Below the pieces are notes generated by a model. That model searched no databases. It was not told the origin of the DNA and was given only the letters and a program-made list of their open reading frames with translations. A program made the translations under genes and the position numbers. Below are positions 1 to 64,000 of a stretch of 64,000 bases of DNA, piece after piece. Positions within the stretch are counted from its first letter, which is position 1. Each line of letters begins with the position of its first letter. Source of the stretch: Maritimibacter alkaliphilus HTCC2654 (GTDB lineage: Bacteria > Pseudomonadota > Alphaproteobacteria > Rhodobacterales > Rhodobacteraceae); NCBI RefSeq assembly GCF_000152805.1, contig NZ_CH902578.1:385173-449172 (forward strand), given 5' to 3'.

Positions 1-208
1 TTATGGCCGCCTGGTTATTATTCAAGTTGAACCCCATGAGGCTACCGATCGACCTCCAGGTCAGACTTGCGCATTCTGAACCCCGCCGGTTTGTCACCCA
101 TCCCTATCATGATGGCCAAGATTTCGCTGCTGAAGTGTTCGAGCGGCGGCTTTCTTGAGTGCCGCCATGCGGCGAGCATGGGCGCCGACTGTTAGCTCTG
201 GACCGAAG
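1..208. other. No gene supported at the left edge
   Basis: I see no convincing coding frame here. The minus-strand frames that continue from the broken gene on the right stop quickly, and none has a family motif. It may be the decayed remainder of the metallo-beta-lactamase-like gene next to it, or ordinary spacer. Confidence 0.4.
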
Positions 209-532
209 TTACTCCGCGCGCCGCGTGAGGCCGTTTCGAATGGTTTGTATTTCACCTTCAAGGTGTTTTCCGCGGTAAACAAACGAGGTTTCGTGCCGGG
301 CGTATTGTCCTTTCCGGTCCGCGCTCATCCGTTCGATGGAGGCATCCGGCGTCCTTTCGGACATGACCGGGCAGCCAATCTGTTGCAGAAGCGGCGTACG
401 GTCCGCAACCGGTGTCGGCGTTCCGGTACCGAGTGTGGTGACGACGAAGTCCTGCGCGTGGGCTGCGACGCCCGCAGTCATCGTGAGCGTCAGAGCCGCC
501 GTCGTCAGCGTGGTTTTATGTGTCTTTTTCAA
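209..532 (-). pseudogene. Remnant of an exported metallo-beta-lactamase-fold hydrolase
   Basis: The reading frame opens with a TTG codon at 532, well placed after GGGAGG, and encodes a clear signal peptide (basic start, hydrophobic core, AHA-Q cleavage site near residue 27). The next residues, FVVTTLGTGTPTPVADR, match the first beta strand of ribonuclease Z/arylsulfatase-type metallo-beta-lactamase proteins. After that all resemblance ends: there is no HxHxDH metal motif, and the frame stops after 107 residues where about 300 or more are expected. It lies 35 bp downstream of the SDR gene on the same strand, so it was probably the last gene of that transcript. I infer a truncated or internally deleted gene; a small exported protein cannot be excluded. 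Confidence 0.55.
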
Positions 533-567
533 CAGTTGTCCTCCCAGACTTTTCGTTGTTAACGATC

Positions 568-1341
568 TCAGGAACCCATCCCGCCATCGACCATATGGCA
601 GCTACAGGTGGTCCCGCTTGCAGTTGGCCCAGACAGGAACACGACCGCGTCGGCCACTTCCTCGGGCGTCACATGACGACCCAGAGGGATCTTCTCGCGG
701 TCGAACATCTCGCCCGCGTCGCGTCCCAGCATGTCGGACATTGAGCGCTCGGCGGCGCGCATGAATTCGTTGTCGACTGGGCCAGGGCAGACAGCGTTCA
801 CGGTGATCCCGCGATGGGAAAGCTCTTTGCCCACGCCGCGCACCATGCCGACGAGCGCATGTTTGGCTGACACATAGGCGATGTTGCCCGGCACGCCCGA
901 CACGCCCACGACGCTTGACGTGATGACGATCCGCCCGGCATCGGGCAGATGCGGCACGGCGTTGCGGAGCGCCAGAAAAGTGCCGCGCACATGGACGCGC
1001 TGGATCAGGTCGAAAGTGTCGATAGGATAGTCCTGCACGGGCAGGAGCGGGCCATCGTTGCCGGCGTTGCTAAAAAGGATGTCGATTCCGCCAAAGGCCG
1101 CGACCGTCTGTGCCACATAGCGCGCGGCATCGGCTTCGTCGGCCACGTCGGCCTCGACCGTGATGGTGCGGGCGCGCTGGTCGTCAGGCAGGGCGGCGAC
1201 GGCGGCGGCGAGCGCCGGGCCGTTGCGGTCGACCAGCGCCACGCGAGCGCCGCCGTTCAAATACCGCTGGACGGTGGCCAAGCCGATACTGCCCGCCGCG
1301 CCGGTAACCAGCGCGACCTTGTCTGTGAAAATGTCTGTCAT
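568..1341 (-). CDS. Short-chain dehydrogenase/reductase (SDR)
   Basis: This is a 257-residue classical SDR, a cytoplasmic NAD(P)-dependent alcohol/ketone oxidoreductase. It shows the cofactor motif TGAAGSIG (residues 13-20), the NAG motif (92-94) and the catalytic Ser142/143, Tyr156 and Lys160. Asp38 after the second strand (ALVDRN) suggests a preference for NAD over NADP. It lies at the distal end of the minus-strand catabolic island, after a Rho-independent terminator that separates it from the dctP gene, so it is either expressed by read-through or from its own weak promoter. No strong Shine-Dalgarno is visible before the ATG. A role in oxidising an alcohol intermediate of the pathway is inferred from position only. 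Confidence 0.9.
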   Translation of the reverse strand: MTDIFTDKVALVTGAAGSIGLATVQRYLNGGARVALVDRNGPALAAAVAALPDDQRARTITVEADVADEADAARYVAQTVAAFGGIDILFSNAGNDGPLLPVQDYPIDTFDLIQRVHVRGTFLALRNAVPHLPDAGRIVITSSVVGVSGVPGNIAYVSAKHALVGMVRGVGKELSHRGITVNAVCPGPVDNEFMRAAERSMSDMLGRDAGEMFDREKIPLGRHVTPEEVADAVVFLSGPTASGTTCSCHMVDGGMGS

Positions 1342-1352
1342 GGATGGAAGCC

Positions 1353-1390
1353 CGGAAAAGAAAGGCGGCGCAGGACTACCCTGCGCCGCC
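1353..1390 (-). terminator. Rho-independent terminator after dctP
   Basis: A perfect 11-bp stem (1364-1374 with 1380-1390) with a 5-nt loop is followed on the minus strand by TTTCTTTT. It sits a few bases after the dctP stop codon, so it should end the BKACE-dctP transcript before the SDR gene. Confidence 0.85.
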
Positions 1391-1397
1391 GATCGGA

Positions 1398-2384
1398 TTA
1401 CATGTCGGCGGAAGCGGCTTCGTGGAACTTGTCGAGGATGTCCTCACCGCCGTCGACGCTTTCGACCCAAGCGTCGATGATCGGCTGAAGCGCGGTTTCC
1501 CACTCGGCCATTTGCGCCTCGTCCGGGGTGGTGATCGTGGCGCCCGCATCGGTCATCAGCTTGCGACCGTAGCCAGCCGCGCCATCCCAGAACGCGCCCA
1601 TCTGACGGTCGAACTCAGCCCCGCTATTGTTCTCAATCGCGGCTTTTGCTTCGTCCGGCAGGCCGTCGAAGACGTCTTGGTTCATGAACATGAAAGCCGC
1701 GTTGCCGCCCAGCGGCACTTCGAGCGCGTTGCCAGTGACCTCTTGCAGGCGGAAGGGGGCAACAGCCGAATAGCTTTCGATTGCCCCATCAATGGTGCCG
1801 CGCGACAGTCCCTGATACCAGTCGGTGATCGACAGAGACACAGGCACGCCGTCCACTGCGCCCGCGATGGACTGACGGGTCGGGTTTATGCCCGAGATTT
1901 TTTGGCCAGCCGCATCGGCCAGTGATGCGGTCGGCTTGGAGCTCAGCAGATAGCCGTTCGGGAAGGTGAAGAGGTTCAGAACCTTAACGTCCTGATATTC
2001 CGACGCGATGGTGCCGTCTTCGAGCAGCTTGTTCATTGCAACGGTGCCGTTTTCCGAGGTGTCAAAGCCGAAGGGCAGCGCGACCACTTCGGTCTTGGGG
2101 AACTTGCCGGGGTAGTATCCCTGAATGTCCCAGCCTATCTGAACGACGCCTTGGGTCACGCGGTCGAGCACCTGACCATGGGCCGCCAGCGTTCCGCCAG
2201 TAACAAGCTCAACTTCCAGTGTGCCGTTCGAGTCCTCGGTCACCTTCTGCGCCCAGCCTTCCAGCACGGCGGCGTGCAGCGGGGTCGGTGCGGGGGCGGG
2301 CGACGCAAAGGTCAGCTTGGTCTGCGCAAAGGCGCTGGATGCACCCACGATAAGGGCAGCGGCACAGATCACGGTATATTTCAT
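1398..2384 (-). CDS. TRAP transporter solute-binding protein, DctP family
   Basis: This 328-residue periplasmic binding protein delivers a carboxylate-type ligand to a TRAP membrane complex. A signal peptide ending in SAFA-Q (about residues 1-20) is followed by a DctP fold starting TKLTFASPAPAPTP. The ATG at 2384 is chosen because GGGAGG lies 7 nt upstream and the signal peptide begins right there. The expected partner is the fused DctQM at 8571-10502, separated here by the BKACE and AraC genes. Sequence within the family is low in conservation, so the ligand cannot be read; an aromatic or heteroaromatic acid fits the surrounding catabolic genes. A strong terminator follows, and several hairpins lie in the leader. 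Confidence 0.9.
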   Translation of the reverse strand: MKYTVICAAALIVGASSAFAQTKLTFASPAPAPTPLHAAVLEGWAQKVTEDSNGTLEVELVTGGTLAAHGQVLDRVTQGVVQIGWDIQGYYPGKFPKTEVVALPFGFDTSENGTVAMNKLLEDGTIASEYQDVKVLNLFTFPNGYLLSSKPTASLADAAGQKISGINPTRQSIAGAVDGVPVSLSITDWYQGLSRGTIDGAIESYSAVAPFRLQEVTGNALEVPLGGNAAFMFMNQDVFDGLPDEAKAAIENNSGAEFDRQMGAFWDGAAGYGRKLMTDAGATITTPDEAQMAEWETALQPIIDAWVESVDGGEDILDKFHEAASADM

Positions 2385-2468
2385 GGTATCCTCCCTGATG
2401 GTCCCTCGCCGGGCAACTGGCCCGACGACACCGCCGACGACCGGCGGCTCTCCGCGACCAGTATGTGG

Positions 2469-2494
2469 GATGGGCAGAGATCGTCTTGCCCATC
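2469..2494 (-). promoter_or_regulatory. Intercistronic hairpin upstream of dctP
   Basis: A perfect 8-bp stem (2469-2476 with 2487-2494) with a 10-nt loop lies in the 139-bp gap between the BKACE stop and the dctP start. It has no T-tract, so it is not a terminator. A second GC-rich inverted repeat (around 2430-2455, CCGCCG/CGGCGG) follows. Such structures often protect or differentially process the mRNA of abundant binding proteins; that role is inferred. Confidence 0.5.
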
Positions 2495-2523
2495 CGTGCA
2501 TAGGCTCTTGCCTAATCGGGCGC

Positions 2524-3366
2524 TCAGAGCAGTGCAGTCACCTTGTTGGTCCCCAAGATCGCACGAGCGCCGTCACCGTCCGCCAACTGTCGCCCGCGAT
2601 CACGCGCCAGCGCGGCGACCATGGCCACGCGCTGGTTATTGTCGCGCGCCGGCTTGCCGCTGGCATCGACGATGGCGTTCTCGAAGCCCACGCGCACATG
2701 GCCGCCGTGGTCGATGGTTTGGGCAAGGCAGGCCATTTCGCCCGTTCCGAAGGCGCAGGTCATCCAGATTGCCTCGTCGGTGAGCTTCTCGGCCTTGAGC
2801 GCCGCATGCAGCGCTTTGTAATCCGCGAGATCCGAATTTTGGGTGGCGGCATAACGCCCGGCCACCACGATCACGCGGGGCGTATCGCGCAGATGCAGGG
2901 CGCGTTCCCGGTAGAGATCCGCGAAAAGCGCAATCTCGTCAGGGTCATAGAGAATGAACTGGATCGCCGTCCCGCGCGCCGCTGCGCCTGCGAGGAACCG
3001 ATCCGCCACGTCGCGGCCGTCGCGCATCATCTCTTTGATCGAAAACGACACGCAGGCCGGGTTTAGCGCCTCGACGCTCGCGATCTGCTCAGACAGATCA
3101 AAGACCCCTGCCGCCTCGGTCGTCGTCTGCACGGCCATGCCGGGGGCGGCGGCCTCGACCGCTGCAATCGCCGCTCGGTAACGGTCGGGGTCGAGCGAAT
3201 GCTTGTCCGCATTGTCGCGCACATGCAGGTGAATGGCCCCCGCGCCAGCGGCGTGACATGCGCGCGCAGTATCGGCCAGATCGGCGGGTGAAATTGGCAG
3301 TGCGGGGTGATCGGCTTTCGTCCGCCGCGCGCCATTAGGCGCGACCATGATGCAAAGGTCAGTCAT
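2524..3366 (-). CDS. BKACE family beta-keto acid cleavage enzyme (DUF849)
   Basis: This 280-residue protein belongs to the family of 3-keto-5-aminohexanoate cleavage enzymes, TIM barrels that use Zn2+ to condense a beta-keto acid with acetyl-CoA, giving acetoacetate and a new CoA ester. The metal site is intact: HLH at residues 46-48 (IHLHVRD) and Glu229 in VGFEN match the His-x-His and Glu ligands known in Kce. Asn10 after MVAP is also typical. It is divergent from the AraC gene and upstream of dctP on the same strand. In this island it probably cleaves a beta-keto acid late in ring degradation; the substrate is not readable from sequence. Confidence 0.92.
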   Translation of the reverse strand: MTDLCIMVAPNGARRTKADHPALPISPADLADTARACHAAGAGAIHLHVRDNADKHSLDPDRYRAAIAAVEAAAPGMAVQTTTEAAGVFDLSEQIASVEALNPACVSFSIKEMMRDGRDVADRFLAGAAARGTAIQFILYDPDEIALFADLYRERALHLRDTPRVIVVAGRYAATQNSDLADYKALHAALKAEKLTDEAIWMTCAFGTGEMACLAQTIDHGGHVRVGFENAIVDASGKPARDNNQRVAMVAALARDRGRQLADGDGARAILGTNKVTALL

Positions 3367-3438
3367 CGTGTTTCCTGTTGTGATGTGGTCCCTGCGCGAT
3401 TCACTGGACGCAGGTTTTCTTGTGCCCTAAACTCACCA

Positions 3439-3461
3439 AACCCGGTGGAGAGGACCGGGTT
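3439..3461 (+). promoter_or_regulatory. Inverted repeat before the AraC gene
   Basis: The 8-bp perfect repeat AACCCGGT / ACCGGGTT with a 7-nt spacer sits just upstream of the AraC Shine-Dalgarno, in the divergent gap shared with the BKACE gene. It could be an operator for autoregulation or a leader hairpin that lowers translation. The sequence alone does not decide between them. Confidence 0.5.
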
Positions 3462-3473
3462 GAGGGAGGATAC

Positions 3474-4442
3474 ATGAACGATATGAGCACGCCGGTTGTG
3501 CGGGCATCGGGCGCATCTTTCGAACGCCAGATGAACGGTCTTCTGCGCACGCGCTTTGACCTTCGGTCCGATGGCGCGCGCAGCTATGACGGCGAAATTC
3601 GCAAGTCGTACGTCTCGCCTCATGTGCGTCTTGCAGACATCAGTTTCACACCGCATTCCACCCGGTTGAAAGCGGGCAAATCGTCGCGGCTGGGTCGGTC
3701 GTTCCTTGTGTCGCATCAGATCGAAGGCCACGCTTGTGTGCGTCAGGGCGGGCGCGAAGCCGTCATCAGGCCGAACCAGATTTTCTTTATCGACACGACG
3801 CAGCCGTTCGAGATCGAAACCGACGACATCCGCACTCGGTCGATCTATCTCGACTCGCATTTCTGGCAGGAAATCTTTCCGGAGCGTGAACTCTACACCG
3901 CTACCGCGCTCGATTGCGACCGGGGCATGGGATACACCTGCAAGACCATGATCGACGAGATGTTCGGCATGGAATGGGATATTCAGGACCGCGCCATGCA
4001 GCGGCTTGCCGGATGCTTGGCCAACCTGCTCGCCGTGTCGATGGTCACGAGCAATCCGTTGGAGCGCACGGGGCTGGGGTCGAACGAACAGACGCTCCAG
4101 CGCATTCATGAAGCGATCCTGCGCAATCTCGCCGATCCCGATCTCGACTGTGCTCGGATTGCCGAAGAGGTGGGGCTGTCGGTGCGTCAGGTCCATGCGG
4201 TCTTTAGCGGCACCGGGTCCACGCTCATGCGTCACATCTGGAAACGCCGCCTGTCGCGGATCGCGTCCGATCTGGCGAATGCGAACCTGTCGCACAAGCC
4301 TGTGTCGACCATCGCGTTCGAGTGGGGGTTCAACGAAGCCGCGCATTTCTCGCGTCAGTTCAAGGCCGAGTTCGGGATGCCCCCGGCGAAATACCGGGAA
4401 CATCATGTGTCGAACGGTGGCCGGGTCGGTTCGCTGAACTGA
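3474..4442 (+). CDS. AraC family transcriptional regulator
   Basis: This 322-residue regulator has an AraC_binding_2-type sensor domain (about residues 10-190) and a C-terminal double helix-turn-helix (about 220-315) ending in the family signature GFNEAAHFSRQFKAEFGMPPAKYRE. The ATG at 3474 is preferred over an in-frame one at 3420 because GAGGGAGG precedes it at the right distance. It is the only plus-strand gene inside the minus-strand island and faces the BKACE/dctP genes, which it probably controls, together with the molybdenum hydroxylase operon whose end it meets tail to tail (19-bp gap). The related sensor domain is common in regulators of aromatic catabolism; the inducer is unknown. 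Confidence 0.92.
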   Translation: MNDMSTPVVRASGASFERQMNGLLRTRFDLRSDGARSYDGEIRKSYVSPHVRLADISFTPHSTRLKAGKSSRLGRSFLVSHQIEGHACVRQGGREAVIRPNQIFFIDTTQPFEIETDDIRTRSIYLDSHFWQEIFPERELYTATALDCDRGMGYTCKTMIDEMFGMEWDIQDRAMQRLAGCLANLLAVSMVTSNPLERTGLGSNEQTLQRIHEAILRNLADPDLDCARIAEEVGLSVRQVHAVFSGTGSTLMRHIWKRRLSRIASDLANANLSHKPVSTIAFEWGFNEAAHFSRQFKAEFGMPPAKYREHHVSNGGRVGSLN

Positions 4443-4461
4443 ACCTGACCCGACCTCGCGC

Positions 4462-5259
4462 TTACCCAATCTGGGCAAGCGCATCCTCGGCCAGCCATTT
4501 GATCATCGCTTGCCGGAACGGTGCCGGAAACACCGCGTCGTCGACCACGTCGAGGGCCGAGAAATCGACCGCCGCGATAGCTTGGGACGCGGACTTGTCG
4601 GCCAGCGCGGTCTCGAGCTCTGGGATGCGGAACACGCCGTCCGCCCCCGATCCTGTCACTGCCACCCGCCAGCCCTGGCCAAATCGCGCGACGCAGACGC
4701 CGCCCACGGCATAGCCCGACGCGGGATGCGCGTGTTTGGCATAGGCGGCGGCTTCGGGCTTCGGAAACACCATTGCCACGAGGATTTCGTCCTCTTCGAG
4801 TTCCGTTTCAAACAGCCCGGTGAAGTAGTCGTCCGCCGAAATCTCGCGCCGGTCGGTGACGAGCGTCGCGCCCAGCACCAGAACCGCCGCCGTGAAATCC
4901 GCCGCCGGGTCGTTGTTGGCGATGCTGCCGCCGATGGTGCCGCGATTGCGCACATGACGATCCGCGATGATGCTTGCGATTTTGCCCAGCATCGGGATCG
5001 CACTTGCAACCACCTCCGAGCGTTCGATGTCCACGAGCCGGGTAAAGGCCCCCACGCGCAGGCTGTCGCCCTGGTCGGTGATCCCGGTCAACTCGGCCAC
5101 GCGGCTCAGATCGACGAGAACCTCTGGCGCTGCCAGATGCGCCTTCATCGACGGGACCAGCGTCATGCCGCCCGACAAAAACATCGCGTCGCCCGCATCG
5201 CGGAAGTTGGCGACCGCATCGGCTAGCGTGGTGGGCTGCTTGATCTCAACCCTATGCAT
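4462..5259 (-). CDS. Molybdenum hydroxylase FAD subunit (CoxM/CutM type)
   Basis: This 265-residue medium subunit passes electrons from the 2Fe-2S clusters to FAD and on to the acceptor in a xanthine-oxidase-family heterotrimer. The FAD-binding signature appears early (FLSGGMTLVPSM, residues 28-39) and again in RNRGTIGGSIANNDPAAD (about 110-127), followed by a CO-dehydrogenase-flavoprotein C-terminal domain. Its ATG overlaps the stop of the 2Fe-2S gene by one base (TGATG), so the two are translationally coupled. It is the last gene of the operon that also encodes the CoxG, CoxL and 2Fe-2S proteins. Confidence 0.93.
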   Translation of the reverse strand: MHRVEIKQPTTLADAVANFRDAGDAMFLSGGMTLVPSMKAHLAAPEVLVDLSRVAELTGITDQGDSLRVGAFTRLVDIERSEVVASAIPMLGKIASIIADRHVRNRGTIGGSIANNDPAADFTAAVLVLGATLVTDRREISADDYFTGLFETELEEDEILVAMVFPKPEAAAYAKHAHPASGYAVGGVCVARFGQGWRVAVTGSGADGVFRIPELETALADKSASQAIAAVDFSALDVVDDAVFPAPFRQAMIKWLAEDALAQIG

Positions 5260-5756
5260 CAGACCGTCTCCTTCTCTTCGGTGACCTGAACACCCATCGC
5301 GCGGGCGCCTTCGAGCACCGAGGCGACGATGTTCTGATACCCCGTGCAGCGGCACAGATTGCCCTTCAAAGCCTTCCGAACCTGCGACGCGGATAGCCCG
5401 TCTGGGCTCCTCTCGACGATGTCGATGGCCGTGACCACCAGACCCGGCGTGCAGAACCCGCATTGCAGGCCGTGGCATTTCGAGAACGCCTCTTGCATCG
5501 GGTGCAGGTCGCCGGTCGACACGCCCTCGATCGTCGTGATCTCGGTGCCTTCGGGCAGGGTGGCTGTCAGAACGGTGCAGGACTTCACCGTGTCACCGTC
5601 GAGCTTCACCACACAGGCCCCGCATTGAGACGTGTCGCAGCCCACATGTGTGCCGGTCAGGTTCATCTGATCGCGGATAAGATCGACAAGCAGCGTGCGG
5701 CCTTCGACCGTGACCCGCCGCTGTTTTCCGTTAATGCGAAGCGTGATCTCGGACAT
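5259..5756 (-). CDS. Molybdenum hydroxylase 2Fe-2S subunit (CoxS/CutS type)
   Basis: This 165-residue small subunit holds both iron-sulfur clusters of the hydroxylase. The plant-type ferredoxin half has Cys40, Cys45, Cys48 and Cys60 (GCDTSQCGAC); the second domain has CGFC (99-102) and CRC (135-137), exactly the family pattern. The ATG at 5754-5756 is chosen: it follows the typical MSEITLRING start and overlaps the coxG stop by one base, whereas the GTG one codon earlier has nothing to recommend it. Gene order coxG-coxS-coxM, all overlapping, points to one polycistronic message. Confidence 0.95.
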   Translation of the reverse strand: MSEITLRINGKQRRVTVEGRTLLVDLIRDQMNLTGTHVGCDTSQCGACVVKLDGDTVKSCTVLTATLPEGTEITTIEGVSTGDLHPMQEAFSKCHGLQCGFCTPGLVVTAIDIVERSPDGLSASQVRKALKGNLCRCTGYQNIVASVLEGARAMGVQVTEEKETV

Positions 5757-6214
5757 CACGATGCCTCCCTTTGCTGTTCGCCCGACATGATTTCGTTCAG
5801 TCGGGTAAAGAAATGATCGGCGAGCTTGCGCGACGTCGACGCGATGAGCCGGCTGCCCAATTGAGCAAGCTTGCCGCCGATGGACACCTCGGCCTCATAG
5901 GCCACTTCGGTGCCGCCAGGCGCGTCCAACAGCACGACCCGCGCCTCGCCCTTGGCAAAGCCCGCGACGCCGCCGTTGCCTTCGCCCGCGAGGACGAGCA
6001 GGTCGGGTGCGGTTGCCTCTTTGATCGTGACGGTGCCGGAAAACTTGGCCTTCACGGGGCCGACCTTGAGTTGGACGGTTGCCTCATAGCCGTCGTCGGT
6101 CGGCTCCAGCGCCGTGCAGCCAGGGATCGCGTCGCGCAGAACTTCTGCGTCGTTCAGAACCTGCCAGACCTCGTCTCGCGGACGGTCAACGGTGAAAGTG
6201 CCTTCGAGCTTCAT
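5756..6214 (-). CDS. CoxG-like SRPBCC protein
   Basis: This 152-residue protein is of the CoxG/SRPBCC (START-like) fold found beside molybdenum hydroxylase operons. In CO dehydrogenase systems CoxG is linked to membrane attachment or maturation of the enzyme. The signature MKLEGTFTVDRPRDEVW at the start and the glycine-rich GEGNGGVAGFAKG stretch (about 88-100) are characteristic. The true start is the ATG at 6214, which overlaps the coxL stop in an ATGA; the frame is open further upstream, but only inside coxL. Confidence 0.9.
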   Translation of the reverse strand: MKLEGTFTVDRPRDEVWQVLNDAEVLRDAIPGCTALEPTDDGYEATVQLKVGPVKAKFSGTVTIKEATAPDLLVLAGEGNGGVAGFAKGEARVVLLDAPGGTEVAYEAEVSIGGKLAQLGSRLIASTSRKLADHFFTRLNEIMSGEQQREAS

Positions 6215-8547
6215 TGTGCCGCCTCCGCATCGCGCAGGGCAGACCACAGCTTGGCCTGCGTCACCGGCATGTCGATATGCGCGACGCCCAGCGGACGGAC
6301 GGCATCGAGCACGGCGTTGACGATGGCGACGGGGGCGCCGATGGCCCCGGATTCGCCGATCCCTTTCACCCCCAGCGGGTTCGTGGTGCAGGTCACCTCA
6401 CTGAGTTCCGAGGCGATGTCGGGCATATGTTCGGCCCGTGGTAGGCAATAATCCATAAGGCTCCCCGAGGTCAGCTGGCCATCCTCGTCGAACACCATCT
6501 CTTCCATCAGAGCTTGACCCATGCCCTGCGCGATGCCGCCGTGGATCTGACCCTCGCAGATCGTCGAATTGAGGATCCTCCCCACATCGTCGAGCGCAGC
6601 AAGCCGGTCGACGGTTAACGCACCCGTGCGCGGGTCGACCTCGACCTCGCAGACCATGGTGCCGTTAGGGTAGTTCGGCGCAGCCCCCGGTTTGCCTGCC
6701 GACGTGCCCTCGCCGGTCAGACCAAGGCCGAGCGCATTCGCGGGACCGGCGGGGATGTAATACATCTTGGCCACTTCGGTGAGCGCGATCGCCTTGTTGC
6801 TGTCGCGTACCTTGAACATTCCATCGGCAAAGTCGAGGCTGTCCTTGTCCGCCTCCAAAAGGATCGCGGCCATCAGTTTCGCCCGTTCGATCAGCGCATC
6901 CTTGGCCCGTAAGAGCGCGGTGCCTCCAAGCATGGACGACCGCGCCGCAAAGGTGCCGCGCCCGATCAGAACCTTGTCGGTGTCGCCCTGAACATAGCGG
7001 ATGTTTTCGACCGGCACCGACAGCCAGTCGGCGACCATCTCGGAAAACACCGTCGCGTGGCCTTGGCCGTGGCTATGGGTGCCTGCGACGATGGTGACGG
7101 TGCCATCGGGTTCGAACTTGATCTCCATGCGTTCGTTCATCACGCCCGCAACTTCGACATAGGAAATCAGCGACCGACCGCGCACGCGACCTTTGGCGCG
7201 GCTCTCCTCGGCCCGTGCGTCATATCCCGACCAGTCCGACACGCGCGCGGCGGCGTCGATCATGTCGGCAAAGGCGCCGCTGTCATAGGTCATACCGGTC
7301 GCAGTGGTATAGGGCATCGCATCCGGGGCGATTGCGTTGATCTTGCGGATCTCGGCCTGATCCATGCCCAGTTCGGCGGCCAGCTCGTCCATCATCCGTT
7401 CGGCGAGGTATGTCGCCTCTGGCCGTCCCGCGCCCCGATAGACGCTCATCGGGGGCAGGTTGGTGAACACCGCGTGGTTGGTCAGATCGACTGCGCCTAC
7501 GTCGTAGATGTTGGGGATCAGCTGCATGGCAAAGAACAGGGGCGGCGTGGCGGTGCCCCAGAAGTAGGCGCCAAGGTTTGTCCAGGCTTCGGCGCGAATG
7601 GCGGTGAGTTTGCCCGCCTTGGTCGCGGCGATCTCGACCTCGATCTCCTGACCGCGGCCTTGGGTGTCGGTGAGCATGCATTCCGACCGGGTGCCGAGCC
7701 ATTTGACCGGGCGACCAACGTGTTTCGACGCCCAAAGGACCAGCGCGTCCTCGGGGTGCATGTGCGCCTTGAGCCCAAAGCCACCGCCCACGTCGGGCGA
7801 CACCACTCGCAGACGGCTTTCTGCGATCTTCAGCACATTGCGCGCGATGTTGGAGCGGACACCGTGCGGGTCCTGCGACGAGGTGTAGAGCGTATAGCGG
7901 TCGTCCGCCTCGTCATAATTACCCACCGATACGCGCGGTTCGAGCGAGAAGGGCGCGATGCGTGGCGATAAGAGGCGGCGCTTGATCGTCACCTCAGCAT
8001 CGGCAAAGGCGGCTTCGGTCGCGGCCTTGTCCCCCATCGGGATCGAGACCGAGATATTGCCGTTTTCGTTGTCGTCCCACAGCTTCGGCGCGTCGGCTTC
8101 GGTCGCGGCACGGGCATCGGTGACGACGGGCAGGGGGGCATAGTCCACCATGATCGTCTCCGCAGCGACACGGGCGTCGTCGGCGGTTTCCGCGATCACG
8201 ATGGCGATGCGTTCGCCCACGCAACGCACCCGGTCATCGACAAGGATTTTGCGCTGGGTGGCGTAGCCCTCGGGCCCGCCCCAGAGCGACGGCATGAAGA
8301 AGGGTGGGACGGTGCCCAGCCCATCCGCGGCGCAGTCGGCCCCGGTCAAGACGGCGATGACACCGGGCATGGTCTCGGCTTCGGAGGTATCGACTGACAG
8401 GATGCGCGCATGGGCATGGGTCGACAGGACCTGACCCATGTAGCACTGGCGCGCCAGCGTTATATCGGCGACGTAGCGCCCCTTGCCTGTCAGGAACCTG
8501 CGGTCTTCGAGCCGGCCTTTGAACGGCTTTTCAGGCGTATCTTTCAT
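6211..8547 (-). CDS. Molybdenum hydroxylase large subunit (form II CoxL-like)
   Basis: This 778-residue catalytic subunit carries the molybdopterin-cytosine-dinucleotide site. The N-terminal a/b hammerhead domain starts at RFLTGKGRYVAD, the dithiolene-binding GGGFG lies at 254-258, and the C-terminal GIGESGAIGAP motif contains the glutamate that acts as base in this family. At the active-site loop it has YRGAGR (370-375), not the AYxCSFR signature of true CO dehydrogenase, so it should hydroxylate an organic, probably aromatic or N-heteroaromatic, substrate. The ATG at 8547 is used because the N-terminal family sequence starts there; the open frame upstream is a shadow of the transporter gene. 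No CoxD-type maturation ATPase is present in this window. Confidence 0.93.
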   Translation of the reverse strand: MKDTPEKPFKGRLEDRRFLTGKGRYVADITLARQCYMGQVLSTHAHARILSVDTSEAETMPGVIAVLTGADCAADGLGTVPPFFMPSLWGGPEGYATQRKILVDDRVRCVGERIAIVIAETADDARVAAETIMVDYAPLPVVTDARAATEADAPKLWDDNENGNISVSIPMGDKAATEAAFADAEVTIKRRLLSPRIAPFSLEPRVSVGNYDEADDRYTLYTSSQDPHGVRSNIARNVLKIAESRLRVVSPDVGGGFGLKAHMHPEDALVLWASKHVGRPVKWLGTRSECMLTDTQGRGQEIEVEIAATKAGKLTAIRAEAWTNLGAYFWGTATPPLFFAMQLIPNIYDVGAVDLTNHAVFTNLPPMSVYRGAGRPEATYLAERMMDELAAELGMDQAEIRKINAIAPDAMPYTTATGMTYDSGAFADMIDAAARVSDWSGYDARAEESRAKGRVRGRSLISYVEVAGVMNERMEIKFEPDGTVTIVAGTHSHGQGHATVFSEMVADWLSVPVENIRYVQGDTDKVLIGRGTFAARSSMLGGTALLRAKDALIERAKLMAAILLEADKDSLDFADGMFKVRDSNKAIALTEVAKMYYIPAGPANALGLGLTGEGTSAGKPGAAPNYPNGTMVCEVEVDPRTGALTVDRLAALDDVGRILNSTICEGQIHGGIAQGMGQALMEEMVFDEDGQLTSGSLMDYCLPRAEHMPDIASELSEVTCTTNPLGVKGIGESGAIGAPVAIVNAVLDAVRPLGVAHIDMPVTQAKLWSALRDAEAAQ

Positions 8548-8570
8548 GATTGCTCCTTTCAAATGGCCGC

Positions 8571-10502
8571 TCACATATGGCTCGGAAGCCACAGCGCGAG
8601 GGCGGGGAAGAGGATGAGGGCACCGACCTTGATCAGGTCGACGAGAACGAAGGGCGCGACACCACGATAGATCGTCGTGATGTGCACGTTTTTGGCGATG
8701 GACGAGAGCATGAAGATGTTCATGCCGAAGGGTGGCGTGATCATCCCCATCTCGACGCAGATCACCGTGACCACTCCCCACCAGATTGGGTCGAAGCCCA
8801 TCTGGGTGACGAGGGGGAGGAAGATCGGCACAGTGATGACCATCATCGCATAGCTGTCCATGACCATCCCGAGTATCAGGTAAACGACGACCAGTAGCGC
8901 GATCACGCCATAGGGTCCGATCTCCATCCCCACGATCCAGCCCGACAGCATAGCGGGCACTTGGGTAAAGGCGATGAGGAACGAGAACGTCACCGCGCCA
9001 AAGATCAGCGTGTAGATGAGCGCGATGGTCGTGGTGGTTTCGGCCATCACGTTCCAAAGCTGCCCGCCGCCCAGACGCCCCCGGAACAGGGCAAAGAGGA
9101 ACGCGCCGACCGCGCCGACCGACGCGGCTTCGGCATCCGTGACGATCCCGGTGTAAATGCCGCCGATCACGGCACCGAAGAGGACAAAGGCCCCGATGCA
9201 GCCCTTTGCGGCCGCAAGCAGCGCCTTGCCGTCGATGGGCGACCCTTCGGGGGCCAGACCCGGACGCAGGGTGAGCAGCACCTTGATCGCAACGAGGTAA
9301 AGCGCGATGGCCAGTGCGGCGGGGATCATCGCGGCCACGAAAAGCTGCCCGATCGATTGCTCGGACAGGAGCGCAAAGAGGATGAGCGCTGTCGAGGGGG
9401 GCACGAGGCTCCCCAAGGTGCCGCCTGCCGCGACGCTGCCGGTGGCAAGCGCTTGGTCATAGTTGCGGCTCTGCATCTCCGGCAGCGCGACCTTGCCAAA
9501 GGTGGCGGCGGTGGCCAACGACGACCCCGTCAGCGCGCCAAATCCCGCGCAGCCCGCAATGGTCGCGTGGGCCAGCGCCCCGCGCATCGGGCGCATCAGC
9601 TCGTTGGCGAAACGGTAGATGTCGGCGGACAGCCCGGCGACCGAGGCAAAGCTGCCCATGAGCAGAAACAGCGGCAGCACCGCCAGCGTTTCGCTGGTAA
9701 AGAACTTGCCTGCCTCGCTGCCCACCACAGTGCCGGCGGGACCGACCGCCAGCAGGATCGCGGTGCCGAGAAAGCCCACGATCCCCATGGATGCGGCCAG
9801 CGGCACGCCCATGACCATAAGCGCCCACATCATCGCAAAGAACACGAGTGCCGCGACCCCGGCTTGCAGCGACCGGAACCAATCGTAGCCAGGCAATAGA
9901 TCGAGCGCATCGAAATAGACCAGACAGGCAACGGCGAGGATCAGGATCGACGGCACGAATTCGACGGGCCGCCAAAGCCCGCGATCCGTGCGCATGATCT
10001 CGACGCCTGCGTCCACGGCGTGGACGATCTGGATCGGTATACAAATCAGAACCAGAGTGGCCATCGCGTAGTAGAAGGGCGCGATCTGCCAGCCCAGAAT
10101 GATCGACGCTTGGTCGCGGCTGTCGTAGGTGGTGGCGAGTTGAAAGACTTCGATCCCCACGAGCATCAGAAACAGCGTGAGCAGCACCGTGCCCATGAGC
10201 GAAAGCGCCCGCGCCGCATGTCCGGGCAGACGCGCAGTGACGAGGTCGAGGCTGATATGGACCGCACGCGCGGCACCCGACGGCAGGCAGGCCGCGATGG
10301 CCACGCCCAAGGCGAGGATCAGGATTTCGTTGAGACCCCGGATCGTCGTTGAGAACAGCGATCGCAGCCCAACGTCGAAAAGGGTGAGGAAGGCGATGAG
10401 CACGATCGTCACCACGCCAACGGCGGCAAGGTAACGCGTGCCCTGTTCGGCGTTTAGCGCGATGCGCCGCACCTTTGTCGTATCAGTCATGACCGTTGCC
10501 AC
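8571..10502 (-). CDS. TRAP transporter fused membrane protein (DctQ-DctM)
   Basis: At 643 residues this protein joins the four-helix small subunit DctQ (about 20-180) to the 12-helix DctM permease (about 210-640) in one chain, as in fused TRAP systems. It uses a sodium or proton gradient to import the ligand delivered by DctP. DctM hallmarks are MGSFASVAG, GFGALTGSS, GGTLGSLVPPS and the C-terminal MGMITPPFGMN. The GTG at 10502 has GGGGGAG about 7 nt upstream; an ATG four codons later is an alternative. It sits between the pcaD-like and coxL genes, so transport and hydroxylation are co-expressed. Its likely binding protein is encoded at 1398-2384. Confidence 0.93.
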   Translation of the reverse strand: MATVMTDTTKVRRIALNAEQGTRYLAAVGVVTIVLIAFLTLFDVGLRSLFSTTIRGLNEILILALGVAIAACLPSGAARAVHISLDLVTARLPGHAARALSLMGTVLLTLFLMLVGIEVFQLATTYDSRDQASIILGWQIAPFYYAMATLVLICIPIQIVHAVDAGVEIMRTDRGLWRPVEFVPSILILAVACLVYFDALDLLPGYDWFRSLQAGVAALVFFAMMWALMVMGVPLAASMGIVGFLGTAILLAVGPAGTVVGSEAGKFFTSETLAVLPLFLLMGSFASVAGLSADIYRFANELMRPMRGALAHATIAGCAGFGALTGSSLATAATFGKVALPEMQSRNYDQALATGSVAAGGTLGSLVPPSTALILFALLSEQSIGQLFVAAMIPAALAIALYLVAIKVLLTLRPGLAPEGSPIDGKALLAAAKGCIGAFVLFGAVIGGIYTGIVTDAEAASVGAVGAFLFALFRGRLGGGQLWNVMAETTTTIALIYTLIFGAVTFSFLIAFTQVPAMLSGWIVGMEIGPYGVIALLVVVYLILGMVMDSYAMMVITVPIFLPLVTQMGFDPIWWGVVTVICVEMGMITPPFGMNIFMLSSIAKNVHITTIYRGVAPFVLVDLIKVGALILFPALALWLPSHM

Positions 10503-10593
10503 TGTTTGCTCCCCCCATGGCCACGTGTTTCCGTTTTGTCTTGTCCACGACCATCCTCCTCCCGTGATGGTGCCCGCCCCTTTCGGGGCAGGG

Positions 10594-11361
10594 TCAGGTC
10601 AGTTCCTTGAGTATGGCCGATGAGGCGTCAGGATAATGCAGAAGCGGCAGATGCGCGGCACCTTCAATGGCGCGCAGGCTGGCCCCCTGTATGGCGTCGG
10701 CCAAAGCCTCGGATGCGGTGTGCGGGGCGGCTTTGTCCTCGGACCCAAAAGCGACGATGGTCGGCGCGGTGATCTTGGCCGCTGCGTCCCGGCAATCGAC
10801 GACGGCGAGCGCGTCGCAGGCGGCGGCGTAGCCTTCGTCGGTGGCTCGGGAGAGGATACGGGCCAGCCCTTTGCCTTCCGGCGTCATCCGGTCAGCTTCG
10901 GTCATCCAGATGCCCAGCACGCCGCCAGCGATCGACGTGAGCCCATCGGCGCGGATCTTGGCCGCGCGGTCGCGCCACATCTGCGGATCGAGGCTTTTGA
11001 CATAGCTGTTGAAGATGGCGAGCCCTTTCACTCGCGCCCCGGCCTCGGCCGCGACAAGCTGCGCGACGACGCCGCCCAGTGAGCAGCCCGAGAGAGTGAA
11101 GTCTCCCACGCCCATCTGGTCGAGCATCTCCAGAATGTCGGAGGCAAGCGCCTCGCAGGTCAGCGGTGTCTGGCTCTCCTCGCTCGCGCCATGGCCGCGA
11201 AACTCCGGGCAGATGACCCGATGCGTGGCGCTGAAGGCGGCGACCTGCGCGTCCCAAAGCGCGGCTTCGGTGCCCAGCGAATGCAGGAGCACCAGAACCG
11301 GGGCTTTGGGATCGCCCGCGACAGTCGCATGCAGGTTGTGGTCGTTAACGGTCAGAAACAT
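10594..11361 (-). CDS. Alpha/beta hydrolase, 3-oxoadipate enol-lactonase-like
   Basis: This 255-residue hydrolase resembles PcaD, which opens the enol-lactone in the beta-ketoadipate pathway. The catalytic triad is visible: Ser94 in SGCSLGG, Asp209 in FGSEDKAAP and His237 in EGAAHLP; the oxyanion HSLGTEAALW motif is at 27-36. An ATG at 11361 follows GAGGACGCG, 7 bp after the monooxygenase stop. Other ring-cleavage C-C or ester hydrolases share this fold, so the lactonase name is provisional. With BKACE, LigAB and the 374-residue hydrolase it forms the lower pathway of the island. Confidence 0.85.
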   Translation of the reverse strand: MFLTVNDHNLHATVAGDPKAPVLVLLHSLGTEAALWDAQVAAFSATHRVICPEFRGHGASEESQTPLTCEALASDILEMLDQMGVGDFTLSGCSLGGVVAQLVAAEAGARVKGLAIFNSYVKSLDPQMWRDRAAKIRADGLTSIAGGVLGIWMTEADRMTPEGKGLARILSRATDEGYAAACDALAVVDCRDAAAKITAPTIVAFGSEDKAAPHTASEALADAIQGASLRAIEGAAHLPLLHYPDASSAILKELT

Positions 11362-11368
11362 CGCGTCC

Positions 11369-12493
11369 TCAGTACGGCTGGTTCAGTTCTGCGAGCGCCT
11401 CTTCCACGACCTTGATCTGGTCGATGGGGGAGGAGCCTGCCTTTTCCAGACGCCCAAGCGTCAGAGATTTATCGACGACGAACGCACAACGGTCGAAGCG
11501 TCGCTTCATAAAGGCATCAAGCGCGTCGTCGAGCGTCGCAGCGGCGCCGGCACATTCGCCCAGAACCACGCCGTCCTCCATCGCCATCCCGGCCCCCGAC
11601 GCAAGCTGCGGCGTGGTGGCGTGGGCGGCGTCCCCGATCAGGACCACGCCATCACGATACCACGGCGCAGGGCAAACCACGGTCTCAAGCGGACGCGCGA
11701 CGATGTTGCTGTCAGCCGTCAGGCCCTCGCGCACGTCGGCCACGATGCCGCCGTAGCTCTCCATCAGTTTGGCCAATCGGGTCGACAGTTCGTCTTCTGG
11801 GATCCACTCGACGGTTTCGACGGGCTCCAGAAGGAACATATACATCTCGTCAGGCGACACCGGGTTCATGCCGATCTTCATTGGGCCACCTAGGAAATAG
11901 GTGCGTCGGTCGATGCCCGGATGGCGAGGGGCCATCAGACGCCAGCATACCTGACCCACGTATTTCGGCCCTTCAACTTCGGGAAAAAGCGTCTTGCGGG
12001 TTTCCGAGAAGATGCCGTCGGCGGCCACCACGAGGTCATAACTCGCTTCGGTCCCGTCCGAAAAGCTGACCACTTTCGGGCTGCCCTCGGACATGGAGGT
12101 GACGGTCAACCCAAGCGATGCCTCGATCCCCTCGTCGCGGATACGCTGGGCAAGCAGGCGGTGCAGGGTAGGGCGCATGATGCCGCCCGCGCCTGGGATG
12201 CCTTCGCCACCCGAGGTGCGGCCCTCGATATCTGCGAGCACGTTGCCCTCGGCATCGCAGGCGCGGATATCGTCCGAGGTCCAGCCCGCCTTGAGCACAT
12301 CGTCAAGGATGCCCAGACGCTTCATCACTCTGAGCGTCGGCCCGGTGATGGTGATACCGGCCCCCGACACGCCCCATTTGGCGTCCCGGTCGATGAGCCG
12401 GACGTTTACGCCCGCTTCATGCAGTGACAAAGCCGCCGACATGCCCGCTATCCCGCCGCCGATGATCAGCGCGGTTTCGAATGCGGCTACCAT
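11369..12493 (-). CDS. FAD-dependent aromatic monooxygenase (salicylate hydroxylase-like)
   Basis: This 374-residue class A flavoprotein monooxygenase has the dinucleotide motif GGGIAG (12-17), the central DG motif (VVAADGIFSETR) and the second FAD motif GDAAHATTPQLASGAG near residue 285. Such enzymes hydroxylate phenolic or hydroxypyridine rings, sometimes with decarboxylation, using NAD(P)H and O2. The ATG overlaps the ligB stop by one base (TGATG), tying hydroxylation to ring cleavage. The length and fold also fit 6-hydroxynicotinate or dihydroxypyridine hydroxylases. Which ring it acts on is not readable from sequence. Confidence 0.9.
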   Translation of the reverse strand: MVAAFETALIIGGGIAGMSAALSLHEAGVNVRLIDRDAKWGVSGAGITITGPTLRVMKRLGILDDVLKAGWTSDDIRACDAEGNVLADIEGRTSGGEGIPGAGGIMRPTLHRLLAQRIRDEGIEASLGLTVTSMSEGSPKVVSFSDGTEASYDLVVAADGIFSETRKTLFPEVEGPKYVGQVCWRLMAPRHPGIDRRTYFLGGPMKIGMNPVSPDEMYMFLLEPVETVEWIPEDELSTRLAKLMESYGGIVADVREGLTADSNIVARPLETVVCPAPWYRDGVVLIGDAAHATTPQLASGAGMAMEDGVVLGECAGAAATLDDALDAFMKRRFDRCAFVVDKSLTLGRLEKAGSSPIDQIKVVEEALAELNQPY

Positions 12494-13317
12494 CAGGATA
12501 CCTTGAACCGGCCGATGCCGATCCCTGTATACCAGTCGTTGACCGCCTTGTAGTAGGTCCGCTCATACGTCGCGCCATTGGCCGCACCCATCGCCGCCAT
12601 CCACATGCGGATTTCTTCGCAACCGTTTCCTGCCGTATGGACGAAATCGGTGGCGTATTGGATCGTCGCGTCAACGTCGCCGCTCTCCATATGTGCAAGG
12701 AACGTCTGGTCGAACTCTTCATTCACCATGCCCATCCGCGGCGTTGCGATGTCGTGGCTGATCCCGCCGGTGGCAAGGATCGCAACGCGGTCCACGCCGT
12801 CATAATTAGCAATTGCCTGACCCAGAAACTTGCCGAGGTTATAGCTCCGCCGCATCGTCGGCATTGGCGGCTGCACGCAGTTGATGAGGACCGGCACGAT
12901 AGGAAGGTCCGGGTCTACGCCCGCCAGTTCGAGCGGAGTAAGCGAACCGTGATCGAGCACCATCTCCATCGAGAAAGACGGATCGAATTCGGCCTCCAGC
13001 GCATTTTTCAGCAAATAAGAGCCGAACGCCTGATCGCCAGCAAAGGTGCGGCGCGTGGCGTGCAGCCAATGTTCGATTGGGCTTTCATAGCTTTCGGCAC
13101 AACCGATGCAGTAGGCCGGGAAGTTGTCGAGAAAGAAGTTGTGCAGGTGGTCGTTCGACAGAACGATCAACGCGTCCGGCTTTCCGGCCATGAAATCGTC
13201 GCCCATCGCCTTGTATGCGGCGAAAATCTCGTCCTTCAGGGCAGCGGGGATGCTGTCGGGAAAGTTGAGCATGACGGGCGTATGCGACGCCGTGTAGATC
13301 CCAGTGATCTCAGCCAT
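12493..13317 (-). CDS. LigB-type extradiol ring-cleavage dioxygenase, catalytic subunit
   Basis: This 274-residue Fe(II) dioxygenase belongs to the LigB superfamily (protocatechuate 4,5-dioxygenase beta subunit, gallate dioxygenase and relatives). The iron ligands and catalytic residues are apparent in SHTP (11-14), NDHLHNFF (about 55-62) and GGISHD (about 184-189). It overlaps the ligA gene by 8 nt, and together they make an alpha-beta enzyme that opens a dihydroxylated ring next to the diol. The substrate could be protocatechuate-like, but the neighbouring molybdenum hydroxylase and hydrolase leave room for a dihydroxypyridine or another ring. Confidence 0.92.
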   Translation of the reverse strand: MAEITGIYTASHTPVMLNFPDSIPAALKDEIFAAYKAMGDDFMAGKPDALIVLSNDHLHNFFLDNFPAYCIGCAESYESPIEHWLHATRRTFAGDQAFGSYLLKNALEAEFDPSFSMEMVLDHGSLTPLELAGVDPDLPIVPVLINCVQPPMPTMRRSYNLGKFLGQAIANYDGVDRVAILATGGISHDIATPRMGMVNEEFDQTFLAHMESGDVDATIQYATDFVHTAGNGCEEIRMWMAAMGAANGATYERTYYKAVNDWYTGIGIGRFKVS

Positions 13318-13618
13318 CGTTATAGTCCTCGTGATCTAGAAGGCTGCGCAGGGCGGCAAGGCTCTCGGCCTCTGGGATTTTCACCCCGATGCAATGAGCG
13401 CGCAGCAGGTAGGGGTTCACACCCGACAGATACATGCCTGCGACGTCATTCGACTTGATAGCGGTGGCAAGCTCTTCGGGCAGACCGAACCGCGCAAGAT
13501 AAGCGTCGGCATCGGCGTTATAGGCTTCGAGGTGATCGGGCTTGTGGTGCAGTTCATAAAGCACCTTGTCCATCAGATAGGCCCGGGTGCTTGGCATCAT
13601 TTCTTGCCAGTTGGCCAT
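13310..13618 (-). CDS. LigA-type extradiol dioxygenase, small subunit
   Basis: This 102-residue helical protein matches the LigA family (alpha subunit of protocatechuate 4,5-dioxygenase), which covers the active site of LigB. Typical segments are KVLYELHHKPDHLEAY near residue 20 and SGVNPYLLRAHC near 65. GGGAGG lies 7 nt before the ATG. The 3' end overlaps the start of ligB by 8 nt, which ensures paired translation of the two subunits. Confidence 0.92.
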   Translation of the reverse strand: MANWQEMMPSTRAYLMDKVLYELHHKPDHLEAYNADADAYLARFGLPEELATAIKSNDVAGMYLSGVNPYLLRAHCIGVKIPEAESLAALRSLLDHEDYNDG

Positions 13619-13643
13619 AGGTTCCTCCCTTTGGGAAAGCGGG

Positions 13644-14768
13644 TCAGGCGAGACGGGCTTTCAGCCAGTCGATGATCGCGTCGACGGTGCCGGGGCCAAA
13701 GCCCATGTGACCGCGGCCGGGGAACAGGCGCACCGATTTCGGGTCGCCATGTTCGGTGAGAAGCTCGATATCCGTGATCGGGCATTGCGTGTCGTTCTTG
13801 CCGTTGATCAGCAGAAGCGGCGCGCAGGGCTGATCGAGAAGGCCCTGTTCCAAGAGCGACAGAACCTTGAAGCCTTGGATGTATTCCTCATCGTTCGTGG
13901 CGCCGAGCATGCGCGATCGAGTTTCGACCAGTTCCATGAGATAGCTGTCGGGATGGCGCGATTTTTCGATCCAGTCGGGCTGGAACATGTAATGCACGCC
14001 GCCGCCCCAATTAACCGCAGCCCGGAACCGTTCGGGCATGAGGTGAGCGAGCTTCGTGGCCCAGTGACCGCCGAAAGAGCGCCCGACGATGGCGATGCGC
14101 CTTGCGTCGAACTTGCCGCAGCTTTCGACCCAGTCGAACACCGGCATGAACTGCCGCTCGCCGTCCGGGCCTGCCTTGATCGGCGATTGCCCAGTGCCGA
14201 CGTTGTCGAGCGCGACCGTGGCGAAACCGCGTGCGGCGAGGCCTTCGGTCAGTATGGTCATTTCCTCTTTCCAAGCGTCGACACCGCCCCACATGACGAT
14301 GACGGGTGGGTTGTCGATGCCCTCGGGCATGCGGACGTAAAAGGTAATCTCTTCGCCTTCGCCCTCGCGTCCGTCGAAGGGCACGGTCACGACCTCGATC
14401 GCGGGCTGGGCGTATTTGCCGAACGACTGATAGGCCGCGACTTCTTTCTCGTAGCTCGCCAGCTTGTCGGGATGGTTGGGGCAGGGGAAGCGGCCAAGGA
14501 AGTAATAGCCGTAGGCCTGATACCAGTTGTCCCGCGCGCTGTCGGTGTCGCCAGCGGCCTCGGCGGCGTTGGCTTTCTCGGCATAGGCGTCGCCCTGACC
14601 GGCCCAGGCGGCGGCCCAGGATTCCCCGTCGAGCCCTTGCAGGCCCTCGATCACAACCCGCGTCTGGTCGACATCGGTCAGCGCAAAGGGATGAACCCGC
14701 GCATCGAGTTTCCCAAGCATCCATTCTTTCGCGTTTTCGAGCGATCTCGGGCCGGACATTTCCGCCAT
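13644..14768 (-). CDS. Alpha/beta hydrolase resembling 2,6-dihydroxypseudooxynicotine hydrolase
   Basis: This 374-residue protein has an N-terminal helical lid domain (about 1-125) followed by an alpha/beta-hydrolase core. The triad is Ser231 in GRSFGGHW, Asp326 in NGKNDTQCP and His354 in GRGHMGFG. Length and layout fit the FrsA/DUF1100-like group that includes the C-C bond hydrolase of nicotine degradation (2,6-dihydroxypseudooxynicotine hydrolase). The ATG at 14768 follows GGAGGAG at ideal spacing; upstream in-frame ATGs have no such site. It is the first gene of the ligAB operon, so it probably removes an acyl side chain before or after ring cleavage. The actual substrate is inferred from context only. 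Confidence 0.85.
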   Translation of the reverse strand: MAEMSGPRSLENAKEWMLGKLDARVHPFALTDVDQTRVVIEGLQGLDGESWAAAWAGQGDAYAEKANAAEAAGDTDSARDNWYQAYGYYFLGRFPCPNHPDKLASYEKEVAAYQSFGKYAQPAIEVVTVPFDGREGEGEEITFYVRMPEGIDNPPVIVMWGGVDAWKEEMTILTEGLAARGFATVALDNVGTGQSPIKAGPDGERQFMPVFDWVESCGKFDARRIAIVGRSFGGHWATKLAHLMPERFRAAVNWGGGVHYMFQPDWIEKSRHPDSYLMELVETRSRMLGATNDEEYIQGFKVLSLLEQGLLDQPCAPLLLINGKNDTQCPITDIELLTEHGDPKSVRLFPGRGHMGFGPGTVDAIIDWLKARLA

Positions 14769-14935
14769 ATCGGACTCCTCCATTTTTCGGGTGACTTTGC
14801 CAAACCGGGCGCGGTTCTGTCTGGCATCTGTGCGCGACGGGACTTGTCCGCGAGTGCGCCGATTGGCCGGGAACGCAGTCACCGACAACCGGCGCCGCCC
14901 TGTGGGTCAATGCGCCCCGGAGCTGGGCGAAGGCG

Positions 14936-15253
14936 TCAGGCCCACGGCGGGACGTGCACGATGAGACCGTCATGCGCGGGGGTCAGCGCGATCTGACAGG
15001 ACAGGCGCGAGGTCGCTGTCGGCTCGGTGTCGGAAAATTCGAGCATCGCCGCCTCGTCGTCACCGGGCGGTCCGACCAGGGCATAGCGGTCGTCCGTAAG
15101 CTTGCAATGACAGGTGCCGCAGGCCATCGACCCGCTGCATTCCCCGATGATGCCGGGCACGCCCGCGCCCGTCGCGATCTCCATCACGCTTGCGCCGGGC
15201 TGGGCCTGCGCCTCGATCCTGTTCCCGTCGGCGGTCAGAAACGCGATTTTCAT
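14936..15253 (-). CDS. 2Fe-2S ferredoxin (P450 redox partner)
   Basis: This 105-residue ferredoxin of the adrenodoxin/putidaredoxin type binds one 2Fe-2S cluster through Cys39, Cys45, Cys48 (C-x5-C-x2-C in ECSGSMACGTC) and Cys86 (RLSCQI). Its ATG overlaps the stop of the P450 gene in an ATGA, so it is certainly the dedicated electron donor. No ferredoxin reductase gene is found in the window; a housekeeping reductase must supply electrons. Confidence 0.95.
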   Translation of the reverse strand: MKIAFLTADGNRIEAQAQPGASVMEIATGAGVPGIIGECSGSMACGTCHCKLTDDRYALVGPPGDDEAAMLEFSDTEPTATSRLSCQIALTPAHDGLIVHVPPWA

Positions 15254-16533
15254 GCCGCCTCCGATCCGCCAAAGGGCAGCACGTCGAGCGTCAGAGGGCC
15301 ACGGAAAGTCACGGTCGGCACCCAGTCCGGATGAAAACCGGGGGCCAGTTCCATGTCGGGAAAGGCCGCGAGGATCTCTTCCATGATGATCGTCATTTCG
15401 AGCCTGGCGAGCGGCGCGCCCAGACAGAAGTGCCGGCCTTTGCCAAAGGCCACATGGTCGCGCACATTGGCCCGCCCCACGTCAAACGCGCGCGAATTGT
15501 CAAAGACCTCGGGATCGTTGTTTGCACCGGCGAGCGAGATGAGCACATTCGCGCCCTCGGGAATGTCGACGCCGCCGATGGTCACGGCCCGCGTCGTGCG
15601 CCGCCGCCAGTTCACGACCGAAGACGAATGTCGCAGGCCCTCTTCGACCGCGTTGGGGATCAGCGTGGGGTCGGCCTTGAGCCGTTCCCATTGGTCCCGT
15701 TCGGACAGAAGAGCATGGATCAGGTTGCCGGTCGCATTGGTCGTGGTCTCATGCCCCGCGACCATCACGCCAAAGACCAGCCCGACCACGTCGGTGATCG
15801 TCAGAACGGCATCGTCACCGCCCCGCAGGTCAAGCAGCATCGAGGCATAGTCATCGCGCGGATTGTCCTGCCGGTCTGCCACCAGACGCTGACAATATTT
15901 CCAGTAATCAAGTAGCTGGCGACCGGCCTCGGCCAGTTCTTCGCCTTCGAGCGCGCCAAATGTCATGCCCAGACGATGGTCCGCCCATACCTTGATCTGT
16001 TTGGGCGAAATGTCTTCGACCCCCAGAAGCAGGGCCAGCACTTTGGCGGGGACCTCATAGGTCAGCGCGGCCACCACATCGACGCGCTTTGCCGTGCCGA
16101 TCGCCGCAATATGGTCGCGCACGATGGCACGGATGCTTTCGGCATAGGTCGCATAGCGTTTGGCGTTCAGGAAGCGCTGCGCCTTGGGCCGCAGACGGCT
16201 GTGGATGTCGGCGTCCGAATTCACCAGCGTTGGCTCGAACGAAAACCCGCCATCGCGCAAGGCCGCCACGAAATCGGGCGGAAACGGACGCACCGGGGCC
16301 AGCGTAATCGCCGCCGAAAAGCTGTCATGATCGGCCAGCACGGCGAGCACATCTTCGCGCCGCGTCACGACCCAGTAGCGGATCGCCTCGCTGAAAAACA
16401 CCGGCTCTTCGGCCTGAGCCTTGGCGATGAAGTCGTAGAAGCCGTCATGCTCCAGCGGGCGATAGGCTTGGCCCAGCGCCGACGCTGGGCAGCCGCCTTG
16501 GGCCTCGGTCCAAGTGGATGTCAAAGTGGTCAT
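15250..16533 (-). CDS. Cytochrome P450
   Basis: This 427-residue soluble bacterial P450 shows every class hallmark: the I-helix oxygen-binding motif AGHETT (259-264), the K-helix E298-x-x-R301 and the heme loop FGKGRHFC with Cys370 as the thiolate ligand. It lacks a membrane anchor and uses the ferredoxin encoded next to it. The ATG at 16533 has GGGAGG 7 nt upstream; the longer open frame begins inside a hairpin region. As the promoter-proximal catabolic enzyme of the island it may carry out O- or N-demethylation or another first hydroxylation of the growth substrate; that is inferred. Confidence 0.95.
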   Translation of the reverse strand: MTTLTSTWTEAQGGCPASALGQAYRPLEHDGFYDFIAKAQAEEPVFFSEAIRYWVVTRREDVLAVLADHDSFSAAITLAPVRPFPPDFVAALRDGGFSFEPTLVNSDADIHSRLRPKAQRFLNAKRYATYAESIRAIVRDHIAAIGTAKRVDVVAALTYEVPAKVLALLLGVEDISPKQIKVWADHRLGMTFGALEGEELAEAGRQLLDYWKYCQRLVADRQDNPRDDYASMLLDLRGGDDAVLTITDVVGLVFGVMVAGHETTTNATGNLIHALLSERDQWERLKADPTLIPNAVEEGLRHSSSVVNWRRRTTRAVTIGGVDIPEGANVLISLAGANNDPEVFDNSRAFDVGRANVRDHVAFGKGRHFCLGAPLARLEMTIIMEEILAAFPDMELAPGFHPDWVPTVTFRGPLTLDVLPFGGSEAA

Positions 16534-16552
16534 GTGGTCCTCCCTTATGAAG

Positions 16553-16586
16553 CCCGCCCCGTCTGGTCCCATGCTCTGGGGGCGGG
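16553..16586 (-). promoter_or_regulatory. GC-rich hairpin upstream of the P450 gene
   Basis: An 8-bp stem, CCCGCCCC (16553-16560) with GGGGCGGG (16579-16586), closes an 18-nt loop between the truncated AraC gene and the P450 ribosome-binding site. No T-tract follows on the minus strand, so a terminator is unlikely. It might affect P450 expression or simply be GC-rich spacer. Confidence 0.35.
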
Positions 16587-16611
16587 TCAGGCTGCTTCCT
16601 CGAAGGTCACG

Positions 16612-17139
16612 CTATGGGCCGGTGCGCGGAAAATCTTGTGGATGCTGGCAGCGGGCTTGTCTTTGCGCGCGGTATTCGCGAGGTGACATACCAAAGCGAA
16701 GCCGGAACGCCGTGCTCAGATGGGCCGGGTCGCGAAACCCGCGGGCCTCGGCGATATTCGAAATCTGGCGCGGGGTGCCCGTTGCCGCGCTATCGTCGGC
16801 AAGGTCGCGCGCCACCGCAGCGAGCCGTTCGTTCATCAGCCAACGCATCGGCGTCTGACCCGTGTGCGCGAAGAGGGCGTTGAGGTTGCGCGCGCTTATC
16901 CCTGCGGCTTGCGCGAGGTCGTTCAACCGCAGATCGGGGTCGTCCAGCCGGTCCCGTGCCATAGCCATGGCGGCCGCGAGCCGCGCATCCGGTGCTTCGG
17001 GCGGCGTGACCAAAGGCATCGCATAGTTCAGAAACTGGCACAGGCAATCGACCAGCCGATTCGTCCAATCGGCCCCGATCTCGGCCGCATCGAACAGATC
17101 GCGGGTGATGTTTCCGGCAACCTTGCCCGCATGGTCCAC
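16612..17139 (-). pseudogene. AraC family regulator lacking its sensor domain
   Basis: Only the C-terminal part of an AraC protein remains: 175 residues from a GTG at 17139, with the double helix-turn-helix from about residue 60 to 160 (ISARNLNALFAHTG, GFRDPAHLSTAFRLRFGMSPREYR). A normal member has about 150 further residues as a ligand-sensing domain. The frame stays open upstream to about 17250, but recognisable sequence fades near 17170, where the equally truncated IclR gene begins on the other strand. I infer that a deletion removed the starts of both genes. It may still make a DNA-binding fragment and lies directly upstream of the P450 gene on the same strand. Confidence 0.6.
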
Positions 17140-17174
17140 CGCCCGGAGAACGCCCGCGCCGTAGCGTTCGAAAG

Positions 17175-17819
17175 GTGGGAGATGCGGGCTTTCTGAGCCA
17201 GAACGGGCCGCATGGGTTGACGCTCGGCCCTCGTGTCGTGGAACTCGACTACCTCATGCGCAAGTCCGACGCGCTCCTGCTCGAAGGGGGTGCGGTGCTC
17301 AAGGAGCTTGCGGCACGGCATCCCTCGACCGCGCTTCTGGTGCGCTGGTATGGGAACAAGCTTCTGTGCGTCGCGTCGGAGGTCTCGACCCCGCAGCCCA
17401 AATCGAGCTACCCGCGCGGGCGGCCCATGCCGCTGGCCCGTGGCGCGATCAGCCGCGCCATCCTAGCGCATCTGCCACGCCGTCAGATGCTGGCGAAGAT
17501 CAACGAGAACTTCGCGGACCTGCGCGAGCTTGGGTTGGGCGACACCGTGGACGAGATTGCCGAGACCCTGCGCCACATGCGCAAGGGCGGCGCCCTCGTC
17601 GCGCGCGGCGAGGTTACCGACGGGGTGGTGGGGATCGCCGCGCCCGTGTTCGACGCAAGCCGCGCACCCATCGCGGTGCTCTGCCTGACCATCGACCGCG
17701 ACACATTGGACGACGCCAAGGTGAAAGACCTGTCCGACACGATCTGGGCGGCCAGCACGCGCCTGAGCGACGCCCTGACACACATGCGTTCCGAGGACAT
17801 GGTCCTCGGGGAACTTTGA
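17175..17819 (+). pseudogene. IclR family regulator lacking its DNA-binding domain
   Basis: The 214-residue frame is an IclR effector-binding domain: it starts at the end of the wing (GFLSQNGPHGLTLGPRVVEL) and continues to the normal C-terminus. The 60-70 residues that form the N-terminal winged helix-turn-helix are absent, and the sequence upstream belongs to the oppositely oriented AraC remnant. The GTG given as start has no good Shine-Dalgarno. The second half looks intact (TLRHMRKGGALVARGEV, IAAPVFDASRAPIAVLCLT). It stops 22 bp before the decarboxylase gene, which the complete protein presumably regulated together with the following genes. Confidence 0.65.
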
Positions 17820-17841
17820 CCTTCGAGAAACGAGGCAGCCC

Positions 17842-18858
17842 ATGAAAAAGATCGACATCTTCAACCACATCTGGCCGAAGCCCTTTCACGAGGCGCTGAT
17901 CGCCCATGTGGGCGAGACGACGGACATCACCCGCCGGTCCGAGGCCGTGCCGATGATGACCGACCTCGACCGCCGGTTCGAGGTGATGGATATGTTCGGG
18001 GACGACTACTGCCAGATCCTGTCGCTCGCCTCGCCGCCGTTCGAGAAATACGCCGATCCCGAGAAGTCGCTGGAACTGGGCAAGATCGCGTCGGACAGCA
18101 TGGCGGAGCTGTGCCAGAAATATCCCGACCGCTTCCCCGGCTTCATCGGGTCCGCCGTCATGAACAACCCGGACGCGGTGGTGGACGAGGCGCGGCGCAA
18201 CATCGAAGAGCTCGGCGCCGTCGGGATGCAGATTTTCACCAACGTCGGGGGCAAACCGCTCGACCTGCCGGAATTCGAGCCGTTCTTCGAATACATGGCG
18301 CAAAGCGGCAAGGCGGTCTGGCTGCATCCGGCGCGGGGTGCGAATTTCCCCGACTACCTGACCGAGAAACAGTCGGAATACGAAATCTGGTGGACCTTCG
18401 GGTGGCCCTACGAAACCTCCGCCGCCATGGCGCGGATGGTGTTCTCGGGGCTTTTCGACCGGAACCCGGGCCTCAACATCGTGACACACCACGCGGGCGG
18501 CATGGTGCCGTTCTTCGAGGGTCGTGTCGGACCGGGCTGGGACCAGATGGGCGCTCGCACCACCGACCGCGATCTGGCCGCCGTCCGCAAGGCGCTGAAG
18601 AAGCCGCATCTTGAGTATTTCAAGGATTTTTACGCCGACACGGCCACCTTCGGCTCGGCCACGGCCATCAAGCACGCCATCGAGTTCTTCGGCGAGGATC
18701 ACGTCATGTTCGCCTCCGACGCGCCCTTCGATCCCGAGGCGGGGCCGATGTATATCCGCGAGACGATCCGCATTCTGGACGAACTCGACATCTCCGACGA
18801 GACACGTCGCAAGGTCTATCAGGACAACGCGGCGAAATTGCTCGGCCTGACGCTCTGA
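17842..18858 (+). CDS. Amidohydrolase-family (ACMSD-like) decarboxylase
   Basis: This 338-residue TIM-barrel protein belongs to the amidohydrolase_2/ACMSD superfamily, which holds non-oxidative decarboxylases such as 5-carboxyvanillate, gamma-resorcylate and aminocarboxymuconate-semialdehyde decarboxylases. Metal-ligand segments are WLHPARG (about 154-160), THHAGG (about 214-219) and FASDAPFD (near 290). The first strand reads IDIFNHIW, so the usual H-x-H is N-H here, a variation also seen in decarboxylase subgroups. It starts a tight plus-strand operon with an aldehyde dehydrogenase and an FAD monooxygenase, which suggests conversion of an aromatic carboxylic acid to a phenol. Confidence 0.85.
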   Translation: MKKIDIFNHIWPKPFHEALIAHVGETTDITRRSEAVPMMTDLDRRFEVMDMFGDDYCQILSLASPPFEKYADPEKSLELGKIASDSMAELCQKYPDRFPGFIGSAVMNNPDAVVDEARRNIEELGAVGMQIFTNVGGKPLDLPEFEPFFEYMAQSGKAVWLHPARGANFPDYLTEKQSEYEIWWTFGWPYETSAAMARMVFSGLFDRNPGLNIVTHHAGGMVPFFEGRVGPGWDQMGARTTDRDLAAVRKALKKPHLEYFKDFYADTATFGSATAIKHAIEFFGEDHVMFASDAPFDPEAGPMYIRETIRILDELDISDETRRKVYQDNAAKLLGLTL

Positions 18859-18866
18859 GGTCCGCC

Positions 18867-20306
18867 ATGACGTATCCGACCGCACGGCATTTCATCGGCG
18901 GCACATGGGTGTCTGACGGGGCGATGGGCGAAAGCGTGAACCCGGCCGACGACACGGTGCTCGGCCAGTATCATGCGGGGTCCGCCGCCCTCGTCGAACA
19001 GGCCGCGCAAACGGCGCGCGAGACGTTTTTCGCGACCGACTGGGCGCACGCGCCACGCCAACGCGCGCAGGCGCTGTTCGAATTCGCCGACCGGATGGAG
19101 GCCGCGCGGGACGAGATCGTCGACCTGATCGTCGCCGAGAACGGCAAGCTCCGCTCCGAGGCGATGGGCGAAACCATGGGGTCGATTTCCGAGGTGCGCT
19201 ATTACGGCGGACTGGCGCGCAACCTCAGGGGAACGATGCAGGAAATCAGCCCCGGCCAGATGTCGCTCTTTCACCGCGAGGCGGCGGGTGTGGCGGGGAT
19301 CATCGTGCCGTGGAATGCGCCCGTCACGCTTCTGGTGCGCTCGCTCGGCCCGGCGCTCGCGGCCGGCTGCACCTGCCTTATCAAACCCGCGCACCAGACA
19401 CCGCTGGTTCATGCCCGCGTCATGCAATGCCTTGCCGACTGCCCGTCGCTTCCGCCGGGCGTCGTGAACTCGATCAACGAAAGCGGGATCGAGGTGGGGC
19501 AGGCCATCGTGTCCTCGCCGCTGGTGGACACGATCTCGTTCACCGGGTCATCGGCCACGGGCAAAGCGATCATGGCCGCGGCGGCGCCGACGCTGAAGCG
19601 TGTCGGGCTGGAGCTTGGCGGCAAGGCGCCCGCCGTGATCTTCCCCGATGCCGATCTGGACAAGGCCGTGGCTGAACTCACCCATGGGGCGCTGACCATG
19701 GCCGGTCAGATCTGCGTCGCGGCGGCCCGGTTCCTCGTGCATGAAAGCATCGCGAAGGACTTCGAGGACAGGATCAAGGCAAGCTTCGCCGCCGTCCACG
19801 TCGGACCGGGCAACGACCCGGCAAGCGAGATGGGCAGCTTGATCGACCGCGCGAACCTCGACCGGCTCAGGACGATCATCGAACGGGCGGGCGACGAGGG
19901 CGAGATGGTGCTGCGCGGCGAGGCGCTGAATGCCGGGGCCTTCCTGACTCCGACGCTGTTTCGGATCGACGACGTGGCATCGCCGCTTGTGCAGGAGGAA
20001 CTCTTCGGTCCGATCGTCTCGCTCGAGACCTTCACGGACGAGAGCGAGGCGGTGTCGAAGGCGAACGCGACTTGCTACGGGCTTGCCGCCAGCGTCTTTA
20101 CCACCGACCTGTCGCGCGCCATGCGCATGAGCCGCGCGATCCGGGCGGGGACCGTCTGGCTCAACAGCCACATGCGCCTTGCCGCCGAGGCCGAAACGGG
20201 CGGCTTCGGCCAGTCCGGTCTGGGGCGGCTGCACGGGCCGGAAGGGCTGCATGACTTCATGGAAACGAAACATATCTACCTCGAACAGGGAATGATCGGC
20301 GGATGA
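18867..20306 (+). CDS. NAD(P)-dependent aldehyde dehydrogenase
   Basis: This 479-residue member of the aldehyde dehydrogenase superfamily oxidises an aldehyde to an acid. Visible are Asn150 in VPWNAP, the cofactor motif FTGSSATGK (225-233), the general base Glu249 in LELGGKAP and the nucleophile Cys283 in GQICVAAAR. It lies 8 bp after the decarboxylase and its stop overlaps the next start (ATGA). The neighbours suggest a vanillin-, benzaldehyde- or hydroxymuconic-semialdehyde-type substrate; the precise one cannot be read. Confidence 0.93.
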   Translation: MTYPTARHFIGGTWVSDGAMGESVNPADDTVLGQYHAGSAALVEQAAQTARETFFATDWAHAPRQRAQALFEFADRMEAARDEIVDLIVAENGKLRSEAMGETMGSISEVRYYGGLARNLRGTMQEISPGQMSLFHREAAGVAGIIVPWNAPVTLLVRSLGPALAAGCTCLIKPAHQTPLVHARVMQCLADCPSLPPGVVNSINESGIEVGQAIVSSPLVDTISFTGSSATGKAIMAAAAPTLKRVGLELGGKAPAVIFPDADLDKAVAELTHGALTMAGQICVAAARFLVHESIAKDFEDRIKASFAAVHVGPGNDPASEMGSLIDRANLDRLRTIIERAGDEGEMVLRGEALNAGAFLTPTLFRIDDVASPLVQEELFGPIVSLETFTDESEAVSKANATCYGLAASVFTTDLSRAMRMSRAIRAGTVWLNSHMRLAAEAETGGFGQSGLGRLHGPEGLHDFMETKHIYLEQGMIGG

Positions 20307-21871
20307 AGGCACGAACGGATTACGACGTCGTTATCTCGGGCGGGGGGCCGGTCGGCATGGGGCTCGCCATCGAGTTGGGGCAGCGCGGCATTCCGGTGCT
20401 CGTGATCGAACGCTACCCCGAACCGCAGCCCATTCCCAAGGGCCAGAACCTGACTCAGCGCACCACCGAAACGCTGCATTTCTGGGGCTGTGAAAAGGAA
20501 CTTCGCGCGGCCCGGTCGATCCCCGACGAGGTCGGCATCGGGGGGCTTACGCTCTACGAACACCTCCTCAGCGACTATCATTACGACTGGCTGAACCGCT
20601 CCAGCGTGAACGAGTATTATTTCACGACCAACGAACGGCTTCCTCAGTATGAGACGGAAAAGGTGCTGCGGGCGCGGGCCGAACAGATCCCGTCAATCGA
20701 CATCCGCTACGGCTGGACGGTCGAAAGCGTGACGGATCACGGCGATCACGTTTCGGCCACGGCGACCCGCCGCGACGGGGCCGAGCGCGATACGGTCACG
20801 GCGCAATATGTCGTCGGGTGCGACGGAAGCCGCTCCGTGGTGCGCGCGACGGGCGGTATCCCGCAGACCCAGTCGGACCATGACAAGCTGATGGTGCTTC
20901 TGGTGTTCCGGTCGATGGAGTTGAACGACCTGTTGAAACGCTATCCGGGCAAGGCGTTCTTCAATGTCCTGCACCCGGACCTCAAGGGCTACTGGCGCTT
21001 TTTCGGCCGCGTCGACGTGGGGAGCTTCTTTTTCCACGCGCCGGTCCCGGCGGGCACGACCGAGACAGACGATTTCGAGGCCCTGCTTCATGAGGTGGTC
21101 GGGCGTCCCTTCGCGCTCGACATCGACTACGTGGGCTTCTGGGATCTGCGCGTTTCCATCGCGTCGCATTACCGGGCGGGGCGGGTGTTCGTCGCGGGCG
21201 ACGCGGCCCACAGCCATCCGCCCTACGGCGGATACGGCATCAACACGGGGTTCGAGGATGCCCGAAACCTCGGCTGGAAGCTCGCGGCGCGGCTTCAGGG
21301 CTGGGGGGGCGAGGGGTTGCTCGACAGTTACGATGCCGAACGGCGGCCCGTGTTCGAATCGACGGCGCGTGACTTCATCGAGTTCTTCATCGAAGACGAC
21401 CGGCAGTTCCTTGAAACCTACGACCCCCGCAAGGACCGGGACGCGTTCGAGACCGCGTGGAACAAGCGCAACGCCACCGCCGCAGAGGTCGCGAATTTCG
21501 AGCCGAACTACGAAGGGTCGCCGATCGTCGCGAGCGAAGGCGGTGCGCCGAGTGCGCGGGGCGATCACAGGTTCGAGGCCCGCGCCGGGCACCATCTCGC
21601 ACCGCAGATCCTGTCGGACGGCGCGAACGTCTTCGACCGCCTCGGGGCCGGATACACACTGCTGAATTTCGCGCCTTCCGGAACGGTGGATGAGGTCGTC
21701 GCGGCGGCGTCCAGAGAAGGTATTCCTTTGACGGTGGTCGAGGACGGCGCGCCGACAGACTACGGCGCGTCCCTGATCCTCGTGCGCCCGGATCACTACG
21801 TGGCATGGAGCGGCGACGATCCGTCCGAGGGCGCGGATGCGCTGTTGAAGGCGGCGGCGTCGGCGTCGTGA
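20303..21871 (+). CDS. FAD-dependent aromatic hydroxylase (MhpA/PheA type)
   Basis: This 522-residue class A flavoprotein monooxygenase has GGGPVG (13-18) for the ADP part of FAD, the DG motif in VVGCDGSRSVVR and GDAAHSHPPYGGYGINTGFEDARN for the ribityl part. The C-terminal thioredoxin-like extension (about 400-520) is typical of the MhpA/TfdB/phenol hydroxylase branch rather than of the shorter salicylate hydroxylases. It would add the second ring hydroxyl needed before extradiol cleavage. Translation is coupled to the aldehyde dehydrogenase by a 4-nt overlap. No ring-cleavage dioxygenase is encoded in this cluster; the nearest is LigAB at 12.5-13.6 kb. Confidence 0.92.
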   Translation: MKARTDYDVVISGGGPVGMGLAIELGQRGIPVLVIERYPEPQPIPKGQNLTQRTTETLHFWGCEKELRAARSIPDEVGIGGLTLYEHLLSDYHYDWLNRSSVNEYYFTTNERLPQYETEKVLRARAEQIPSIDIRYGWTVESVTDHGDHVSATATRRDGAERDTVTAQYVVGCDGSRSVVRATGGIPQTQSDHDKLMVLLVFRSMELNDLLKRYPGKAFFNVLHPDLKGYWRFFGRVDVGSFFFHAPVPAGTTETDDFEALLHEVVGRPFALDIDYVGFWDLRVSIASHYRAGRVFVAGDAAHSHPPYGGYGINTGFEDARNLGWKLAARLQGWGGEGLLDSYDAERRPVFESTARDFIEFFIEDDRQFLETYDPRKDRDAFETAWNKRNATAAEVANFEPNYEGSPIVASEGGAPSARGDHRFEARAGHHLAPQILSDGANVFDRLGAGYTLLNFAPSGTVDEVVAAASREGIPLTVVEDGAPTDYGASLILVRPDHYVAWSGDDPSEGADALLKAAASAS

Positions 21872-22114
21872 GGTCTGGTGCGTCAGTGCGCTGGTCGGGC
21901 AGCGAAGACGTTCAGTCGGCGCTGTGACCGCGTGGCGCGATCTCTGCGGAGCACTGTGAAAACGGTCCTGCCTCGCCGAACGCCTTTCGCGTGTTCGTCC
22001 GCGACACAGGCGACGCTTCGCAGATGCGGTGATCCATACCCGTTTTTCACGTGCACGGCGCGCTTGTCGGCTTAGTATCCTTGGTTCAGGGCCTCCAAGA
22101 CGGGTGAATGTTCA

Positions 22115-22567
22115 GTGAACGACGACGACGCCTTCGATCAGGCCGGTTTGCGAGACGCGGAATGGCCGTTTTTCTGGATCACCCAGACGGCGCATCGCTA
22201 CACGCAGGTGATGGAGGCGCGGCTCAAGACGATCGGCGTCGATCCGACCTATTGGCGCGTGATGATGGCCCTTGGTGAGGGCAAGGGGCTCTCGGTCTCC
22301 GAGATTTCCGCGCAATGCATCCTGAAACCCAACACAGCGACCAAGATCGTGCACCGGATGCTGGCAGAGGGGCTGGTCGAGACCGGCGACCGCGCTGGCG
22401 ACGCGCGCGTAACCGAGGTGATGCTGACCGGAAAGGGGGATGCACTCGCGGCCAAGGCGCGCGTCGTGGCGGATGAAGTCTATGTGCAGGCCTTCGCGGG
22501 GCTGTCGCAGGACGAACGGCTCGTGCTGGACATGCTGCTGGAGCGGGTGTTCAACCGACTGGGCTAG
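22115..22567 (+). CDS. MarR family transcriptional regulator
   Basis: This 150-residue protein has the winged helix-turn-helix of MarR repressors: SVSEISAQCILKPNTATKIVHRMLAEGLVE (about 64-93) followed by the wing GDRAGDARVTEVMLTGKG. The GTG at 22115 is the only reasonable start, since the next in-frame ATG would cut off the dimerisation helix. It is 243 bp after the monooxygenase, in a gap where I see neither a clear promoter nor a terminator. Relatives repress hydroxycinnamate and other aromatic pathways and are released by the aromatic or its CoA ester. Confidence 0.9.
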   Translation: MNDDDAFDQAGLRDAEWPFFWITQTAHRYTQVMEARLKTIGVDPTYWRVMMALGEGKGLSVSEISAQCILKPNTATKIVHRMLAEGLVETGDRAGDARVTEVMLTGKGDALAAKARVVADEVYVQAFAGLSQDERLVLDMLLERVFNRLG

Positions 22568-22699
22568 GGCGGTGCCTGTGGCTTGCCCTGCGGGCGGTGC
22601 CCCGTACGGCGCGCTCGCATTGGGGCGGGCGGAGGGTCGACCGAGGAGACCCGGCCGCCGTTGTGTGACGGGCGGCCGAGTGCGATAGCGGTGGGCGAC

Positions 22700-23377
22700 A
22701 TGATTATCTGCCACGACAGACGTCTTATCTTCCTCAAAGGCCGCAAGGTCGGCGGGACCGCGCTCGAAATCGCGTTGTCGACCGTCTGCGGGCCGCGCGA
22801 CGTCATAACTCCGCTCACGCCCGAGGATGAGGCCCTGCGCCGCGACGTGGGCGGGCGGGGGCCGTGTCACCACGACCGGGCGCGCTGGCCCGGCACGCTC
22901 TGGCCCCGGCGGGTCGCATTTCGCAATCATTCCACCGCCGCCCAGGTCCGCGCGCAGGTGCCGGAGGCGACCTGGACCGGATACCGAAAGATCGCGATCA
23001 CACGTGATCCGTTCGACGTGGCGATTTCGCGCTACCATTGGCGGCGCTCGCGGGGGGCGCTCCCGGACGATATGGATTTCGGCGGGTTCGTCGCGGCCCG
23101 ACGGCATCGGCTGGACGCCAACAGCCGGATCGCCCCGCATCGCGGGCCGGACAAAGTGGACCTGCATTTGCGCTATTCCTGCCTGCTTCAGGATCTGCGC
23201 GACAACGACCTGTCCGACATCGCGGAGCTCGTCGCGCGCATCCGGCCCAAGGGCGGCCTCCGCCCACGCGAGGCCCGTGTCGCCGAGGTCTATCGCGCCC
23301 ATCCCGAGGCGCTGGAGATGGTGGCCGAAGCCTGTGCCTCGGAAATCGCGGCCTTCGGATACCTGCGCCCTGCGTGA
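22700..23377 (+). CDS. Sulfotransferase-like protein
   Basis: This 225-residue protein begins with IFLKGRKVGGTALEIAL, a form of the 5'-phosphosulfate-binding loop of sulfotransferases, and has a second PAPS-like motif ITRDPFDVAISRYHW (about 95-109). The ATG at 22700 puts the binding loop at the usual distance from the start. Many such short bacterial proteins modify surface glycans; a glycosyltransferase lies 0.7 kb further on. Substrate and activity are not established. It is followed by the tRNA gene. Confidence 0.75.
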   Translation: MIICHDRRLIFLKGRKVGGTALEIALSTVCGPRDVITPLTPEDEALRRDVGGRGPCHHDRARWPGTLWPRRVAFRNHSTAAQVRAQVPEATWTGYRKIAITRDPFDVAISRYHWRRSRGALPDDMDFGGFVAARRHRLDANSRIAPHRGPDKVDLHLRYSCLLQDLRDNDLSDIAELVARIRPKGGLRPREARVAEVYRAHPEALEMVAEACASEIAAFGYLRPA

Positions 23378-23431
23378 GACCGCAAATCCTGTTGCGAGCC
23401 CGCCAGCCTTGCCCTATACCGCGCGAACGAC

Positions 23432-23508
<77 letters not shown>

Positions 23509-23656
23509 CATTTATTTGCGCCACCGCTTCGCTACTTGAGCGCCTGTTTGGCGCGTTCGAAGGAAACCCTTCTCGGCGCGCCAACATCCTTCCTCTCCGA
23601 CGTGACCTTTGACGCCGCGCGCGTTTGCGCCAGAGTGGTGCGTAAAGGAGGGCCGG

Positions 23657-24106
23657 ATGATGAGTGAACTGCACGAAGGGGGCTGTGCCTGCGGCGCGGT
23701 GCGCTACCGGACCGTGGGGCAGCCGGTCAGGGCCGGTGTCTGTCATTGCCGATACTGCCAACTTCGCACCGGGTCCGCATTCGGCGTTTCGGTCTATTTC
23801 GCGCAGGACAACGTGACCGAACTGTCGGGGGCTTTGCGCGATTACACGTTCCACACGGAAAGCGGGCGCGCCTTCACCACGCGGTTCTGCACGACGTGCG
23901 GCACCAGCGTGTTCTGGCGGCTCGAGGTGTTTCCCGATCTGGTCGGGATCGCGGGGGGGACGTTCGATCCGCCGACGTTCTGGTTCGACGTGACGCGCGA
24001 GATTTTCACCCGGACCCGTGCGCCGTTCCTGAGGCACGACCTGCCGGACAGTTCGGAAACCTCGGCCAGCTACGTGCCAGGCGGCGCCGTCAGCGGCGGG
24101 ACTTGA
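23657..24106 (+). CDS. GFA-family zinc-binding protein (CENP-V/GFA fold)
   Basis: This 149-residue protein has the cysteine framework of the glutathione-dependent formaldehyde-activating (GFA/DUF636) fold: GGCACGAVRY, CHCRYCQLRTGSAF and FCTTCGTSVFW. These residues bind structural and catalytic zinc. AAAGGAGG precedes the tandem ATGs at 23657 and 23660. Most homologues have no proven activity, so glutathione chemistry is not assured. Its 3' end overlaps that of the convergent glycosyltransferase gene by 17 nt. Confidence 0.88.
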   Translation: MMSELHEGGCACGAVRYRTVGQPVRAGVCHCRYCQLRTGSAFGVSVYFAQDNVTELSGALRDYTFHTESGRAFTTRFCTTCGTSVFWRLEVFPDLVGIAGGTFDPPTFWFDVTREIFTRTRAPFLRHDLPDSSETSASYVPGGAVSGGT

Positions 24107-25301
24107 TCGCCTCCTTCACCGCCTTGGGGATGAACCGCCGCCATGTGCGCGGAAAGTTCGGGTCGGGGGTGAAGGACGACCACGCCTTCGGTGACCACTC
24201 CGGCGCGGGCTCGGCCATCACCGCGCGAAACAGGTCGGCATAGGCCCGTGCGGTTCCGGCGCTGGAAAACCGTTCGCGGGCGGTGGCGGCGACGGCGGCG
24301 CTCATCGCGCGCAGGTGGTCGCGATCCTGATCGAGCCTGTGAATGCCTTGGGCGAGGGCTTTGGCGTCCTCCTGCGGGACGAGGAGGCCGGAGCGGTCGT
24401 GATCGACCATGAAATCGGTGATGCCCTCGATGTTGAAGCAGGCAGGCACCGCGCCCGCCATCATCGCCTCGATCAATGCGTTCGGCATGCCTTCGAATTT
24501 CGAAGTGAACAGGTAGATGTCCACGTCGCCCAACAGGTCGGGGATCTCGCCCGGACCGAGGGCGCCGAGAAATTCGACCCGGCCCGCCGCGATATGGGGC
24601 GCAAGCTCTGTGCGCAGACGGTCGCCGTGGCGGCCCTTGCCCGCGATCCTGAGGCGGTAGTCACAGCCGAGCGCGTCGAGTTCGGCCAGGATCGCGGGGA
24701 TATGCAGCACGCCTTTCTGGCCGTGTTCAAGGCGCCCGACGAACCCCAGTTCCAACCGCGCACCCGTGCCGCGCACACGGGCGGCGGCCGCATCGAAGGG
24801 GGCCGGATCATGGCCGTTCGGGATGAGCACGAGCTTGTCCGGGTCCGCGCCATAGTCGGCGATCAGATCGTCGCGCAGACGGGGGCTGAGGGCCACGATC
24901 CGGGCGAGCCGTTCGGCCCGCGACATGGTGATCCGGTACCCGTGGTCGAACGCGTTGGCGCAGCGCGACATGACACGCACGCTTTGCGGCAGATGCGGGA
25001 TGGCCGAAAGGATCGCGAAGGAGTTGATGCCGAGCGCGATGTCGATGCGTTCCTCGGCACACCAGTCGACGAAGGCGCGCGCTTGCCGTTTCGCGTTGGA
25101 CACGTCGGGCACAAGCAGGTGGCAGCCGTCATCGGCATAGGCCGCTTCCCACAAGTCCGCATCCTCGCGCCCGACGCTGACGCAGCGCATGTCGATGCCA
25201 TGTTTCAGAAGCTCGGGCCGGATGTTGCGGTAGAAGGTGAAGGTTCCGCCATCCTTCGGAACCGACCCGAAGGCGACGCGGATCGTGGGGCTGTCAGTCA
25301 T
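24090..25301 (-). CDS. Glycosyltransferase family 4 (GT-B fold)
   Basis: This 403-residue cytoplasmic enzyme transfers a sugar from a nucleotide donor. The N-terminal acceptor half starts with KDGGTFTFYRNIRPEL; the C-terminal donor half contains LGFVGRLEHGQKG and the E-x7-E motif in KFEGMPNALIEAM (near 285-297). The ATG at 25301 fits the family start, although the Shine-Dalgarno is weak. The extreme C-terminus is basic (RRFIPKAVKEAIKSRR), perhaps for membrane contact. Together with the sulfotransferase-like gene it hints at a small surface-glycan module. Confidence 0.88.
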   Translation of the reverse strand: MTDSPTIRVAFGSVPKDGGTFTFYRNIRPELLKHGIDMRCVSVGREDADLWEAAYADDGCHLLVPDVSNAKRQARAFVDWCAEERIDIALGINSFAILSAIPHLPQSVRVMSRCANAFDHGYRITMSRAERLARIVALSPRLRDDLIADYGADPDKLVLIPNGHDPAPFDAAAARVRGTGARLELGFVGRLEHGQKGVLHIPAILAELDALGCDYRLRIAGKGRHGDRLRTELAPHIAAGRVEFLGALGPGEIPDLLGDVDIYLFTSKFEGMPNALIEAMMAGAVPACFNIEGITDFMVDHDRSGLLVPQEDAKALAQGIHRLDQDRDHLRAMSAAVAATARERFSSAGTARAYADLFRAVMAEPAPEWSPKAWSSFTPDPNFPRTWRRFIPKAVKEAIKSRR

Positions 25302-25368
25302 TTGTCGGGAACGGTCCCTTGCGTGAGAATAGGTGGTCGGACCGATGCCCGCGGAATGCATGGGGAAT

Positions 25369-26250
25369 TCACGCGACAACCGGGATGACGTCAACCGCCT
25401 GCGAACTGTCCTGACCGCCGGACCCGCGCAAAGCGCCGCGCACCGGGGCCACGTCGTCATAGTCGCGCCCGTGGGCCACGGTGACGTAGTCGGCGCCCGC
25501 GAATTGCGCGTTGGTGGGGTCGTATTCGACCCAGCCCAGTTCCACGCCCACCCAGGCCCGCACCCAGGCGTGCATGGCATCGGCCCCTTCGAGACGCGGC
25601 TCGCCCGGGGGCGGATCGGTGCGCAGGAAGCCCGAGACATAGCCCGCCGGAATGCCCAGCCCGCGCAGGCAGGAAATCATGATATGGGTGAAATCCTGAC
25701 AGACCCCGTGCCGCTTGGCGAAGGCCTCGGCGGCGGGGGTCGCCACATCGGTCGCCGTCGCATCGAAGCGCATTTCGGAATAGAGCGCGCGCCCCACCGT
25801 TTCGACCGCCTGCAAGGTGGTCATGCCGGGCGTGACATGCGCCTGTGCGAAGGCGGTCATGTCGGGTTGCGGCCCGGCCCGGCACGAGGGCGCGGTGAAA
25901 TGCTGCGGGGCGATGGGCGACAGCCCGCGTTGCATGTCGATCTCGGCCCCCAGCGCCTCGACCGTCGGCGAGAAGTCCAGAAACTTGGGGTCGGGGCGCC
26001 GGTCGAACCGGGCGGCGAGGTCGATGGTGATCGCCTCGACCGGCTCGTGCCAGACCACGCTCGTCAGGGTGTTGCCGAAGAAATCCACCCGCTCGCGCCG
26101 CTCGGCCGGCATCGGGTCGAGGGTGAGCAGGCGGGCGAGCACCTTCTGCGTCGCCGGAATGTCGTTGGGCAACAGACGCAGCACGAGCCGCGACTGGTCC
26201 GAGGGGGTTTCATAGCTGTAGGCGATGCGCAGTTTCACGTCATAAAGCAT
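25369..26250 (-). CDS. Transglutaminase-like protein (bacterial N-domain type)
   Basis: This 293-residue protein has a Bact_transglu_N beta domain (about 1-90) and a papain-like transglutaminase core with the triad Cys184 (GVCQDFTH), His227 (DAMHAWV) and Asp244 (EYDPTN). No signal peptide is visible, so it should be cytoplasmic. It is the last gene of an operon with the ATP-grasp/alpha-E gene (4-bp gap) and the DUF2126 protein. Comparative genomics of ATP-grasp amidoligases has proposed that such sets make or remove peptide linkages; the reaction has not, to my knowledge, been shown. Confidence 0.92.
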   Translation of the reverse strand: MLYDVKLRIAYSYETPSDQSRLVLRLLPNDIPATQKVLARLLTLDPMPAERRERVDFFGNTLTSVVWHEPVEAITIDLAARFDRRPDPKFLDFSPTVEALGAEIDMQRGLSPIAPQHFTAPSCRAGPQPDMTAFAQAHVTPGMTTLQAVETVGRALYSEMRFDATATDVATPAAEAFAKRHGVCQDFTHIMISCLRGLGIPAGYVSGFLRTDPPPGEPRLEGADAMHAWVRAWVGVELGWVEYDPTNAQFAGADYVTVAHGRDYDDVAPVRGALRGSGGQDSSQAVDVIPVVA

Positions 26251-26254
26251 TGCG

Positions 26255-27217
26255 TCACCTCAGATAAGCCGCCGAGACCTGCTCGGAAATCGCGGCCAGA
26301 TCGCCGCGCAGTTCACCGAAGACGGCAGGCGTGATCGCAATGGGGTCGGCCACTTCCAGCCGGGTCTTGAGCGGCAGGATCGCGCGCAGAAGCGGGCCGG
26401 GGCGGCCGTCGGGCATGATGTCGGGCAGGCCCTCGACCAGTCGCTTCATCTCGTTCACCTGAAACAGGACGGCGCGCGGGTTGTCGGCGTCGAGGGCGAG
26501 AAGGTCGACCACCGTGTCGCGGTTCGTGTTTATGCGGTAACGGCGCTGATGGGTCATCACGCTGTCGGCCACCTCGACCGCGATGTCGAAACAGCCCGCG
26601 GGCGCCTTGGAATCGGTGAACGTCGCAAGCATGGCAAGCAGCCCGTCGGCCCGTTCGATCGCGCGTCCAAGCGACAGGAACCGCCAGCCCGCGAACCGAT
26701 ACATATTCTCGTGCACCAGCCCCGCGAACCCGGTGATCTTGCGCAGAAGAACGCTCATCGCGCGGGCGGCATCGTCGCCCGGCGTCGCGGTCTCGCGCAT
26801 CGCGCGCATGGTCTTGTCCAGATCCTTGAGCGCGAGCCAGCCGTCGGTCGAGAAGCGGTCGCGCACCTTCGACGCGCAGGTCTGCGCGGCGGCGAGCCGG
26901 TCGAGCAGCGCCGCAGGCATCGCTTCGGTCGGGTCGACGCCGAACGGGGCAAGGTAGGCCTGTATCGTCCTGAGGCGCGGATCGTCCGGCCCGTCGGTGG
27001 TCGCAAGGCGCAGGTGATAGGCGCGCACGAGCCGGATCAGGTCTTCGGCCCGCTCGAGGTAGCGTCCGAGCCAGTACAGGTTGTCGGCCCCGCGTGACGG
27101 CAGCGTGCCCGAGGTGATGCGCCGATAGGGCTGGTCGTCGGTCGGCGTCAGCGTGGGCTGCGGCACCGGGCCGTCGGATGCGATCCAGACATCGGCCACC
27201 GACCCGCCGCGCTGCAT
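26255..27217 (-). CDS. Alpha-E domain half of the frameshifted gene
   Basis: This frame carries the end of the ATP-grasp domain (MQRGGSVADVWIASDGPVPQ) and the complete helical alpha-E/DUF403 domain, recognised by ADNLYWLGRYLERAEDLIRLVRAY (about 45-68), VHENMYRFAGWRFLSLGRAIERAD and a long helical tail. An ATG at 27217 could restart translation and give 320 residues, but no good ribosome-binding site precedes it. The frame itself is open much further upstream. The alpha-E domain has no known catalytic residues and always travels with the ATP-grasp domain, so it is probably a partner or substrate-handling module. Confidence 0.7.
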   Translation of the reverse strand: MQRGGSVADVWIASDGPVPQPTLTPTDDQPYRRITSGTLPSRGADNLYWLGRYLERAEDLIRLVRAYHLRLATTDGPDDPRLRTIQAYLAPFGVDPTEAMPAALLDRLAAAQTCASKVRDRFSTDGWLALKDLDKTMRAMRETATPGDDAARAMSVLLRKITGFAGLVHENMYRFAGWRFLSLGRAIERADGLLAMLATFTDSKAPAGCFDIAVEVADSVMTHQRRYRINTNRDTVVDLLALDADNPRAVLFQVNEMKRLVEGLPDIMPDGRPGPLLRAILPLKTRLEVADPIAITPAVFGELRGDLAAISEQVSAAYLR

Positions 27218-28671
27218 GGCAAGCGCGGTGGCGTCGCCTTCGGGGCCGATCCGGGCATAGCCGCCTTCATGAAGCTCCAGCCCTTGTCCGTGCGGGCGGC
27301 AAAGACGCGCACGGTCATCGGGCAGGGGCGCAGGCGGCCGGTTTCGCCGTCCCCGACCCAGGCCGGCGTGGTGGACAGGTTCACCGCCTGTTGCCCGACG
27401 AGAGAGGCGCCCTCGGTCGCCAGCAAAGTGTCCAGCGGTCCGCGCGCCGCGTCGCGCACGTCGCCGCCGACGATGGCGTTGGCGCCCCAGTCGAAGGGCA
27501 GGTCCACCGACAGGGCCGGACCGATGACGAGGTTTTGCGCGTTCGACCGCACGTATTCCCGCTCGCTCGGGCTGCCGCACCACCATGTCGCGATGTTGGG
27601 CATCGCCAGAGGTTCGCCGTTCAGAAGCCTGTTGATCTTGGGCAGGAACGCCATCAGCGCGCGGGTTTCCAGCACGCCCGATCCCAGCGCATTGGCGAGG
27701 GCGAGGTTTCCGGTCGCCACCGCCTCCATCAGCCCCGGCGTTCCGATCTGGCTGTCGGGTTCGAACTCCAGCGGATCGGCGAACTGCGCGTCGATCCGGC
27801 GCCAGAGCACGCCAAGCGGCTGCGGCCCCTCGATCGTGCGCACCATCGCTTCGCCGTTCTTGACGATCAGGTCTTCGCCTTCGAGCAGCATGAGGCCCAG
27901 ATATCGGGCGATATAGGTGTGCTCGAAATAGGCGTCGTTGGCGGGGCCGGGGGTAAGGATGCCCGCGCGACGCGGCAGCCCCTCGCGCCGGTTGGCGAGC
28001 GTGTCCAGCGCATGTCTGAAATCCCCGAAGAAGCCTGCGAGCCGGTGAATGCGGTCGCCCGAGAAGCTTTCGGGAAAAATGCGGCTGGTGGCCATCCGGT
28101 TTTCCAGCGCGAACCCGGCCCCCGACGGGGCCTGCGTCCGGTCGCCCAGGACGAACCACGACCCGTCCGGGGAGCGCCCGATCTCGAACGCGAGGAAGTG
28201 GAGGTAATGCCCGCCCGCCGGTTCGACTCCGACCATCGGCCTGAGCCATGCCGGATTGTTCGCGACTAGATCGACCGGCAGATGCCCGTCCGCCACCAGC
28301 TTGCCCGGCCCATACAAGTCGGCCATCACCGCTTCGAGCAGATCGGCGCGCTGCGACAGGGCAGTGCAGATGCCGTTCCATTCGGTCTCGTGCAGGATCA
28401 CGGGCACATGGCTGAGGGGCCATTCGCGTTCCGACAGCGGCTGGTTGGAATACTGGCGGAAATAGACCCCGGCATCGCGCAGATACTGGTTGCCGCGCTC
28501 GAACCGCCCGGCGACCTGCGCGGGCGTCAGACGTGAAAACGCATCCACGAAGGGTTGCCAGACCGGGCGCATCTCGCCTGTCGTGCCGAACAATTCGTCC
28601 GACACGCCCGACTGCGGCGCGTAGCCTTCGAGATAGGGCGGGGTCACGCGGACCCCCGCTTGCTGTTCCAT
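27148..28671 (-). CDS. Circularly permuted ATP-grasp half of the frameshifted gene
   Basis: Translation from the ATG at 28671 (GGAGA upstream) gives a type 2 circularly permuted ATP-grasp protein. Conserved pieces include EWPLSHVPVILHETEWNGI, LTPGPANDAYFEHTYIARYLG (about 236-256), EGEDLIVKNGEAMVRTIEG and the substrate/metal-side YVRSNAQNLVIGPA. The last 41 residues (from KAAMPGSAPK) are out of frame and unlike the family, and the frame ends at 27148. ATP-grasp enzymes join a carboxylate to an amine through an acyl-phosphate; amidoligase or peptide-ligase activity is expected here but unproven. Confidence 0.75.
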   Translation of the reverse strand: MEQQAGVRVTPPYLEGYAPQSGVSDELFGTTGEMRPVWQPFVDAFSRLTPAQVAGRFERGNQYLRDAGVYFRQYSNQPLSEREWPLSHVPVILHETEWNGICTALSQRADLLEAVMADLYGPGKLVADGHLPVDLVANNPAWLRPMVGVEPAGGHYLHFLAFEIGRSPDGSWFVLGDRTQAPSGAGFALENRMATSRIFPESFSGDRIHRLAGFFGDFRHALDTLANRREGLPRRAGILTPGPANDAYFEHTYIARYLGLMLLEGEDLIVKNGEAMVRTIEGPQPLGVLWRRIDAQFADPLEFEPDSQIGTPGLMEAVATGNLALANALGSGVLETRALMAFLPKINRLLNGEPLAMPNIATWWCGSPSEREYVRSNAQNLVIGPALSVDLPFDWGANAIVGGDVRDAARGPLDTLLATEGASLVGQQAVNLSTTPAWVGDGETGRLRPCPMTVRVFAARTDKGWSFMKAAMPGSAPKATPPRLPCSAAGRWPMSGSHPTARCRSPR

Positions 28672-28698
28672 TGCGTCTCCGAGCGCGTCGCGATTGAC

Positions 28699-31600
28699 TT
28701 AGACCAGCCCGACGGGGCGGCGCAGGTCAAGGGTCATCGGAAACTCCGGATGGGTGGGTTCGGGTTCCGGTCGATAGGCCTTGGTCGAATGACCATGCGC
28801 CTCGAACCGCGCCAGTCGCCGCGCCTCGGCCTCGTTCCCGTTGACCGGGAAGGTGTCGTAATTGCGCCCGCCGGGGTGTGCGACATGATAGGTGCAGCCC
28901 GCCAGCGCATGGCCTGTCCAGTCGTCGTAGATGTCGAAGGTCAGCGGCGCGTTGACGGGCAGAGTGGGATGCAGGGCTTCTGCAGGTTGCCAGGCTTTGA
29001 ACCGGACCGCACCCACCGACACGCCCGACGTGCCGGACCGGGCGAGGGGAACGGGGCGGCGGTTGCACATCACGCGGTAGCGGTCCTGATGGAGCGTCGT
29101 GAGCTTGACCTGAAGCCGCTCAACCGAACTGTCCGTGTAGCGCACCGTGCCGCCGATCGCGCCGGTTTCACCCAGCACGTGCCACGGCTCCAGCGCCTGC
29201 CGGATTTCGAGGTTGATGCCCTCGGCGTCGACCTGACCGCAGAACGGGAACCGGAACTCGGCCTGTGCTTCGAACCAGACCGGGTCGAGGTCGAAGCCGT
29301 GCTGGCGCAGATCGGCGAGCAGGTCGAGGAAATCCTCCCACAGGAAATGCGGCATCATGAAGCGATCGTGCAGCACCGTGCCCCAGCGCACGGGCTTGCC
29401 CTCGACCGGCGCATCCCAGCAGCGGGCGATGATGGCGCGCAGCAGCAGTTGCTGGGCCAGCGACATGCGCGGATGCGGCGGCATCTCGAAGCCCCGGAAC
29501 TCGACCAGCCCCAGACGGCCCGTGGGACCGTCGGGTGAGAACAGCTTATCGATGCAGATTTCGGCCCGGTGGGTGTTGCCGGTCACGTCCGTCAGCATGT
29601 TGCGCAGCAGTCGATCCACCAGCCACGGCGGCGGGACGCTGCCGTTTGCGGGCGGATTGATCTGGGACAACGCGATTTCCAGCTCGTAAAGCGTGTCGTG
29701 GCGCGCCTCGTCGATGCGCGGGGCCTGAGACGTCGGGCCGATGAAGAGGCCGGAGAAGAGGTAGGACAGCGACGGATGGCGCTGCCACGTCAGGATCAGC
29801 GACTTGAGCAGGTCGGGGCGGCGCAGGAACGGGCTGTCATTCAGCGTGCCGCCGCCCACGACGACGTGATTGCCGCCGCCGGTTCCGGTGTGGCGCCCGT
29901 CGATCATGAACTTGTCGGCGCCGAGACGGCATTGCCGCGCTTCTTCATAAATCGCCTCGGTGGTCGCCACGCAATCGTCCCAGCTATGGGCCGGGTGAAT
30001 GTTCACTTCGATCACGCCGGGGTCCGGGGCCACGCGGATCACGTTCAGGCGTGGATCGTGCGGGGGCGAGTAGCCTTCGATATGGACCGGGATGCCAAGC
30101 GCGCGGGCGCTTTCCTCGGCGGCGGCGACAAGCTCGAGGTAGTCGTCCACGCTTTCGGTCGGCGGCATGAAGACGCAAAGCCGCCCGTCGCGCGGCTCGA
30201 CCGACAGCGCGGTGCGCACCACGCCGCCAACGGTGTCGAGCACCTGTTCCACGATCTCCTGTGCCGGCTCCGCGCCCTGCGCCTCACTCACCGGCTGGGC
30301 GCGCGACCTGTCGGTCTCGGGCGCGCGCTTTTCCAGCTCCTCGTGATAGTCGGGCAGGTCGCCGACCTCGATCGAAGGATCGGTGACGTAGTGATAGGGA
30401 TACTGCGCGGGCGGCACATGCGGCAGCGCCCCCAGCGGCAGACGGAAACCGGCGGGGCTGTCGCCGGGAATGAGGAACAGCTTGCCGCGCCGGGTCTTCC
30501 ACACTTCCGACAGCCAGCGCGCGCCGGTCGCCTTGGTCTGCCAACGCTGGATGGGGAGGACGTAGCCCACCGGCTGATCCAACCCCCGCTCGAACACGCG
30601 GGCGAACCGGCTGCGCTCCTCGGGGTCTTTCAATTTGCTGTCCTCGGGCGTCACGTTCGGGGGCAGCTTGCCCTCCTTCAGCATCCACTCGGCCGGGTCT
30701 TCATAGACCGCATGGGTGAACTTGCCGTCGAGCCCCAGCCGCGCGGCGATCCCATCGAGCAGTTTCTCGGCCTCCGGTGCCCCCGCGCCGGTGTCGTCGC
30801 CCTCATGCGCGATGAGGCTTTCGTCACGCCAGACGGGTTTGCCGTCGCGCCGCCAGTAGAGCGAGAAGGTCCAGCGCGGCAGGCTTTCGCCCGGATACCA
30901 CTTTCCTTGCCCGTAGTGCAGGAACCCGCCCGGTGCGAAACGGTCGCGCAGGCGGCGGATGAGTTGATCGGCGAGGGCGCGTTTCTGCGGGCCGACGGCG
31001 GCGGTGTTCCACTCGTCGCTCTCGAAATCGTCGATGGAGACGAAGGTCGGCTCGCCCCCCATCGTCAGGCGCACGTCGTTTTTCTCGAGGCTCGCGTCGA
31101 CCTGCTGGCCGAGTTTGTTCAGCCGCTCCCACGCCTCGTCGGAAAAGGGTTTGGTGATGCGGGGATGTTCCGACACGCGCTTTACCTGCATGTCGAAGGC
31201 GAAATCGACCTGCGGTGTGCCTGCCGAGGAATAGCCGCCCGCGATGGGGGCGGCGTTCACGTAATGCGGCGTGGCGGCCAGCGGGATATGGCTTTCGCCC
31301 GTCAGAAGCCCCGATGTGGGGTCCAGCCCGATCCAGCCCGCACCGGGGATGAACACCTCGCACCAGGCGTGAAGATCGGTGAAATCGTGGTCGGTCCCCG
31401 ACGGGCCGTCGAGCGATTTCAGGTCCGGCTCCAACTGGATCAGGTAGCCCGACACGAACCGCGCGGCGAAACCCAGATGGCGCAGCACCTGCACCAGAAG
31501 CCAGCTTGAATCGCGGCAGGAGCCGGAGCCGATCCGAAGCGTCTCGTCCGGCGTCTGCACCCCCGGTTCCATCCGAATGGTGTATTCGACATGCTTCGAG

Positions 31601-32055
31601 ATCGCGGCATTCAGCCCGACGAGGAAATCCACCGTCCGCTTTTCGCCCAAGTCCAGCGAGCCGATGAACTTGGCAAGCCCCGGCCCCTCGGGTTCCGGGG
31701 TGCGGTAGATCGCCAGATCGGGGGTCAGCTCGGCCGGATAGTCGAAGGGCCATTCCTCGGCATATTCTTCGACGAAGAAATCGAACGGGTTGTAGACCGA
31801 CATATCGGCGACCAGATCGACCTCGATCTTGAACTCGGTCACCGGCTCGGGAAACACGAAACGCGCCAGCCAGTTGCCATACGGGTCTTGCTGGTGGTTC
31901 ACGAAATGGCCGCCGGGCGAGACCTTGAGCGAATGCGAGATGACGCGGGTGCGTGAATGCGGCGCGGGCCTGAGCCGGATGATCTGCGGCCCCAACGTGA
32001 CGGGCCGGTCATACTTGTAATGGGTCAGGTGATAGATGCTCGCATGGATCGCCAT
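28699..32055 (-). CDS. Large transglutaminase-like protein with DUF2126
   Basis: This 1118-residue protein combines an N-terminal transglutaminase region (Bact_transglu_N about 1-85; triad Cys180 in GSGSCRDSS, His229 in DLHAWCE, Asp245 in GLDPTSG) with a long DUF2126 part (about 300-1110). The latter contains [14 protein letters not shown] (near 340), [10 protein letters not shown] and [17 protein letters not shown] (near 745), glycine- and histidine-rich motifs that look like a ligase or hydrolase active site. No signal peptide or membrane segment is seen. It is the first gene of the three-gene operon with the ATP-grasp/alpha-E and small transglutaminase genes, a set conserved across many bacteria without an assigned role. 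Confidence 0.92.
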
Positions 32056-32237
32056 TTGGGGCCTTCCGTTTGTCTGTCTCCCCCACGTTATTGGGATGGG
32101 CCGGGGTGTAACACCCTCATTTCACGCGAAACCTGACAAACGCGGGTCGCTGCCCAAAAATCAGGCGTTCGTGACGTTCCGCAGGTTTCCTCGCCCGTCC
32201 CGCGTGGTATGGGACCGCAAAACAACACGGGACGCTC

Positions 32238-32978
32238 ATGGACATTCAAGCCGTCATCCTCGTCTGTCTCGCCTTCGCCGCCGGGGGAATCGTCAAAGGG
32301 GCGACCGGGGCGGGTGCGCCGCTGTTCGCGGTCCCGCTCATGGCGATGCAGCGCGACATTCAGTTCGCGGTGGCGGTGTTCGTGCTGGCCAACATCGTGC
32401 CGAACCTCTGGCAATTCCTGCAATACCGGCGCGCGCTCGAGGCGCCGCGCTTCGCGGTGTTCTTCGCGGCGGCGGGCGGGGTCGGCGTCGGGTTGGGAAC
32501 CGTCGCCTTAGCGGGATGGGAGCCCGACCTACTGGTGTTCGGCGTCGGGCTGGTGCTTGCGGCCTATGTGGTTTTCCGGCTGCTCAATCCGCGCTGGCGA
32601 CTGACCATGGCGGCCGGATGGCGCGCCGCGGTGCCTGCGGGACTGGTGGCCGGGGTCTTGCAGGGGGCGACGGGCCTGTCCGCGCCCGTTTCGATCACCT
32701 TCCTCAACGCGCTCGACCTGAAACGCGAGACCTTCATCGCGACGATTTCGCTGTTCTTCGTGACGCTTGGGGTGGTCCAGTTGCCGGCCCAATTCGCATT
32801 GGGCGTGACGAACCCGCACCTCGTGCTGTTGAGCGCGCTGGCCCTGATCCCGCTCATGCTGGGGATGCCGGTGGGGGCATGGCTCGGGCGCAGGCTGCCG
32901 CAGGTGATGTTCCAGCGCGCGGTCCTCGTCATCCTCGCGGTGCTTGCCGTGCGGCTGATCTACAGCGGGATTGCGTGA
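32238..32978 (+). CDS. TauE/SafE family membrane permease
   Basis: This 246-residue protein has seven to eight hydrophobic segments and the duplicated TauE/SafE (DUF81) motif: FAAGGIVKGATGAGAPLFAVPLM (about 13-35) repeated as VAGVLQGATGLSAPVSITFL (about 137-156). Members export or import sulfonates, sulfoacetate or other small organic anions. It is divergent from the DUF2126 operon across 182 bp and stands alone, convergent with the amidotransferase gene, so the substrate is open. Confidence 0.9.
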   Translation: MDIQAVILVCLAFAAGGIVKGATGAGAPLFAVPLMAMQRDIQFAVAVFVLANIVPNLWQFLQYRRALEAPRFAVFFAAAGGVGVGLGTVALAGWEPDLLVFGVGLVLAAYVVFRLLNPRWRLTMAAGWRAAVPAGLVAGVLQGATGLSAPVSITFLNALDLKRETFIATISLFFVTLGVVQLPAQFALGVTNPHLVLLSALALIPLMLGMPVGAWLGRRLPQVMFQRAVLVILAVLAVRLIYSGIA

Positions 32979-33028
32979 GCTTCAGGTTTTAAGTGCGAAA
33001 CACGGGGTAAAGCGTTGATAATAAGCCC

Positions 33029-33769
33029 TTACCGGCGATAGCGGGTCGCGAAGTTTCGCAGGACCAGCGCCGGGGCTTCGACCGTTTCCGCATGACCCTT
33101 CGCGATCAGACTTTCGGCCTCGTCGGGCGCGAAATAGCCGCGGTGCTTGTAGATGTTGATCCGGGTTTCCAGCCCGTGTCCGTCAAGCTCGGGGTGGAAC
33201 TGCGTGGCATAGACGTTCGCGCCGAGCCGGATCATCTGAAAAGGGCACGGCGCGGATTGGGCGAGGTGGACGACCCCATCGGGCAGATGTTGCAGAGCTT
33301 CTTTGTGCCCGACGAAAGCCTTGAAGCTGGCGGGCATTCCGGCGAGCAAAGGGTCGGCCTTGCCCGCATCGGTCAGGGTGCAGGTCGTGGCGCCCACAGG
33401 CTCGCCGTAGCGGGCCTTGGACACCGAGCCGGGTTCGAGGTGGTGGCCCAGAATGCCGATCCCGTAGCAGCAGCCGAGGAACGGCAGGTCGCGTTCTGTG
33501 ATTTCGGGCATGAGCGACAGGATCGACGCCTCGATCCGCGCCTCGACCGGGTCTTTCGTCTCCGGCGCATCCGAAACGCAGCCCGGACCGCCGCCGACGA
33601 TCACGCCGGAATAGGCGGTCAGGTCCAGATCGTCCGGCAAATCCTCTTGATCCAGACGGATGCGGTGCACCTCGCCCTCGTCCAGACCGCCCTTGGCGAG
33701 TATCGCTGCGAATTCATCGTCCGCGGCGTCGGTTTCGGGGCGAAGCTGAAGGATCAGAAACGGTTTCAT
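33029..33769 (-). CDS. Class I glutamine amidotransferase
   Basis: This 246-residue protein has the triad-type GATase fold: nucleophile Cys101 in LGCCYGIG and His192/Glu194 in TQFHPE. It resembles the stand-alone GMP-synthase-like or gamma-glutamyl-hydrolase-like amidotransferases that release ammonia from glutamine or cleave gamma-glutamyl compounds. No synthase partner is adjacent. The C-terminus (YFAPDEAESLIAKGH) is like that of housekeeping homologues in alphaproteobacteria. Confidence 0.9.
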   Translation of the reverse strand: MKPFLILQLRPETDAADDEFAAILAKGGLDEGEVHRIRLDQEDLPDDLDLTAYSGVIVGGGPGCVSDAPETKDPVEARIEASILSLMPEITERDLPFLGCCYGIGILGHHLEPGSVSKARYGEPVGATTCTLTDAGKADPLLAGMPASFKAFVGHKEALQHLPDGVVHLAQSAPCPFQMIRLGANVYATQFHPELDGHGLETRINIYKHRGYFAPDEAESLIAKGHAETVEAPALVLRNFATRYRR

Positions 33770-33828
33770 GGGGCCGGACTTAGCCGCGCGGGGCCGGGCC
33801 GTCTATCGCGCATTCGGTCGCGTGCGGG

Positions 33829-33860
33829 CAAAAAGAAACCCCGGCGCGCGGGCCGGGGTG
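33829..33860 (-). terminator. Rho-independent terminator after the DUF882 gene
   Basis: An 8-bp stem (33838-33845 with 33852-33859) and 6-nt loop are followed on the minus strand by TTTCTTTTTG. It lies 25-55 bp after the DUF882 stop and ends that transcript before the amidotransferase gene on the same strand. Confidence 0.85.
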
Positions 33861-33884
33861 GTTCCTTGTCGCACTCGGGCGCAA

Positions 33885-34454
33885 TCAGCTGCCCCAGGAG
33901 CGGACCTGACCGCAATCCATGTGCACGAAATTCGAGCCGGAGTATTTGCCGACGCCGCCGGCGCGGCAGGCCTGAGCGGCCTTGAAGATCTGGTTCACCG
34001 AGCGGGAGTTCAGGCGAAGGTCGGCGGCCTGACCCTTGAGGTGAAGCGAATTCTTCGCCACGCCGCGCGAGCGGGACCGAAGCATCGCATTGGTTTCCGG
34101 CGAACGGTAGCCCGAAAGCAGCATGTAGGGTTCGGTGGAATCGAGCAGCGCGTGCGCGGCTGCGGTGATGTCCAGCGTCCGCGTGTCGATCGCAATCTGC
34201 TTGTCGACCCGCGCGTCGCGCATGAAGTAATTGATCTCGGCGAGCGCCTCTTTGATGTACTCGCCCTCGATCCAGTAGATCGTGTTGATGCTTTCGCCGG
34301 TTCGGCCCGCGTACATCGCGATCCGCCGCACGTCACCCGCGCCACGAAGGAACCCTGCTGCATTTGAAAAGGTCGGTGCTGCTGCTACTGCGGTTGCCGC
34401 GAAGGCACCCAGCAGAGCACGGCGGCTCATGCCATTGGAGCTCGACATCGTCAT
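33885..34454 (-). CDS. TAT-exported DUF882 murein peptidase-like protein
   Basis: The 189-residue protein has a twin-arginine signal (MSRRALLGAFAATAVAAAP) and an M15-type (YcbK/MepK-like) peptidase domain with the zinc pattern S-L-H138-x6-D145 (SLHLKGQAADL) and H178-x-D180 (FVHMDCG). It probably cuts peptide cross-links in peptidoglycan. In-frame start codons at 34454 and 34448 both keep the signal; 34454 is preferred because GGGAC precedes it. It is divergent from the L,D-transpeptidase gene, which suggests shared control of cross-link turnover. Confidence 0.88.
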   Translation of the reverse strand: MTMSSSNGMSRRALLGAFAATAVAAAPTFSNAAGFLRGAGDVRRIAMYAGRTGESINTIYWIEGEYIKEALAEINYFMRDARVDKQIAIDTRTLDITAAAHALLDSTEPYMLLSGYRSPETNAMLRSRSRGVAKNSLHLKGQAADLRLNSRSVNQIFKAAQACRAGGVGKYSGSNFVHMDCGQVRSWGS

Positions 34455-34775
34455 TGTCCCAAACGTCCCAGTTTCTTGCCTACCCACTCCGTTCAGCGGG
34501 ATATTTCGCCATTAGTCCCCAGGCGATGAGGGGAATATGACACAACTCGATTCGTGGGAAAAGCCCAGTTTGTTGCCCTTCGGAACGAATCAAGGGGTTT
34601 GGGCAAAATCTCGCTGAAAAGCCCAAACATTGCCTTAAAGCGTGGTGAAACTGTCGCACCCCTTGGGCGACGGCCCGAAACGCCCGGACCTGTCGGCTTT
34701 GTGATTTCCCCCGGATGGACCCTGTGGCAAGACTTGGGAGTTAGGGAAGAAACGCCATTTGACGAACCGGGGACC
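34455..34775. other. Divergent intergenic region between DUF882 and L,D-transpeptidase genes
   Basis: These 321 bp must hold both promoters. The plus-strand frame that runs through it has no ribosome-binding site and no family likeness. I see no convincing -35/-10 pair, tRNA or stable hairpin; the region is less GC-rich than the flanking genes, as expected of a promoter area. Confidence 0.5.
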
Positions 34776-36395
34776 ATGAAGACGACAAAGCTCAACCGCC
34801 TATTCCGCCCGATCCTGCTCTCTATCGCACTTGCCGTGCCTGCCACCGCGGTCGCCACCTTGCCCGCGACGGCGCAGATCAAGATTTCCACCTTCGCACA
34901 GGCGATCGCCGAAGCGGCCTCGGACGACGAGGATATCGCGGGCTTTTATCGTGAGAATGGCTATCAGCCGATCTGGACCTCGGGCTCGGACGAGCATCAG
35001 GCGCGGATCATGGCGCTGTTTCAGGCGATCCAGCATGCCGACGACCACGGGCTGCCGGAGCGTGCCTTCGACACCGCCGCACTGGAAAACGCGATGCGGG
35101 CCATCGACAGCCCCCGCGATCTGGGCCGCGTCGAAGTCGATCTTTCCAAGCTCTTCCTGACCTATGCGAAATACATCCAGACCGGCATTCTGACGCCCGC
35201 GGCCGTCGACGACGGGATCAAGCGCGAAGTGCCGCTCAAGGATCGCACCGAGTTGCTCAAGGCGTTCTCGCAGGCGCAGCCCGCGCCGTTCCTGCGCACG
35301 CTGCCCCCGAAATCCGAGGAATACGCCCGCCTGATGCGTGAAAAGCTGCGGCTGGAGCGTGTCCGGGCCGAGGGGGGCTGGGGTCCGACGGTTCAGGCCG
35401 GCTCGCTGCGCCCCGGCGATCAGGGGCAGGCGGTGATCCAGTTGCGCAACCGTCTGGTCACTATGGGCTACATGGATCGCTCGGCAACGCAGACATACGA
35501 CGAGAATATCCAGCGGGCGGTGCAGCGGTTCCAGACCAACCACGGGCTGACCGCCGATGGGGTCGCCGGTGGCGACACGGTCAAGGCGATCAACACGCCG
35601 GTCGAGGATCGGCTGGAGCGCATCATCGTCGCGATGGAACGCGAACGCTGGATGAATATCGAACGCGGCGACCGCTACGTCTGGGTGAACCTCACCACCT
35701 TCACCGCCCGCGTCGTCGACGGTGGCAAGGTGACGTTCGAAACCCGGTCGGTCGTCGGCCAGAACCTGTCGACCCACCGCACGCCCGAATTCTCGGACAT
35801 GATGGAGCACATGGTCATCAACCCGTCGTGGTATGTGCCGCGCTCGATCATCGTGAACGAATATCTGCCCGCCCTGCGCGCCAACAGCGGTGCGGCCGGT
35901 CACCTGCTCATCACCGATGCGCGGGGGAGGACGGTCAGCCGGGCGACGGACTTTTCGCAATATTCGGCCCGCAACTTCCCGTTCGACATGCGTCAGCCGC
36001 CGGGACCGGGCAATGCACTGGGCTACGTGAAGTTCATGTTCCCGAACCAATACAACATCTACCTGCACGACACTCCGTCCAAGAGCCTGTTCGGGCGTGA
36101 AGTGCGGACCTTCAGTCATGGTTGCGTGCGTCTCCAGCAACCGTTCGACTTCGCGTACACCATGCTCGCGCCGCAGGAGGCCGACCCCGAAGGGTTCTTC
36201 CAGTCGATCCTGCGCACGGGGCAGGAAACCAAGGTCGAGCTGGACGAGCCGGTTCCGGTGCACCTCGTCTACCGCACGGCCTTCACCGATACGCGTGGCG
36301 AGATGAACTATCGCAACGACATGTATGGCCGCGACGCCCGCATCTGGGCCGCGCTTCAGGCCGCCGGCGTCGATCTGCGTATGCTCGACAGCTGA
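34776..36395 (+). CDS. L,D-transpeptidase (YcbB/LdtD type)
   Basis: This 539-residue exported enzyme makes 3-3 cross-links in peptidoglycan. It has a signal peptide (about 1-34, ending ATAQ), a scaffold domain, a peptidoglycan-binding domain (about 212-272, GDQGQAVIQLRNRL...AVQRFQTNHGL) and a YkuD catalytic domain with His448 and the nucleophile Cys450 in FSHGCVRLQQP. The ATG at 34776 is chosen because the signal peptide starts there, although the Shine-Dalgarno is weak. The layout matches E. coli YcbB, including the lid region before the catalytic motif. A strong terminator follows. Confidence 0.93.
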   Translation: MKTTKLNRLFRPILLSIALAVPATAVATLPATAQIKISTFAQAIAEAASDDEDIAGFYRENGYQPIWTSGSDEHQARIMALFQAIQHADDHGLPERAFDTAALENAMRAIDSPRDLGRVEVDLSKLFLTYAKYIQTGILTPAAVDDGIKREVPLKDRTELLKAFSQAQPAPFLRTLPPKSEEYARLMREKLRLERVRAEGGWGPTVQAGSLRPGDQGQAVIQLRNRLVTMGYMDRSATQTYDENIQRAVQRFQTNHGLTADGVAGGDTVKAINTPVEDRLERIIVAMERERWMNIERGDRYVWVNLTTFTARVVDGGKVTFETRSVVGQNLSTHRTPEFSDMMEHMVINPSWYVPRSIIVNEYLPALRANSGAAGHLLITDARGRTVSRATDFSQYSARNFPFDMRQPPGPGNALGYVKFMFPNQYNIYLHDTPSKSLFGREVRTFSHGCVRLQQPFDFAYTMLAPQEADPEGFFQSILRTGQETKVELDEPVPVHLVYRTAFTDTRGEMNYRNDMYGRDARIWAALQAAGVDLRMLDS

Positions 36396-36412
36396 CCGGG
36401 GCCGAGATCCTG

Positions 36413-36450
36413 AAAACCGGCGTGGGCCTTGCCTGCGCCGGTTTTTTCTT
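36413..36450 (+). terminator. Rho-independent terminator after the L,D-transpeptidase gene
   Basis: A 10-bp stem (36413-36422 with 36436-36445) is followed by a run of six T. It lies 18 bp after the stop codon. Confidence 0.9.
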
Positions 36451-36517
36451 GCGCCGTCATCCCGGCGTTGCATTTCGGTGGCAGGGGACCGGGAAATGAG
36501 ACAGGATGGAGGCGACC

Positions 36518-36793
36518 ATGAAAGACATGACCGACGATATCGCAGGACAGGTGATCGACATTCTCGCCCGCCAGGCGGTGCGCGATCCTGCCGACATCGA
36601 CCCTGACGCCGCGCTCGAAACCCTCGGGATCGACAGCATGGGGCTGGTCGAGATCATCTTCGCCATCGAAGAAACCTTCGACGTGTCGGTGCCGTTCAAC
36701 GCCAATGCGCCCGAGGCGGGGGGCTACGATCTGACCACCGTGAACGGGGTGATCGACGCGGTGCGCGCACTGGTCGGGGCGCGGGGCGCCTGA
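36518..36793 (+). CDS. Acyl carrier protein (specialised)
   Basis: This 91-residue acyl carrier protein has the phosphopantetheine site Ser40 in LGIDSMGLVEI. It differs clearly from the housekeeping AcpP at 60510, which has [10 protein letters not shown], and carries an insertion (NANAPEAGGYDL) after helix II. The ATG at 36518 has GGAGG 5 nt upstream; an earlier ATG at 36506 lies on top of that site. The ketoacyl synthase gene starts 8 bp after its stop, so the pair forms a private elongation or acyl-transfer module. AcpXL-like roles in lipid A or other envelope lipids are possible. Confidence 0.9.
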   Translation: MKDMTDDIAGQVIDILARQAVRDPADIDPDAALETLGIDSMGLVEIIFAIEETFDVSVPFNANAPEAGGYDLTTVNGVIDAVRALVGARGA

Positions 36794-36801
36794 GCCACCT
36801 C

Positions 36802-38010
36802 ATGCGGCGGGTCGTCATCACCGGGGCCGGGACGATCAACCCGCTCGGCGCAAGCGTTTCCGAGACCTTCGAGGCGATGAAAGCCGGCCGATGCGCCATC
36901 GGCCCGCTCGACATTCGTGACGCGGACCGGCTGACAGCCCCGATCGGGGCGCAGGTCGCGGGCTTCGACCCGGCGGCGCATCTGGACCGTCAGACGATCT
37001 CGCTCACCGATCGGTTCAGCCAGTTCGCGCTCGTCGCGGCGGAGGAGGCGATGGGGCAGGCGGGGCTTGCCGCCGATCCCGACCTCGCGCCCCGGTTCGG
37101 TGCGGTCCTCGGCAATTCCGGCGGCGGGATGGAAACGCAGGACGACGGCTTCCGTGCGGTCTATGAGGCGGGCAAGGCGCGGGTTCACCCGTTCACCGTG
37201 CCCAGGCTCATGGGCAATGCGCCAAGCGCCCATCTGACGCTGCGCCACGGCCTCAGGGGGCCGTCCTTCACCGTCTCGTCCGCCTGCGCGTCGTCCAATC
37301 ACGCGATGGGGCAGGCGGCGAGCCTGATCACCAGCGGGCAGGCCGACGTGATGCTGACGGGCGGGACCGAGGCGATGCTGACCTTCGGCGGGCTGAAGGC
37401 GTGGGAGGGGCTGCGCGTCATGTCGGCAACCGGATGCCGCCCGTTCTGCGCCAGCCGCGACGGCATGGTGCAGGGCGAAGGCGCGGCGATTTTCGTGTTC
37501 GAGGCCGAGGAGCACGCACGCGCCCGTGGCGCGACCATCCTCGCCCATGTCGCGGGCCACGCCATGACCTCGGATGCGCGCGACATCGTTCTGCCGGACG
37601 CAGCCGGGGCGGCGGCGGCGATAACGGGGGCTCTCCGGGCCGCGGACCTGACGCCGGGCGACATCGGCTACATCAACGCCCACGGCACGGCCACGGCGGC
37701 CAATGACCGGACCGAGGCGGCGGCGATCCGCGCCGCGTTCGGGCCGGAGGCCGACCGGGTCGCGGTGTCCTCCACCAAATCCATGCACGGGCACCTGATC
37801 GGCGGGGCCGGCGCGGTCGAGCTGATCGCCTGCCTGCTGGCGCTTGGCGAAGGCGTCATCGCACCCACCGTCGGATGGCGCGAGGCGGATGCGGATATCG
37901 CGCTGAACCTCGTCACCGGACAGGCGCGAACGGCACGGGTCGAAGCGGTTCTGTCCAACGCCTTCGCCTTCGGGGGCATGAACGCCGTACTCGCGCTGAC
38001 CGCACCTTGA
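36802..38010 (+). CDS. Beta-ketoacyl-ACP synthase, FabF-like (second copy)
   Basis: This 402-residue thiolase-fold condensing enzyme has the full triad: Cys162 in SSACASS, His294 in NAHGTAT and His331 in SMHGHLIGGAG. It is therefore active by sequence, but diverges from the canonical FabF at 60915 (for example GNSGGGM instead of GSGIGGL). It probably works with the ACP just upstream. Relatives in Rhizobiales and Rhodobacterales extend very long or hydroxylated acyl chains; the product here is unknown. Confidence 0.9.
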   Translation: MRRVVITGAGTINPLGASVSETFEAMKAGRCAIGPLDIRDADRLTAPIGAQVAGFDPAAHLDRQTISLTDRFSQFALVAAEEAMGQAGLAADPDLAPRFGAVLGNSGGGMETQDDGFRAVYEAGKARVHPFTVPRLMGNAPSAHLTLRHGLRGPSFTVSSACASSNHAMGQAASLITSGQADVMLTGGTEAMLTFGGLKAWEGLRVMSATGCRPFCASRDGMVQGEGAAIFVFEAEEHARARGATILAHVAGHAMTSDARDIVLPDAAGAAAAITGALRAADLTPGDIGYINAHGTATAANDRTEAAAIRAAFGPEADRVAVSSTKSMHGHLIGGAGAVELIACLLALGEGVIAPTVGWREADADIALNLVTGQARTARVEAVLSNAFAFGGMNAVLALTAP

Positions 38011-38020
38011 AAACCGGCTC

Positions 38021-38060
38021 CTGAAACGAAAACCGCCGCACCCGGTGGGCGCGGCGGTTC
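38021..38060 (-). terminator. Rho-independent terminator after ialB
   Basis: A 9-bp stem (38031-38039 with 38051-38059) is followed on the minus strand by TTTTCGTTTC. It serves the IalB-family gene, which stops at 38083, and may also catch plus-strand transcripts from the ketoacyl synthase gene. Confidence 0.75.
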
Positions 38061-38082
38061 GATCGTTCGATGTCAGCCAAGC

Positions 38083-38799
38083 TTACTGCGCGGCTTCCGC
38101 TGCGGGTGCGGCGGCCTCGGGGGCTGCCGGCTGCTCGAGCGAGTCATAGGCGGCGGTGAAGCCCTTGAGCGACAGCGGCAGTTCGACCTTCTGGTCGGGG
38201 GCCGCGACCGGCACCACCGTCAGGGTCGCCGAGCCGCCCGCTTTGAACGCCGCCACTTCGGCCGAGGTGTAGCCGATCTGGGCGACACAGCCGTTCGGAT
38301 CGCAGAAGCGGAACGGGTAGCGCTTGGGCGCGGCGCTGTCGACGCCGATGGTCATCTGCTGGGTCAGTAGAACGCCGAGCGGCACGATAATCATCGAACC
38401 GGCTGCGGCCTCGTTGCCTTCCGGCAGCTTGCCGATGGAGACTTTGCCGACCGGCGCGCCTTCGGGCTCTTCACGCAGGAACTGGGTGATCTGGCAGGGC
38501 GCGGGGCCGTCGTTGCCCGGAATGCGCAGGCATTCGCGCTGCCAGTCGTCGAACACTTCGTCGACATAGGTTTCGACCTGCGGCGCTTCCGTCGTTTCGC
38601 CCATGTCGAGGTCCGGGTTGCCGGTCGCTTCGTCAGCGGCGGCCGGGGCCTCTTCGGTTGCGGGGGCGTCGGTGGCAGGCGCTTCGGCGGCAGGCGCTTC
38701 GGCGGCCGGTGCGTCGCCTTCGTTGGTGTCTTGCGCATAGGCCGCACCGCCCAGCGCGATCAGCGCGGCAAGGCCAAGAGGTTTCAGGATCGTTGCCAT
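38083..38799 (-). CDS. Invasion-associated locus B (IalB) family exported protein
   Basis: The 238-residue protein has a signal peptide ending AAYA-Q (about residue 22), then an Ala/Pro/Glu low-complexity linker (about 27-58, repeats of AEAPA) and a C-terminal IalB domain (about 75-215) with the conserved cysteine pairs CLRIPG..PCQI and FCDPNGC. IalB proteins are periplasmic or outer-membrane-associated and common in alphaproteobacteria; outside Bartonella their function is uncertain. The ATG at 38799 starts the signal peptide. A terminator follows and two small-RNA candidates lie upstream on the same strand. Confidence 0.9.
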   Translation of the reverse strand: MATILKPLGLAALIALGGAAYAQDTNEGDAPAAEAPAAEAPATDAPATEEAPAAADEATGNPDLDMGETTEAPQVETYVDEVFDDWQRECLRIPGNDGPAPCQITQFLREEPEGAPVGKVSIGKLPEGNEAAAGSMIIVPLGVLLTQQMTIGVDSAAPKRYPFRFCDPNGCVAQIGYTSAEVAAFKAGGSATLTVVPVAAPDQKVELPLSLKGFTAAYDSLEQPAAPEAAAPAAEAAQ

Positions 38800-38944
38800 T
38801 GTGGTTTCCCTGTTTCCGTCCGGAGTTGTCGAAGGACCCACTAACATGAGCCTTGGATGAGGTCAGCCCCCGATTTGGTCCGCGCAGATTTCCGCCCATG
38901 CGGGCCGGGGGCGTCGGGTGTCCGGACAAGGGGTCGCCACGATA

Positions 38945-39015
38945 GAAAAAGGGCCCGCAAACTGCGAACCCTTTCTCGTTTTTTTGTTCTCCCTGCCGGA
39001 CTGGCCGACTTATGG
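38945..39015 (-). ncRNA. Candidate small RNA upstream of ialB
   Basis: On the minus strand a sigma70-like promoter (39021-39049) would start a transcript near 39014. It runs through a purine-rich segment (GGGAGAACAAAAAAACGAGAAAGGG) and ends at a terminator: AAAGGG/CCCTTT with inner CGCA/TGCG, then TTTTT (38946-38953 region). Length is about 70 nt and there is no coding capacity. The hairpin is also followed by T7 on the plus strand, so it could stop transcription both ways. It could instead be a premature-termination leader of ialB, which starts about 150 bp further. Confidence 0.5.
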
Positions 39016-39020
39016 GCAGG

Positions 39021-39049
39021 ACGCTACGATGAAAGATGAGACCCGTCAA
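39021..39049 (-). promoter_or_regulatory. Sigma70-like promoter for the small RNA
   Basis: Minus-strand -35 TTGACG (39049-39044) and -10 TAGCGT (39026-39021) are separated by exactly 17 nt. No gene starts within 200 bp downstream, but a terminator lies about 65 nt after the predicted start, as expected for a small RNA gene. Confidence 0.5.
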
Positions 39050-39171
39050 CAGCCCATTCGCGATCTGTGATGGAACCCGTAACGGATCGTGAAGACGTGC
39101 CGCAGACGCATGAAAACAAGGGACTTCGCCTCTGGTGATCCCCTCTTCACCGCGATGCGCGGGACCGGGCG

Positions 39172-39245
39172 CAAAAAGACCGCGCCCCAAGGGGCGCGGC
39201 AGTCTGACAGGGAGGAAGTCATCCGGACCCAAATGGACATGCGCC
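39172..39245 (-). ncRNA. Candidate cuckoo/CcsR-type small RNA
   Basis: The minus strand has a stem TGAC/GTCA (39221-39218 with 39208-39205) presenting the loop motif CTTCCTCCC (39218-39210), followed directly by a terminator: 9-bp stem CCGCGCCCC/GGGGCGCGG and TTTTT (39177-39173). Loops with CUYCCUCCC next to a terminator hairpin define the cuckoo family, to which the stress-induced CcsR RNAs of Rhodobacter sphaeroides belong; the motif is complementary to Shine-Dalgarno sequences. The 5' end is not visible and is placed only roughly. No DUF1127 gene, the usual upstream partner, is found nearby. Confidence 0.55.
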
Positions 39246-39327
39246 CGGATGCGGATCACTCTGGCAGGAAAGGGTTAAAAATGTATTGTCACCTGAGAAC
39301 GTTGCAGGACTAAGGGGTATTCGGGGC

Positions 39328-40905
39328 ATGGTTGGCGGACTGGACGGGGCGATTTTCGTGGGTGGCGGCGGCGAGGAATACGCCACCAAGCAGGGGTTGC
39401 TCCTGAAATACGCGAACCGGCACGGTCTGGTCGCGGGCGCGACCGGGACCGGCAAGACCGTCACGCTCCAGATCCTGTCCGAAGGGTTCTCCAAGGCCGG
39501 GGTTCCCGTCTTCGTCTCGGACGTGAAAGGCGATCTCTCCGGTCTCGCCGCGACCATGAGCGCCGACCACAAGCTGCATGAGCCATTCCAGAAACGCGCA
39601 GGCATCATCGGCTTCGAGGATTACGCCTACGAGGCGTTCCCGGTCACCTTCTGGGACATCTACGGCGAACAGGGCCACCCGATCCGCACGACGGTGAGCG
39701 AGATGGGGCCGCTGTTGCTCTCGCGTCTCCTCGAGCTCACGGACGTGCAGGAAGGGGTGCTCAACATCGCCTTCCGGGTCGCCGACGAACAGGGCATGCC
39801 GCTTCTCGACCTCGAAGACCTTCAGGCGCTTCTGGTCTGGGTCGGCCAGAACGCCGAAGACCTGTCGCTGCGCTATGGCAACGTCGCCACGGCCTCGGTC
39901 GGGGCGATCCAGCGGGCGCTTCTGGTGCTCGAAAACCAGGGCGGTAAACGGCTGTTCGGGGAACCGGCGCTGGAATTGTCCGACATGATGCGGACCGAGC
40001 CGAACGGGCAGGGGCGCATCTCGATCCTTGCCGCCGACAAGCTGATGGCGTCGCCCAAGCTTTACGCCACCTTCCTGCTCTGGCTGTTGTCGGAACTGTT
40101 CGAGGAACTGCCCGAGGTGGGCGACCCCGACAAACCCAAGCTGGTGTTCTTCTTCGACGAAGCGCACCTTCTGTTCGATGACGCCCCCAAGGCGCTGGTC
40201 GACAAGGTCGAACAGGTTGCGCGGCTCATCCGGTCAAAGGGTGTGGGCGTCTATTTCGTCACGCAAAACCCGGCGGACGTGCCAGAGGACGTGCTGGGTC
40301 AATTGGGCAACCGTATCCAGCACGCCTTGCGCGCCTTTACGGCCAAGGACCGCAAGGATCTGCGGCAGGCGGCGGAAACCTATCGCGACAACCCCCGCTT
40401 TTCGACCGAGGACGCGATCCGCGAGGTCGGCGTGGGCGAGGCGGTGACATCCTTCCTCGAAGCCAAGGGCGCGCCGGGGGTGGTGGAGCGCACGCTGATC
40501 CGCCCGCCGTCCTCGTATCTGGGCTCGATCGACCCGGCCCTGCGCAAGTCGGTGATCGATACTTCGCCCATCGCGGGCAAATACGAAGCCCTGATCGACC
40601 GGGAATCCGCGGCGGAAATCCTCGCCGCCCGCGCCGAAGCGGCGGCGAAAGAGGCCGAAGCGGCGGAAGCCGCCGTTGCCGAACCCGAGGACGCAGCAGG
40701 CCCGCGCGAATTCAACAACGCCCGCCGCTATGACGGGGGCCGCAGCCCAAGCCGGACCACCCGCAAGACCACGAAGAAAGACGACCGCTCGTTCGGCAGT
40801 CAGGTCGGCGAAGAGGTGACCAAGGTCATCATCAAGGAGCTCAAGGGCACCACGGGCCGCCGGATCGTGCGCGGCATCTTCGGAACCATCTTCAAGGCGC
40901 GGTGA
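39328..40905 (+). CDS. HerA-like ATPase, DUF853 (YjgR family)
   Basis: This 525-residue P-loop ATPase of the FtsK/HerA superfamily has Walker A GATGTGKT (37-44) and Walker [10 protein letters not shown] (272-280), then [28 protein letters not shown] containing the arginine/sensor region. The last 90 residues are a coiled, Ala/Glu-rich and then basic tail ([21 protein letters not shown]). E. coli YjgR and relatives have no proven role; the fold suggests a hexameric DNA or protein pump. The 3' end overlaps the convergent LytM gene by 14 nt. Confidence 0.92.
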
Positions 40906-41551
40906 GCCCCGGCGACGAGCTTCCCCGGCAGACGACCGGATAGGTGATCTTGTCGGCAGGCGCGCTCTGACCCCGGTAGCAGGTGACACGGCCCGGTCCG
41001 TCGACCCAGTTTCCGTTCGGGTCCTCCTGCACCATGCCCTGCCACCAGTTGTTGCCGGATCTGACCCGCGCGCCCGGTTCGACCTCGCGGTGATACTCGA
41101 AATGCAGGTGGGGATAGGACGACAGAAGCCCGGTCTCCCCGAGCGTGCCGATGGGGGCGCCCCGCGCGACGCGCTGCCCGACCTCGGCCTGACGCGCGGC
41201 AAGGTGGAAATACAGCGTCTGGACGCGCCGCCCGGTCGAGTCCTTCCCGTGGTCAATGACGATCCGGTTGCCGTATGCCGGTTCATACAGGCTGATCGTC
41301 ACGACACCCGGCGCGGCGGCGATCACCGGCGTTCCCGTCGCGTCGGCCACGTCGATGCCCATATGGCCGGGTTGGCCGGTGGGGGTCAGGGGAATGAACT
41401 GCTGCGCGATGGCCGGGGCCGTCGCGGGCATCGTCACGGGGATCGCGGCGACATGGGGCGGATAGGGCACCGCCGTTCCCGGGCCGCGCGCAAGACACCC
41501 CGTCAGCACCGCGGACATCGCCACGAAACTCAAAACACGCCGCATCCGCAT
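40892..41551 (-). CDS. M23 (LytM) peptidase-like lipoprotein
   Basis: This 219-residue protein begins with a lipoprotein signal (lipobox LTGC, Cys19), so it is anchored in a membrane facing the periplasm. The M23 domain has GHMGIDVAD (zinc His and Asp) near residue 62 and HLHFEY near residue 148, so the catalytic zinc site looks complete. It probably cuts peptidoglycan cross-bridges. It lies downstream of the degenerate metallo-beta-lactamase-like gene on the same strand, with a 57-bp gap. Confidence 0.88.
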
Positions 41552-41608
41552 CCCTGCCCAAATAGATCCGCTGCGATCTTAGCGGCACGTGGCGCCGGAC
41601 CGGAAGTC

Positions 41609-42379
41609 TCAGCTATGCTTTCGCTCGTGACGGGCGAGTTTCTTCTCGGCACCCGCCAAGGCGTCGCGCATCGCGTCCGACAGGTTGGTGGTGCCAAGCC
41701 GCTTGGGGGTCAGCACGCCCGAATGGGCCGCGCAGAGCCGCTCGGCCCCGTTCCAGCGCGTGACGATCCCGGCGCCCCAGTCGCGAAAGGCGCTGGCCGC
41801 CCCGGCACGTTTTTCCAGCGCCATCGACAGGGTCGGATGCACGCCCAGCTTGCCGGATTTGCCTTCGGAGCGGGGCGGGCGATAGTTGAACGTGTCGTCC
41901 ACATGGATCGTGCCGCTCGCCGGATGATAGGCGAGGACCGAGCCGCAATGGATTTTCTCGTTCGCCGGGATCAGTTCGACCCCGTCGGGCGTCGTGAACT
42001 CGAGATCGGGGGCGAACGTCGCCCAGAGCGCCGGGTCGTTCGCCGTGAGGTTGCCCCATTTCAGCTTGGGAAACAGGCGCACATGGCGCGGCGTTCCGTA
42101 ATGCGTGGCATCGGGGAAGTCGCGTTGCATCGCCTCGCTGTGAAGCGTGTGGAACGGATGCAGATTCACCACCGCGACCACGTTCTCACGGCCCCCGGTG
42201 ATGGTGTCGACCTCGGCAAGCAGGTCGGGCGACAGGGTGTAGCTGTCCAGCATGACGAACCGACCGTCCGACAGGCGCACGAGCGAGGCCTGCGTGCCGA
42301 TTTCGATCAGCCCGCCCAGCTTGAAGCTGCCCCGGATGTTCCAGAACCCGTTTCCGCAGTCGATGATCCGTTCGCGCAT
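41609..42379 (-). CDS. Metallo-beta-lactamase-fold protein with a divergent metal site
   Basis: The 256-residue protein follows the MBL fold: N-terminal strands (SLVRLSDGRFVMLDSY), a histidine loop, HCGSVLAYH and HVDDTFNY. The central loop, however, is NLHPFHTLH (His74, His77, His80) rather than HxHxDH, so metal binding must differ or be lost. CGGAGGGG precedes the ATG well. I know no characterised relative; it could be a hydrolase of unusual type or a binding protein. Confidence 0.7.
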   Translation of the reverse strand: MRERIIDCGNGFWNIRGSFKLGGLIEIGTQASLVRLSDGRFVMLDSYTLSPDLLAEVDTITGGRENVVAVVNLHPFHTLHSEAMQRDFPDATHYGTPRHVRLFPKLKWGNLTANDPALWATFAPDLEFTTPDGVELIPANEKIHCGSVLAYHPASGTIHVDDTFNYRPPRSEGKSGKLGVHPTLSMALEKRAGAASAFRDWGAGIVTRWNGAERLCAAHSGVLTPKRLGTTNLSDAMRDALAGAEKKLARHERKHS

Positions 42380-42440
42380 GACCCCTCCGTTTTGCGAACC
42401 CTATGAACCGGGCGGTTCGCCGGAAAGACCGGACCTTGCG

Positions 42441-43766
42441 TCAGGCGCCGAGTTTGCGGATTTTCAGGCGCGCGATCCGGTTGTCGACGCGCTTGGTCAC
42501 CTCGAACCGGAACCCGTGGAAGGAAAACACCTGACCCTCGTTCGGGATCGTCTGCGCCTCGTGAATGACGAGGCCCGCGATGGTGTTGGCCTCTTCATCC
42601 GGCAGCGCCCAGTCGTTCGCGCGGTTGAGGTCGCGGATCGTCATGCCGCCATCCACCGAATAGCTGCCATCGGACAACAGCCGGTTGTCGCCGGCGTCGT
42701 TGGTGTCGAATTCGTCGGTGATCTCGCCCACGATCTCTTCGAGAATGTCCTCGAGCGTGATGAGGCCCTGAAGCGCGCCATATTCGTCCACGACGAGGGC
42801 GAAGTGGGTCTGACGCTTCAGGAACTCGCGCATCTGGTCGTCGAGCGTCGTTGTCTCGGGGATGAAATAGGGCTTCATCGCCACGCTGAGGATGTCGAAG
42901 GTTTCGAACGCCTCGGTCCGGCCCGTCTCGCCCGCGGCCTGACCTGCGGCATACATGGCGCGGCTCAGGTCTTTGGCGTGGATCACGCCCACGATGTTCT
43001 CCTGCTCCTCGCTGTAGATCGGCAGGCGGGTGTGGGGCGACGACAACGCCTGTTCGAGGATTTCGGTCGGCGATTTCGAGGCGTCGATCATCTCGATCTG
43101 GCTGCGGTGAAGCATGATCTCCTCCACCGTCCGGTCGCCCAGATCGAGCGCGCCCAAAAGGCGGTCGCGGTCCTCTTTCTCAACCGCGCCTTCGTGGTGG
43201 CCCAGCGTGATCGCACCCGCGATCTCCTCGCGCACGGCAAGGATCTGGCTGTCGGGGTCGGTCTGAACGCCGAAGGCGCGCAGGATCAGCCGGACCAGGC
43301 CCCGCACGATGCTCACGATCGGGGCGAGGACGAAGATGACGATACGGATCGGGGCCGACACCCAGCCCGCCGCGCTTTCCGGGCGGGTGATGGCATAGGT
43401 CTTCGGCAGCACCTCGGCGAAGATCAGGACCAGCAGCGTCATGATGATCGTCGCATAAGCCACGCCGCTGTCGCCGAAGAGCCGGGTGAACAGCGCGGTC
43501 GCCAGCGCCGAGGCGAGGATGTTGACGAAGTTGTTGCCCAGAAGGACGGACCCGATCAGGCGTTCGTTGTCTTCGGTGATGACCAGCGCCCGCTCGGCCT
43601 TCTTGTCGCCCTTGTCGGCCTTGGCGCGCAGTTTCCCGCGCGAGGCGGCGGTCAGTGCCGTCTCGGACCCGGAAAAGAACCCGGACAGGATCAGGAGGAG
43701 GAGGATGGCGCCGACACTCGTCCAAAAGGCGGTGTCGAGCAGCGTGCCGGTGTCGGCTGGGGTCAT
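42441..43766 (-). CDS. Hemolysin C/CorC-family membrane protein (CNNM, CBS, CorC domains)
   Basis: This 441-residue protein has a CNNM transmembrane domain (four hydrophobic segments, about 10-175, including SGFFSGSETALTAASR), two CBS domains (about 200-330; DLGDRTVEEIMLHRSQIEMID and LVVDEYGALQGLITLEDILEEIVGEI) and a C-terminal CorC_HlyC domain. Homologues take part in Mg2+/Co2+ resistance or efflux. The ATG at 43766 begins at the first predicted membrane region; the frame continues upstream without features. It is divergent from the phosphoesterase gene. Confidence 0.92.
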   Translation of the reverse strand: MTPADTGTLLDTAFWTSVGAILLLLILSGFFSGSETALTAASRGKLRAKADKGDKKAERALVITEDNERLIGSVLLGNNFVNILASALATALFTRLFGDSGVAYATIIMTLLVLIFAEVLPKTYAITRPESAAGWVSAPIRIVIFVLAPIVSIVRGLVRLILRAFGVQTDPDSQILAVREEIAGAITLGHHEGAVEKEDRDRLLGALDLGDRTVEEIMLHRSQIEMIDASKSPTEILEQALSSPHTRLPIYSEEQENIVGVIHAKDLSRAMYAAGQAAGETGRTEAFETFDILSVAMKPYFIPETTTLDDQMREFLKRQTHFALVVDEYGALQGLITLEDILEEIVGEITDEFDTNDAGDNRLLSDGSYSVDGGMTIRDLNRANDWALPDEEANTIAGLVIHEAQTIPNEGQVFSFHGFRFEVTKRVDNRIARLKIRKLGA

Positions 43767-43846
43767 TGTGATTGCGTCTCTTTGGAATGATCGTGTTATG
43801 GTTCTCCGAAGCGCCCGTTTCAAGTGGGCGTGTCTGGGAGGACACC

Positions 43847-44662
43847 ATGAAAATCACCGATCTGGGCCGCCTCGAAGGCCCGGTGGTGCTGTGGGGCGGG
43901 GCGCTTGGCAACCTGTCCGCGCTTCTGGCGCTGCGCGACGTCACGCGGGACGAGGGGATCGCGGGCGCGAACATCCTGTTCACCGGCGATCTCGCGGGCT
44001 ACTGCGCCGAGGGCGAGGTCTGTGCGGACATGGTGCGCCGGCTGGGCTGGCGCGGCATCGCGGGCAACATCGAAAAGCAACTGGCGGACGGGGGCGCCGA
44101 TTGCGGCTGCGGGTTCGCGGCCGGGTCGGTCTGCGACACGCTGTCGGTCAAATGGTGGGCGCATACCAACGCGACGCTGTCGACCGCGAGCCGCTATTGG
44201 TTCGCGGGTCTCCCCGATTTGGCGGTTTTCGAACATGCCGACCGCCGCTATGCCGTGATCCACGGCGGTGTCACCGACGTCTCGCGCTTCCTGTGGCCCG
44301 TGTCGCGCCAGCCGGAGTTCGCCGAGGAAATCGGTGCGATCGAAGCCGAGGTCGGGCCGGTGGACGGTGTGGTGGCGGGCCATTGCGGTTTCGGGTTCCA
44401 GCGCGTCGTGGCGGGGCGTCGCTGGATCAACGCGGGCGTCATCGGGATGCCGCCCAACAACGGGGTGCCGGGCGGGCAATACGTGCGGCTCGACCCGAAG
44501 GGAGCCCATATCCGGCGGCTGTCCTACGACCCCGCGCCCTCGGTCGCAGCCATGCGGCGGGCCGGTCTGACGCAAGGTTACGACGATGCCCTCACCACGG
44601 GCCGGTGGCCGTCGGAAGAGATCCTGCCGGGCGAGATGCGGCGAAAGGTGATGGCGAAATAG
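43847..44662 (+). CDS. Metallophosphoesterase with a modified first metal motif
   Basis: This 271-residue calcineurin-like phosphoesterase retains FTGDLAGY (GD motif), GNIE (GNHE variant), VIHGG and GHCGFGF. The first motif, normally D-x-H-G-N, is GALGN here (about residues 17-21), so one metal ligand pair is missing. A GGP/GGAxxN version seems to define a subgroup in Rhodobacterales, which would make this a family trait rather than damage. GGGAGG lies 6 nt before the ATG. Substrate unknown. Confidence 0.85.
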   Translation: MKITDLGRLEGPVVLWGGALGNLSALLALRDVTRDEGIAGANILFTGDLAGYCAEGEVCADMVRRLGWRGIAGNIEKQLADGGADCGCGFAAGSVCDTLSVKWWAHTNATLSTASRYWFAGLPDLAVFEHADRRYAVIHGGVTDVSRFLWPVSRQPEFAEEIGAIEAEVGPVDGVVAGHCGFGFQRVVAGRRWINAGVIGMPPNNGVPGGQYVRLDPKGAHIRRLSYDPAPSVAAMRRAGLTQGYDDALTTGRWPSEEILPGEMRRKVMAK

Positions 44663-44778
44663 GCGCCCGCCCGCGAACGTTACGTCACCCGGCGCGGCGC
44701 GCCCCGCCTCGTATACCGATCACGTTGCGCAGGTGTGCAGCGGCTGCTACCCACCAAGCAACCAAGTTGGAGGACAGC

Positions 44779-45546
44779 ATGCAGATTTCCAAAGAGACCC
44801 CCGTCGTCGTCACCGGAGGCGCCTCGGGCCTCGGTGCCGCCGTGATCCGTGCCATGGCCGAAGCGGGCGCGCCCGTCGGCATCTTCGATCTGAACGAAGA
44901 GGCGGGCACGAAACTCGCCGAAGAACTGGGCGGGGCCTTCGCCAAGGTCGACGTGTCGGATGCCGACTGCGTCGCCGCCGGGTTCGAAACCGTCCGCGCC
45001 AAGAACGGTCAGGAGCGGATCATGGTGAACTGCGCCGGGATCGGCACCATCGGCAAGGCGGTCAGCAAAGGGGTCGTCCACGACCCGAACGCATTCGCCA
45101 AGACCCTGATGGTCAACACCGCAGGCACGTTCTATTGCGCGTCGCAATCCGCGCTCGGCATGATGCAGGCCGAACCGCTGACCGAAGACGGCGAGCGTGG
45201 CGTGATCGTCAACACCGCGTCGGTCGCGGCCTTCGACGGCCAGATCGGTCAGGTGGCCTATTCCGCGTCCAAAGGGGCGGTCGCGGGCCTGACCCTGCCG
45301 CTAGCGCGCGAACTGTCCCGCGACGGCATCCGCGTCTGCACCATCGCGCCGGGCCTGTTTCTGACCCCGATGATGGAAGGCCTGCCGGAAGAGGCGCAGA
45401 AAAGCCTCGGCACGCAGGTTCCGTTCCCGTCGCGCCTTGGCAAACCGTCTGAATATGCCGCCATGGCCCGCCACATCGTCGAGAACTCGATGCTGAACGG
45501 CGAAGTGATCCGTCTGGACGGCGCGATCCGGATGGCCCCGAAATAA
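44779..45546 (+). CDS. SDR, 3-hydroxyacyl-CoA dehydrogenase type 2-like
   Basis: This 255-residue SDR has TGGASGLG (12-19), NCAG (about 87-90) and the catalytic Ser-Tyr-Lys in TASVAAFDGQIGQVAYSASKGAV (about 145-167). The pattern, including PGLFLTPMMEGLP near residue 195, is that of the HSD17B10 branch, which oxidises 3-hydroxyacyl-CoA esters with NAD. TTGGAGG sits before the ATG. It is a single-gene unit closed by a strong terminator. Confidence 0.9.
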   Translation: MQISKETPVVVTGGASGLGAAVIRAMAEAGAPVGIFDLNEEAGTKLAEELGGAFAKVDVSDADCVAAGFETVRAKNGQERIMVNCAGIGTIGKAVSKGVVHDPNAFAKTLMVNTAGTFYCASQSALGMMQAEPLTEDGERGVIVNTASVAAFDGQIGQVAYSASKGAVAGLTLPLARELSRDGIRVCTIAPGLFLTPMMEGLPEEAQKSLGTQVPFPSRLGKPSEYAAMARHIVENSMLNGEVIRLDGAIRMAPK

Positions 45547-45591
45547 GCCGGTTCAGGCGGGTCTCCGCCCGCTTTCGACGCTGATACCAGC

Positions 45592-45633
45592 CGGCCCGCG
45601 TGCATCCGTCACGCGGGCCGATTTCATTCTTGC
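45592..45633 (+). terminator. Rho-independent terminator after the SDR gene
   Basis: A perfect 11-bp stem (45592-45602 with 45610-45620) with a 7-nt loop is followed by ATTTCATTCTT on the plus strand, 45 bp after the SDR stop. Confidence 0.85.
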
Positions 45634-45722
45634 ATCGGGCAGGAAAAATAACTCCAGTGCCCATGAACACGGGCGCGCGTCCATGCGTTTCCCCCGGACG
45701 TTCGGATTGGATCAGGGCAATC

Positions 45723-47504
45723 ATGACCTCATTCCTCGGAGTCGACCCGGCCATCGTCGCCTTGGGCCTTCTGCTCCTCCTCTTCATCGCGTTCACGATC
45801 GAGAAATACCCGCCCGAGGTCACGGCGGCGGGGGGTGCCGCGCTGTTCATCGTGTTGGGGCTGACCCCGACCGACGAGGTGATGAGCGTGTTTTCCAGCT
45901 CCGCCCCCATCACCATCGCCGCGATGTTCGTCGTGTCGGGCGCGCTGGTGCGCACCGGCGTTCTGGACAGCCTTGCCGGGCTGGTGATCGGGCGGGCGCA
46001 GACGCGGCCCGTGCTCGCGGTCCTGATCTTCGTCTTCGCCACAATCGTCGCCTCGGCCTTCATGAACAACACCCCGGTGGTTCTGGTCCTGATCCCGGTC
46101 GTGATCCGGCTGGCGGCGAGCCTGAACCTCGCCTCGACCCGGCTGCTGATCCCGCTGTCCTATGCCGCGATCCTCGGCGGCACCTGCACCCTCATCGGCA
46201 CCTCCACCAACATCCTTGTCGACGGGGTGGCCCGCGACGCGGGGCTGGAGCCGTTCTCGATCTTCGAAATCGCGCCCGTCGGCATCGTCGTGGCCGTGGT
46301 CGGCGGTCTGTCCATGCTGATCCTCGGGCGTTTCCTGCTGCCCGACCGGGCATCCGACCTGCCGGAGGATAGCGAAGAAACGGCGTTCCTGTCGGAAATC
46401 ACCATCCGCGCCGACTATCCCCAGATCGGCGAGGCTCTGGGCAAGGTCGCGGATTTTCAGCGGGCCGGCATCCGGATCACCGGGGTCCGGCGCGGGCCGC
46501 AGATCGAACGGCGCGACCTGCCGGACATCGTCCTGCAAAAGGGCGACGCGGTCATCCTGTTCGCTCCGACCTCGGAGCTTCTGACACTGGCCCAGCAATC
46601 CGGTCTGCGCGTCGGTCTGCGCCGGTCCATCGAACTGGACGCAAGCGCCAAGGTCCGCGTGGCCGAGGCCATCGTGACACCTTCGCGCCGGTCCTCCGGG
46701 GTGCGGATCGCCGACCTCGCGCTCGGGCGCCGGGCCGGGATGCGCGTGCTGGGCGCCTATCGCCCGAACCACATTGCCGGTGCCGATCTGTCGAGCGTGC
46801 GCCTGCGCCCCGCCGACAAGCTGCTGCTCGAGGGCACTGCGGAGGGTTTCGAAGAACTCACCCGCTCCGGCGACGTGATCTCGGTCACGGAACCCGGCGG
46901 GCGCGCCTTCCGCCGCCGTCAGGCCCCAATCGCGGTGCTGACGCTGGTGGGGATCGTGGGCCTCGCCGCCTTCGACATTCTGCCTATCGGCATCCTCGCA
47001 CTGCTGGGCGTCGCGCTGATCCTCGTCTTGCGCTGCATCGACAACGACGAGGCGTGGTCCTCCATCGACGCCTCGATCCTCGTCCTGATCTTTTCCATGC
47101 TCATCATCGGCCTCGGATTGGAGGCGACCGGCGCGGTCGAACGGATCGTTCAGATGCTGGTCCCGTGGCTCGACGGGCTATCCCCGTTCATGGCACTGCT
47201 TGCGGTCTACGTGGTCGGGTCGATCCTGACCGAGGTGGTGACGAACAACGCGGTGGCGGTGATCTTCACCCCCATCGCCGTCGGGCTCGCGACCCAGATG
47301 GGCGTCGACCCGCGCCCCTTCGTCGTCGCCGTCATGTTCTCGGCCAGCGCGAGCTTCGCGACCCCCATCGGCTACCAGACCAACACGCTGGTCTACGGTG
47401 CGGGCAACTACAAGTTCGCGGATTTCCTGAAGATGGGCGTGCCGATGAACCTGATCGTCGGGGTGACGGCGGTGGTGGCGATCAGCCTGTTCTTCCCGCT
47501 CTGA
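45723..47504 (+). CDS. SLC13-type permease with RCK (TrkA-C) domains
   Basis: This 593-residue membrane protein has two halves of about five helices each around two cytosolic TrkA-C domains (about 215-300 and 305-390). The transport motifs NNTPVV (about 117-122), GGTCTLIGTSTNI (about 155-167) and TNNAVAVIFTPIA plus SFATPIGYQTNTLVYG near the C-terminus are those of the divalent-anion:Na+ symporters, often sulfate transporters in bacteria. The ATG at 45723 begins just before the first helix; the upstream open stretch is the terminator region. Substrate not determined. Confidence 0.92.
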   Translation: MTSFLGVDPAIVALGLLLLLFIAFTIEKYPPEVTAAGGAALFIVLGLTPTDEVMSVFSSSAPITIAAMFVVSGALVRTGVLDSLAGLVIGRAQTRPVLAVLIFVFATIVASAFMNNTPVVLVLIPVVIRLAASLNLASTRLLIPLSYAAILGGTCTLIGTSTNILVDGVARDAGLEPFSIFEIAPVGIVVAVVGGLSMLILGRFLLPDRASDLPEDSEETAFLSEITIRADYPQIGEALGKVADFQRAGIRITGVRRGPQIERRDLPDIVLQKGDAVILFAPTSELLTLAQQSGLRVGLRRSIELDASAKVRVAEAIVTPSRRSSGVRIADLALGRRAGMRVLGAYRPNHIAGADLSSVRLRPADKLLLEGTAEGFEELTRSGDVISVTEPGGRAFRRRQAPIAVLTLVGIVGLAAFDILPIGILALLGVALILVLRCIDNDEAWSSIDASILVLIFSMLIIGLGLEATGAVERIVQMLVPWLDGLSPFMALLAVYVVGSILTEVVTNNAVAVIFTPIAVGLATQMGVDPRPFVVAVMFSASASFATPIGYQTNTLVYGAGNYKFADFLKMGVPMNLIVGVTAVVAISLFFPL

Positions 47505-47508
47505 CGGT

Positions 47509-48087
47509 TCACCGCGTGAGGATCAGCATGTCGTCCGCGATCTCGATCCGGTCGAAGCGGCGCAGATAGGTCATGCCCAGAAGCGACATATCCATCGCCC
47601 CCTCGTTCACGTAAACGCGCACGTCGCGTTCCGTGATATCGCCCAGCACCATCTCGTCGACCGTGGTCGGCGCGGTGCGCACCTCGCCGTTCGCGGTCAT
47701 GGCGGTGCCGATGAAGGGCAGGTCGTCGGGGTTCAGCCCGACCCGGCGCGCGTCGTCCATGCTGAGAACCACTTGACTGGCCCCGGTGTCGACGACGAAA
47801 TTCACCGGCGTTCCGTCGACCTCCAGCGTCAGATAGAAATGCCCGTCGGGGCGGCGCGGTACCTCCACCACACCCTGCGAGACGACCGACTGGCGCGGCA
47901 TCACATCCCGGCTGATGTCGTTCCACAGCCCATAGGCGCCGATCGCGCCCACGAAGATGAGCGCCCAGATCGCTAGCTGTTGCAGGCTTTTGCCGAGATT
48001 GGCCTTGTTCATCATGAAGAACGACCCGATCACGGCGGCGCCGAGCAGGACGAGGTAGGTGAGACGACCGATTTCGTAGCTATCCAT
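47509..48087 (-). CDS. Membrane-anchored retropepsin-like aspartic protease
   Basis: The 192-residue protein has two N-terminal membrane helices (about 8-26 and 36-55) and a single-lobed retroviral-type aspartic protease domain with FVVDTGASQVVLS (about 97-109), so it should act as a dimer in the periplasm. Alphaproteobacterial homologues such as Rickettsia APRc are known, but the targets here are not. It ends 4 bp from the convergent SLC13 gene. Confidence 0.9.
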   Translation of the reverse strand: MDSYEIGRLTYLVLLGAAVIGSFFMMNKANLGKSLQQLAIWALIFVGAIGAYGLWNDISRDVMPRQSVVSQGVVEVPRRPDGHFYLTLEVDGTPVNFVVDTGASQVVLSMDDARRVGLNPDDLPFIGTAMTANGEVRTAPTTVDEMVLGDITERDVRVYVNEGAMDMSLLGMTYLRRFDRIEIADDMLILTR

Positions 48088-48132
48088 GCCGTATCACATA
48101 GGCACGCGGCAGGGCGGTTTCCATGCGGCGGA

Positions 48133-48759
48133 TCAGCCGAACAGCCCGGTCTGCGCCAGCCCGTCGATCATGAACTGGATCGCCAGCGCCGCCAGCAACA
48201 TGCCGAGCAGGCGGGTCACCACGTTGATCCCGGTGTCCTTGAGGTATCGCCCCAGCGCCCCCGCGGCGAGGAAGAAGGCGAAGACGCAGACCAGCACGGC
48301 GACCATGACACCGACGATGGCCAGCTTGCCCACCACCTCGTCCGCCCCGCCCATGAGCAGGATCATGGTCGCCATCGCGCCGGGCCCCGAGATCAGGGGC
48401 ATGGCCAGCGGGAACACGCTGGGATCGTCGGCGGGGTCCAGCACGCTCGCCTCGGACTGGCTCTCGCGCCGCTGCTTGCGCCGCTCGAACAGCATGTCGA
48501 GCGCGGTCAGGAACAACAGCGCGCCGCCCGCGATGCGAAAGGCCGCCATCGAGATACCGAAAAGGTCGAGCACCGCCTGACCCGCCAGCCCGAAGATCAT
48601 CAGGATCACGGCGGCGACCAGAACCGCGCGCACCGCCACCACCCGGCGATGCGGGGCCGTCATATCTTTGGTCAGCGCCAGAAACACCGGCGCCAGCCCG
48701 ATCGGGTCGATAATCACGAACAGCGTGACGAAGGCGGGCAGGAGCGCGTCGAAACTCAT
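48133..48759 (-). CDS. MarC family integral membrane protein
   Basis: This 208-residue protein has six hydrophobic helices and the MarC signatures FVIIDPIGLAPVFLAL (about 14-29) and PLISGPGAMATMILL (about 119-133). Despite the name, the family has no proven drug-resistance role and its function is unknown. It lies 16 bp after the ABC-F gene on the same strand and is probably co-transcribed. Confidence 0.92.
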   Translation of the reverse strand: MSFDALLPAFVTLFVIIDPIGLAPVFLALTKDMTAPHRRVVAVRAVLVAAVILMIFGLAGQAVLDLFGISMAAFRIAGGALLFLTALDMLFERRKQRRESQSEASVLDPADDPSVFPLAMPLISGPGAMATMILLMGGADEVVGKLAIVGVMVAVLVCVFAFFLAAGALGRYLKDTGINVVTRLLGMLLAALAIQFMIDGLAQTGLFG

Positions 48760-48775
48760 GGGGTCACCCTGCGCG

Positions 48776-50617
48776 TCAGGCCTGCGCCCTGTCGAGCTTT
48801 TCCTGCGCCTGCATCCAAAGCGCCTCGGCCCGGTCGAGCCCGTCCATCACTTCGGCATATTTCTTCTGCCAGACTTCCATCTCGCCGACCTTGGACTTGT
48901 CATAAAGGTCGGGGTTGGCCAGCTTCTTGGCCAGCTTCTCGCGCATATCCTCGAGCTTTTCGACCCGCGCCTCGCATTTGCGCACCTCGGAGCGCAGCGC
49001 GAGCACCTCGTCACGGCTGGCCTTTCTGGGCTTTGGCTTCTCCTCGGCCGGCTTCTCCGGCTTGTCCGAGGTGAGCAGCAGTTTGCGGTAGGCTTCGAGG
49101 TCTTCCTCGAACGGCGTGACGCGCCCGCCCTTCACCAGCCAGAGCCGGTCGGCAACCAGCGACAAAAGGTGCATGTCGTGGCTCACCAACACGACCGCGC
49201 CGGTGTATTCCGTCAGCGCCTCGACCAGCGCCTCGCGGCTTTTGATGTCGAGGTGGTTGGTCGGCTCGTCGAGGATCAGAAGATGCGGCGCGTCGATGGT
49301 GGCGATCAGCAGCGTAAGCCGTGCCTTCTGCCCCCCCGACAGCCGCGCCACGACCGTTTCCGCCTGCTCGGCGCCCAGCCCGAAGCCCGACAGCCGCGCG
49401 CGCAGGCGGGCCGGGGTTTCGTCCGGGCGCAGCCGCCGCAGGTGATCGATGGGTGTTTCGTCCGGGTAAAGCTCGTCCATCTGGTGCTGGGCGAAATAGC
49501 CGATACGCAGCTTGGAGGCCGTGGTGACACGCCCGCCCATCGACGCCAGCCGGCCCGAGATCAGCTTGGACAGCGTCGACTTGCCTTCGCCGTTCTTGCC
49601 CAGAAGCGCGATCCGGTCGTCCTGATCGATGCGCAGGTCCAGCTTCGACAGTACCGCCTTGCCGTCATAGCCCACCGATCCGCTCTCGATCGCCACGATG
49701 GGCGGCGACAACTCCTCCGGCTCCGGGAAGGTGAACTTGCGCAACGCCGCTTCCTGCGGCGTCACCGTGAACTTCAGCTTCTCGATCATCTTCAGACGGC
49801 TTTGCGCCTGCTTGGCCTTGGTCGCCTTCGCGCGGAACCGATCCACGAAGCTTTGCAGGTGATCGCGCCGCGCCGCGTTCTTGCGGTTCTCGGCCTCGGC
49901 CACGGCCAGACGCGCCGCGCGCGTTTCGGCGAAGGTGTCGTAGCCGCCCTTGTAAAGCGTGATCTTCTTGGCCTCGAGATGCAGGATCGACCCGACCGCG
50001 CGGTTCAAAAGCCCCCGGTCGTGGCTGATGACCAGCACCGTGTGCGGATACTTGGCAAGGTAGCTTTCAAGCCAAAGCGCCCCTTCGAGGTCCAGATAGT
50101 TGGTCGGCTCGTCCAGAAGCAGCAGATCGGGCTCGGCAAAAAGCACGGCGGCCAGCGCCACGCGCATCCGCCAGCCGCCCGAGAAATCCGAACAGGGCCG
50201 GGCGTGGTCGGGATCATCGAACCCCAGACCCTTCAGGATCGAGGCCGCGCGCCCCTCGGCGCTCCAGGCGTCGATGTCGGTGAGCCGCGCCTGAATCTCG
50301 GCGATCCGCGCCGCATCCTCGGTCTCTTCCGCCAGAAGCGCGGCACGTTCGGTATCGGCGGCCAGCACGGTATCGAGCAATGACACGTCGCTCGCGGGCG
50401 CTTCCTGCGCGACCCCTCCGATCTTGGCCCCACGGGGCACGGAAATCGTTCCGGTTTCCAAGGTCAGCTCGCCCCGGATCAGCCGAAAGAGCGTGGTCTT
50501 GCCGGTCCCGTTGCGCCCCACCAGCCCCACTTTGTGCCCTTCGGGGATCACGGCGGAGGCGTGGTCGATCAGCGGACGGCCCTCGACCGAGTAAGAGATA
50601 TCGTCGATCCTCAACAT
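48776..50617 (-). CDS. ABC-F family ATPase, YheS type
   Basis: This 613-residue soluble protein contains two ABC domains: Walker A GRNGTGKTT (about 34-42) and GKNGEGKST (about 337-345), signatures FSGGW and LSGGQKARLTL, and Walker B LLLDEPTNYLD and LLILDEPTNHLD. The linker has HLQSFVDRFRAKATKAKQAQSR, characteristic of YheS among the ABC-F groups, and a C-terminal coiled coil (about 535-613). ABC-F proteins act at the ribosomal E site to relieve stalled translation. No membrane segment is present. Confidence 0.93.
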   Translation of the reverse strand: MLRIDDISYSVEGRPLIDHASAVIPEGHKVGLVGRNGTGKTTLFRLIRGELTLETGTISVPRGAKIGGVAQEAPASDVSLLDTVLAADTERAALLAEETEDAARIAEIQARLTDIDAWSAEGRAASILKGLGFDDPDHARPCSDFSGGWRMRVALAAVLFAEPDLLLLDEPTNYLDLEGALWLESYLAKYPHTVLVISHDRGLLNRAVGSILHLEAKKITLYKGGYDTFAETRAARLAVAEAENRKNAARRDHLQSFVDRFRAKATKAKQAQSRLKMIEKLKFTVTPQEAALRKFTFPEPEELSPPIVAIESGSVGYDGKAVLSKLDLRIDQDDRIALLGKNGEGKSTLSKLISGRLASMGGRVTTASKLRIGYFAQHQMDELYPDETPIDHLRRLRPDETPARLRARLSGFGLGAEQAETVVARLSGGQKARLTLLIATIDAPHLLILDEPTNHLDIKSREALVEALTEYTGAVVLVSHDMHLLSLVADRLWLVKGGRVTPFEEDLEAYRKLLLTSDKPEKPAEEKPKPRKASRDEVLALRSEVRKCEARVEKLEDMREKLAKKLANPDLYDKSKVGEMEVWQKKYAEVMDGLDRAEALWMQAQEKLDRAQA

Positions 50618-50662
50618 GCCCGCCTACTGCCCGAACCCCAAAGGCGCGTCAATTCCGTCTTT

Positions 50663-50708
50663 CCGGTCCTGAAATATCCCGGGGGGATTTGGGGGGCTGG
50701 CCCCCCAA
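50663..50708. repeat. Rhodobacterales-type GC-rich palindromic intergenic element
   Basis: Read on the minus strand the segment is TTGGGGGGC-CA-GCCCCCCAA, then ATCCCCCCGGGATATTTCAGG. A near-perfect palindrome followed by CCCCGGGATATTT is, from memory, a frequent intergenic element of Roseobacter-group genomes. Only one copy is present in this window, in the divergent gap between the ABC-F and ndk genes. There is no T-tract, so it is not an ordinary terminator. Confidence 0.4.
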
Positions 50709-50822
50709 CCTGATCGGCGTGCAGAAGCGCGTCGAAACCCCTTTCCCCCAAAACCGCCCCATGCTATCCGCCGCGCGACGATTGCAACCGGGCTTTGCCC
50801 GCGACACGAAAGAGGGACCGAC

Positions 50823-51245
50823 ATGGCCATTCAACGCACGTTTAGCATCATCAAACCGGACGCCACCAAGCGCAACCTGACCGGCGCGATCAACGCCAAA
50901 CTCGAAGGCGCGGGCCTGCGCATCGTGGCGCAGAAGCGCATCAAGCTGTCGAAAGAGCAGGCCGGTGTGTTCTACGCCGTCCACAAAGAGCGCCCGTTCT
51001 ACGACGAGCTGTGCGAATTCATGTCGTCCGAACCGATCGTGGTTCAGGTTCTCGAAGGCGAGAATGCGATCCTGAAGAACCGCGAAGTCATGGGCGCCAC
51101 CAACCCGGAAGAGGCCGCCGAAGGCACCATCCGCAAGGAATTCGCCCTGTCGATCGGTGAAAACTCGGTCCACGGTTCCGACGGTGAAGACACCGCCGCC
51201 GAAGAGATCGCGTATTTCTTCTCGGGTCTCGAACTGGTCGGCTGA
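50823..51245 (+). CDS. ndk: Nucleoside diphosphate kinase
   Basis: This 140-residue enzyme transfers the gamma phosphate of ATP to nucleoside diphosphates through phospho-His117 in NSVHGSD. The start [18 protein letters not shown] and the length are exactly those of bacterial Ndk. GAGGGACCGAC precedes the ATG. The transcript is single-gene and closed by a strong terminator. Confidence 0.98.
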
Positions 51246-51268
51246 TCCGCCCGTCCCATGACACTTTG

Positions 51269-51301
51269 AAAGGCCGCGTTAACCGACGCGGCCTTTTCTT
51301 T
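51269..51301 (+). terminator. Rho-independent terminator after ndk
   Basis: An 11-bp stem (51269-51279 with 51286-51296) with a 6-nt loop is followed by TCTTTT, 24 bp after the ndk stop. Confidence 0.92.
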
Positions 51302-51378
51302 TGGGCGGCTCGCCAGGTGTTAACCCCAAATTAACCGGTCCGCTCCCACGCTGAATGCGTATCCGGGAGTCATGTACC

Positions 51379-51630
51379 ATGCCTGAAGTCGATGCCATTT
51401 CCGTCGCCCACGCTGACCTTGTAAGCGCCCTCGCGCAGCGGTTCGATGTGCGCGAGGTCACCGACGAATTCGATGAGCCGATGGTGATCCTCGCGACCGC
51501 GCTGCCGATGGGTCAGACGCTCGTGCATCTGGAAGACATCGGGATGGAGGCGGCGGGCAGCGCGCTTGTCCCGCGCGGCGGCGACAGGGGGGCGGTCTAT
51601 GCGCTTTACGCGCAGGGGATGACGCCCTGA
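51379..51630 (+). CDS. Small hypothetical protein
   Basis: This 83-residue acidic protein (MPEVDAISVAHADLV...) has no motif I recognise, no signal and no membrane helix. The ATG at 51379 follows a GGGAG; an in-frame ATG 8 codons earlier is less well placed. It ends 3 bp from the convergent esterase gene. Good codon use and an even fill of the gap argue for a real gene. Confidence 0.65.
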   Translation: MPEVDAISVAHADLVSALAQRFDVREVTDEFDEPMVILATALPMGQTLVHLEDIGMEAAGSALVPRGGDRGAVYALYAQGMTP

Positions 51631-51633
51631 CCC

Positions 51634-52521
51634 TTACCGGATCGACGAGAAGAACGACCAGACGAAGGCGGTGCCTTCGACCTCTTCCGTGCCCCGGCCA
51701 AGCACCGCGACGGGCAGGTCCGGCCCACCGCCCGGCCATTTGTGGCCCAGCCCCTCGATCGACAGGGTCCAGATCGGCACGCTGCATCCGGCGAGGCGCG
51801 TGAAATTGGCCTTGGTGTCGTCGTCGCGCCGGTCGTAGCTTTTGAGTTCGCCCGGCCCGGTGCAGCCCGCCTTGCCCGCGAACATATCGATCGTGTCCTG
51901 CTGGCTGATGAGCGACAGAACCGTGTCGCCCTGCATCGGCAGGTCGCCACCCTCGGCGGGAATGACCGGGTCGTTGGTGCCGTGGATCGACAGAAGCGGC
52001 ACCGCAGGGGTGCGCGCGCAATCGTCGAGCAGCGCCTTGGGCAGCGGCATCGAAACCGTCGCGATCCCCCGGATACCGCCGCGCTGACAGGCATAGGCAA
52101 AGCTCATCTGGGCACCCAGCGAAAAGCCGACCATGAAGATGCGGTCGCGGTCGATCCGGTATTGCTGCGCGGTCAGCCCGATCACCTGATCGAGATAGGC
52201 GATATCGTCGCGGCGGGGGCTGGGTTCGAAGGTGCCCGTGCCCTGACCGATGTCCCAGACCCGGTTCACCGCATTGGGGAACACGGCCACGAAGTTGTGC
52301 TTCTTGGCGAATTCCCCCCACTTGCCACGCGTGGTTTCGATCATCCGGTTGTCGGTCTGGAACACGCCGTGAAGCACGAGGACCAGCGGCATCTCGCCCT
52401 GCGGCTCGTCCGGCGCGAAGACCTGAAACCGGCGCGGAAAGCCCTCCATCTCGAAGCGCACCTCGCTTGCGGCAAGCGAGCCGGGCAGGAGAAGAAGGAT
52501 CAGCAGGAAAAGTCGGATCAT
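51634..52521 (-). CDS. Secreted esterase, polyhydroxybutyrate depolymerase/LpqC-like
   Basis: This 295-residue exported alpha/beta hydrolase has a signal peptide (about 1-18, ending SLAA-S), the lipase box GFSLG with Ser134, an Asp in SIHGTNDPVIP and a His in GLGHKWPGG. It resembles the LpqC/PHB-depolymerase/feruloyl-esterase group. Free cysteine-containing segments (DDCART, KAGCTG, LAGCSV) may form disulfides in the periplasm. Its start overlaps the TfoX-C gene stop by 4 nt (ATGA). Confidence 0.88.
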   Translation of the reverse strand: MIRLFLLILLLLPGSLAASEVRFEMEGFPRRFQVFAPDEPQGEMPLVLVLHGVFQTDNRMIETTRGKWGEFAKKHNFVAVFPNAVNRVWDIGQGTGTFEPSPRRDDIAYLDQVIGLTAQQYRIDRDRIFMVGFSLGAQMSFAYACQRGGIRGIATVSMPLPKALLDDCARTPAVPLLSIHGTNDPVIPAEGGDLPMQGDTVLSLISQQDTIDMFAGKAGCTGPGELKSYDRRDDDTKANFTRLAGCSVPIWTLSIEGLGHKWPGGGPDLPVAVLGRGTEEVEGTAFVWSFFSSIR

Positions 52522-52844
52522 CGTGGGGCCCTCACTCCGATTTCGTCGAGCATCGCTTCGATGCCGGTCAGATTGCGCGACGCACTGGCCTTGAGCGCGT
52601 CGAAGCGCAGCTTCAACGCGTCTTTCTCGGCGCCCTTGCAGTCGTTCCAGGGACGGCCCTGCAACCCCATGACAAGGGCGTAATATCCGATGAAATGCGC
52701 AGGTTCACCCGCCGCCAGCCATTGCGCATAGGCGGCGTCCGCCCCCAGCGCACGCAACGCTTCCGCCGAGCCGATGCCGGCTCGTTCAAACCCCTCGGCC
52801 GTCGCCGGACCGAGATTCGGAATGGAGGTTACGGGCGTCGCCAT
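52518..52844 (-). CDS. TfoX C-terminal-domain protein
   Basis: This 108-residue protein matches the TfoX_C helical domain: PVTSIPNLGPATAEGFERAGI near the start (a helix-hairpin-helix-like piece) and a second helical half. It stands alone without the TfoX N-domain that is tied to competence regulation, as is frequent in alphaproteobacteria. Function is unknown. It is coupled by ATGA to the esterase gene. Confidence 0.85.
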   Translation of the reverse strand: MATPVTSIPNLGPATAEGFERAGIGSAEALRALGADAAYAQWLAAGEPAHFIGYYALVMGLQGRPWNDCKGAEKDALKLRFDALKASASRNLTGIEAMLDEIGVRAPR

Positions 52845-52898
52845 CCGCCGATCCTGCGAGGGCAGGGGCGGCGGGTCAATCCGCTACGTGTGCGAGTC

Positions 52899-53039
52899 TC
52901 AGATCGCGGCCCAGTCGGTGATGACCGGCTTGGGTTTGGGCGCTTCGGCTTCGGCCTTGCGCTCGGTCTGTTTCGCTTTGGTATCACGGCTCGCGGCGGG
53001 TTCGCGCTGCTCGATGCGCGGATCCTTGTAGGTTGCCAT
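52899..53039 (-). CDS. Small highly charged protein, 46 residues
   Basis: The short frame starts at ATG 53039 after a strong Shine-Dalgarno (AGGAAGAGG) and encodes MATYKDPRIEQREPAASRD..., rich in Lys, Glu, Pro and Arg and ending PVITDWAAI. It has no domain and is probably disordered. The clear ribosome-binding site and the structured leader upstream argue for a real gene. No function can be given. Confidence 0.55.
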   Translation of the reverse strand: MATYKDPRIEQREPAASRDTKAKQTERKAEAEAPKPKPVITDWAAI

Positions 53040-53350
53040 CTGCCTCTTCCTTTGTGTTGGCTTGCGCACGTCCAACGTGCGAGCCGGTGGGTTGATCCAC
53101 CCTGACACCCCTCTTTTTCGGGGGTTGTCCGATGACGCTGCGCGCGCAATCGGGTCAGAGCGTGGCGGAAATACGGCGAGATCGTGGCGCTCGGCAAGAT
53201 GCTTAATGCACTGTGAACGCGGGATTTTGCGCATGAGCGGAAGGGCGCTCAGGGGGCGCTGGAAATCCGCCGTCCGACCCGAAAAACAAATTCATGGAAC
53301 AGAATGCGTTCGCTTGTGTTGTCCCGGTGAGCAACGACACAGGAGGCAGC
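53040..53350. other. Divergent region with three hairpins
   Basis: This 311-bp gap lies between the 46-residue gene and the MBL gene. Next to the small gene it carries three adjacent hairpins: CGCACGT/ACGTGCG (53065-53081), GGTGG/CCACC (53086-53101) and ACCCC/GGGGT with an A-rich loop on the minus strand (53107-53125). They would form the 5' leader of the small gene. No open frame here looks like a gene. Confidence 0.5.
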
Positions 53351-54220
53351 ATGAAACGCCCGATCGTCAAAAGCTTCTACGACGAAACCACCGGAAGCTG
53401 GCAATACGTTTTTCACGACCCGGTCACCCTGAAAGGTGCGGTCGTCGACCCGGTTCTGGATTTCGACCGCCGCGCTGGTGCCGTGACGCATGGGAACGCC
53501 GACCGGATTCTGGAGTACATCGCGGAGACGGGGATCGAGGTCGTCTGGATTCTCGACACCCATCCCCATGCCGACCACTTCTCGGCCGCGCAATATCTGA
53601 AACAAAAGCTCGGTGCGCCGACGGCCATCGGGGAGAAGGTGACCGGCGTTCAGGCGCTTTGGCGCGACTACTATCACCTGCCGGATCAGCCGGTGGACGG
53701 TTCGGCCTGGGACCGGCTGTTCGCCGATGGCGAGACGTTCATGGTCGGGGATCTGGAGGTTTCGGTGATGTTCACGCCGGGGCATACGCTGGCGACGATC
53801 ACCTATGTCGTAGGCGATGCGGCTTTCGTGAACGACACCTTCATGATGCCGGACGCGGGCACCAGCCGCGCCGATTTTCCCGGCGGCAATTCAGCCGACC
53901 TTTACGCGAGCCTCAAGCGCATTCTGGCACTACCCGACGAGACGCGCCTGTTCGTGGGGCATGACTACGGACCGGATGGGCGCGAGCCGGCCTGTTGCGC
54001 GACGGTGGCCGAGCACAAGGCCCGCAACAAGCATCTGAGCGGCGATGTGTCGGAGGCCGACTACCGCACCACCCGCGACGCACGGGATGCGACCCTGCCG
54101 TTGCCCGACCTGATGCTCTACGCGCTTCAGGTCAACATCCGGGGCGGGCGGCTGCCGGAACCGGAGGCGGATGGGCGGTCGTATCTCAAGGTGCCGGTGG
54201 ACCTGTTCGAGCCGCGTTGA
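53351..54220 (+). CDS. MBL-fold hydrolase, persulfide dioxygenase-like
   Basis: This 289-residue metallo-beta-lactamase-fold protein has the intact motif THPHADH (His71, His73, Asp75, His76), TPGHTLATI, an Asp in the FVNDTFMMPDAGTSRADFPGG loop and a final metal His in VGHDYGPDG. The pattern is that of the ETHE1/Blh-like group, which includes glutathione persulfide dioxygenases. AGGAGG stands right before the ATG at 53351. A role in sulfide or persulfide oxidation is plausible; glyoxalase II-like action cannot be excluded. Confidence 0.88.
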   Translation: MKRPIVKSFYDETTGSWQYVFHDPVTLKGAVVDPVLDFDRRAGAVTHGNADRILEYIAETGIEVVWILDTHPHADHFSAAQYLKQKLGAPTAIGEKVTGVQALWRDYYHLPDQPVDGSAWDRLFADGETFMVGDLEVSVMFTPGHTLATITYVVGDAAFVNDTFMMPDAGTSRADFPGGNSADLYASLKRILALPDETRLFVGHDYGPDGREPACCATVAEHKARNKHLSGDVSEADYRTTRDARDATLPLPDLMLYALQVNIRGGRLPEPEADGRSYLKVPVDLFEPR

Positions 54221-54237
54221 CGCGATGAGGTCCGGGC

Positions 54238-54275
54238 ACGAAAAAGGGCCGCGCGACACGCCGCACGGCCCTTTC
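54238..54275 (-). terminator. Rho-independent terminator after rplI
   Basis: A 9-bp stem (54243-54251 with 54266-54274) is followed on the minus strand by TTTTTC. It closes the rpsF-rpsR-rplI operon, about 20-55 bp after the rplI stop. Confidence 0.88.
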
Positions 54276-54293
54276 CGGAGATTGGACTGACGA

Positions 54294-54926
54294 TTACTCG
54301 TCGTCCGATTCTTCTGCCGGGGCTTCGTCGGCGACACCGGCGGCTTCCGCCAGCTCTTCGTCGTCCGAAGCGGCGGCACCCAGATCGTCGAACAGCTCGG
54401 CGATCTCGAAATCGGCGGCGGCTTCTTCTTCCGCGGCCAGTTCCTGGATCGACTTGCCCGAAGCCTGAATCTCGGCTTCTTCCGGCGAACGGGCCACGTT
54501 CAGCGTGATCGTGACCATGACTTCGGGGTGCAGGTGGATTTCCACCTCGTGCAGACCCAGCGTCTTGATCGGTTCGCGGATCAGGACCTGCTTGCGGTCG
54601 ACCGTGAAGCCCTCTTCGGTGGCAACGTCGGCGGCGTCACGGGTGGTGACGGAGCCGTAAAGGTTGCCGCCGTCCGAGGCGGAGCGAATCACGATGAACT
54701 GCTTGCCGTCGAGGTTCGACGCCAGCGATTCAGCTTCTTTCTTCGTTTCCAGATTGCGTGCTTCCAGCTGCGCTTTCTGGGTTTCGAAGTGTTCGATGTT
54801 GGCTTTCGACGCGGTCAGCGCCTTGCCCTGCGGCAGAAGGTAGTTGCGCGCAAAGCCGGGCTTTACGTCGACCACTTCGCCCATCTGGCCAAGCTTGGCC
54901 ACACGTTCGAGAAGGATGACTTCCAT
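54294..54926 (-). CDS. rplI: 50S ribosomal protein L9
   Basis: L9 stabilises 23S rRNA near the L1 stalk and helps keep the reading frame. The first 150 residues are canonical ([36 protein letters not shown], long central helix, C-domain). After that comes a 60-residue acidic, Ala/Glu/Asp-rich extension, giving 210 residues where most bacteria have about 150; alphaproteobacterial L9 proteins are often extended. GGGAGAGG precedes the ATG. Last gene of the ribosomal operon. Confidence 0.98.
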
Positions 54927-54938
54927 TGGACCTCTCCC

Positions 54939-55166
54939 TTACTTCACGGCGTAGGGAAGCAGGGCGAGGAACCGGGCGCGCTTGATGGCACGGGCGAGTT
55001 CACGCTGCTTCTTTGCCGAAACGGCGGTGATGCGGCTGGGCACGATCTTGCCACGCTCAGAGATGTAGCGTTGCAGGAGTTTCGTGTCCTTGTAGTCGAT
55101 TTTCGGTGCGTTATCGCCAGAGAACGGGCACACCTTGCGACGGCGGAAAAACGGTTTCGCGGCCAT
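54939..55166 (-). CDS. rpsR: 30S ribosomal protein S18
   Basis: This 75-residue S18 binds with S6 to the central domain of 16S rRNA. The sequence [20 protein letters not shown] and [28 protein letters not shown] is fully typical. GGAGC precedes the ATG; 12 bp separate it from rplI. Confidence 0.98.
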
Positions 55167-55185
55167 GGTTTAGCTCCTTCCCGGC

Positions 55186-55551
55186 TTAGCGGTCACGACG
55201 CTCGCGGCGGTCGCCACGATCGCCACGTTCGTCTTTTTTCATCTGAACCGACGGGCCTTCTTCGTGGGCGTCGACCTTGATGGTCAGAACGCGCATCACG
55301 TCGTCATGCAGGCGCATCAGGCGTTCCATTTCCTGAACGGCGGTCGACGGCGCGTCCGTTTTCAGGAAGGCATAGTGGCCCTTGCGGTTCTTGTTGATCT
55401 TGTAGGCCATCGTCTTGACGCCCCAGTATTCCGAGTCGACGACTTTGCCACCGTTGTCGGAAAGGACGGTCGAGAAGTGCTCGACAAGGCCTTCGGCTTG
55501 CGCGTTGGACAGGTCCTGACGCGCAATCATCACATGCTCGTAAAGCGGCAT
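55186..55551 (-). CDS. rpsF: 30S ribosomal protein S6
   Basis: This 121-residue S6 starts with MPLYEHVMIARQDLSNAQ and has the usual ferredoxin-like fold; it pairs with S18 in the small subunit. The C-terminus is a charged tail of Asp, Arg and Glu (GDRGDRRERRDR), probably disordered; E. coli S6 also has a modifiable acidic tail. CTGGAG precedes the ATG. First gene of the operon. Confidence 0.98.
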   Translation of the reverse strand: MPLYEHVMIARQDLSNAQAEGLVEHFSTVLSDNGGKVVDSEYWGVKTMAYKINKNRKGHYAFLKTDAPSTAVQEMERLMRLHDDVMRVLTIKVDAHEEGPSVQMKKDERGDRGDRRERRDR

Positions 55552-55652
55552 GGGGTCTCCAGTTTTTTCAGGCGCGCTTCAAAGAACGGATCACCCTTCC
55601 GCATCCGTTCACGAGAGGCCACGCGGTTCACTCAGTCACGGAAGGAAGCGCC

Positions 55653-55680
55653 TACCTACACGGATCATGTCCGATTGCAA
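55653..55680 (-). promoter_or_regulatory. Probable promoter of rpsF-rpsR-rplI
   Basis: The minus strand has TTGCAA (55680-55675) and TAGGTA (55658-55653) spaced by 16 nt, about 100 bp upstream of rpsF. The rest of the 309-bp gap 55552-55860 holds the rpsF leader and the start region of the next plus-strand gene; I see no additional gene there. Confidence 0.45.
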
Positions 55681-55860
55681 GAAAAACCGACCTGAGCGAT
55701 GGGGCGGTCCGCCGCCGCGCAAAGGTATGGTTAACCTACCGCTGACCCTTATTAACAAGGGAATATGCCGCCAAAACACCCGGCACATGCCGCATTCCCG
55801 CCCCAGTTGATTAAGAAGTTTCTACTAACGGAACTGCAAATCGGGACGCGGGTAACGAAC

Positions 55861-56457
55861 ATGAACGCAATCGTTGGCCTCTCTCTGCCGGACGCAGAGA
55901 TCGAAAACGAAATGTGGAAAGACGTGCGTGGGGCCAACGACGGCCTCACCACGATGACGCCCTGGGGCTACGTGATCGGCACGGGCAACACCGACGGCAG
56001 CCTGATGCTGCGGCAATCGCTGGCGCGGTTCTTCGGGATCGTCCTGTTCATGTCGGGCCTGACGCTCGGCCTGTTGCCGGACGGCGCGGCCGGGTCGGGG
56101 CTGATCGCCATGAAACTTGGCGGCATGGTGATCTTCATGCTGGTGGGCGCCGTGCTTTTCCGGGCCGGGCGGGAACGTCCGGGCATCGAAATGCACGTCG
56201 ATCTCAAGCACAAGGTGATCCGTCTGGGCAACCGCAGCCTGACCGGCGACTTCCAGCTTTCCGACCTTCTGCGCTTCGACGAGGTGCAGTCGGTCTTCAT
56301 GCTGCGCGGGACCGACAAGACCTCGCCCTCGCGCCTTTACTTGCGGCTGGGCGAGAACATCGCCATCGAGATCGCCAAGGGCAAACGGAACGCGCTGGAA
56401 CGCGTGCGGCAGCGGCTTACCTATGATCTGACCTACGGCTCCACGCGTCAGCGGTAA
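55861..56457 (+). CDS. Membrane protein of unknown function
   Basis: This 198-residue protein has a soluble N-terminus (about 1-55), two hydrophobic helices (about 60-75 and 85-100) and a C-terminal soluble domain rich in beta strand (MHVDLKHKVIRLGNRSLTG, RLYLRLGENIAIEIAKGKRNALERVRQRL). The C-terminal half resembles a membrane-bound PH-like fold, but I cannot assign it. The ATG at 55861 is the first after the promoter-like AT-rich stretch; the frame continues upstream without a ribosome-binding site. Its end overlaps the convergent acyltransferase gene by 41 nt. Confidence 0.75.
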   Translation: MNAIVGLSLPDAEIENEMWKDVRGANDGLTTMTPWGYVIGTGNTDGSLMLRQSLARFFGIVLFMSGLTLGLLPDGAAGSGLIAMKLGGMVIFMLVGAVLFRAGRERPGIEMHVDLKHKVIRLGNRSLTGDFQLSDLLRFDEVQSVFMLRGTDKTSPSRLYLRLGENIAIEIAKGKRNALERVRQRLTYDLTYGSTRQR

Positions 56458-58414
56458 GCGCCAGTGCCTCGGGGATCAGCGTGACGCGATCCCCGAAATA
56501 CGCTTCGCCCTCGTCGCTGAAATGGTCGCCGTCCGACCAGAACAGCCGGTCGCAATCCCCGAAATCCCGGCTGAAATCGAAGCCGATCATCTCGTTCTGC
56601 GAGACATAGACCAGCCCGGCCGCGGTTGCGCGCCGGGCGAGTTCCGTATCGAGCCGCTCGAACACCCCGATCAACCCGTCGCGGATCGGGATCGGCTGAC
56701 CGCAATCCCCACGCATGATGGTCTCCGGCGGCAGGTGCGGTTCGATCCGCGGCCCGAAGACGACGACGGGAACCTGCGCGTTCAACTCCGCCAGATAGCC
56801 GATCATGGCGTCGATCGCGCCCGCGTCGAATGGAAAGTCCGGCACGGTGTCGTAGACCGAGACACGCTGGAACATCTCGCGCGATCCGGGGTCGCCCGCC
56901 ATGTCGCGCAGCAGGTAGAACCCGGCCTGCTCGAAGATCACGACGCGGATCAGGTCGGGGTTTCCGGCGACGAGGTCGACCACGTCCTGATAGCTGCACG
57001 AGTTCCCCGCCGCTGCCGGGCGGCATCCGGCACTGTTGATCCCCAGTATGAACGGCACGTGCTGCCTGCGGGCCAGCAGGCGGAACAGGTCGATGGAATG
57101 GCTGTCGCCCAGCACCATGACCCCCGGTCCGTGCGCCTTGGCGCAGTCCTGCGCCATCGTGCGTGCGGCGTCGTTCAGGCGCTTGAACCCCCTGATACAG
57201 GGCGCATCCGGCGCGGGATCGGATGTGTTGGCATGTGAGGCGATGGCGCGTTCCACCGTGGCGCCCGAGGTCAGGTAGGCGGGATGGAGATGGCCGAGAA
57301 GCGCCTTGTAGCCGCGACTGACCTGCCCGTATCCGCCGACGGCGAGCAGCGCCAGCGCCGCAACCCCGACCACCGAGAACAACACGCCGCGACGCCCCAA
57401 GACCGGCGCCGAACGGTTCCTGAACGGTCCCTCGACGAAGCGCCATGACAGATAGGCGAGACCCAGCGACGCGGCGCTGAGACCCAGCATGAGCGCCGGG
57501 GAGGGGGCCGAAATCATCGGAATGCGGGCGAAGGCGAACAGCGGCTGGTGCCACAGGTAGGCGCTGTATGAGATCAGCCCGACCCAGACGAAGGGCCTGA
57601 ACGACAGAACGCGCGCGGTCAGGGTTCCGCTCTGAGCGAAGACGAGGATCAGGGCGGTCCCCAGAACCGGGGCCAGCGCATAGACCGAGGGAAACGGCGT
57701 GTGATCGTCGAACACGAAGATCGAGCCGAGGATGAGGGCGAGCCCCGCGAGCGCCGGCGCGTCATGCCCCGTCCGGGGGCCGGCACGCATGTAAAAGGCG
57801 CACAGCGAGCCGACGAACAGCTCCCACGCGCGGAAGGGCAACAGGTAAAAGGCCGCTTCGGGATGCCGGGTCACCGCCCATTGGCAGGCGATCAGGCTGG
57901 CCACCGCCACCGCGCCGATCACCCAGACGGTCGCGCCGCGCCCGATGCGCCACAGGAGTGCTAAAAGCAGCGGGAAGACGATGTAGTATTGCTCTTCGAC
58001 CGCAAGACTCCAGGTGTGGAGCAGGGGTTTGAGTTCGGCGGTGGGGGCGAAATAATCGGCCTCGACCCAGAACAGGATGTTGGAGGTGAATGTGACGGTC
58101 GCGATGATGCTCTGCGCGAAGTCCAGAGCCTGACGCGGCATCATCACGGCGAAGGCCACCGGGATCGACACGGCGATCACGAAGAACAGGGCGGGCAGGA
58201 TACGGCGCGCGCGCCGTTCGTAGAAATCGAGGATGGCATAGGTGCCCCGGTCCAGATCGTCGGCCAGAATGCCGGTGATGAGGAACCCGCTGATGACGAA
58301 GAACACGTCGACCCCGACATAACCGCCGCCGAACAGGCCGAAACCGGCATGAAACAGGATGACCGGCAGAACGGCGAACGCGCGCAATCCGTCGATCTCG
58401 CTACGGTATTTCAT
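56417..58414 (-). CDS. OafA-type acyltransferase with SGNH domain
   Basis: This 665-residue protein joins an acyltransferase_3 membrane domain (about ten helices, residues 1-360) to a periplasmic SGNH hydrolase-like domain (about 420-660). The first has the active-site His in VILFHAGFG and YERRARRILPALF, HTWSLAVEEQYY; the second has GDSHS (block I) and DGDHFSDEG (Asp-x-x-His). Such proteins O-acetylate lipopolysaccharide or other surface glycans. The ATG at 58414 begins the conserved YRSEIDGLRAFAVLPV start; the ribosome-binding site is weak. Confidence 0.93.
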   Translation of the reverse strand: MKYRSEIDGLRAFAVLPVILFHAGFGLFGGGYVGVDVFFVISGFLITGILADDLDRGTYAILDFYERRARRILPALFFVIAVSIPVAFAVMMPRQALDFAQSIIATVTFTSNILFWVEADYFAPTAELKPLLHTWSLAVEEQYYIVFPLLLALLWRIGRGATVWVIGAVAVASLIACQWAVTRHPEAAFYLLPFRAWELFVGSLCAFYMRAGPRTGHDAPALAGLALILGSIFVFDDHTPFPSVYALAPVLGTALILVFAQSGTLTARVLSFRPFVWVGLISYSAYLWHQPLFAFARIPMISAPSPALMLGLSAASLGLAYLSWRFVEGPFRNRSAPVLGRRGVLFSVVGVAALALLAVGGYGQVSRGYKALLGHLHPAYLTSGATVERAIASHANTSDPAPDAPCIRGFKRLNDAARTMAQDCAKAHGPGVMVLGDSHSIDLFRLLARRQHVPFILGINSAGCRPAAAGNSCSYQDVVDLVAGNPDLIRVVIFEQAGFYLLRDMAGDPGSREMFQRVSVYDTVPDFPFDAGAIDAMIGYLAELNAQVPVVVFGPRIEPHLPPETIMRGDCGQPIPIRDGLIGVFERLDTELARRATAAGLVYVSQNEMIGFDFSRDFGDCDRLFWSDGDHFSDEGEAYFGDRVTLIPEALALTADAWSRRSDHR

Positions 58415-58584
58415 GGCAAATGCACTCAGACGACAATCAAGCGGGTTCTGAGGACCATTTGCTCGCCCCCTTGTCAATCTGCCTGCGCCCAAAGTCGCCG
58501 CGAATGTCGCCGGGCGACTGCGACGGTTGCGATTGGCGGGGCCAACGGCTATCGGAAAGGCGGCATGATAAATCGGGAGGGGAC

Positions 58585-59526
58585 ATGACCCGCGCATTCG
58601 TTTTTCCGGGACAAGGGGCACAGACCATCGGCATGGGGCGTGACCTTGCCGAGGCTTATCCCGCAGCCCGCGCCGTGTTCGACGAGGTCGACGAGGCGCT
58701 GGGGATCAAGCTGTCCAACATCATCTGGAACGGCGAGCAGGACGAGCTGACGCTCACCCAGAACGCCCAGCCCGCGCTCATGGCCACGTCGCTGGCCGCG
58801 ATGCGCGCGCTCGAGGCCGAGGGCGTGACGATGGACGCCGCCGGGTTCGTGGCGGGCCACTCGCTCGGGGAATATTCCGCGCTCGCGGCTGCGGGGGCGC
58901 TGACGGTATCGGATACCGCGCGCCTGCTGCGCACGCGGGGCGAGGCGATGCAAAAGGCGGTCCCGGTCGGTGTCGGCGCGATGGCCGCGCTTCTGGGTCT
59001 GGATTTCGAAGCGGCCAAGGCCGTCGCCGAAGAGGCCGCGCAGGGCGAGGTCTGTCAGGCCGCGAACGACAACGACCCGGCGCAGGTGGTCGTGTCGGGC
59101 CACAAGGCCGCCGTCGAACGCGCCGTCGAGATCGCGAAAGAAAAGGGCGCGCGCCGGGCGGTGATGCTGCCCGTGTCCGCCCCGTTCCACTGCGCCCTGA
59201 TGCAGCCCGCCGCCGACGTGATGGCCGAGGCGCTTGCGGGCGTCACCATCAACGCGCCCGCCGTGCCGGTCGTGGCCAACGTGCGCGCCGAAGCGGTGAG
59301 CGACCCGGATACGATCCGCGCGCTTTTGATCGAACAGGTCACCGGCTCGGTCCGCTGGCGTGAAAGCGTGGCATGGATGGCCGCGAACGGCGTGACCGAA
59401 ACGTGGGAAATCGGCGCGGGCAAGGCGCTGACCGGCATGATCCGGCGGATCGACAAGAGCCTGAACACCCTCACCATCGGCGCACCGGACGAGGTGAAGG
59501 TCGCCGCAGAACAGGCCGCCGGTTGA
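58585..59526 (+). CDS. fabD: Malonyl-CoA:ACP transacylase
   Basis: This 313-residue enzyme loads malonate from CoA onto acyl carrier protein for fatty-acid elongation. The nucleophile Ser93 lies in GHSLGEYSAL and His202 in APFHCALM; FPGQGAQ is at 7-13. GGGAGGGGAC precedes the ATG at 58585. It starts the fabD-fabG-acpP-fabF-mltG cluster in the order common to proteobacteria. Confidence 0.97.
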   Translation: MTRAFVFPGQGAQTIGMGRDLAEAYPAARAVFDEVDEALGIKLSNIIWNGEQDELTLTQNAQPALMATSLAAMRALEAEGVTMDAAGFVAGHSLGEYSALAAAGALTVSDTARLLRTRGEAMQKAVPVGVGAMAALLGLDFEAAKAVAEEAAQGEVCQAANDNDPAQVVVSGHKAAVERAVEIAKEKGARRAVMLPVSAPFHCALMQPAADVMAEALAGVTINAPAVPVVANVRAEAVSDPDTIRALLIEQVTGSVRWRESVAWMAANGVTETWEIGAGKALTGMIRRIDKSLNTLTIGAPDEVKVAAEQAAG

Positions 59527-59553
59527 GCGGCGCACATAAACAGAGGACGAGAT

Positions 59554-60291
59554 ATGTTTGATCTGACAGGAAAAACCGCGCTGGTGACCGGCGCGTCGGG
59601 CGGCATCGGCGGCGCCATCGCCACGGCCCTGCATGGTGCGGGCGCGACCGTCACGCTTTCGGGCACCCGCGAGGGACCGCTGAACGACCTCGCGGCCACG
59701 CTGGGGGACCGCGTGCATGTGATGACCTGCAACCTGTCGGACCCCGAGGCGGTCGATGCGCTGCCGAAACAGGCGGCCGAGGTCATGGGCGGGCTCGACA
59801 TCCTCGTGAACAACGCCGGGATCACCAAGGACCAGATCTTCATGCGTATGTCGGACGAGGACTGGCAGAACGTCATCGACGTGAACCTGACCGCGACCAT
59901 GCGTCTGTGCCGTTCCGTGATGCGTCCGATGATGAAGGCGCGTTGGGGCCGGATCATCAACATCTCGTCCATCGTTGGTGCGACCGGCAATCCGGGGCAG
60001 GTGAACTATGCCGCGTCCAAGGCCGGTATGGTCGGCATGACCAAGTCGATCGCCTATGAGGTGGCCAGCCGCGGGATCACCGCGAACTGCGTGGCGCCGG
60101 GCTTCATCGCCACGGCGATGACCGAGAAACTGACCGACGATCAGAAAGAAAAGATCAACGCCCAGATCCCGGCCGCGCGCATGGGCACGCCCGAGGAAAT
60201 CGCCGCTGCGGTGCTCTATCTGGCCTCGCCCGAGGCGGGCTATGTCACCGGCGCGACCCTGCATGTGAACGGCGGTATGGCGATGCTCTGA
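59554..60291 (+). CDS. fabG: 3-oxoacyl-ACP reductase
   Basis: This 245-residue SDR reduces 3-oxoacyl-ACP with NADPH. Motifs: TGASGGIG (12-19), NNAG (86-89), Ser138/139, Tyr152 and Lys156 in INISSIVGATGNPGQVNYAASK. Its C-terminus ENGGMAML-type ending (VNGGMAML) is that of true FabG. GAGGACGAG precedes the ATG, 27 bp after fabD. Confidence 0.97.
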   Translation: MFDLTGKTALVTGASGGIGGAIATALHGAGATVTLSGTREGPLNDLAATLGDRVHVMTCNLSDPEAVDALPKQAAEVMGGLDILVNNAGITKDQIFMRMSDEDWQNVIDVNLTATMRLCRSVMRPMMKARWGRIINISSIVGATGNPGQVNYAASKAGMVGMTKSIAYEVASRGITANCVAPGFIATAMTEKLTDDQKEKINAQIPAARMGTPEEIAAAVLYLASPEAGYVTGATLHVNGGMAML

Positions 60292-60322
60292 GAGCGTCTT
60301 TGTCCGGTTGGTAAACGATACC

Positions 60323-60351
60323 TTGACGGCGCGTGCGGCGCGCGGGACAAA
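60323..60351 (+). promoter_or_regulatory. Possible acpP promoter
   Basis: In the 218-bp gap between fabG and acpP, TTGACG (60323-60328) and GACAAA (60346-60351) are spaced by 17 nt. The -10 match is only moderate. A separate promoter with a leader of about 150 nt would explain high acpP expression, in line with the terminator right after the gene. Confidence 0.35.
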
Positions 60352-60509
60352 TCGTTTGCCCCCGACCGGCTTTATGTTAAAGGGGGCGCAGTTTCGACCC
60401 CGGGATAAATGGGACTCCGGGGTGCGCCTCGCACCGACGGGGACAGTTCAAGCAGCTCCGCAAGGGGCAAACGAAAGGGCCAGTGGCCTGAAAACTGTGA
60501 GGATATGAT

Positions 60510-60743
60510 ATGAGCGACGTCGCAGATCGCGTGAAGAAAATTGTTGTCGAGCACCTCGGCGTTGAAGAGGACAAGGTCACTGAATCGGCCTCGTTCATCG
60601 ACGATCTCGGCGCCGACTCGCTCGACACCGTCGAGCTGGTCATGGCCTTCGAAGAAGAGTTCGGGATCGAGATCCCCGACGACGCCGCCGAGTCGATCCA
60701 GACCTTCGGTGATGCGGTCAAGTTCATCTCCGAAGCGGCCTGA
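60510..60743 (+). CDS. acpP: Acyl carrier protein
   Basis: This 77-residue housekeeping ACP carries growing acyl chains on phosphopantetheine at Ser37 in [30 protein letters not shown] and the acidic helix II ([18 protein letters not shown]) are canonical. GAGGATATG lies before the start. A terminator hairpin with a UUCG loop follows immediately. Confidence 0.98.
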
Positions 60744-60765
60744 GCCACCGGAGAGTGTTAAGCGG

Positions 60766-60796
60766 ACGGCGCCTTCGGGCGCCGTTTTGCATTTTG
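60766..60796 (+). terminator. Rho-independent terminator after acpP
   Basis: An 8-bp stem ACGGCGCC/GGCGCCGT capped by TTCG (60766-60785) is followed by TTTGCATTTT. It separates the abundant acpP message from fabF. Confidence 0.9.
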
Positions 60797-60914
60797 GGGA
60801 GGAGATCGCGAAGTCCCGCCGTCACCGGACGAAAGGGGCGTTTCGCGCTTGCCACATGGGGGTTTGAGAGGCTATCCAGCCCCCGGCAAAGACAAACGAA
60901 AAAGGGCTGTCTAC

Positions 60915-62183
60915 ATGGACAAGCGTCGCGTCGTCGTAACCGGTCTGGGCATGGTTTCGCCCTTGGCTTGCGGGGTTGAGGAAACCTGGAAGCGTATTCT
61001 GGCAGGCAAATCGGGCGCTGCCCCGATCACCCGGTTCGACGCCTCCCGCGTCGTCACGAACTATGCCTGCGAAATTCCCTATGGCGACGGCTCCGACGGC
61101 ACTTTCGACCCTGACGCTTGGATGGAAGCCCGCGACCGGCGCAAGGTCGACGATTTCATTCTCTATGGCATGACCGCCGCGACCCAGGCGGTCGAAGACG
61201 CGGGCATCGGAGAGCTCGACGAAGAAGAGGCGCTGCGCACCGGCGTCATGATCGGTTCCGGCATCGGCGGGCTGAACTCGATCGCCGAAACGGCGGTGAT
61301 GATACAGGAAAAGGGTCCGCGCCGTGTGTCGCCGTTCTTCATCCCCGGCGCTCTCATCAACCTCATCTCGGGTCAGGTCTCGATCAAATACGGCTTCAAG
61401 GGGCCGAACCACGCGGTCGTCACCGCCTGTTCGACCGGCGCACATGCGATTGGCGACGCCGCGCGGCTCATCATGCTGGGCGATGCCGATACGATGGTCG
61501 CGGGCGGTGCGGAAGCGGCGATTTCCGAGATCGGGATCGCGGGCTTCAACGCCTGCAAGGCCCTGTCGACGAAACGTGCGGACAACCCCGAAACCGCCTC
61601 GCGCCCCTATGACACGGACCGCGACGGTTTCGTCATGGGCGAGGGGTCGGGCGTCGTCGTGCTCGAAGAATACGAACATGCCAAGGCGCGCGGCGCCAAG
61701 ATCTATGGCGAGATCCTCGGATATGGCCTGTCGGGCGATGCCTATCACATCACCGCGCCGTCCGAAGACGGCGACGGGGGCTTCCGCGCCATGACCGCCG
61801 CGCTGAAATCGGCGGGTCTCACGCCGTCCGACGTGGATTACATCAACGCGCACGGCACCTCGACCATGGCCGACGTGATCGAACTGGCCGCCGTCGAGCG
61901 TCTGCTCGGGGATCATGCGGCCAAGGCCACCATGTCCTCGACCAAATCCTCCATCGGGCACCTTCTGGGCGCGGCGGGATCGGTCGAAGCGATCTTCTCG
62001 CTGCTCGCCCTGCGCGACCAGATCGCGCCGCCGACCATCAACCTCGACAATCCGGCCATCGAGCCGAAGCTGTCGCTGGCCGCGAACAAGGCCGAGGAAC
62101 GCGAGATCGAGGTGGCCCTGTCCAATTCCTTCGGGTTCGGCGGGACCAATGCCTGTCTCATCATGGGTAAGGTGGCCGATTGA
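60915..62183 (+). CDS. fabF: 3-oxoacyl-ACP synthase II
   Basis: This 422-residue condensing enzyme elongates acyl-ACP with malonyl-ACP. Triad: Cys172 in TACSTGAHAIG, a His in NAHGTST and a His in KSSIGHLLGAAG. The start MDKRRVVVTGLGMVSPL is canonical, at ATG 60915; the upstream frame overlaps a leader with a possible promoter (TTGCCA near 60852). It is coupled to mltG by a TGATG overlap. Confidence 0.97.
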   Translation: MDKRRVVVTGLGMVSPLACGVEETWKRILAGKSGAAPITRFDASRVVTNYACEIPYGDGSDGTFDPDAWMEARDRRKVDDFILYGMTAATQAVEDAGIGELDEEEALRTGVMIGSGIGGLNSIAETAVMIQEKGPRRVSPFFIPGALINLISGQVSIKYGFKGPNHAVVTACSTGAHAIGDAARLIMLGDADTMVAGGAEAAISEIGIAGFNACKALSTKRADNPETASRPYDTDRDGFVMGEGSGVVVLEEYEHAKARGAKIYGEILGYGLSGDAYHITAPSEDGDGGFRAMTAALKSAGLTPSDVDYINAHGTSTMADVIELAAVERLLGDHAAKATMSSTKSSIGHLLGAAGSVEAIFSLLALRDQIAPPTINLDNPAIEPKLSLAANKAEEREIEVALSNSFGFGGTNACLIMGKVAD

Positions 62184-63334
62184 TGTGGCGAAACATCGCC
62201 TCCAACGCGCTGTCCCTGTCCATCGTCGCCCTCATCGTCCTTGGCGGTGTGATCGGCTGGGGCAAGCGCGAATACGTGGCCGAGGGGCCGCTTGAAACCG
62301 CGATCTGTCTCAAGGTCGAGACGGGGTCGAACTTCACCCGCGTGTCCGAGGCGCTGGACGCGCAGGGCGCGATTTCCAGCCCTTCGATCTTTCGCATGGG
62401 CGCGGACTATTCCGGCAAGGCGACCGAGCTCAAGGCCGGTTCCTTCCTTGTCGAAGAACATGCCTCGATGGAAGAGATCGTCGATATCGTCACCCGCGGT
62501 GGCGCTTCGACCTGCGGGACTGAGGTCGTCTATCGCATCGGCGTGAACGCGGCCGAGTATCAGGTGCGCGAACTGGACCCGGCCACGCAAAGCTTCAACC
62601 TCGTCGCCGAATTCGACCCGGATGTGGAAGCGCCCGCCGATTACACCCGCGTGCGTGGGCAACCGGACACGCGCTACCGCGTCGCCATCGCCGAAGGCGC
62701 GACCTCGTGGCAGATCGTGGATGCGTTGAACAAGGTCGAATTCCTGTCGGGCGAGATCACAGAGGTGCCGCCCGAGGGGATGCTGGCCCCCGACAGCTAT
62801 GAAATGCGGCCCGGCGACGACCGTGCCGACCTCATCGCCCGGATGCGGGCCTCGCAGGAAGAACGCCTCGCCGCCGCGTGGGAGGCCCGCGATCCCGACG
62901 TGCCCTACGAAAGCCCGGAAGAGGCGCTCGTCATGGCGTCGATCGTGGAAAAGGAAACCGGCGTGCCGGAAGAACGCGGTCAGGTGGCCAGCGTCTTTGT
63001 GAACCGCTTGGAACAGGGGATGCGCCTGCAAACCGACCCGACGGTGATCTATGGCATCACGCGGGGGCAAGGCGTGCTGGGCCGTGGGTTGCGTCAGTCG
63101 GAACTGCGGGCCGAGACGCCCTATAACACCTATGTCATCTCCGGCCTGCCGCCGACGCCCATCGCCAACCCCGGCATGGCCTCGATCGAGGCGGCGCTGA
63201 ACCCGGACACGACCGACTATCTGTTCTTCGTGGCGGACGGCACGGGCGGCCATGCCTTTGCGCAGACGCTGGAAGAGCACAACCGCAACGTCGCGCGCTG
63301 GCGCGAGATCGAAGCGGAACGCGCGAACCAGTAA
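62183..63334 (+). CDS. mltG: Endolytic murein transglycosylase MltG
   Basis: This 383-residue inner-membrane enzyme has one N-terminal helix (about 8-26) and a periplasmic YceG domain. It cuts nascent glycan strands and so sets their length. The catalytic glutamate lies in ASIVEKETG (Glu256), and RLQTDPTVIYG and TPYNTYVISGLPPTPIANPG are family signatures. Compared with E. coli it has an extra segment before the catalytic region (about 110-170), usual in Rhodobacterales. Its ATG overlaps the fabF stop by one base. Confidence 0.95.
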   Translation: MWRNIASNALSLSIVALIVLGGVIGWGKREYVAEGPLETAICLKVETGSNFTRVSEALDAQGAISSPSIFRMGADYSGKATELKAGSFLVEEHASMEEIVDIVTRGGASTCGTEVVYRIGVNAAEYQVRELDPATQSFNLVAEFDPDVEAPADYTRVRGQPDTRYRVAIAEGATSWQIVDALNKVEFLSGEITEVPPEGMLAPDSYEMRPGDDRADLIARMRASQEERLAAAWEARDPDVPYESPEEALVMASIVEKETGVPEERGQVASVFVNRLEQGMRLQTDPTVIYGITRGQGVLGRGLRQSELRAETPYNTYVISGLPPTPIANPGMASIEAALNPDTTDYLFFVADGTGGHAFAQTLEEHNRNVARWREIEAERANQ

Positions 63335-63414
63335 CGGATGCCGTCTATCGGAGTGCGCCCCAAGGGGCGCGCGCGGGTTCTTCGGCGTTTGCTTCAGGTT
63401 CGCCCGTGCAAGGC

Positions 63415-63837
63415 TCAGGGGATCGTGAACCCGGGGGGTGCGAGGGTGAAGCCGTCGAACTCGAACCCGGGGCTGACGGTGCAGCCGACGAGGGTATAGT
63501 CGCCTGTCGTGTCGGCAGACTGCCAATGGTGCGGCGGCACGGTGATCTGGGGCGCCTCACCCAAGGCCAGCGCCGGGCCAAGCTTGTGCGGGACGGCCGG
63601 CCCCGCATCGGTCGAGGCGATGGACAGGATCAGCGGCGCGCCCGCGTAGAAGTGCCACGTCTCGGCGGCATCGACGCGGTGCCAATGGCTCGTCTCGCCC
63701 GCTTTCAGCAGGAAATAGATCGCCGTTCCGGGGCTTCTGCCGCCGCCCGTTCCGTCTGCGCGGAAGGTTTCGCGAAACCAGCCGCCTTCGGGATGGGGCT
63801 GGAGGTCGAGGGCGGCGATGATGTCGTCTGCGGTCAT
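63415..63837 (-). CDS. Cupin protein, DUF985 family
   Basis: This 140-residue small cupin starts with the family signature LQPHPEGGWFRETFR (about 12-26), followed by YFLLKAGETSHWHRVDAAETWHFYAGAPL, whose histidines could bind a metal or sugar. Yeast YML079w is a structural relative without a known reaction. The ATG overlaps the DUF4180 stop by 4 nt. An 80-bp gap with a GC-rich hairpin but no T-tract separates it from mltG. Confidence 0.9.
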   Translation of the reverse strand: MTADDIIAALDLQPHPEGGWFRETFRADGTGGGRSPGTAIYFLLKAGETSHWHRVDAAETWHFYAGAPLILSIASTDAGPAVPHKLGPALALGEAPQITVPPHHWQSADTTGDYTLVGCTVSPGFEFDGFTLAPPGFTIP

Positions 63838-64000
63838 CGGATCGGCGTCTCCAGCGTCACGGGGCCGGTGCGCTGCGTCTCGACGAAGAAATCGTGAAGC
63901 GCGCGCGACCCGGCGGCCTCGCCGCTGAAATCCCCGGTCAGGTGCAGTGTCAGACCGTAATTCGTGAGTTTCTGGGTGAGTTCGCCCAGAAGCCCGGAGC
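63834..64000 (-). CDS. DUF4180 protein (cut by the window edge)
   Basis: Only the last 54 codons are in the window. The minus-strand frame that ends at 63834 reads SGLLGELTQKLTNYGLTLHL, then TGDFSGEAAGSRALHDFFVE, which matches the C-terminal part of DUF4180 (GLAGEILQK..NY...GDFS..S.AL.DF). Its stop overlaps the cupin start (ATGA), so the two genes form an operon. Function unknown; the N-terminus lies beyond the edge. Confidence 0.75.
   Translation of the reverse strand, partial: SGLLGELTQKLTNYGLTLHLTGDFSGEAAGSRALHDFFVETQRTGPVTLETPIR

Follow-up and report, generated by a model that had tools for sequence, protein, structure and literature searches.

The window analysed here is a stretch of 64,000 nucleotides from Maritimibacter alkaliphilus HTCC2654. 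Between an ialB-like gene and a divergent gene for a HerA-like ATPase it carries two short elements, both on the minus strand, which we named RNA-A and RNA-B. Five flanking proteins were scanned and correspond to a YkuD transpeptidase, a ketoacyl synthase, IalB, HerA and an M23 peptidase. From herA to ialB, the features are the following.

39286..40905, plus strand: gene for a HerA-like ATPase, the divergent neighbour, start codon uncertain (Pfam HerA_C, 5.6e-218)
39273..39278, minus strand: TTAACC upstream of RNA-A, a possible regulatory element
39173..39251, minus strand: RNA-A, putative alphaR8/Sor-type small RNA, its 5' end placed at the hairpin start and its 3' end at the T-run
39220..39251, minus strand: 5' hairpin of RNA-A, 11 bp (z -3.37 in the window copy)
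39209..39218, minus strand: core CUUCCUCCCU of RNA-A, complementary to AGGGAGGAA ribosome-binding sites
39199..39214, minus strand: CUCCCUGUCAGACUGC, the segment of RNA-A antisense to RNA-B (duplex -31.3 kcal/mol)
39179..39200, minus strand: terminator hairpin of RNA-A, followed by T5 at 39177-39173
39021..39049, minus strand: promoter match of RNA-B (TTGACG at 39049-39044, 17 nt, TAGCGT at 39026-39021)
about 38945..39014, minus strand: RNA-B, candidate sponge RNA (or ialB leader), its 5' end placed from the promoter match
38989..39009, minus strand: GUCGGCCAGUCCGGCAGGGAG of RNA-B, with the hairpin GUCGG/CCGGC, loop CCAGU, then AGGGAG
38977-38945, minus strand: 15-bp terminator hairpin of RNA-B
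38083..38799, minus strand: ialB-like gene downstream of RNA-B (Pfam IalB, 1.7e-32)

RNA-A begins with the 5' hairpin; CUUCCUCCCUGUCAGACU follows unpaired, and a terminator of 9 bp, eight of them GC pairs, closes the element. The linker between hairpin and terminator reads ACUUCCUCCCUGUCAGACU, with CTTCCTCCC at 39218-39210 of the minus strand. The 79-nt element (39251-39173) is predicted to fold into precisely this hairpin, unpaired linker and terminator, with a z score of -4.41 and 0 of 200 shuffles as good; a 91-nt segment starting upstream of RNA-A gave z -2.94, and part of the core was then paired with upstream bases. The earlier note had described a minus-strand 9-bp GC terminator with T5, and we find it as described; the limits given there, 39172-39245, take in the core and the terminator and cut the 5' hairpin short by six bases. 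A lone terminator-like site occurs here at chance level (one found; shuffle mean 1.0), hence it is conservation, and not the terminator-like site alone, that places RNA-A above chance.

From a scan with the HerA protein we took the best 80 loci, and 49 sequences (the window, L017-L063 and L072) were examined closely. Upstream of herA, on the minus strand, CCTCCCTG followed by a T-run is present in 38 of these 49, while L056, L061 and L063 hold neither RNA-A nor RNA-B. Among L064-L071 and L073-L096, exact CTCCCTG was found in L073, L082 and L084 only, with the rest of RNA-A absent; the sequence of L083 begins inside herA and could not show RNA-A. The 38 orthologues, selected by CCUCCCUG itself, carry CUUCCUCCCU in 22 cases and exact UUUCCUCCCU in seven. 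In all of them a hairpin of 9-15 bp is predicted to end 1-7 nt before CCUCCC. Its sequence has a mean identity of 30% among orthologues; the mean z of the region is -2.89, with values below -1 in 33 of 38 and no better than -1 in L032, L048, L050, L052 and L053. The terminator covaries, with double changes in seven of its nine pairs, a number reached by 0 of 500 shuffles, and 22 double-change cells versus 5.2 in shuffles. It is very probable that RNA-A is, as the earlier note held, a small RNA that has been conserved and that carries a terminator and a stretch of anti-Shine-Dalgarno type. We also observed (A)UGUCC in the hairpin loop of some orthologues (window, 39240-39235; L020, L025, L030 and L058).

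Ahead of RNA-A, TTAA[CT] occurs in 33 of the 38 loci and TTAACC itself in 24, and one of the eight loci having RNA-B without RNA-A shows TTAACC. We take CtrA to be a possible binder of this element. On the opposite strand a possible herA promoter, CTGGCA-N17-TATTGT, was read by eye, and the window copy of TTAACC overlaps its spacer.

At the Rfam gathering score the whole window gave no match except a tRNA, and nineteen orthologous loci gave none over RNA-A. With a permissive threshold RNA-A scored 31.7 bits with SorX (gathering score 46.6), 27.2 with SorY (111) and 20.1 with suhB/mmgR (41); in nine orthologous loci, SorX matched all nine (best 36.6 bits) and suhB/mmgR five, the best two reaching 36.7 and 36.5 of 41 bits. 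Weak SorX and SorY matches (E up to 1) also appear in 10 and 8, respectively, of 14 control genomes, none over cut-off. Because its scores stay below gathering, we group RNA-A with the alphaR8/Sor RNAs but outside every curated Rfam family. The window core agrees with nine of the ten positions of the alphaR8 10-mer UUUCCUCCCU and is unpaired in the predicted 79-nt fold. As in MmgR/alphaR8 (RF00519, suhB), a UUUCCUCCCU-type core stands 3' of a hairpin and is followed by a Rho-independent terminator; the hairpin is rather strong, whereas the alphaR8 definition has a weak one. RNA-A further differs from MmgR/alphaR8 in an extra GUYRGACUGG block and in its neighbours, ialB and herA, with no N-formylglutamate amidohydrolase gene among the flanking proteins scanned. 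Such a gene is the neighbour in most species with a single alphaR8 copy (PMC12559287), and extra copies need not have it, since in Caulobacter three of four copies are encoded away from it (PMC12559287). With SorX and SorY of Rhodobacter sphaeroides (RF02784, RF02651) RNA-A shares the 5' hairpin, a CCUCCCUGUYRGAC linker and the terminator, having UUCCUCCCU where their models have ACCUCCCU; it differs in forming a distinct copy with a locus of its own and in scoring below both gathering thresholds. Judged by sequence, RNA-A is alphaR8-like (MmgR/Sis), a sibling of SorX and SorY, and not a member of an Rfam family.

The window genome also holds other siblings. One of them is SorX-like (74.0 bits under the SorX model, over cut-off) and lies 3' of a gene that by eye encodes a response regulator, which fits the reported derivation of R. 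sphaeroides SorX from the 3' UTR of ompR-1 (PMC8625941). A SorY-like copy, adjoining a purL-like gene (named by eye), reaches 56.1 bits with the SorX model, over cut-off, and 59.7 with the SorY model, below 111. The shared-block pattern CTCCCTGNNNGACT has five matches in 4.54 Mb, and its reverse-read control two; the five are the SorX-like and SorY-like copies, RNA-A, a fourth copy and the complement of RNA-B. This fourth alphaR8-like RNA (G000:C4:1886474-1886541, + strand) consists of UUUUUUCCUCCCUGAAGGACUG and a terminator and, by eye, lies directly 3' of a universal-stress-protein-like gene and faces an FNR-type regulator gene. Across the family, the sibling pattern has at least one match in 118 of 120 genomes, each of another genus, not every match being a small RNA; of ten such matches read in other genomes, nine are followed by a T-run. 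Additionally, a fifth element of the window genome (L156, G000:C3 near 15716, minus strand) shows UUUCCUCCCUGAAC, then a possible hairpin and T6; it carries the exact alphaR8 10-mer and lacks the sponge-pairing block. In another genome, sibling-type matches CTCCCTGTTGGACT at G001:C9:60636 and 60818, 182 bases apart on the same strand, may form a tandem pair.

RNA-B, which had escaped the earlier note, is defined by AAGUCGGCCAGUCCGGCAGGGAGAAC about 200 bases downstream of the RNA-A core on the same strand, together with a strong terminator hairpin; its start is placed about 160 bases past the end of RNA-A. The fold of 39015-38939 has a z of -3.92, with 0 of 200 shuffles as good. The strict form is present in 43 of the 49 loci, and variants were recognized by eye in L030, L051 and L055. 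RNA-B accompanies RNA-A in all 38 A loci (35 strict, three variants) and occurs without it in eight of the 49, which argues that it is not for RNA-A alone. All 43 strict copies are preceded by TTGACN-N16-18-(T/C)ANNNT, a pattern count with no shuffle control, with TTGAC(G/C) and a TANNNT box in every case and a spacer of 17 in 42. The hairpin GUCGG/CCGAC is paired in 99.5% of cells; its covariation is weak (one double-change pair, reached by 205 of 500 shuffles) because the hairpin varies little. The strict pattern is found in 92 of 120 family genomes, with six of 120 for the reverse-read control, and a few of the strict matches listed look like chance. Among 240 genomes sampled from the class, three of three family members have it, as does one of 237 others, this last match being chance-like. 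An ialB-like gene lies downstream on the minus strand in 45 of 45 fetched loci with RNA-B, so RNA-B may be a leader of this gene.

RNA-B is antisense to the linker of RNA-A and to the SorX-like, SorY-like and fourth siblings of its genome, so the predicted duplexes show the extended complementarity to a sibling set that is a trait of sponges. Over 36 same-genome pairs the duplex between RNA-A and RNA-B averages -35.9 kcal/mol, with a z of -5.5 versus shuffled RNA-A linkers (weakest -3.7; 36 genomes), and in most relatives about 18 nt take part, with a single position mismatched. The window duplex is among the weaker and consists of nine pairs, a mismatch, four pairs, a one-base bulge in RNA-B and four pairs. 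In the same genome, the duplexes of RNA-B reach -36.8 with the SorX-like copy, -37.7 with the SorY-like copy and -32.1 with the fourth sibling; R. sphaeroides SorY with its own RNA-B gives -38.6. The pairing covers partly the mRNA seed of the siblings and partly bases 3' of it. RNA-A and RNA-B of the same genome did not pair significantly better than combinations across species (permutation p 0.088), because the block is nearly constant everywhere, and species-specific coevolution of the two RNAs was discarded on this result.

Among 295 genomes a single one, G051, exceeds the SorY cut-off, and from this match we take it to be R. sphaeroides strain 2.4.1: the match starts at 1,632,645, and the published 5' end of SorY is 1,632,642 (PMC6238624). 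On the minus strand of this genome CTCCCTG of RNA-A lies at 1,426,723 and RNA-B runs from 1,426,597, both between catalase-like and ialB-like genes named by eye; on chromosome 1 the two elements are placed at about 1,426,757-1,426,677 (RNA-A) and 1,426,600-1,426,534 (RNA-B), which would give RNAs of about 80 and 65 nt. This unit of RNA-A, RNA-B and ialB (L138, C4:1422000-1432000) adjoins catalase-like and LysR-type genes and not herA, so that ialB, and not herA, seems to be the constant companion of the two RNAs. OxyR is presumably RSP_2780. The gene katE is RSP_2779 (PMC3413700), and with RNA-A and RNA-B between catalase and ialB this would put RSs2778 in that gap. RSs2778, renamed UdsE, is described as a 5'-UTR-derived RNA whose 5' end is a transcription start site, whose 3' end is unknown and which is affected by RNase E and PNPase (PMC8625941). 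Its name fits the katE-ialB gap holding RNA-A and RNA-B and, as far as gene numbers go, RSs2778/UdsE is probably RNA-A, RNA-B or both. Two other RNAs were considered as RNA-B and rejected: RSs1624, with a 5' end at 1,724,505 (PMC6238624), far from about 1,426,600, and UpsM/StsR, UpsM coming from the dcw leader at a different locus (PMC8307010).

AGGGAGGAA is the complement of the RNA-A seed UUCCUCCCU. Of 34 such sites in the window genome, 25 stand 2-7 nt ahead of a start codon, and 13 of these 25 belong by Pfam to solute-binding proteins. At 20 sites AGGGAGGAA follows a C: 16 of them precede a start codon, 11 of these in front of genes that Pfam assigns to solute-binding proteins, and the remaining four include the complements of RNA-A and of the fourth sibling. 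After another base (14 sites), nine precede a start codon and two are solute-binding proteins, four of the nine having been put to Pfam and five judged by eye. Across four further genomes with RNA-A and RNA-B, 47 of 77 sites stand 2-8 nt ahead of a start codon, about 25 of these in front of genes for solute-binding proteins. Counted as separate proteins, these are five of 14 after C (DctP 3, TctC 1, NMT1_3 1) and about 20 of 33 after another base (DctP 10, Peripla_BP_6 6, SBP_bac_1 4). The preceding C, suggested by the window genome, thus has no effect in the four others and was rejected as part of the site, which is AGGGAGGAA. In R. sphaeroides, 8 of 12 CAGGGAGGAA sites precede start codons, with no evident solute-binding protein by eye, and genome G010 has six sites, three before start codons and one of these at a solute-binding protein by eye. 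As a control served sites in which GGGAGGAA follows a base that is not A; the 23 of 27 checked included five start-codon sites, with no evident solute-binding protein by eye, too few to carry weight. The apparent excess of solute-binding proteins may alternatively come from strong ribosome sites of highly expressed genes. SorX and SorY have transporter mRNAs as targets, for SorY a malate-transporter mRNA (PMC8307010) and takP (PMC6238624), and targets of the same kind are predicted for RNA-A.

Our main reading, to which we assign a probability of roughly 0.6, is that RNA-A is an alphaR8-type anti-Shine-Dalgarno RNA and RNA-B a sponge of RNA-A and its siblings. If transcribed in Maritimibacter alkaliphilus, RNA-A would pair through its unpaired UUCCUCCCU with AGGGAGGAA ribosome-binding sites and block translation; the mRNAs affected would, in several genomes, often encode periplasmic solute-binding proteins of TRAP and ABC transporters. 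RNA-B would be transcribed in tandem with RNA-A from its own sigma-70-type promoter and, via GGCCAGUCCGACAGGGAG, would pair with the CUCCCUGUYRGACUG common to RNA-A, SorX and SorY and less perfectly with the fourth sibling. In this way it would hide the seed and remove the siblings, releasing the transporters, as CrfA acts on SisA-D in Caulobacter. A wider proposal is that throughout the Rhodobacteraceae one RNA-B upstream of ialB sponges the whole alphaR8/Sor family, including the photooxidative-stress RNAs SorX and SorY, and so sets the synthesis of transporter solute-binding proteins from a single locus, in parallel to CrfA and SisA-D, GUYRGACUGG being kept for the sponge and not for mRNAs; for this we see about an even chance.

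Vogt and colleagues described in Caulobacter crescentus the small RNA CrfA, which sponges four alphaR8 siblings, SisA-D, whose 10-mer UUUCCUCCCU is an anti-Shine-Dalgarno signature, SisA repressing transporter and metabolic genes (PMC12559287). The words SorX, Rhodobacter and Rhodobacterales are absent from the main text of that paper. Both systems comprise several UUUCCUCCCU-type siblings at scattered loci, one RNA antisense to all of them and membrane-transport targets, here predicted. Unlike CrfA, RNA-B is encoded upstream of ialB as the tandem neighbour of one sibling, and the block with which it mainly pairs, CUCCCUGUYRGACUGG, continues 3' beyond the shared core; RNA-B uses its 5' hairpin and linker, whereas CrfA uses its second stem-loop (PMC12559287). 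The two are likened here by arrangement. Since the arrangement is the same in kind, we propose RNA-B as a Rhodobacteraceae sponge, with the ialB leader as its main rival. A literature search with most subscription papers outside its reach found no report of pairing between RNA-B and the siblings.

The earlier note had taken RNA-A for a cuckoo/CcsR (alphar14) RNA with new neighbours. Like the cuckoo RNAs (NfeR1), the conserved RNA-A combines an anti-Shine-Dalgarno pyrimidine stretch, here CUUCCUCCC, with a GC-rich terminator behind it, and that part of the proposal stands; the cuckoo identity itself appears very improbable to us. Cuckoo RNAs are reported to have three hairpins with an identical CCUCCUCCC in the unpaired regions of each (PMC10746234), and their DUF1127 association (CIN1 locus) is given as 'often found' (PMC10253847). 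RNA-A has a single CUUCCUCCCU in its linker, with one (U/C)UUCCUCCCU core that differs from CCUCCUCCC and lies outside any conserved loop, and one CUUCCUCCC motif. A DUF1127 neighbour is missing among the five flanking proteins scanned, as the earlier note had said, and in Rfam it is SorX, SorY and suhB/mmgR that match best. The TGAC/GTCA stem that was to expose the motif in a loop can be drawn, and its pairing worsens when it is shifted by 1-3 columns, but it is in neither predicted fold: its pairs form in 63.9% of cells versus 63.3% in shuffles (38 orthologues), all four together in nine of 32 evaluable orthologue rows, and the actual 5' structure is the upstream hairpin, which has two bases in common with it.

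For RNA-B, the sponge reading has against it that matched pairs do not go beyond general conservation, that the window duplex, with its mismatch and bulge, is among the weaker ones, and that the R. sphaeroides CAGGGAGGAA sites show no enrichment of solute-binding proteins. RNA-B could instead be the ialB 5' leader with an internal terminator, through which the siblings would control read-through or stability of the ialB mRNA, making it a target and not a sponge. The constant ialB-like neighbour, seen by eye also in R. sphaeroides, favours such a leader, and so do the classification of UdsE as 5'-UTR-derived with a transcription start site at its 5' end and the RT-PCR check for sRNA-mRNA cotranscripts of Uds RNAs (PMC8625941). 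However, in the window the terminator hairpin ends RNA-B about 145 bases before the ialB start, and the complementary stretch lies near the RNA-B 5' end and suits all siblings; moreover, both roles can coexist in a target-derived sponge, as SroC for GcvB (cited in PMC12559287). We regard the leader reading as unlikely, roughly one chance in five. Less probable still, though above the cuckoo identity, is that RNA-A and RNA-B are separate regulators whose complementarity arises only from one mimicking a ribosome-binding site and the other being complementary to such a site. AGGGAG in RNA-B and CUCCCU in RNA-A do resemble Shine-Dalgarno and anti-Shine-Dalgarno sequences, and the missing species-specific coevolution agrees with it; yet the pairing in most relatives reaches past the Shine-Dalgarno core into GUYRGACUGG/CCAGUCCGAC, an extension without known ribosome role that is nearly constant in RNA-B and largely kept in the siblings.

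With RNA-B as a sponge, SorX and SorY, studied until now as separate stress RNAs, would join two RNAs not annotated in Rfam in one alphaR8-type sibling set, and RNA-B would be a single conserved element that could switch off the whole set. Both elements are present in R. sphaeroides 2.4.1, which makes the sponge idea directly testable there, and RSs2778/UdsE may gain a function. Furthermore, RNA-based control of this kind could be a way for marine roseobacters to coordinate their numerous TRAP and ABC transporters.
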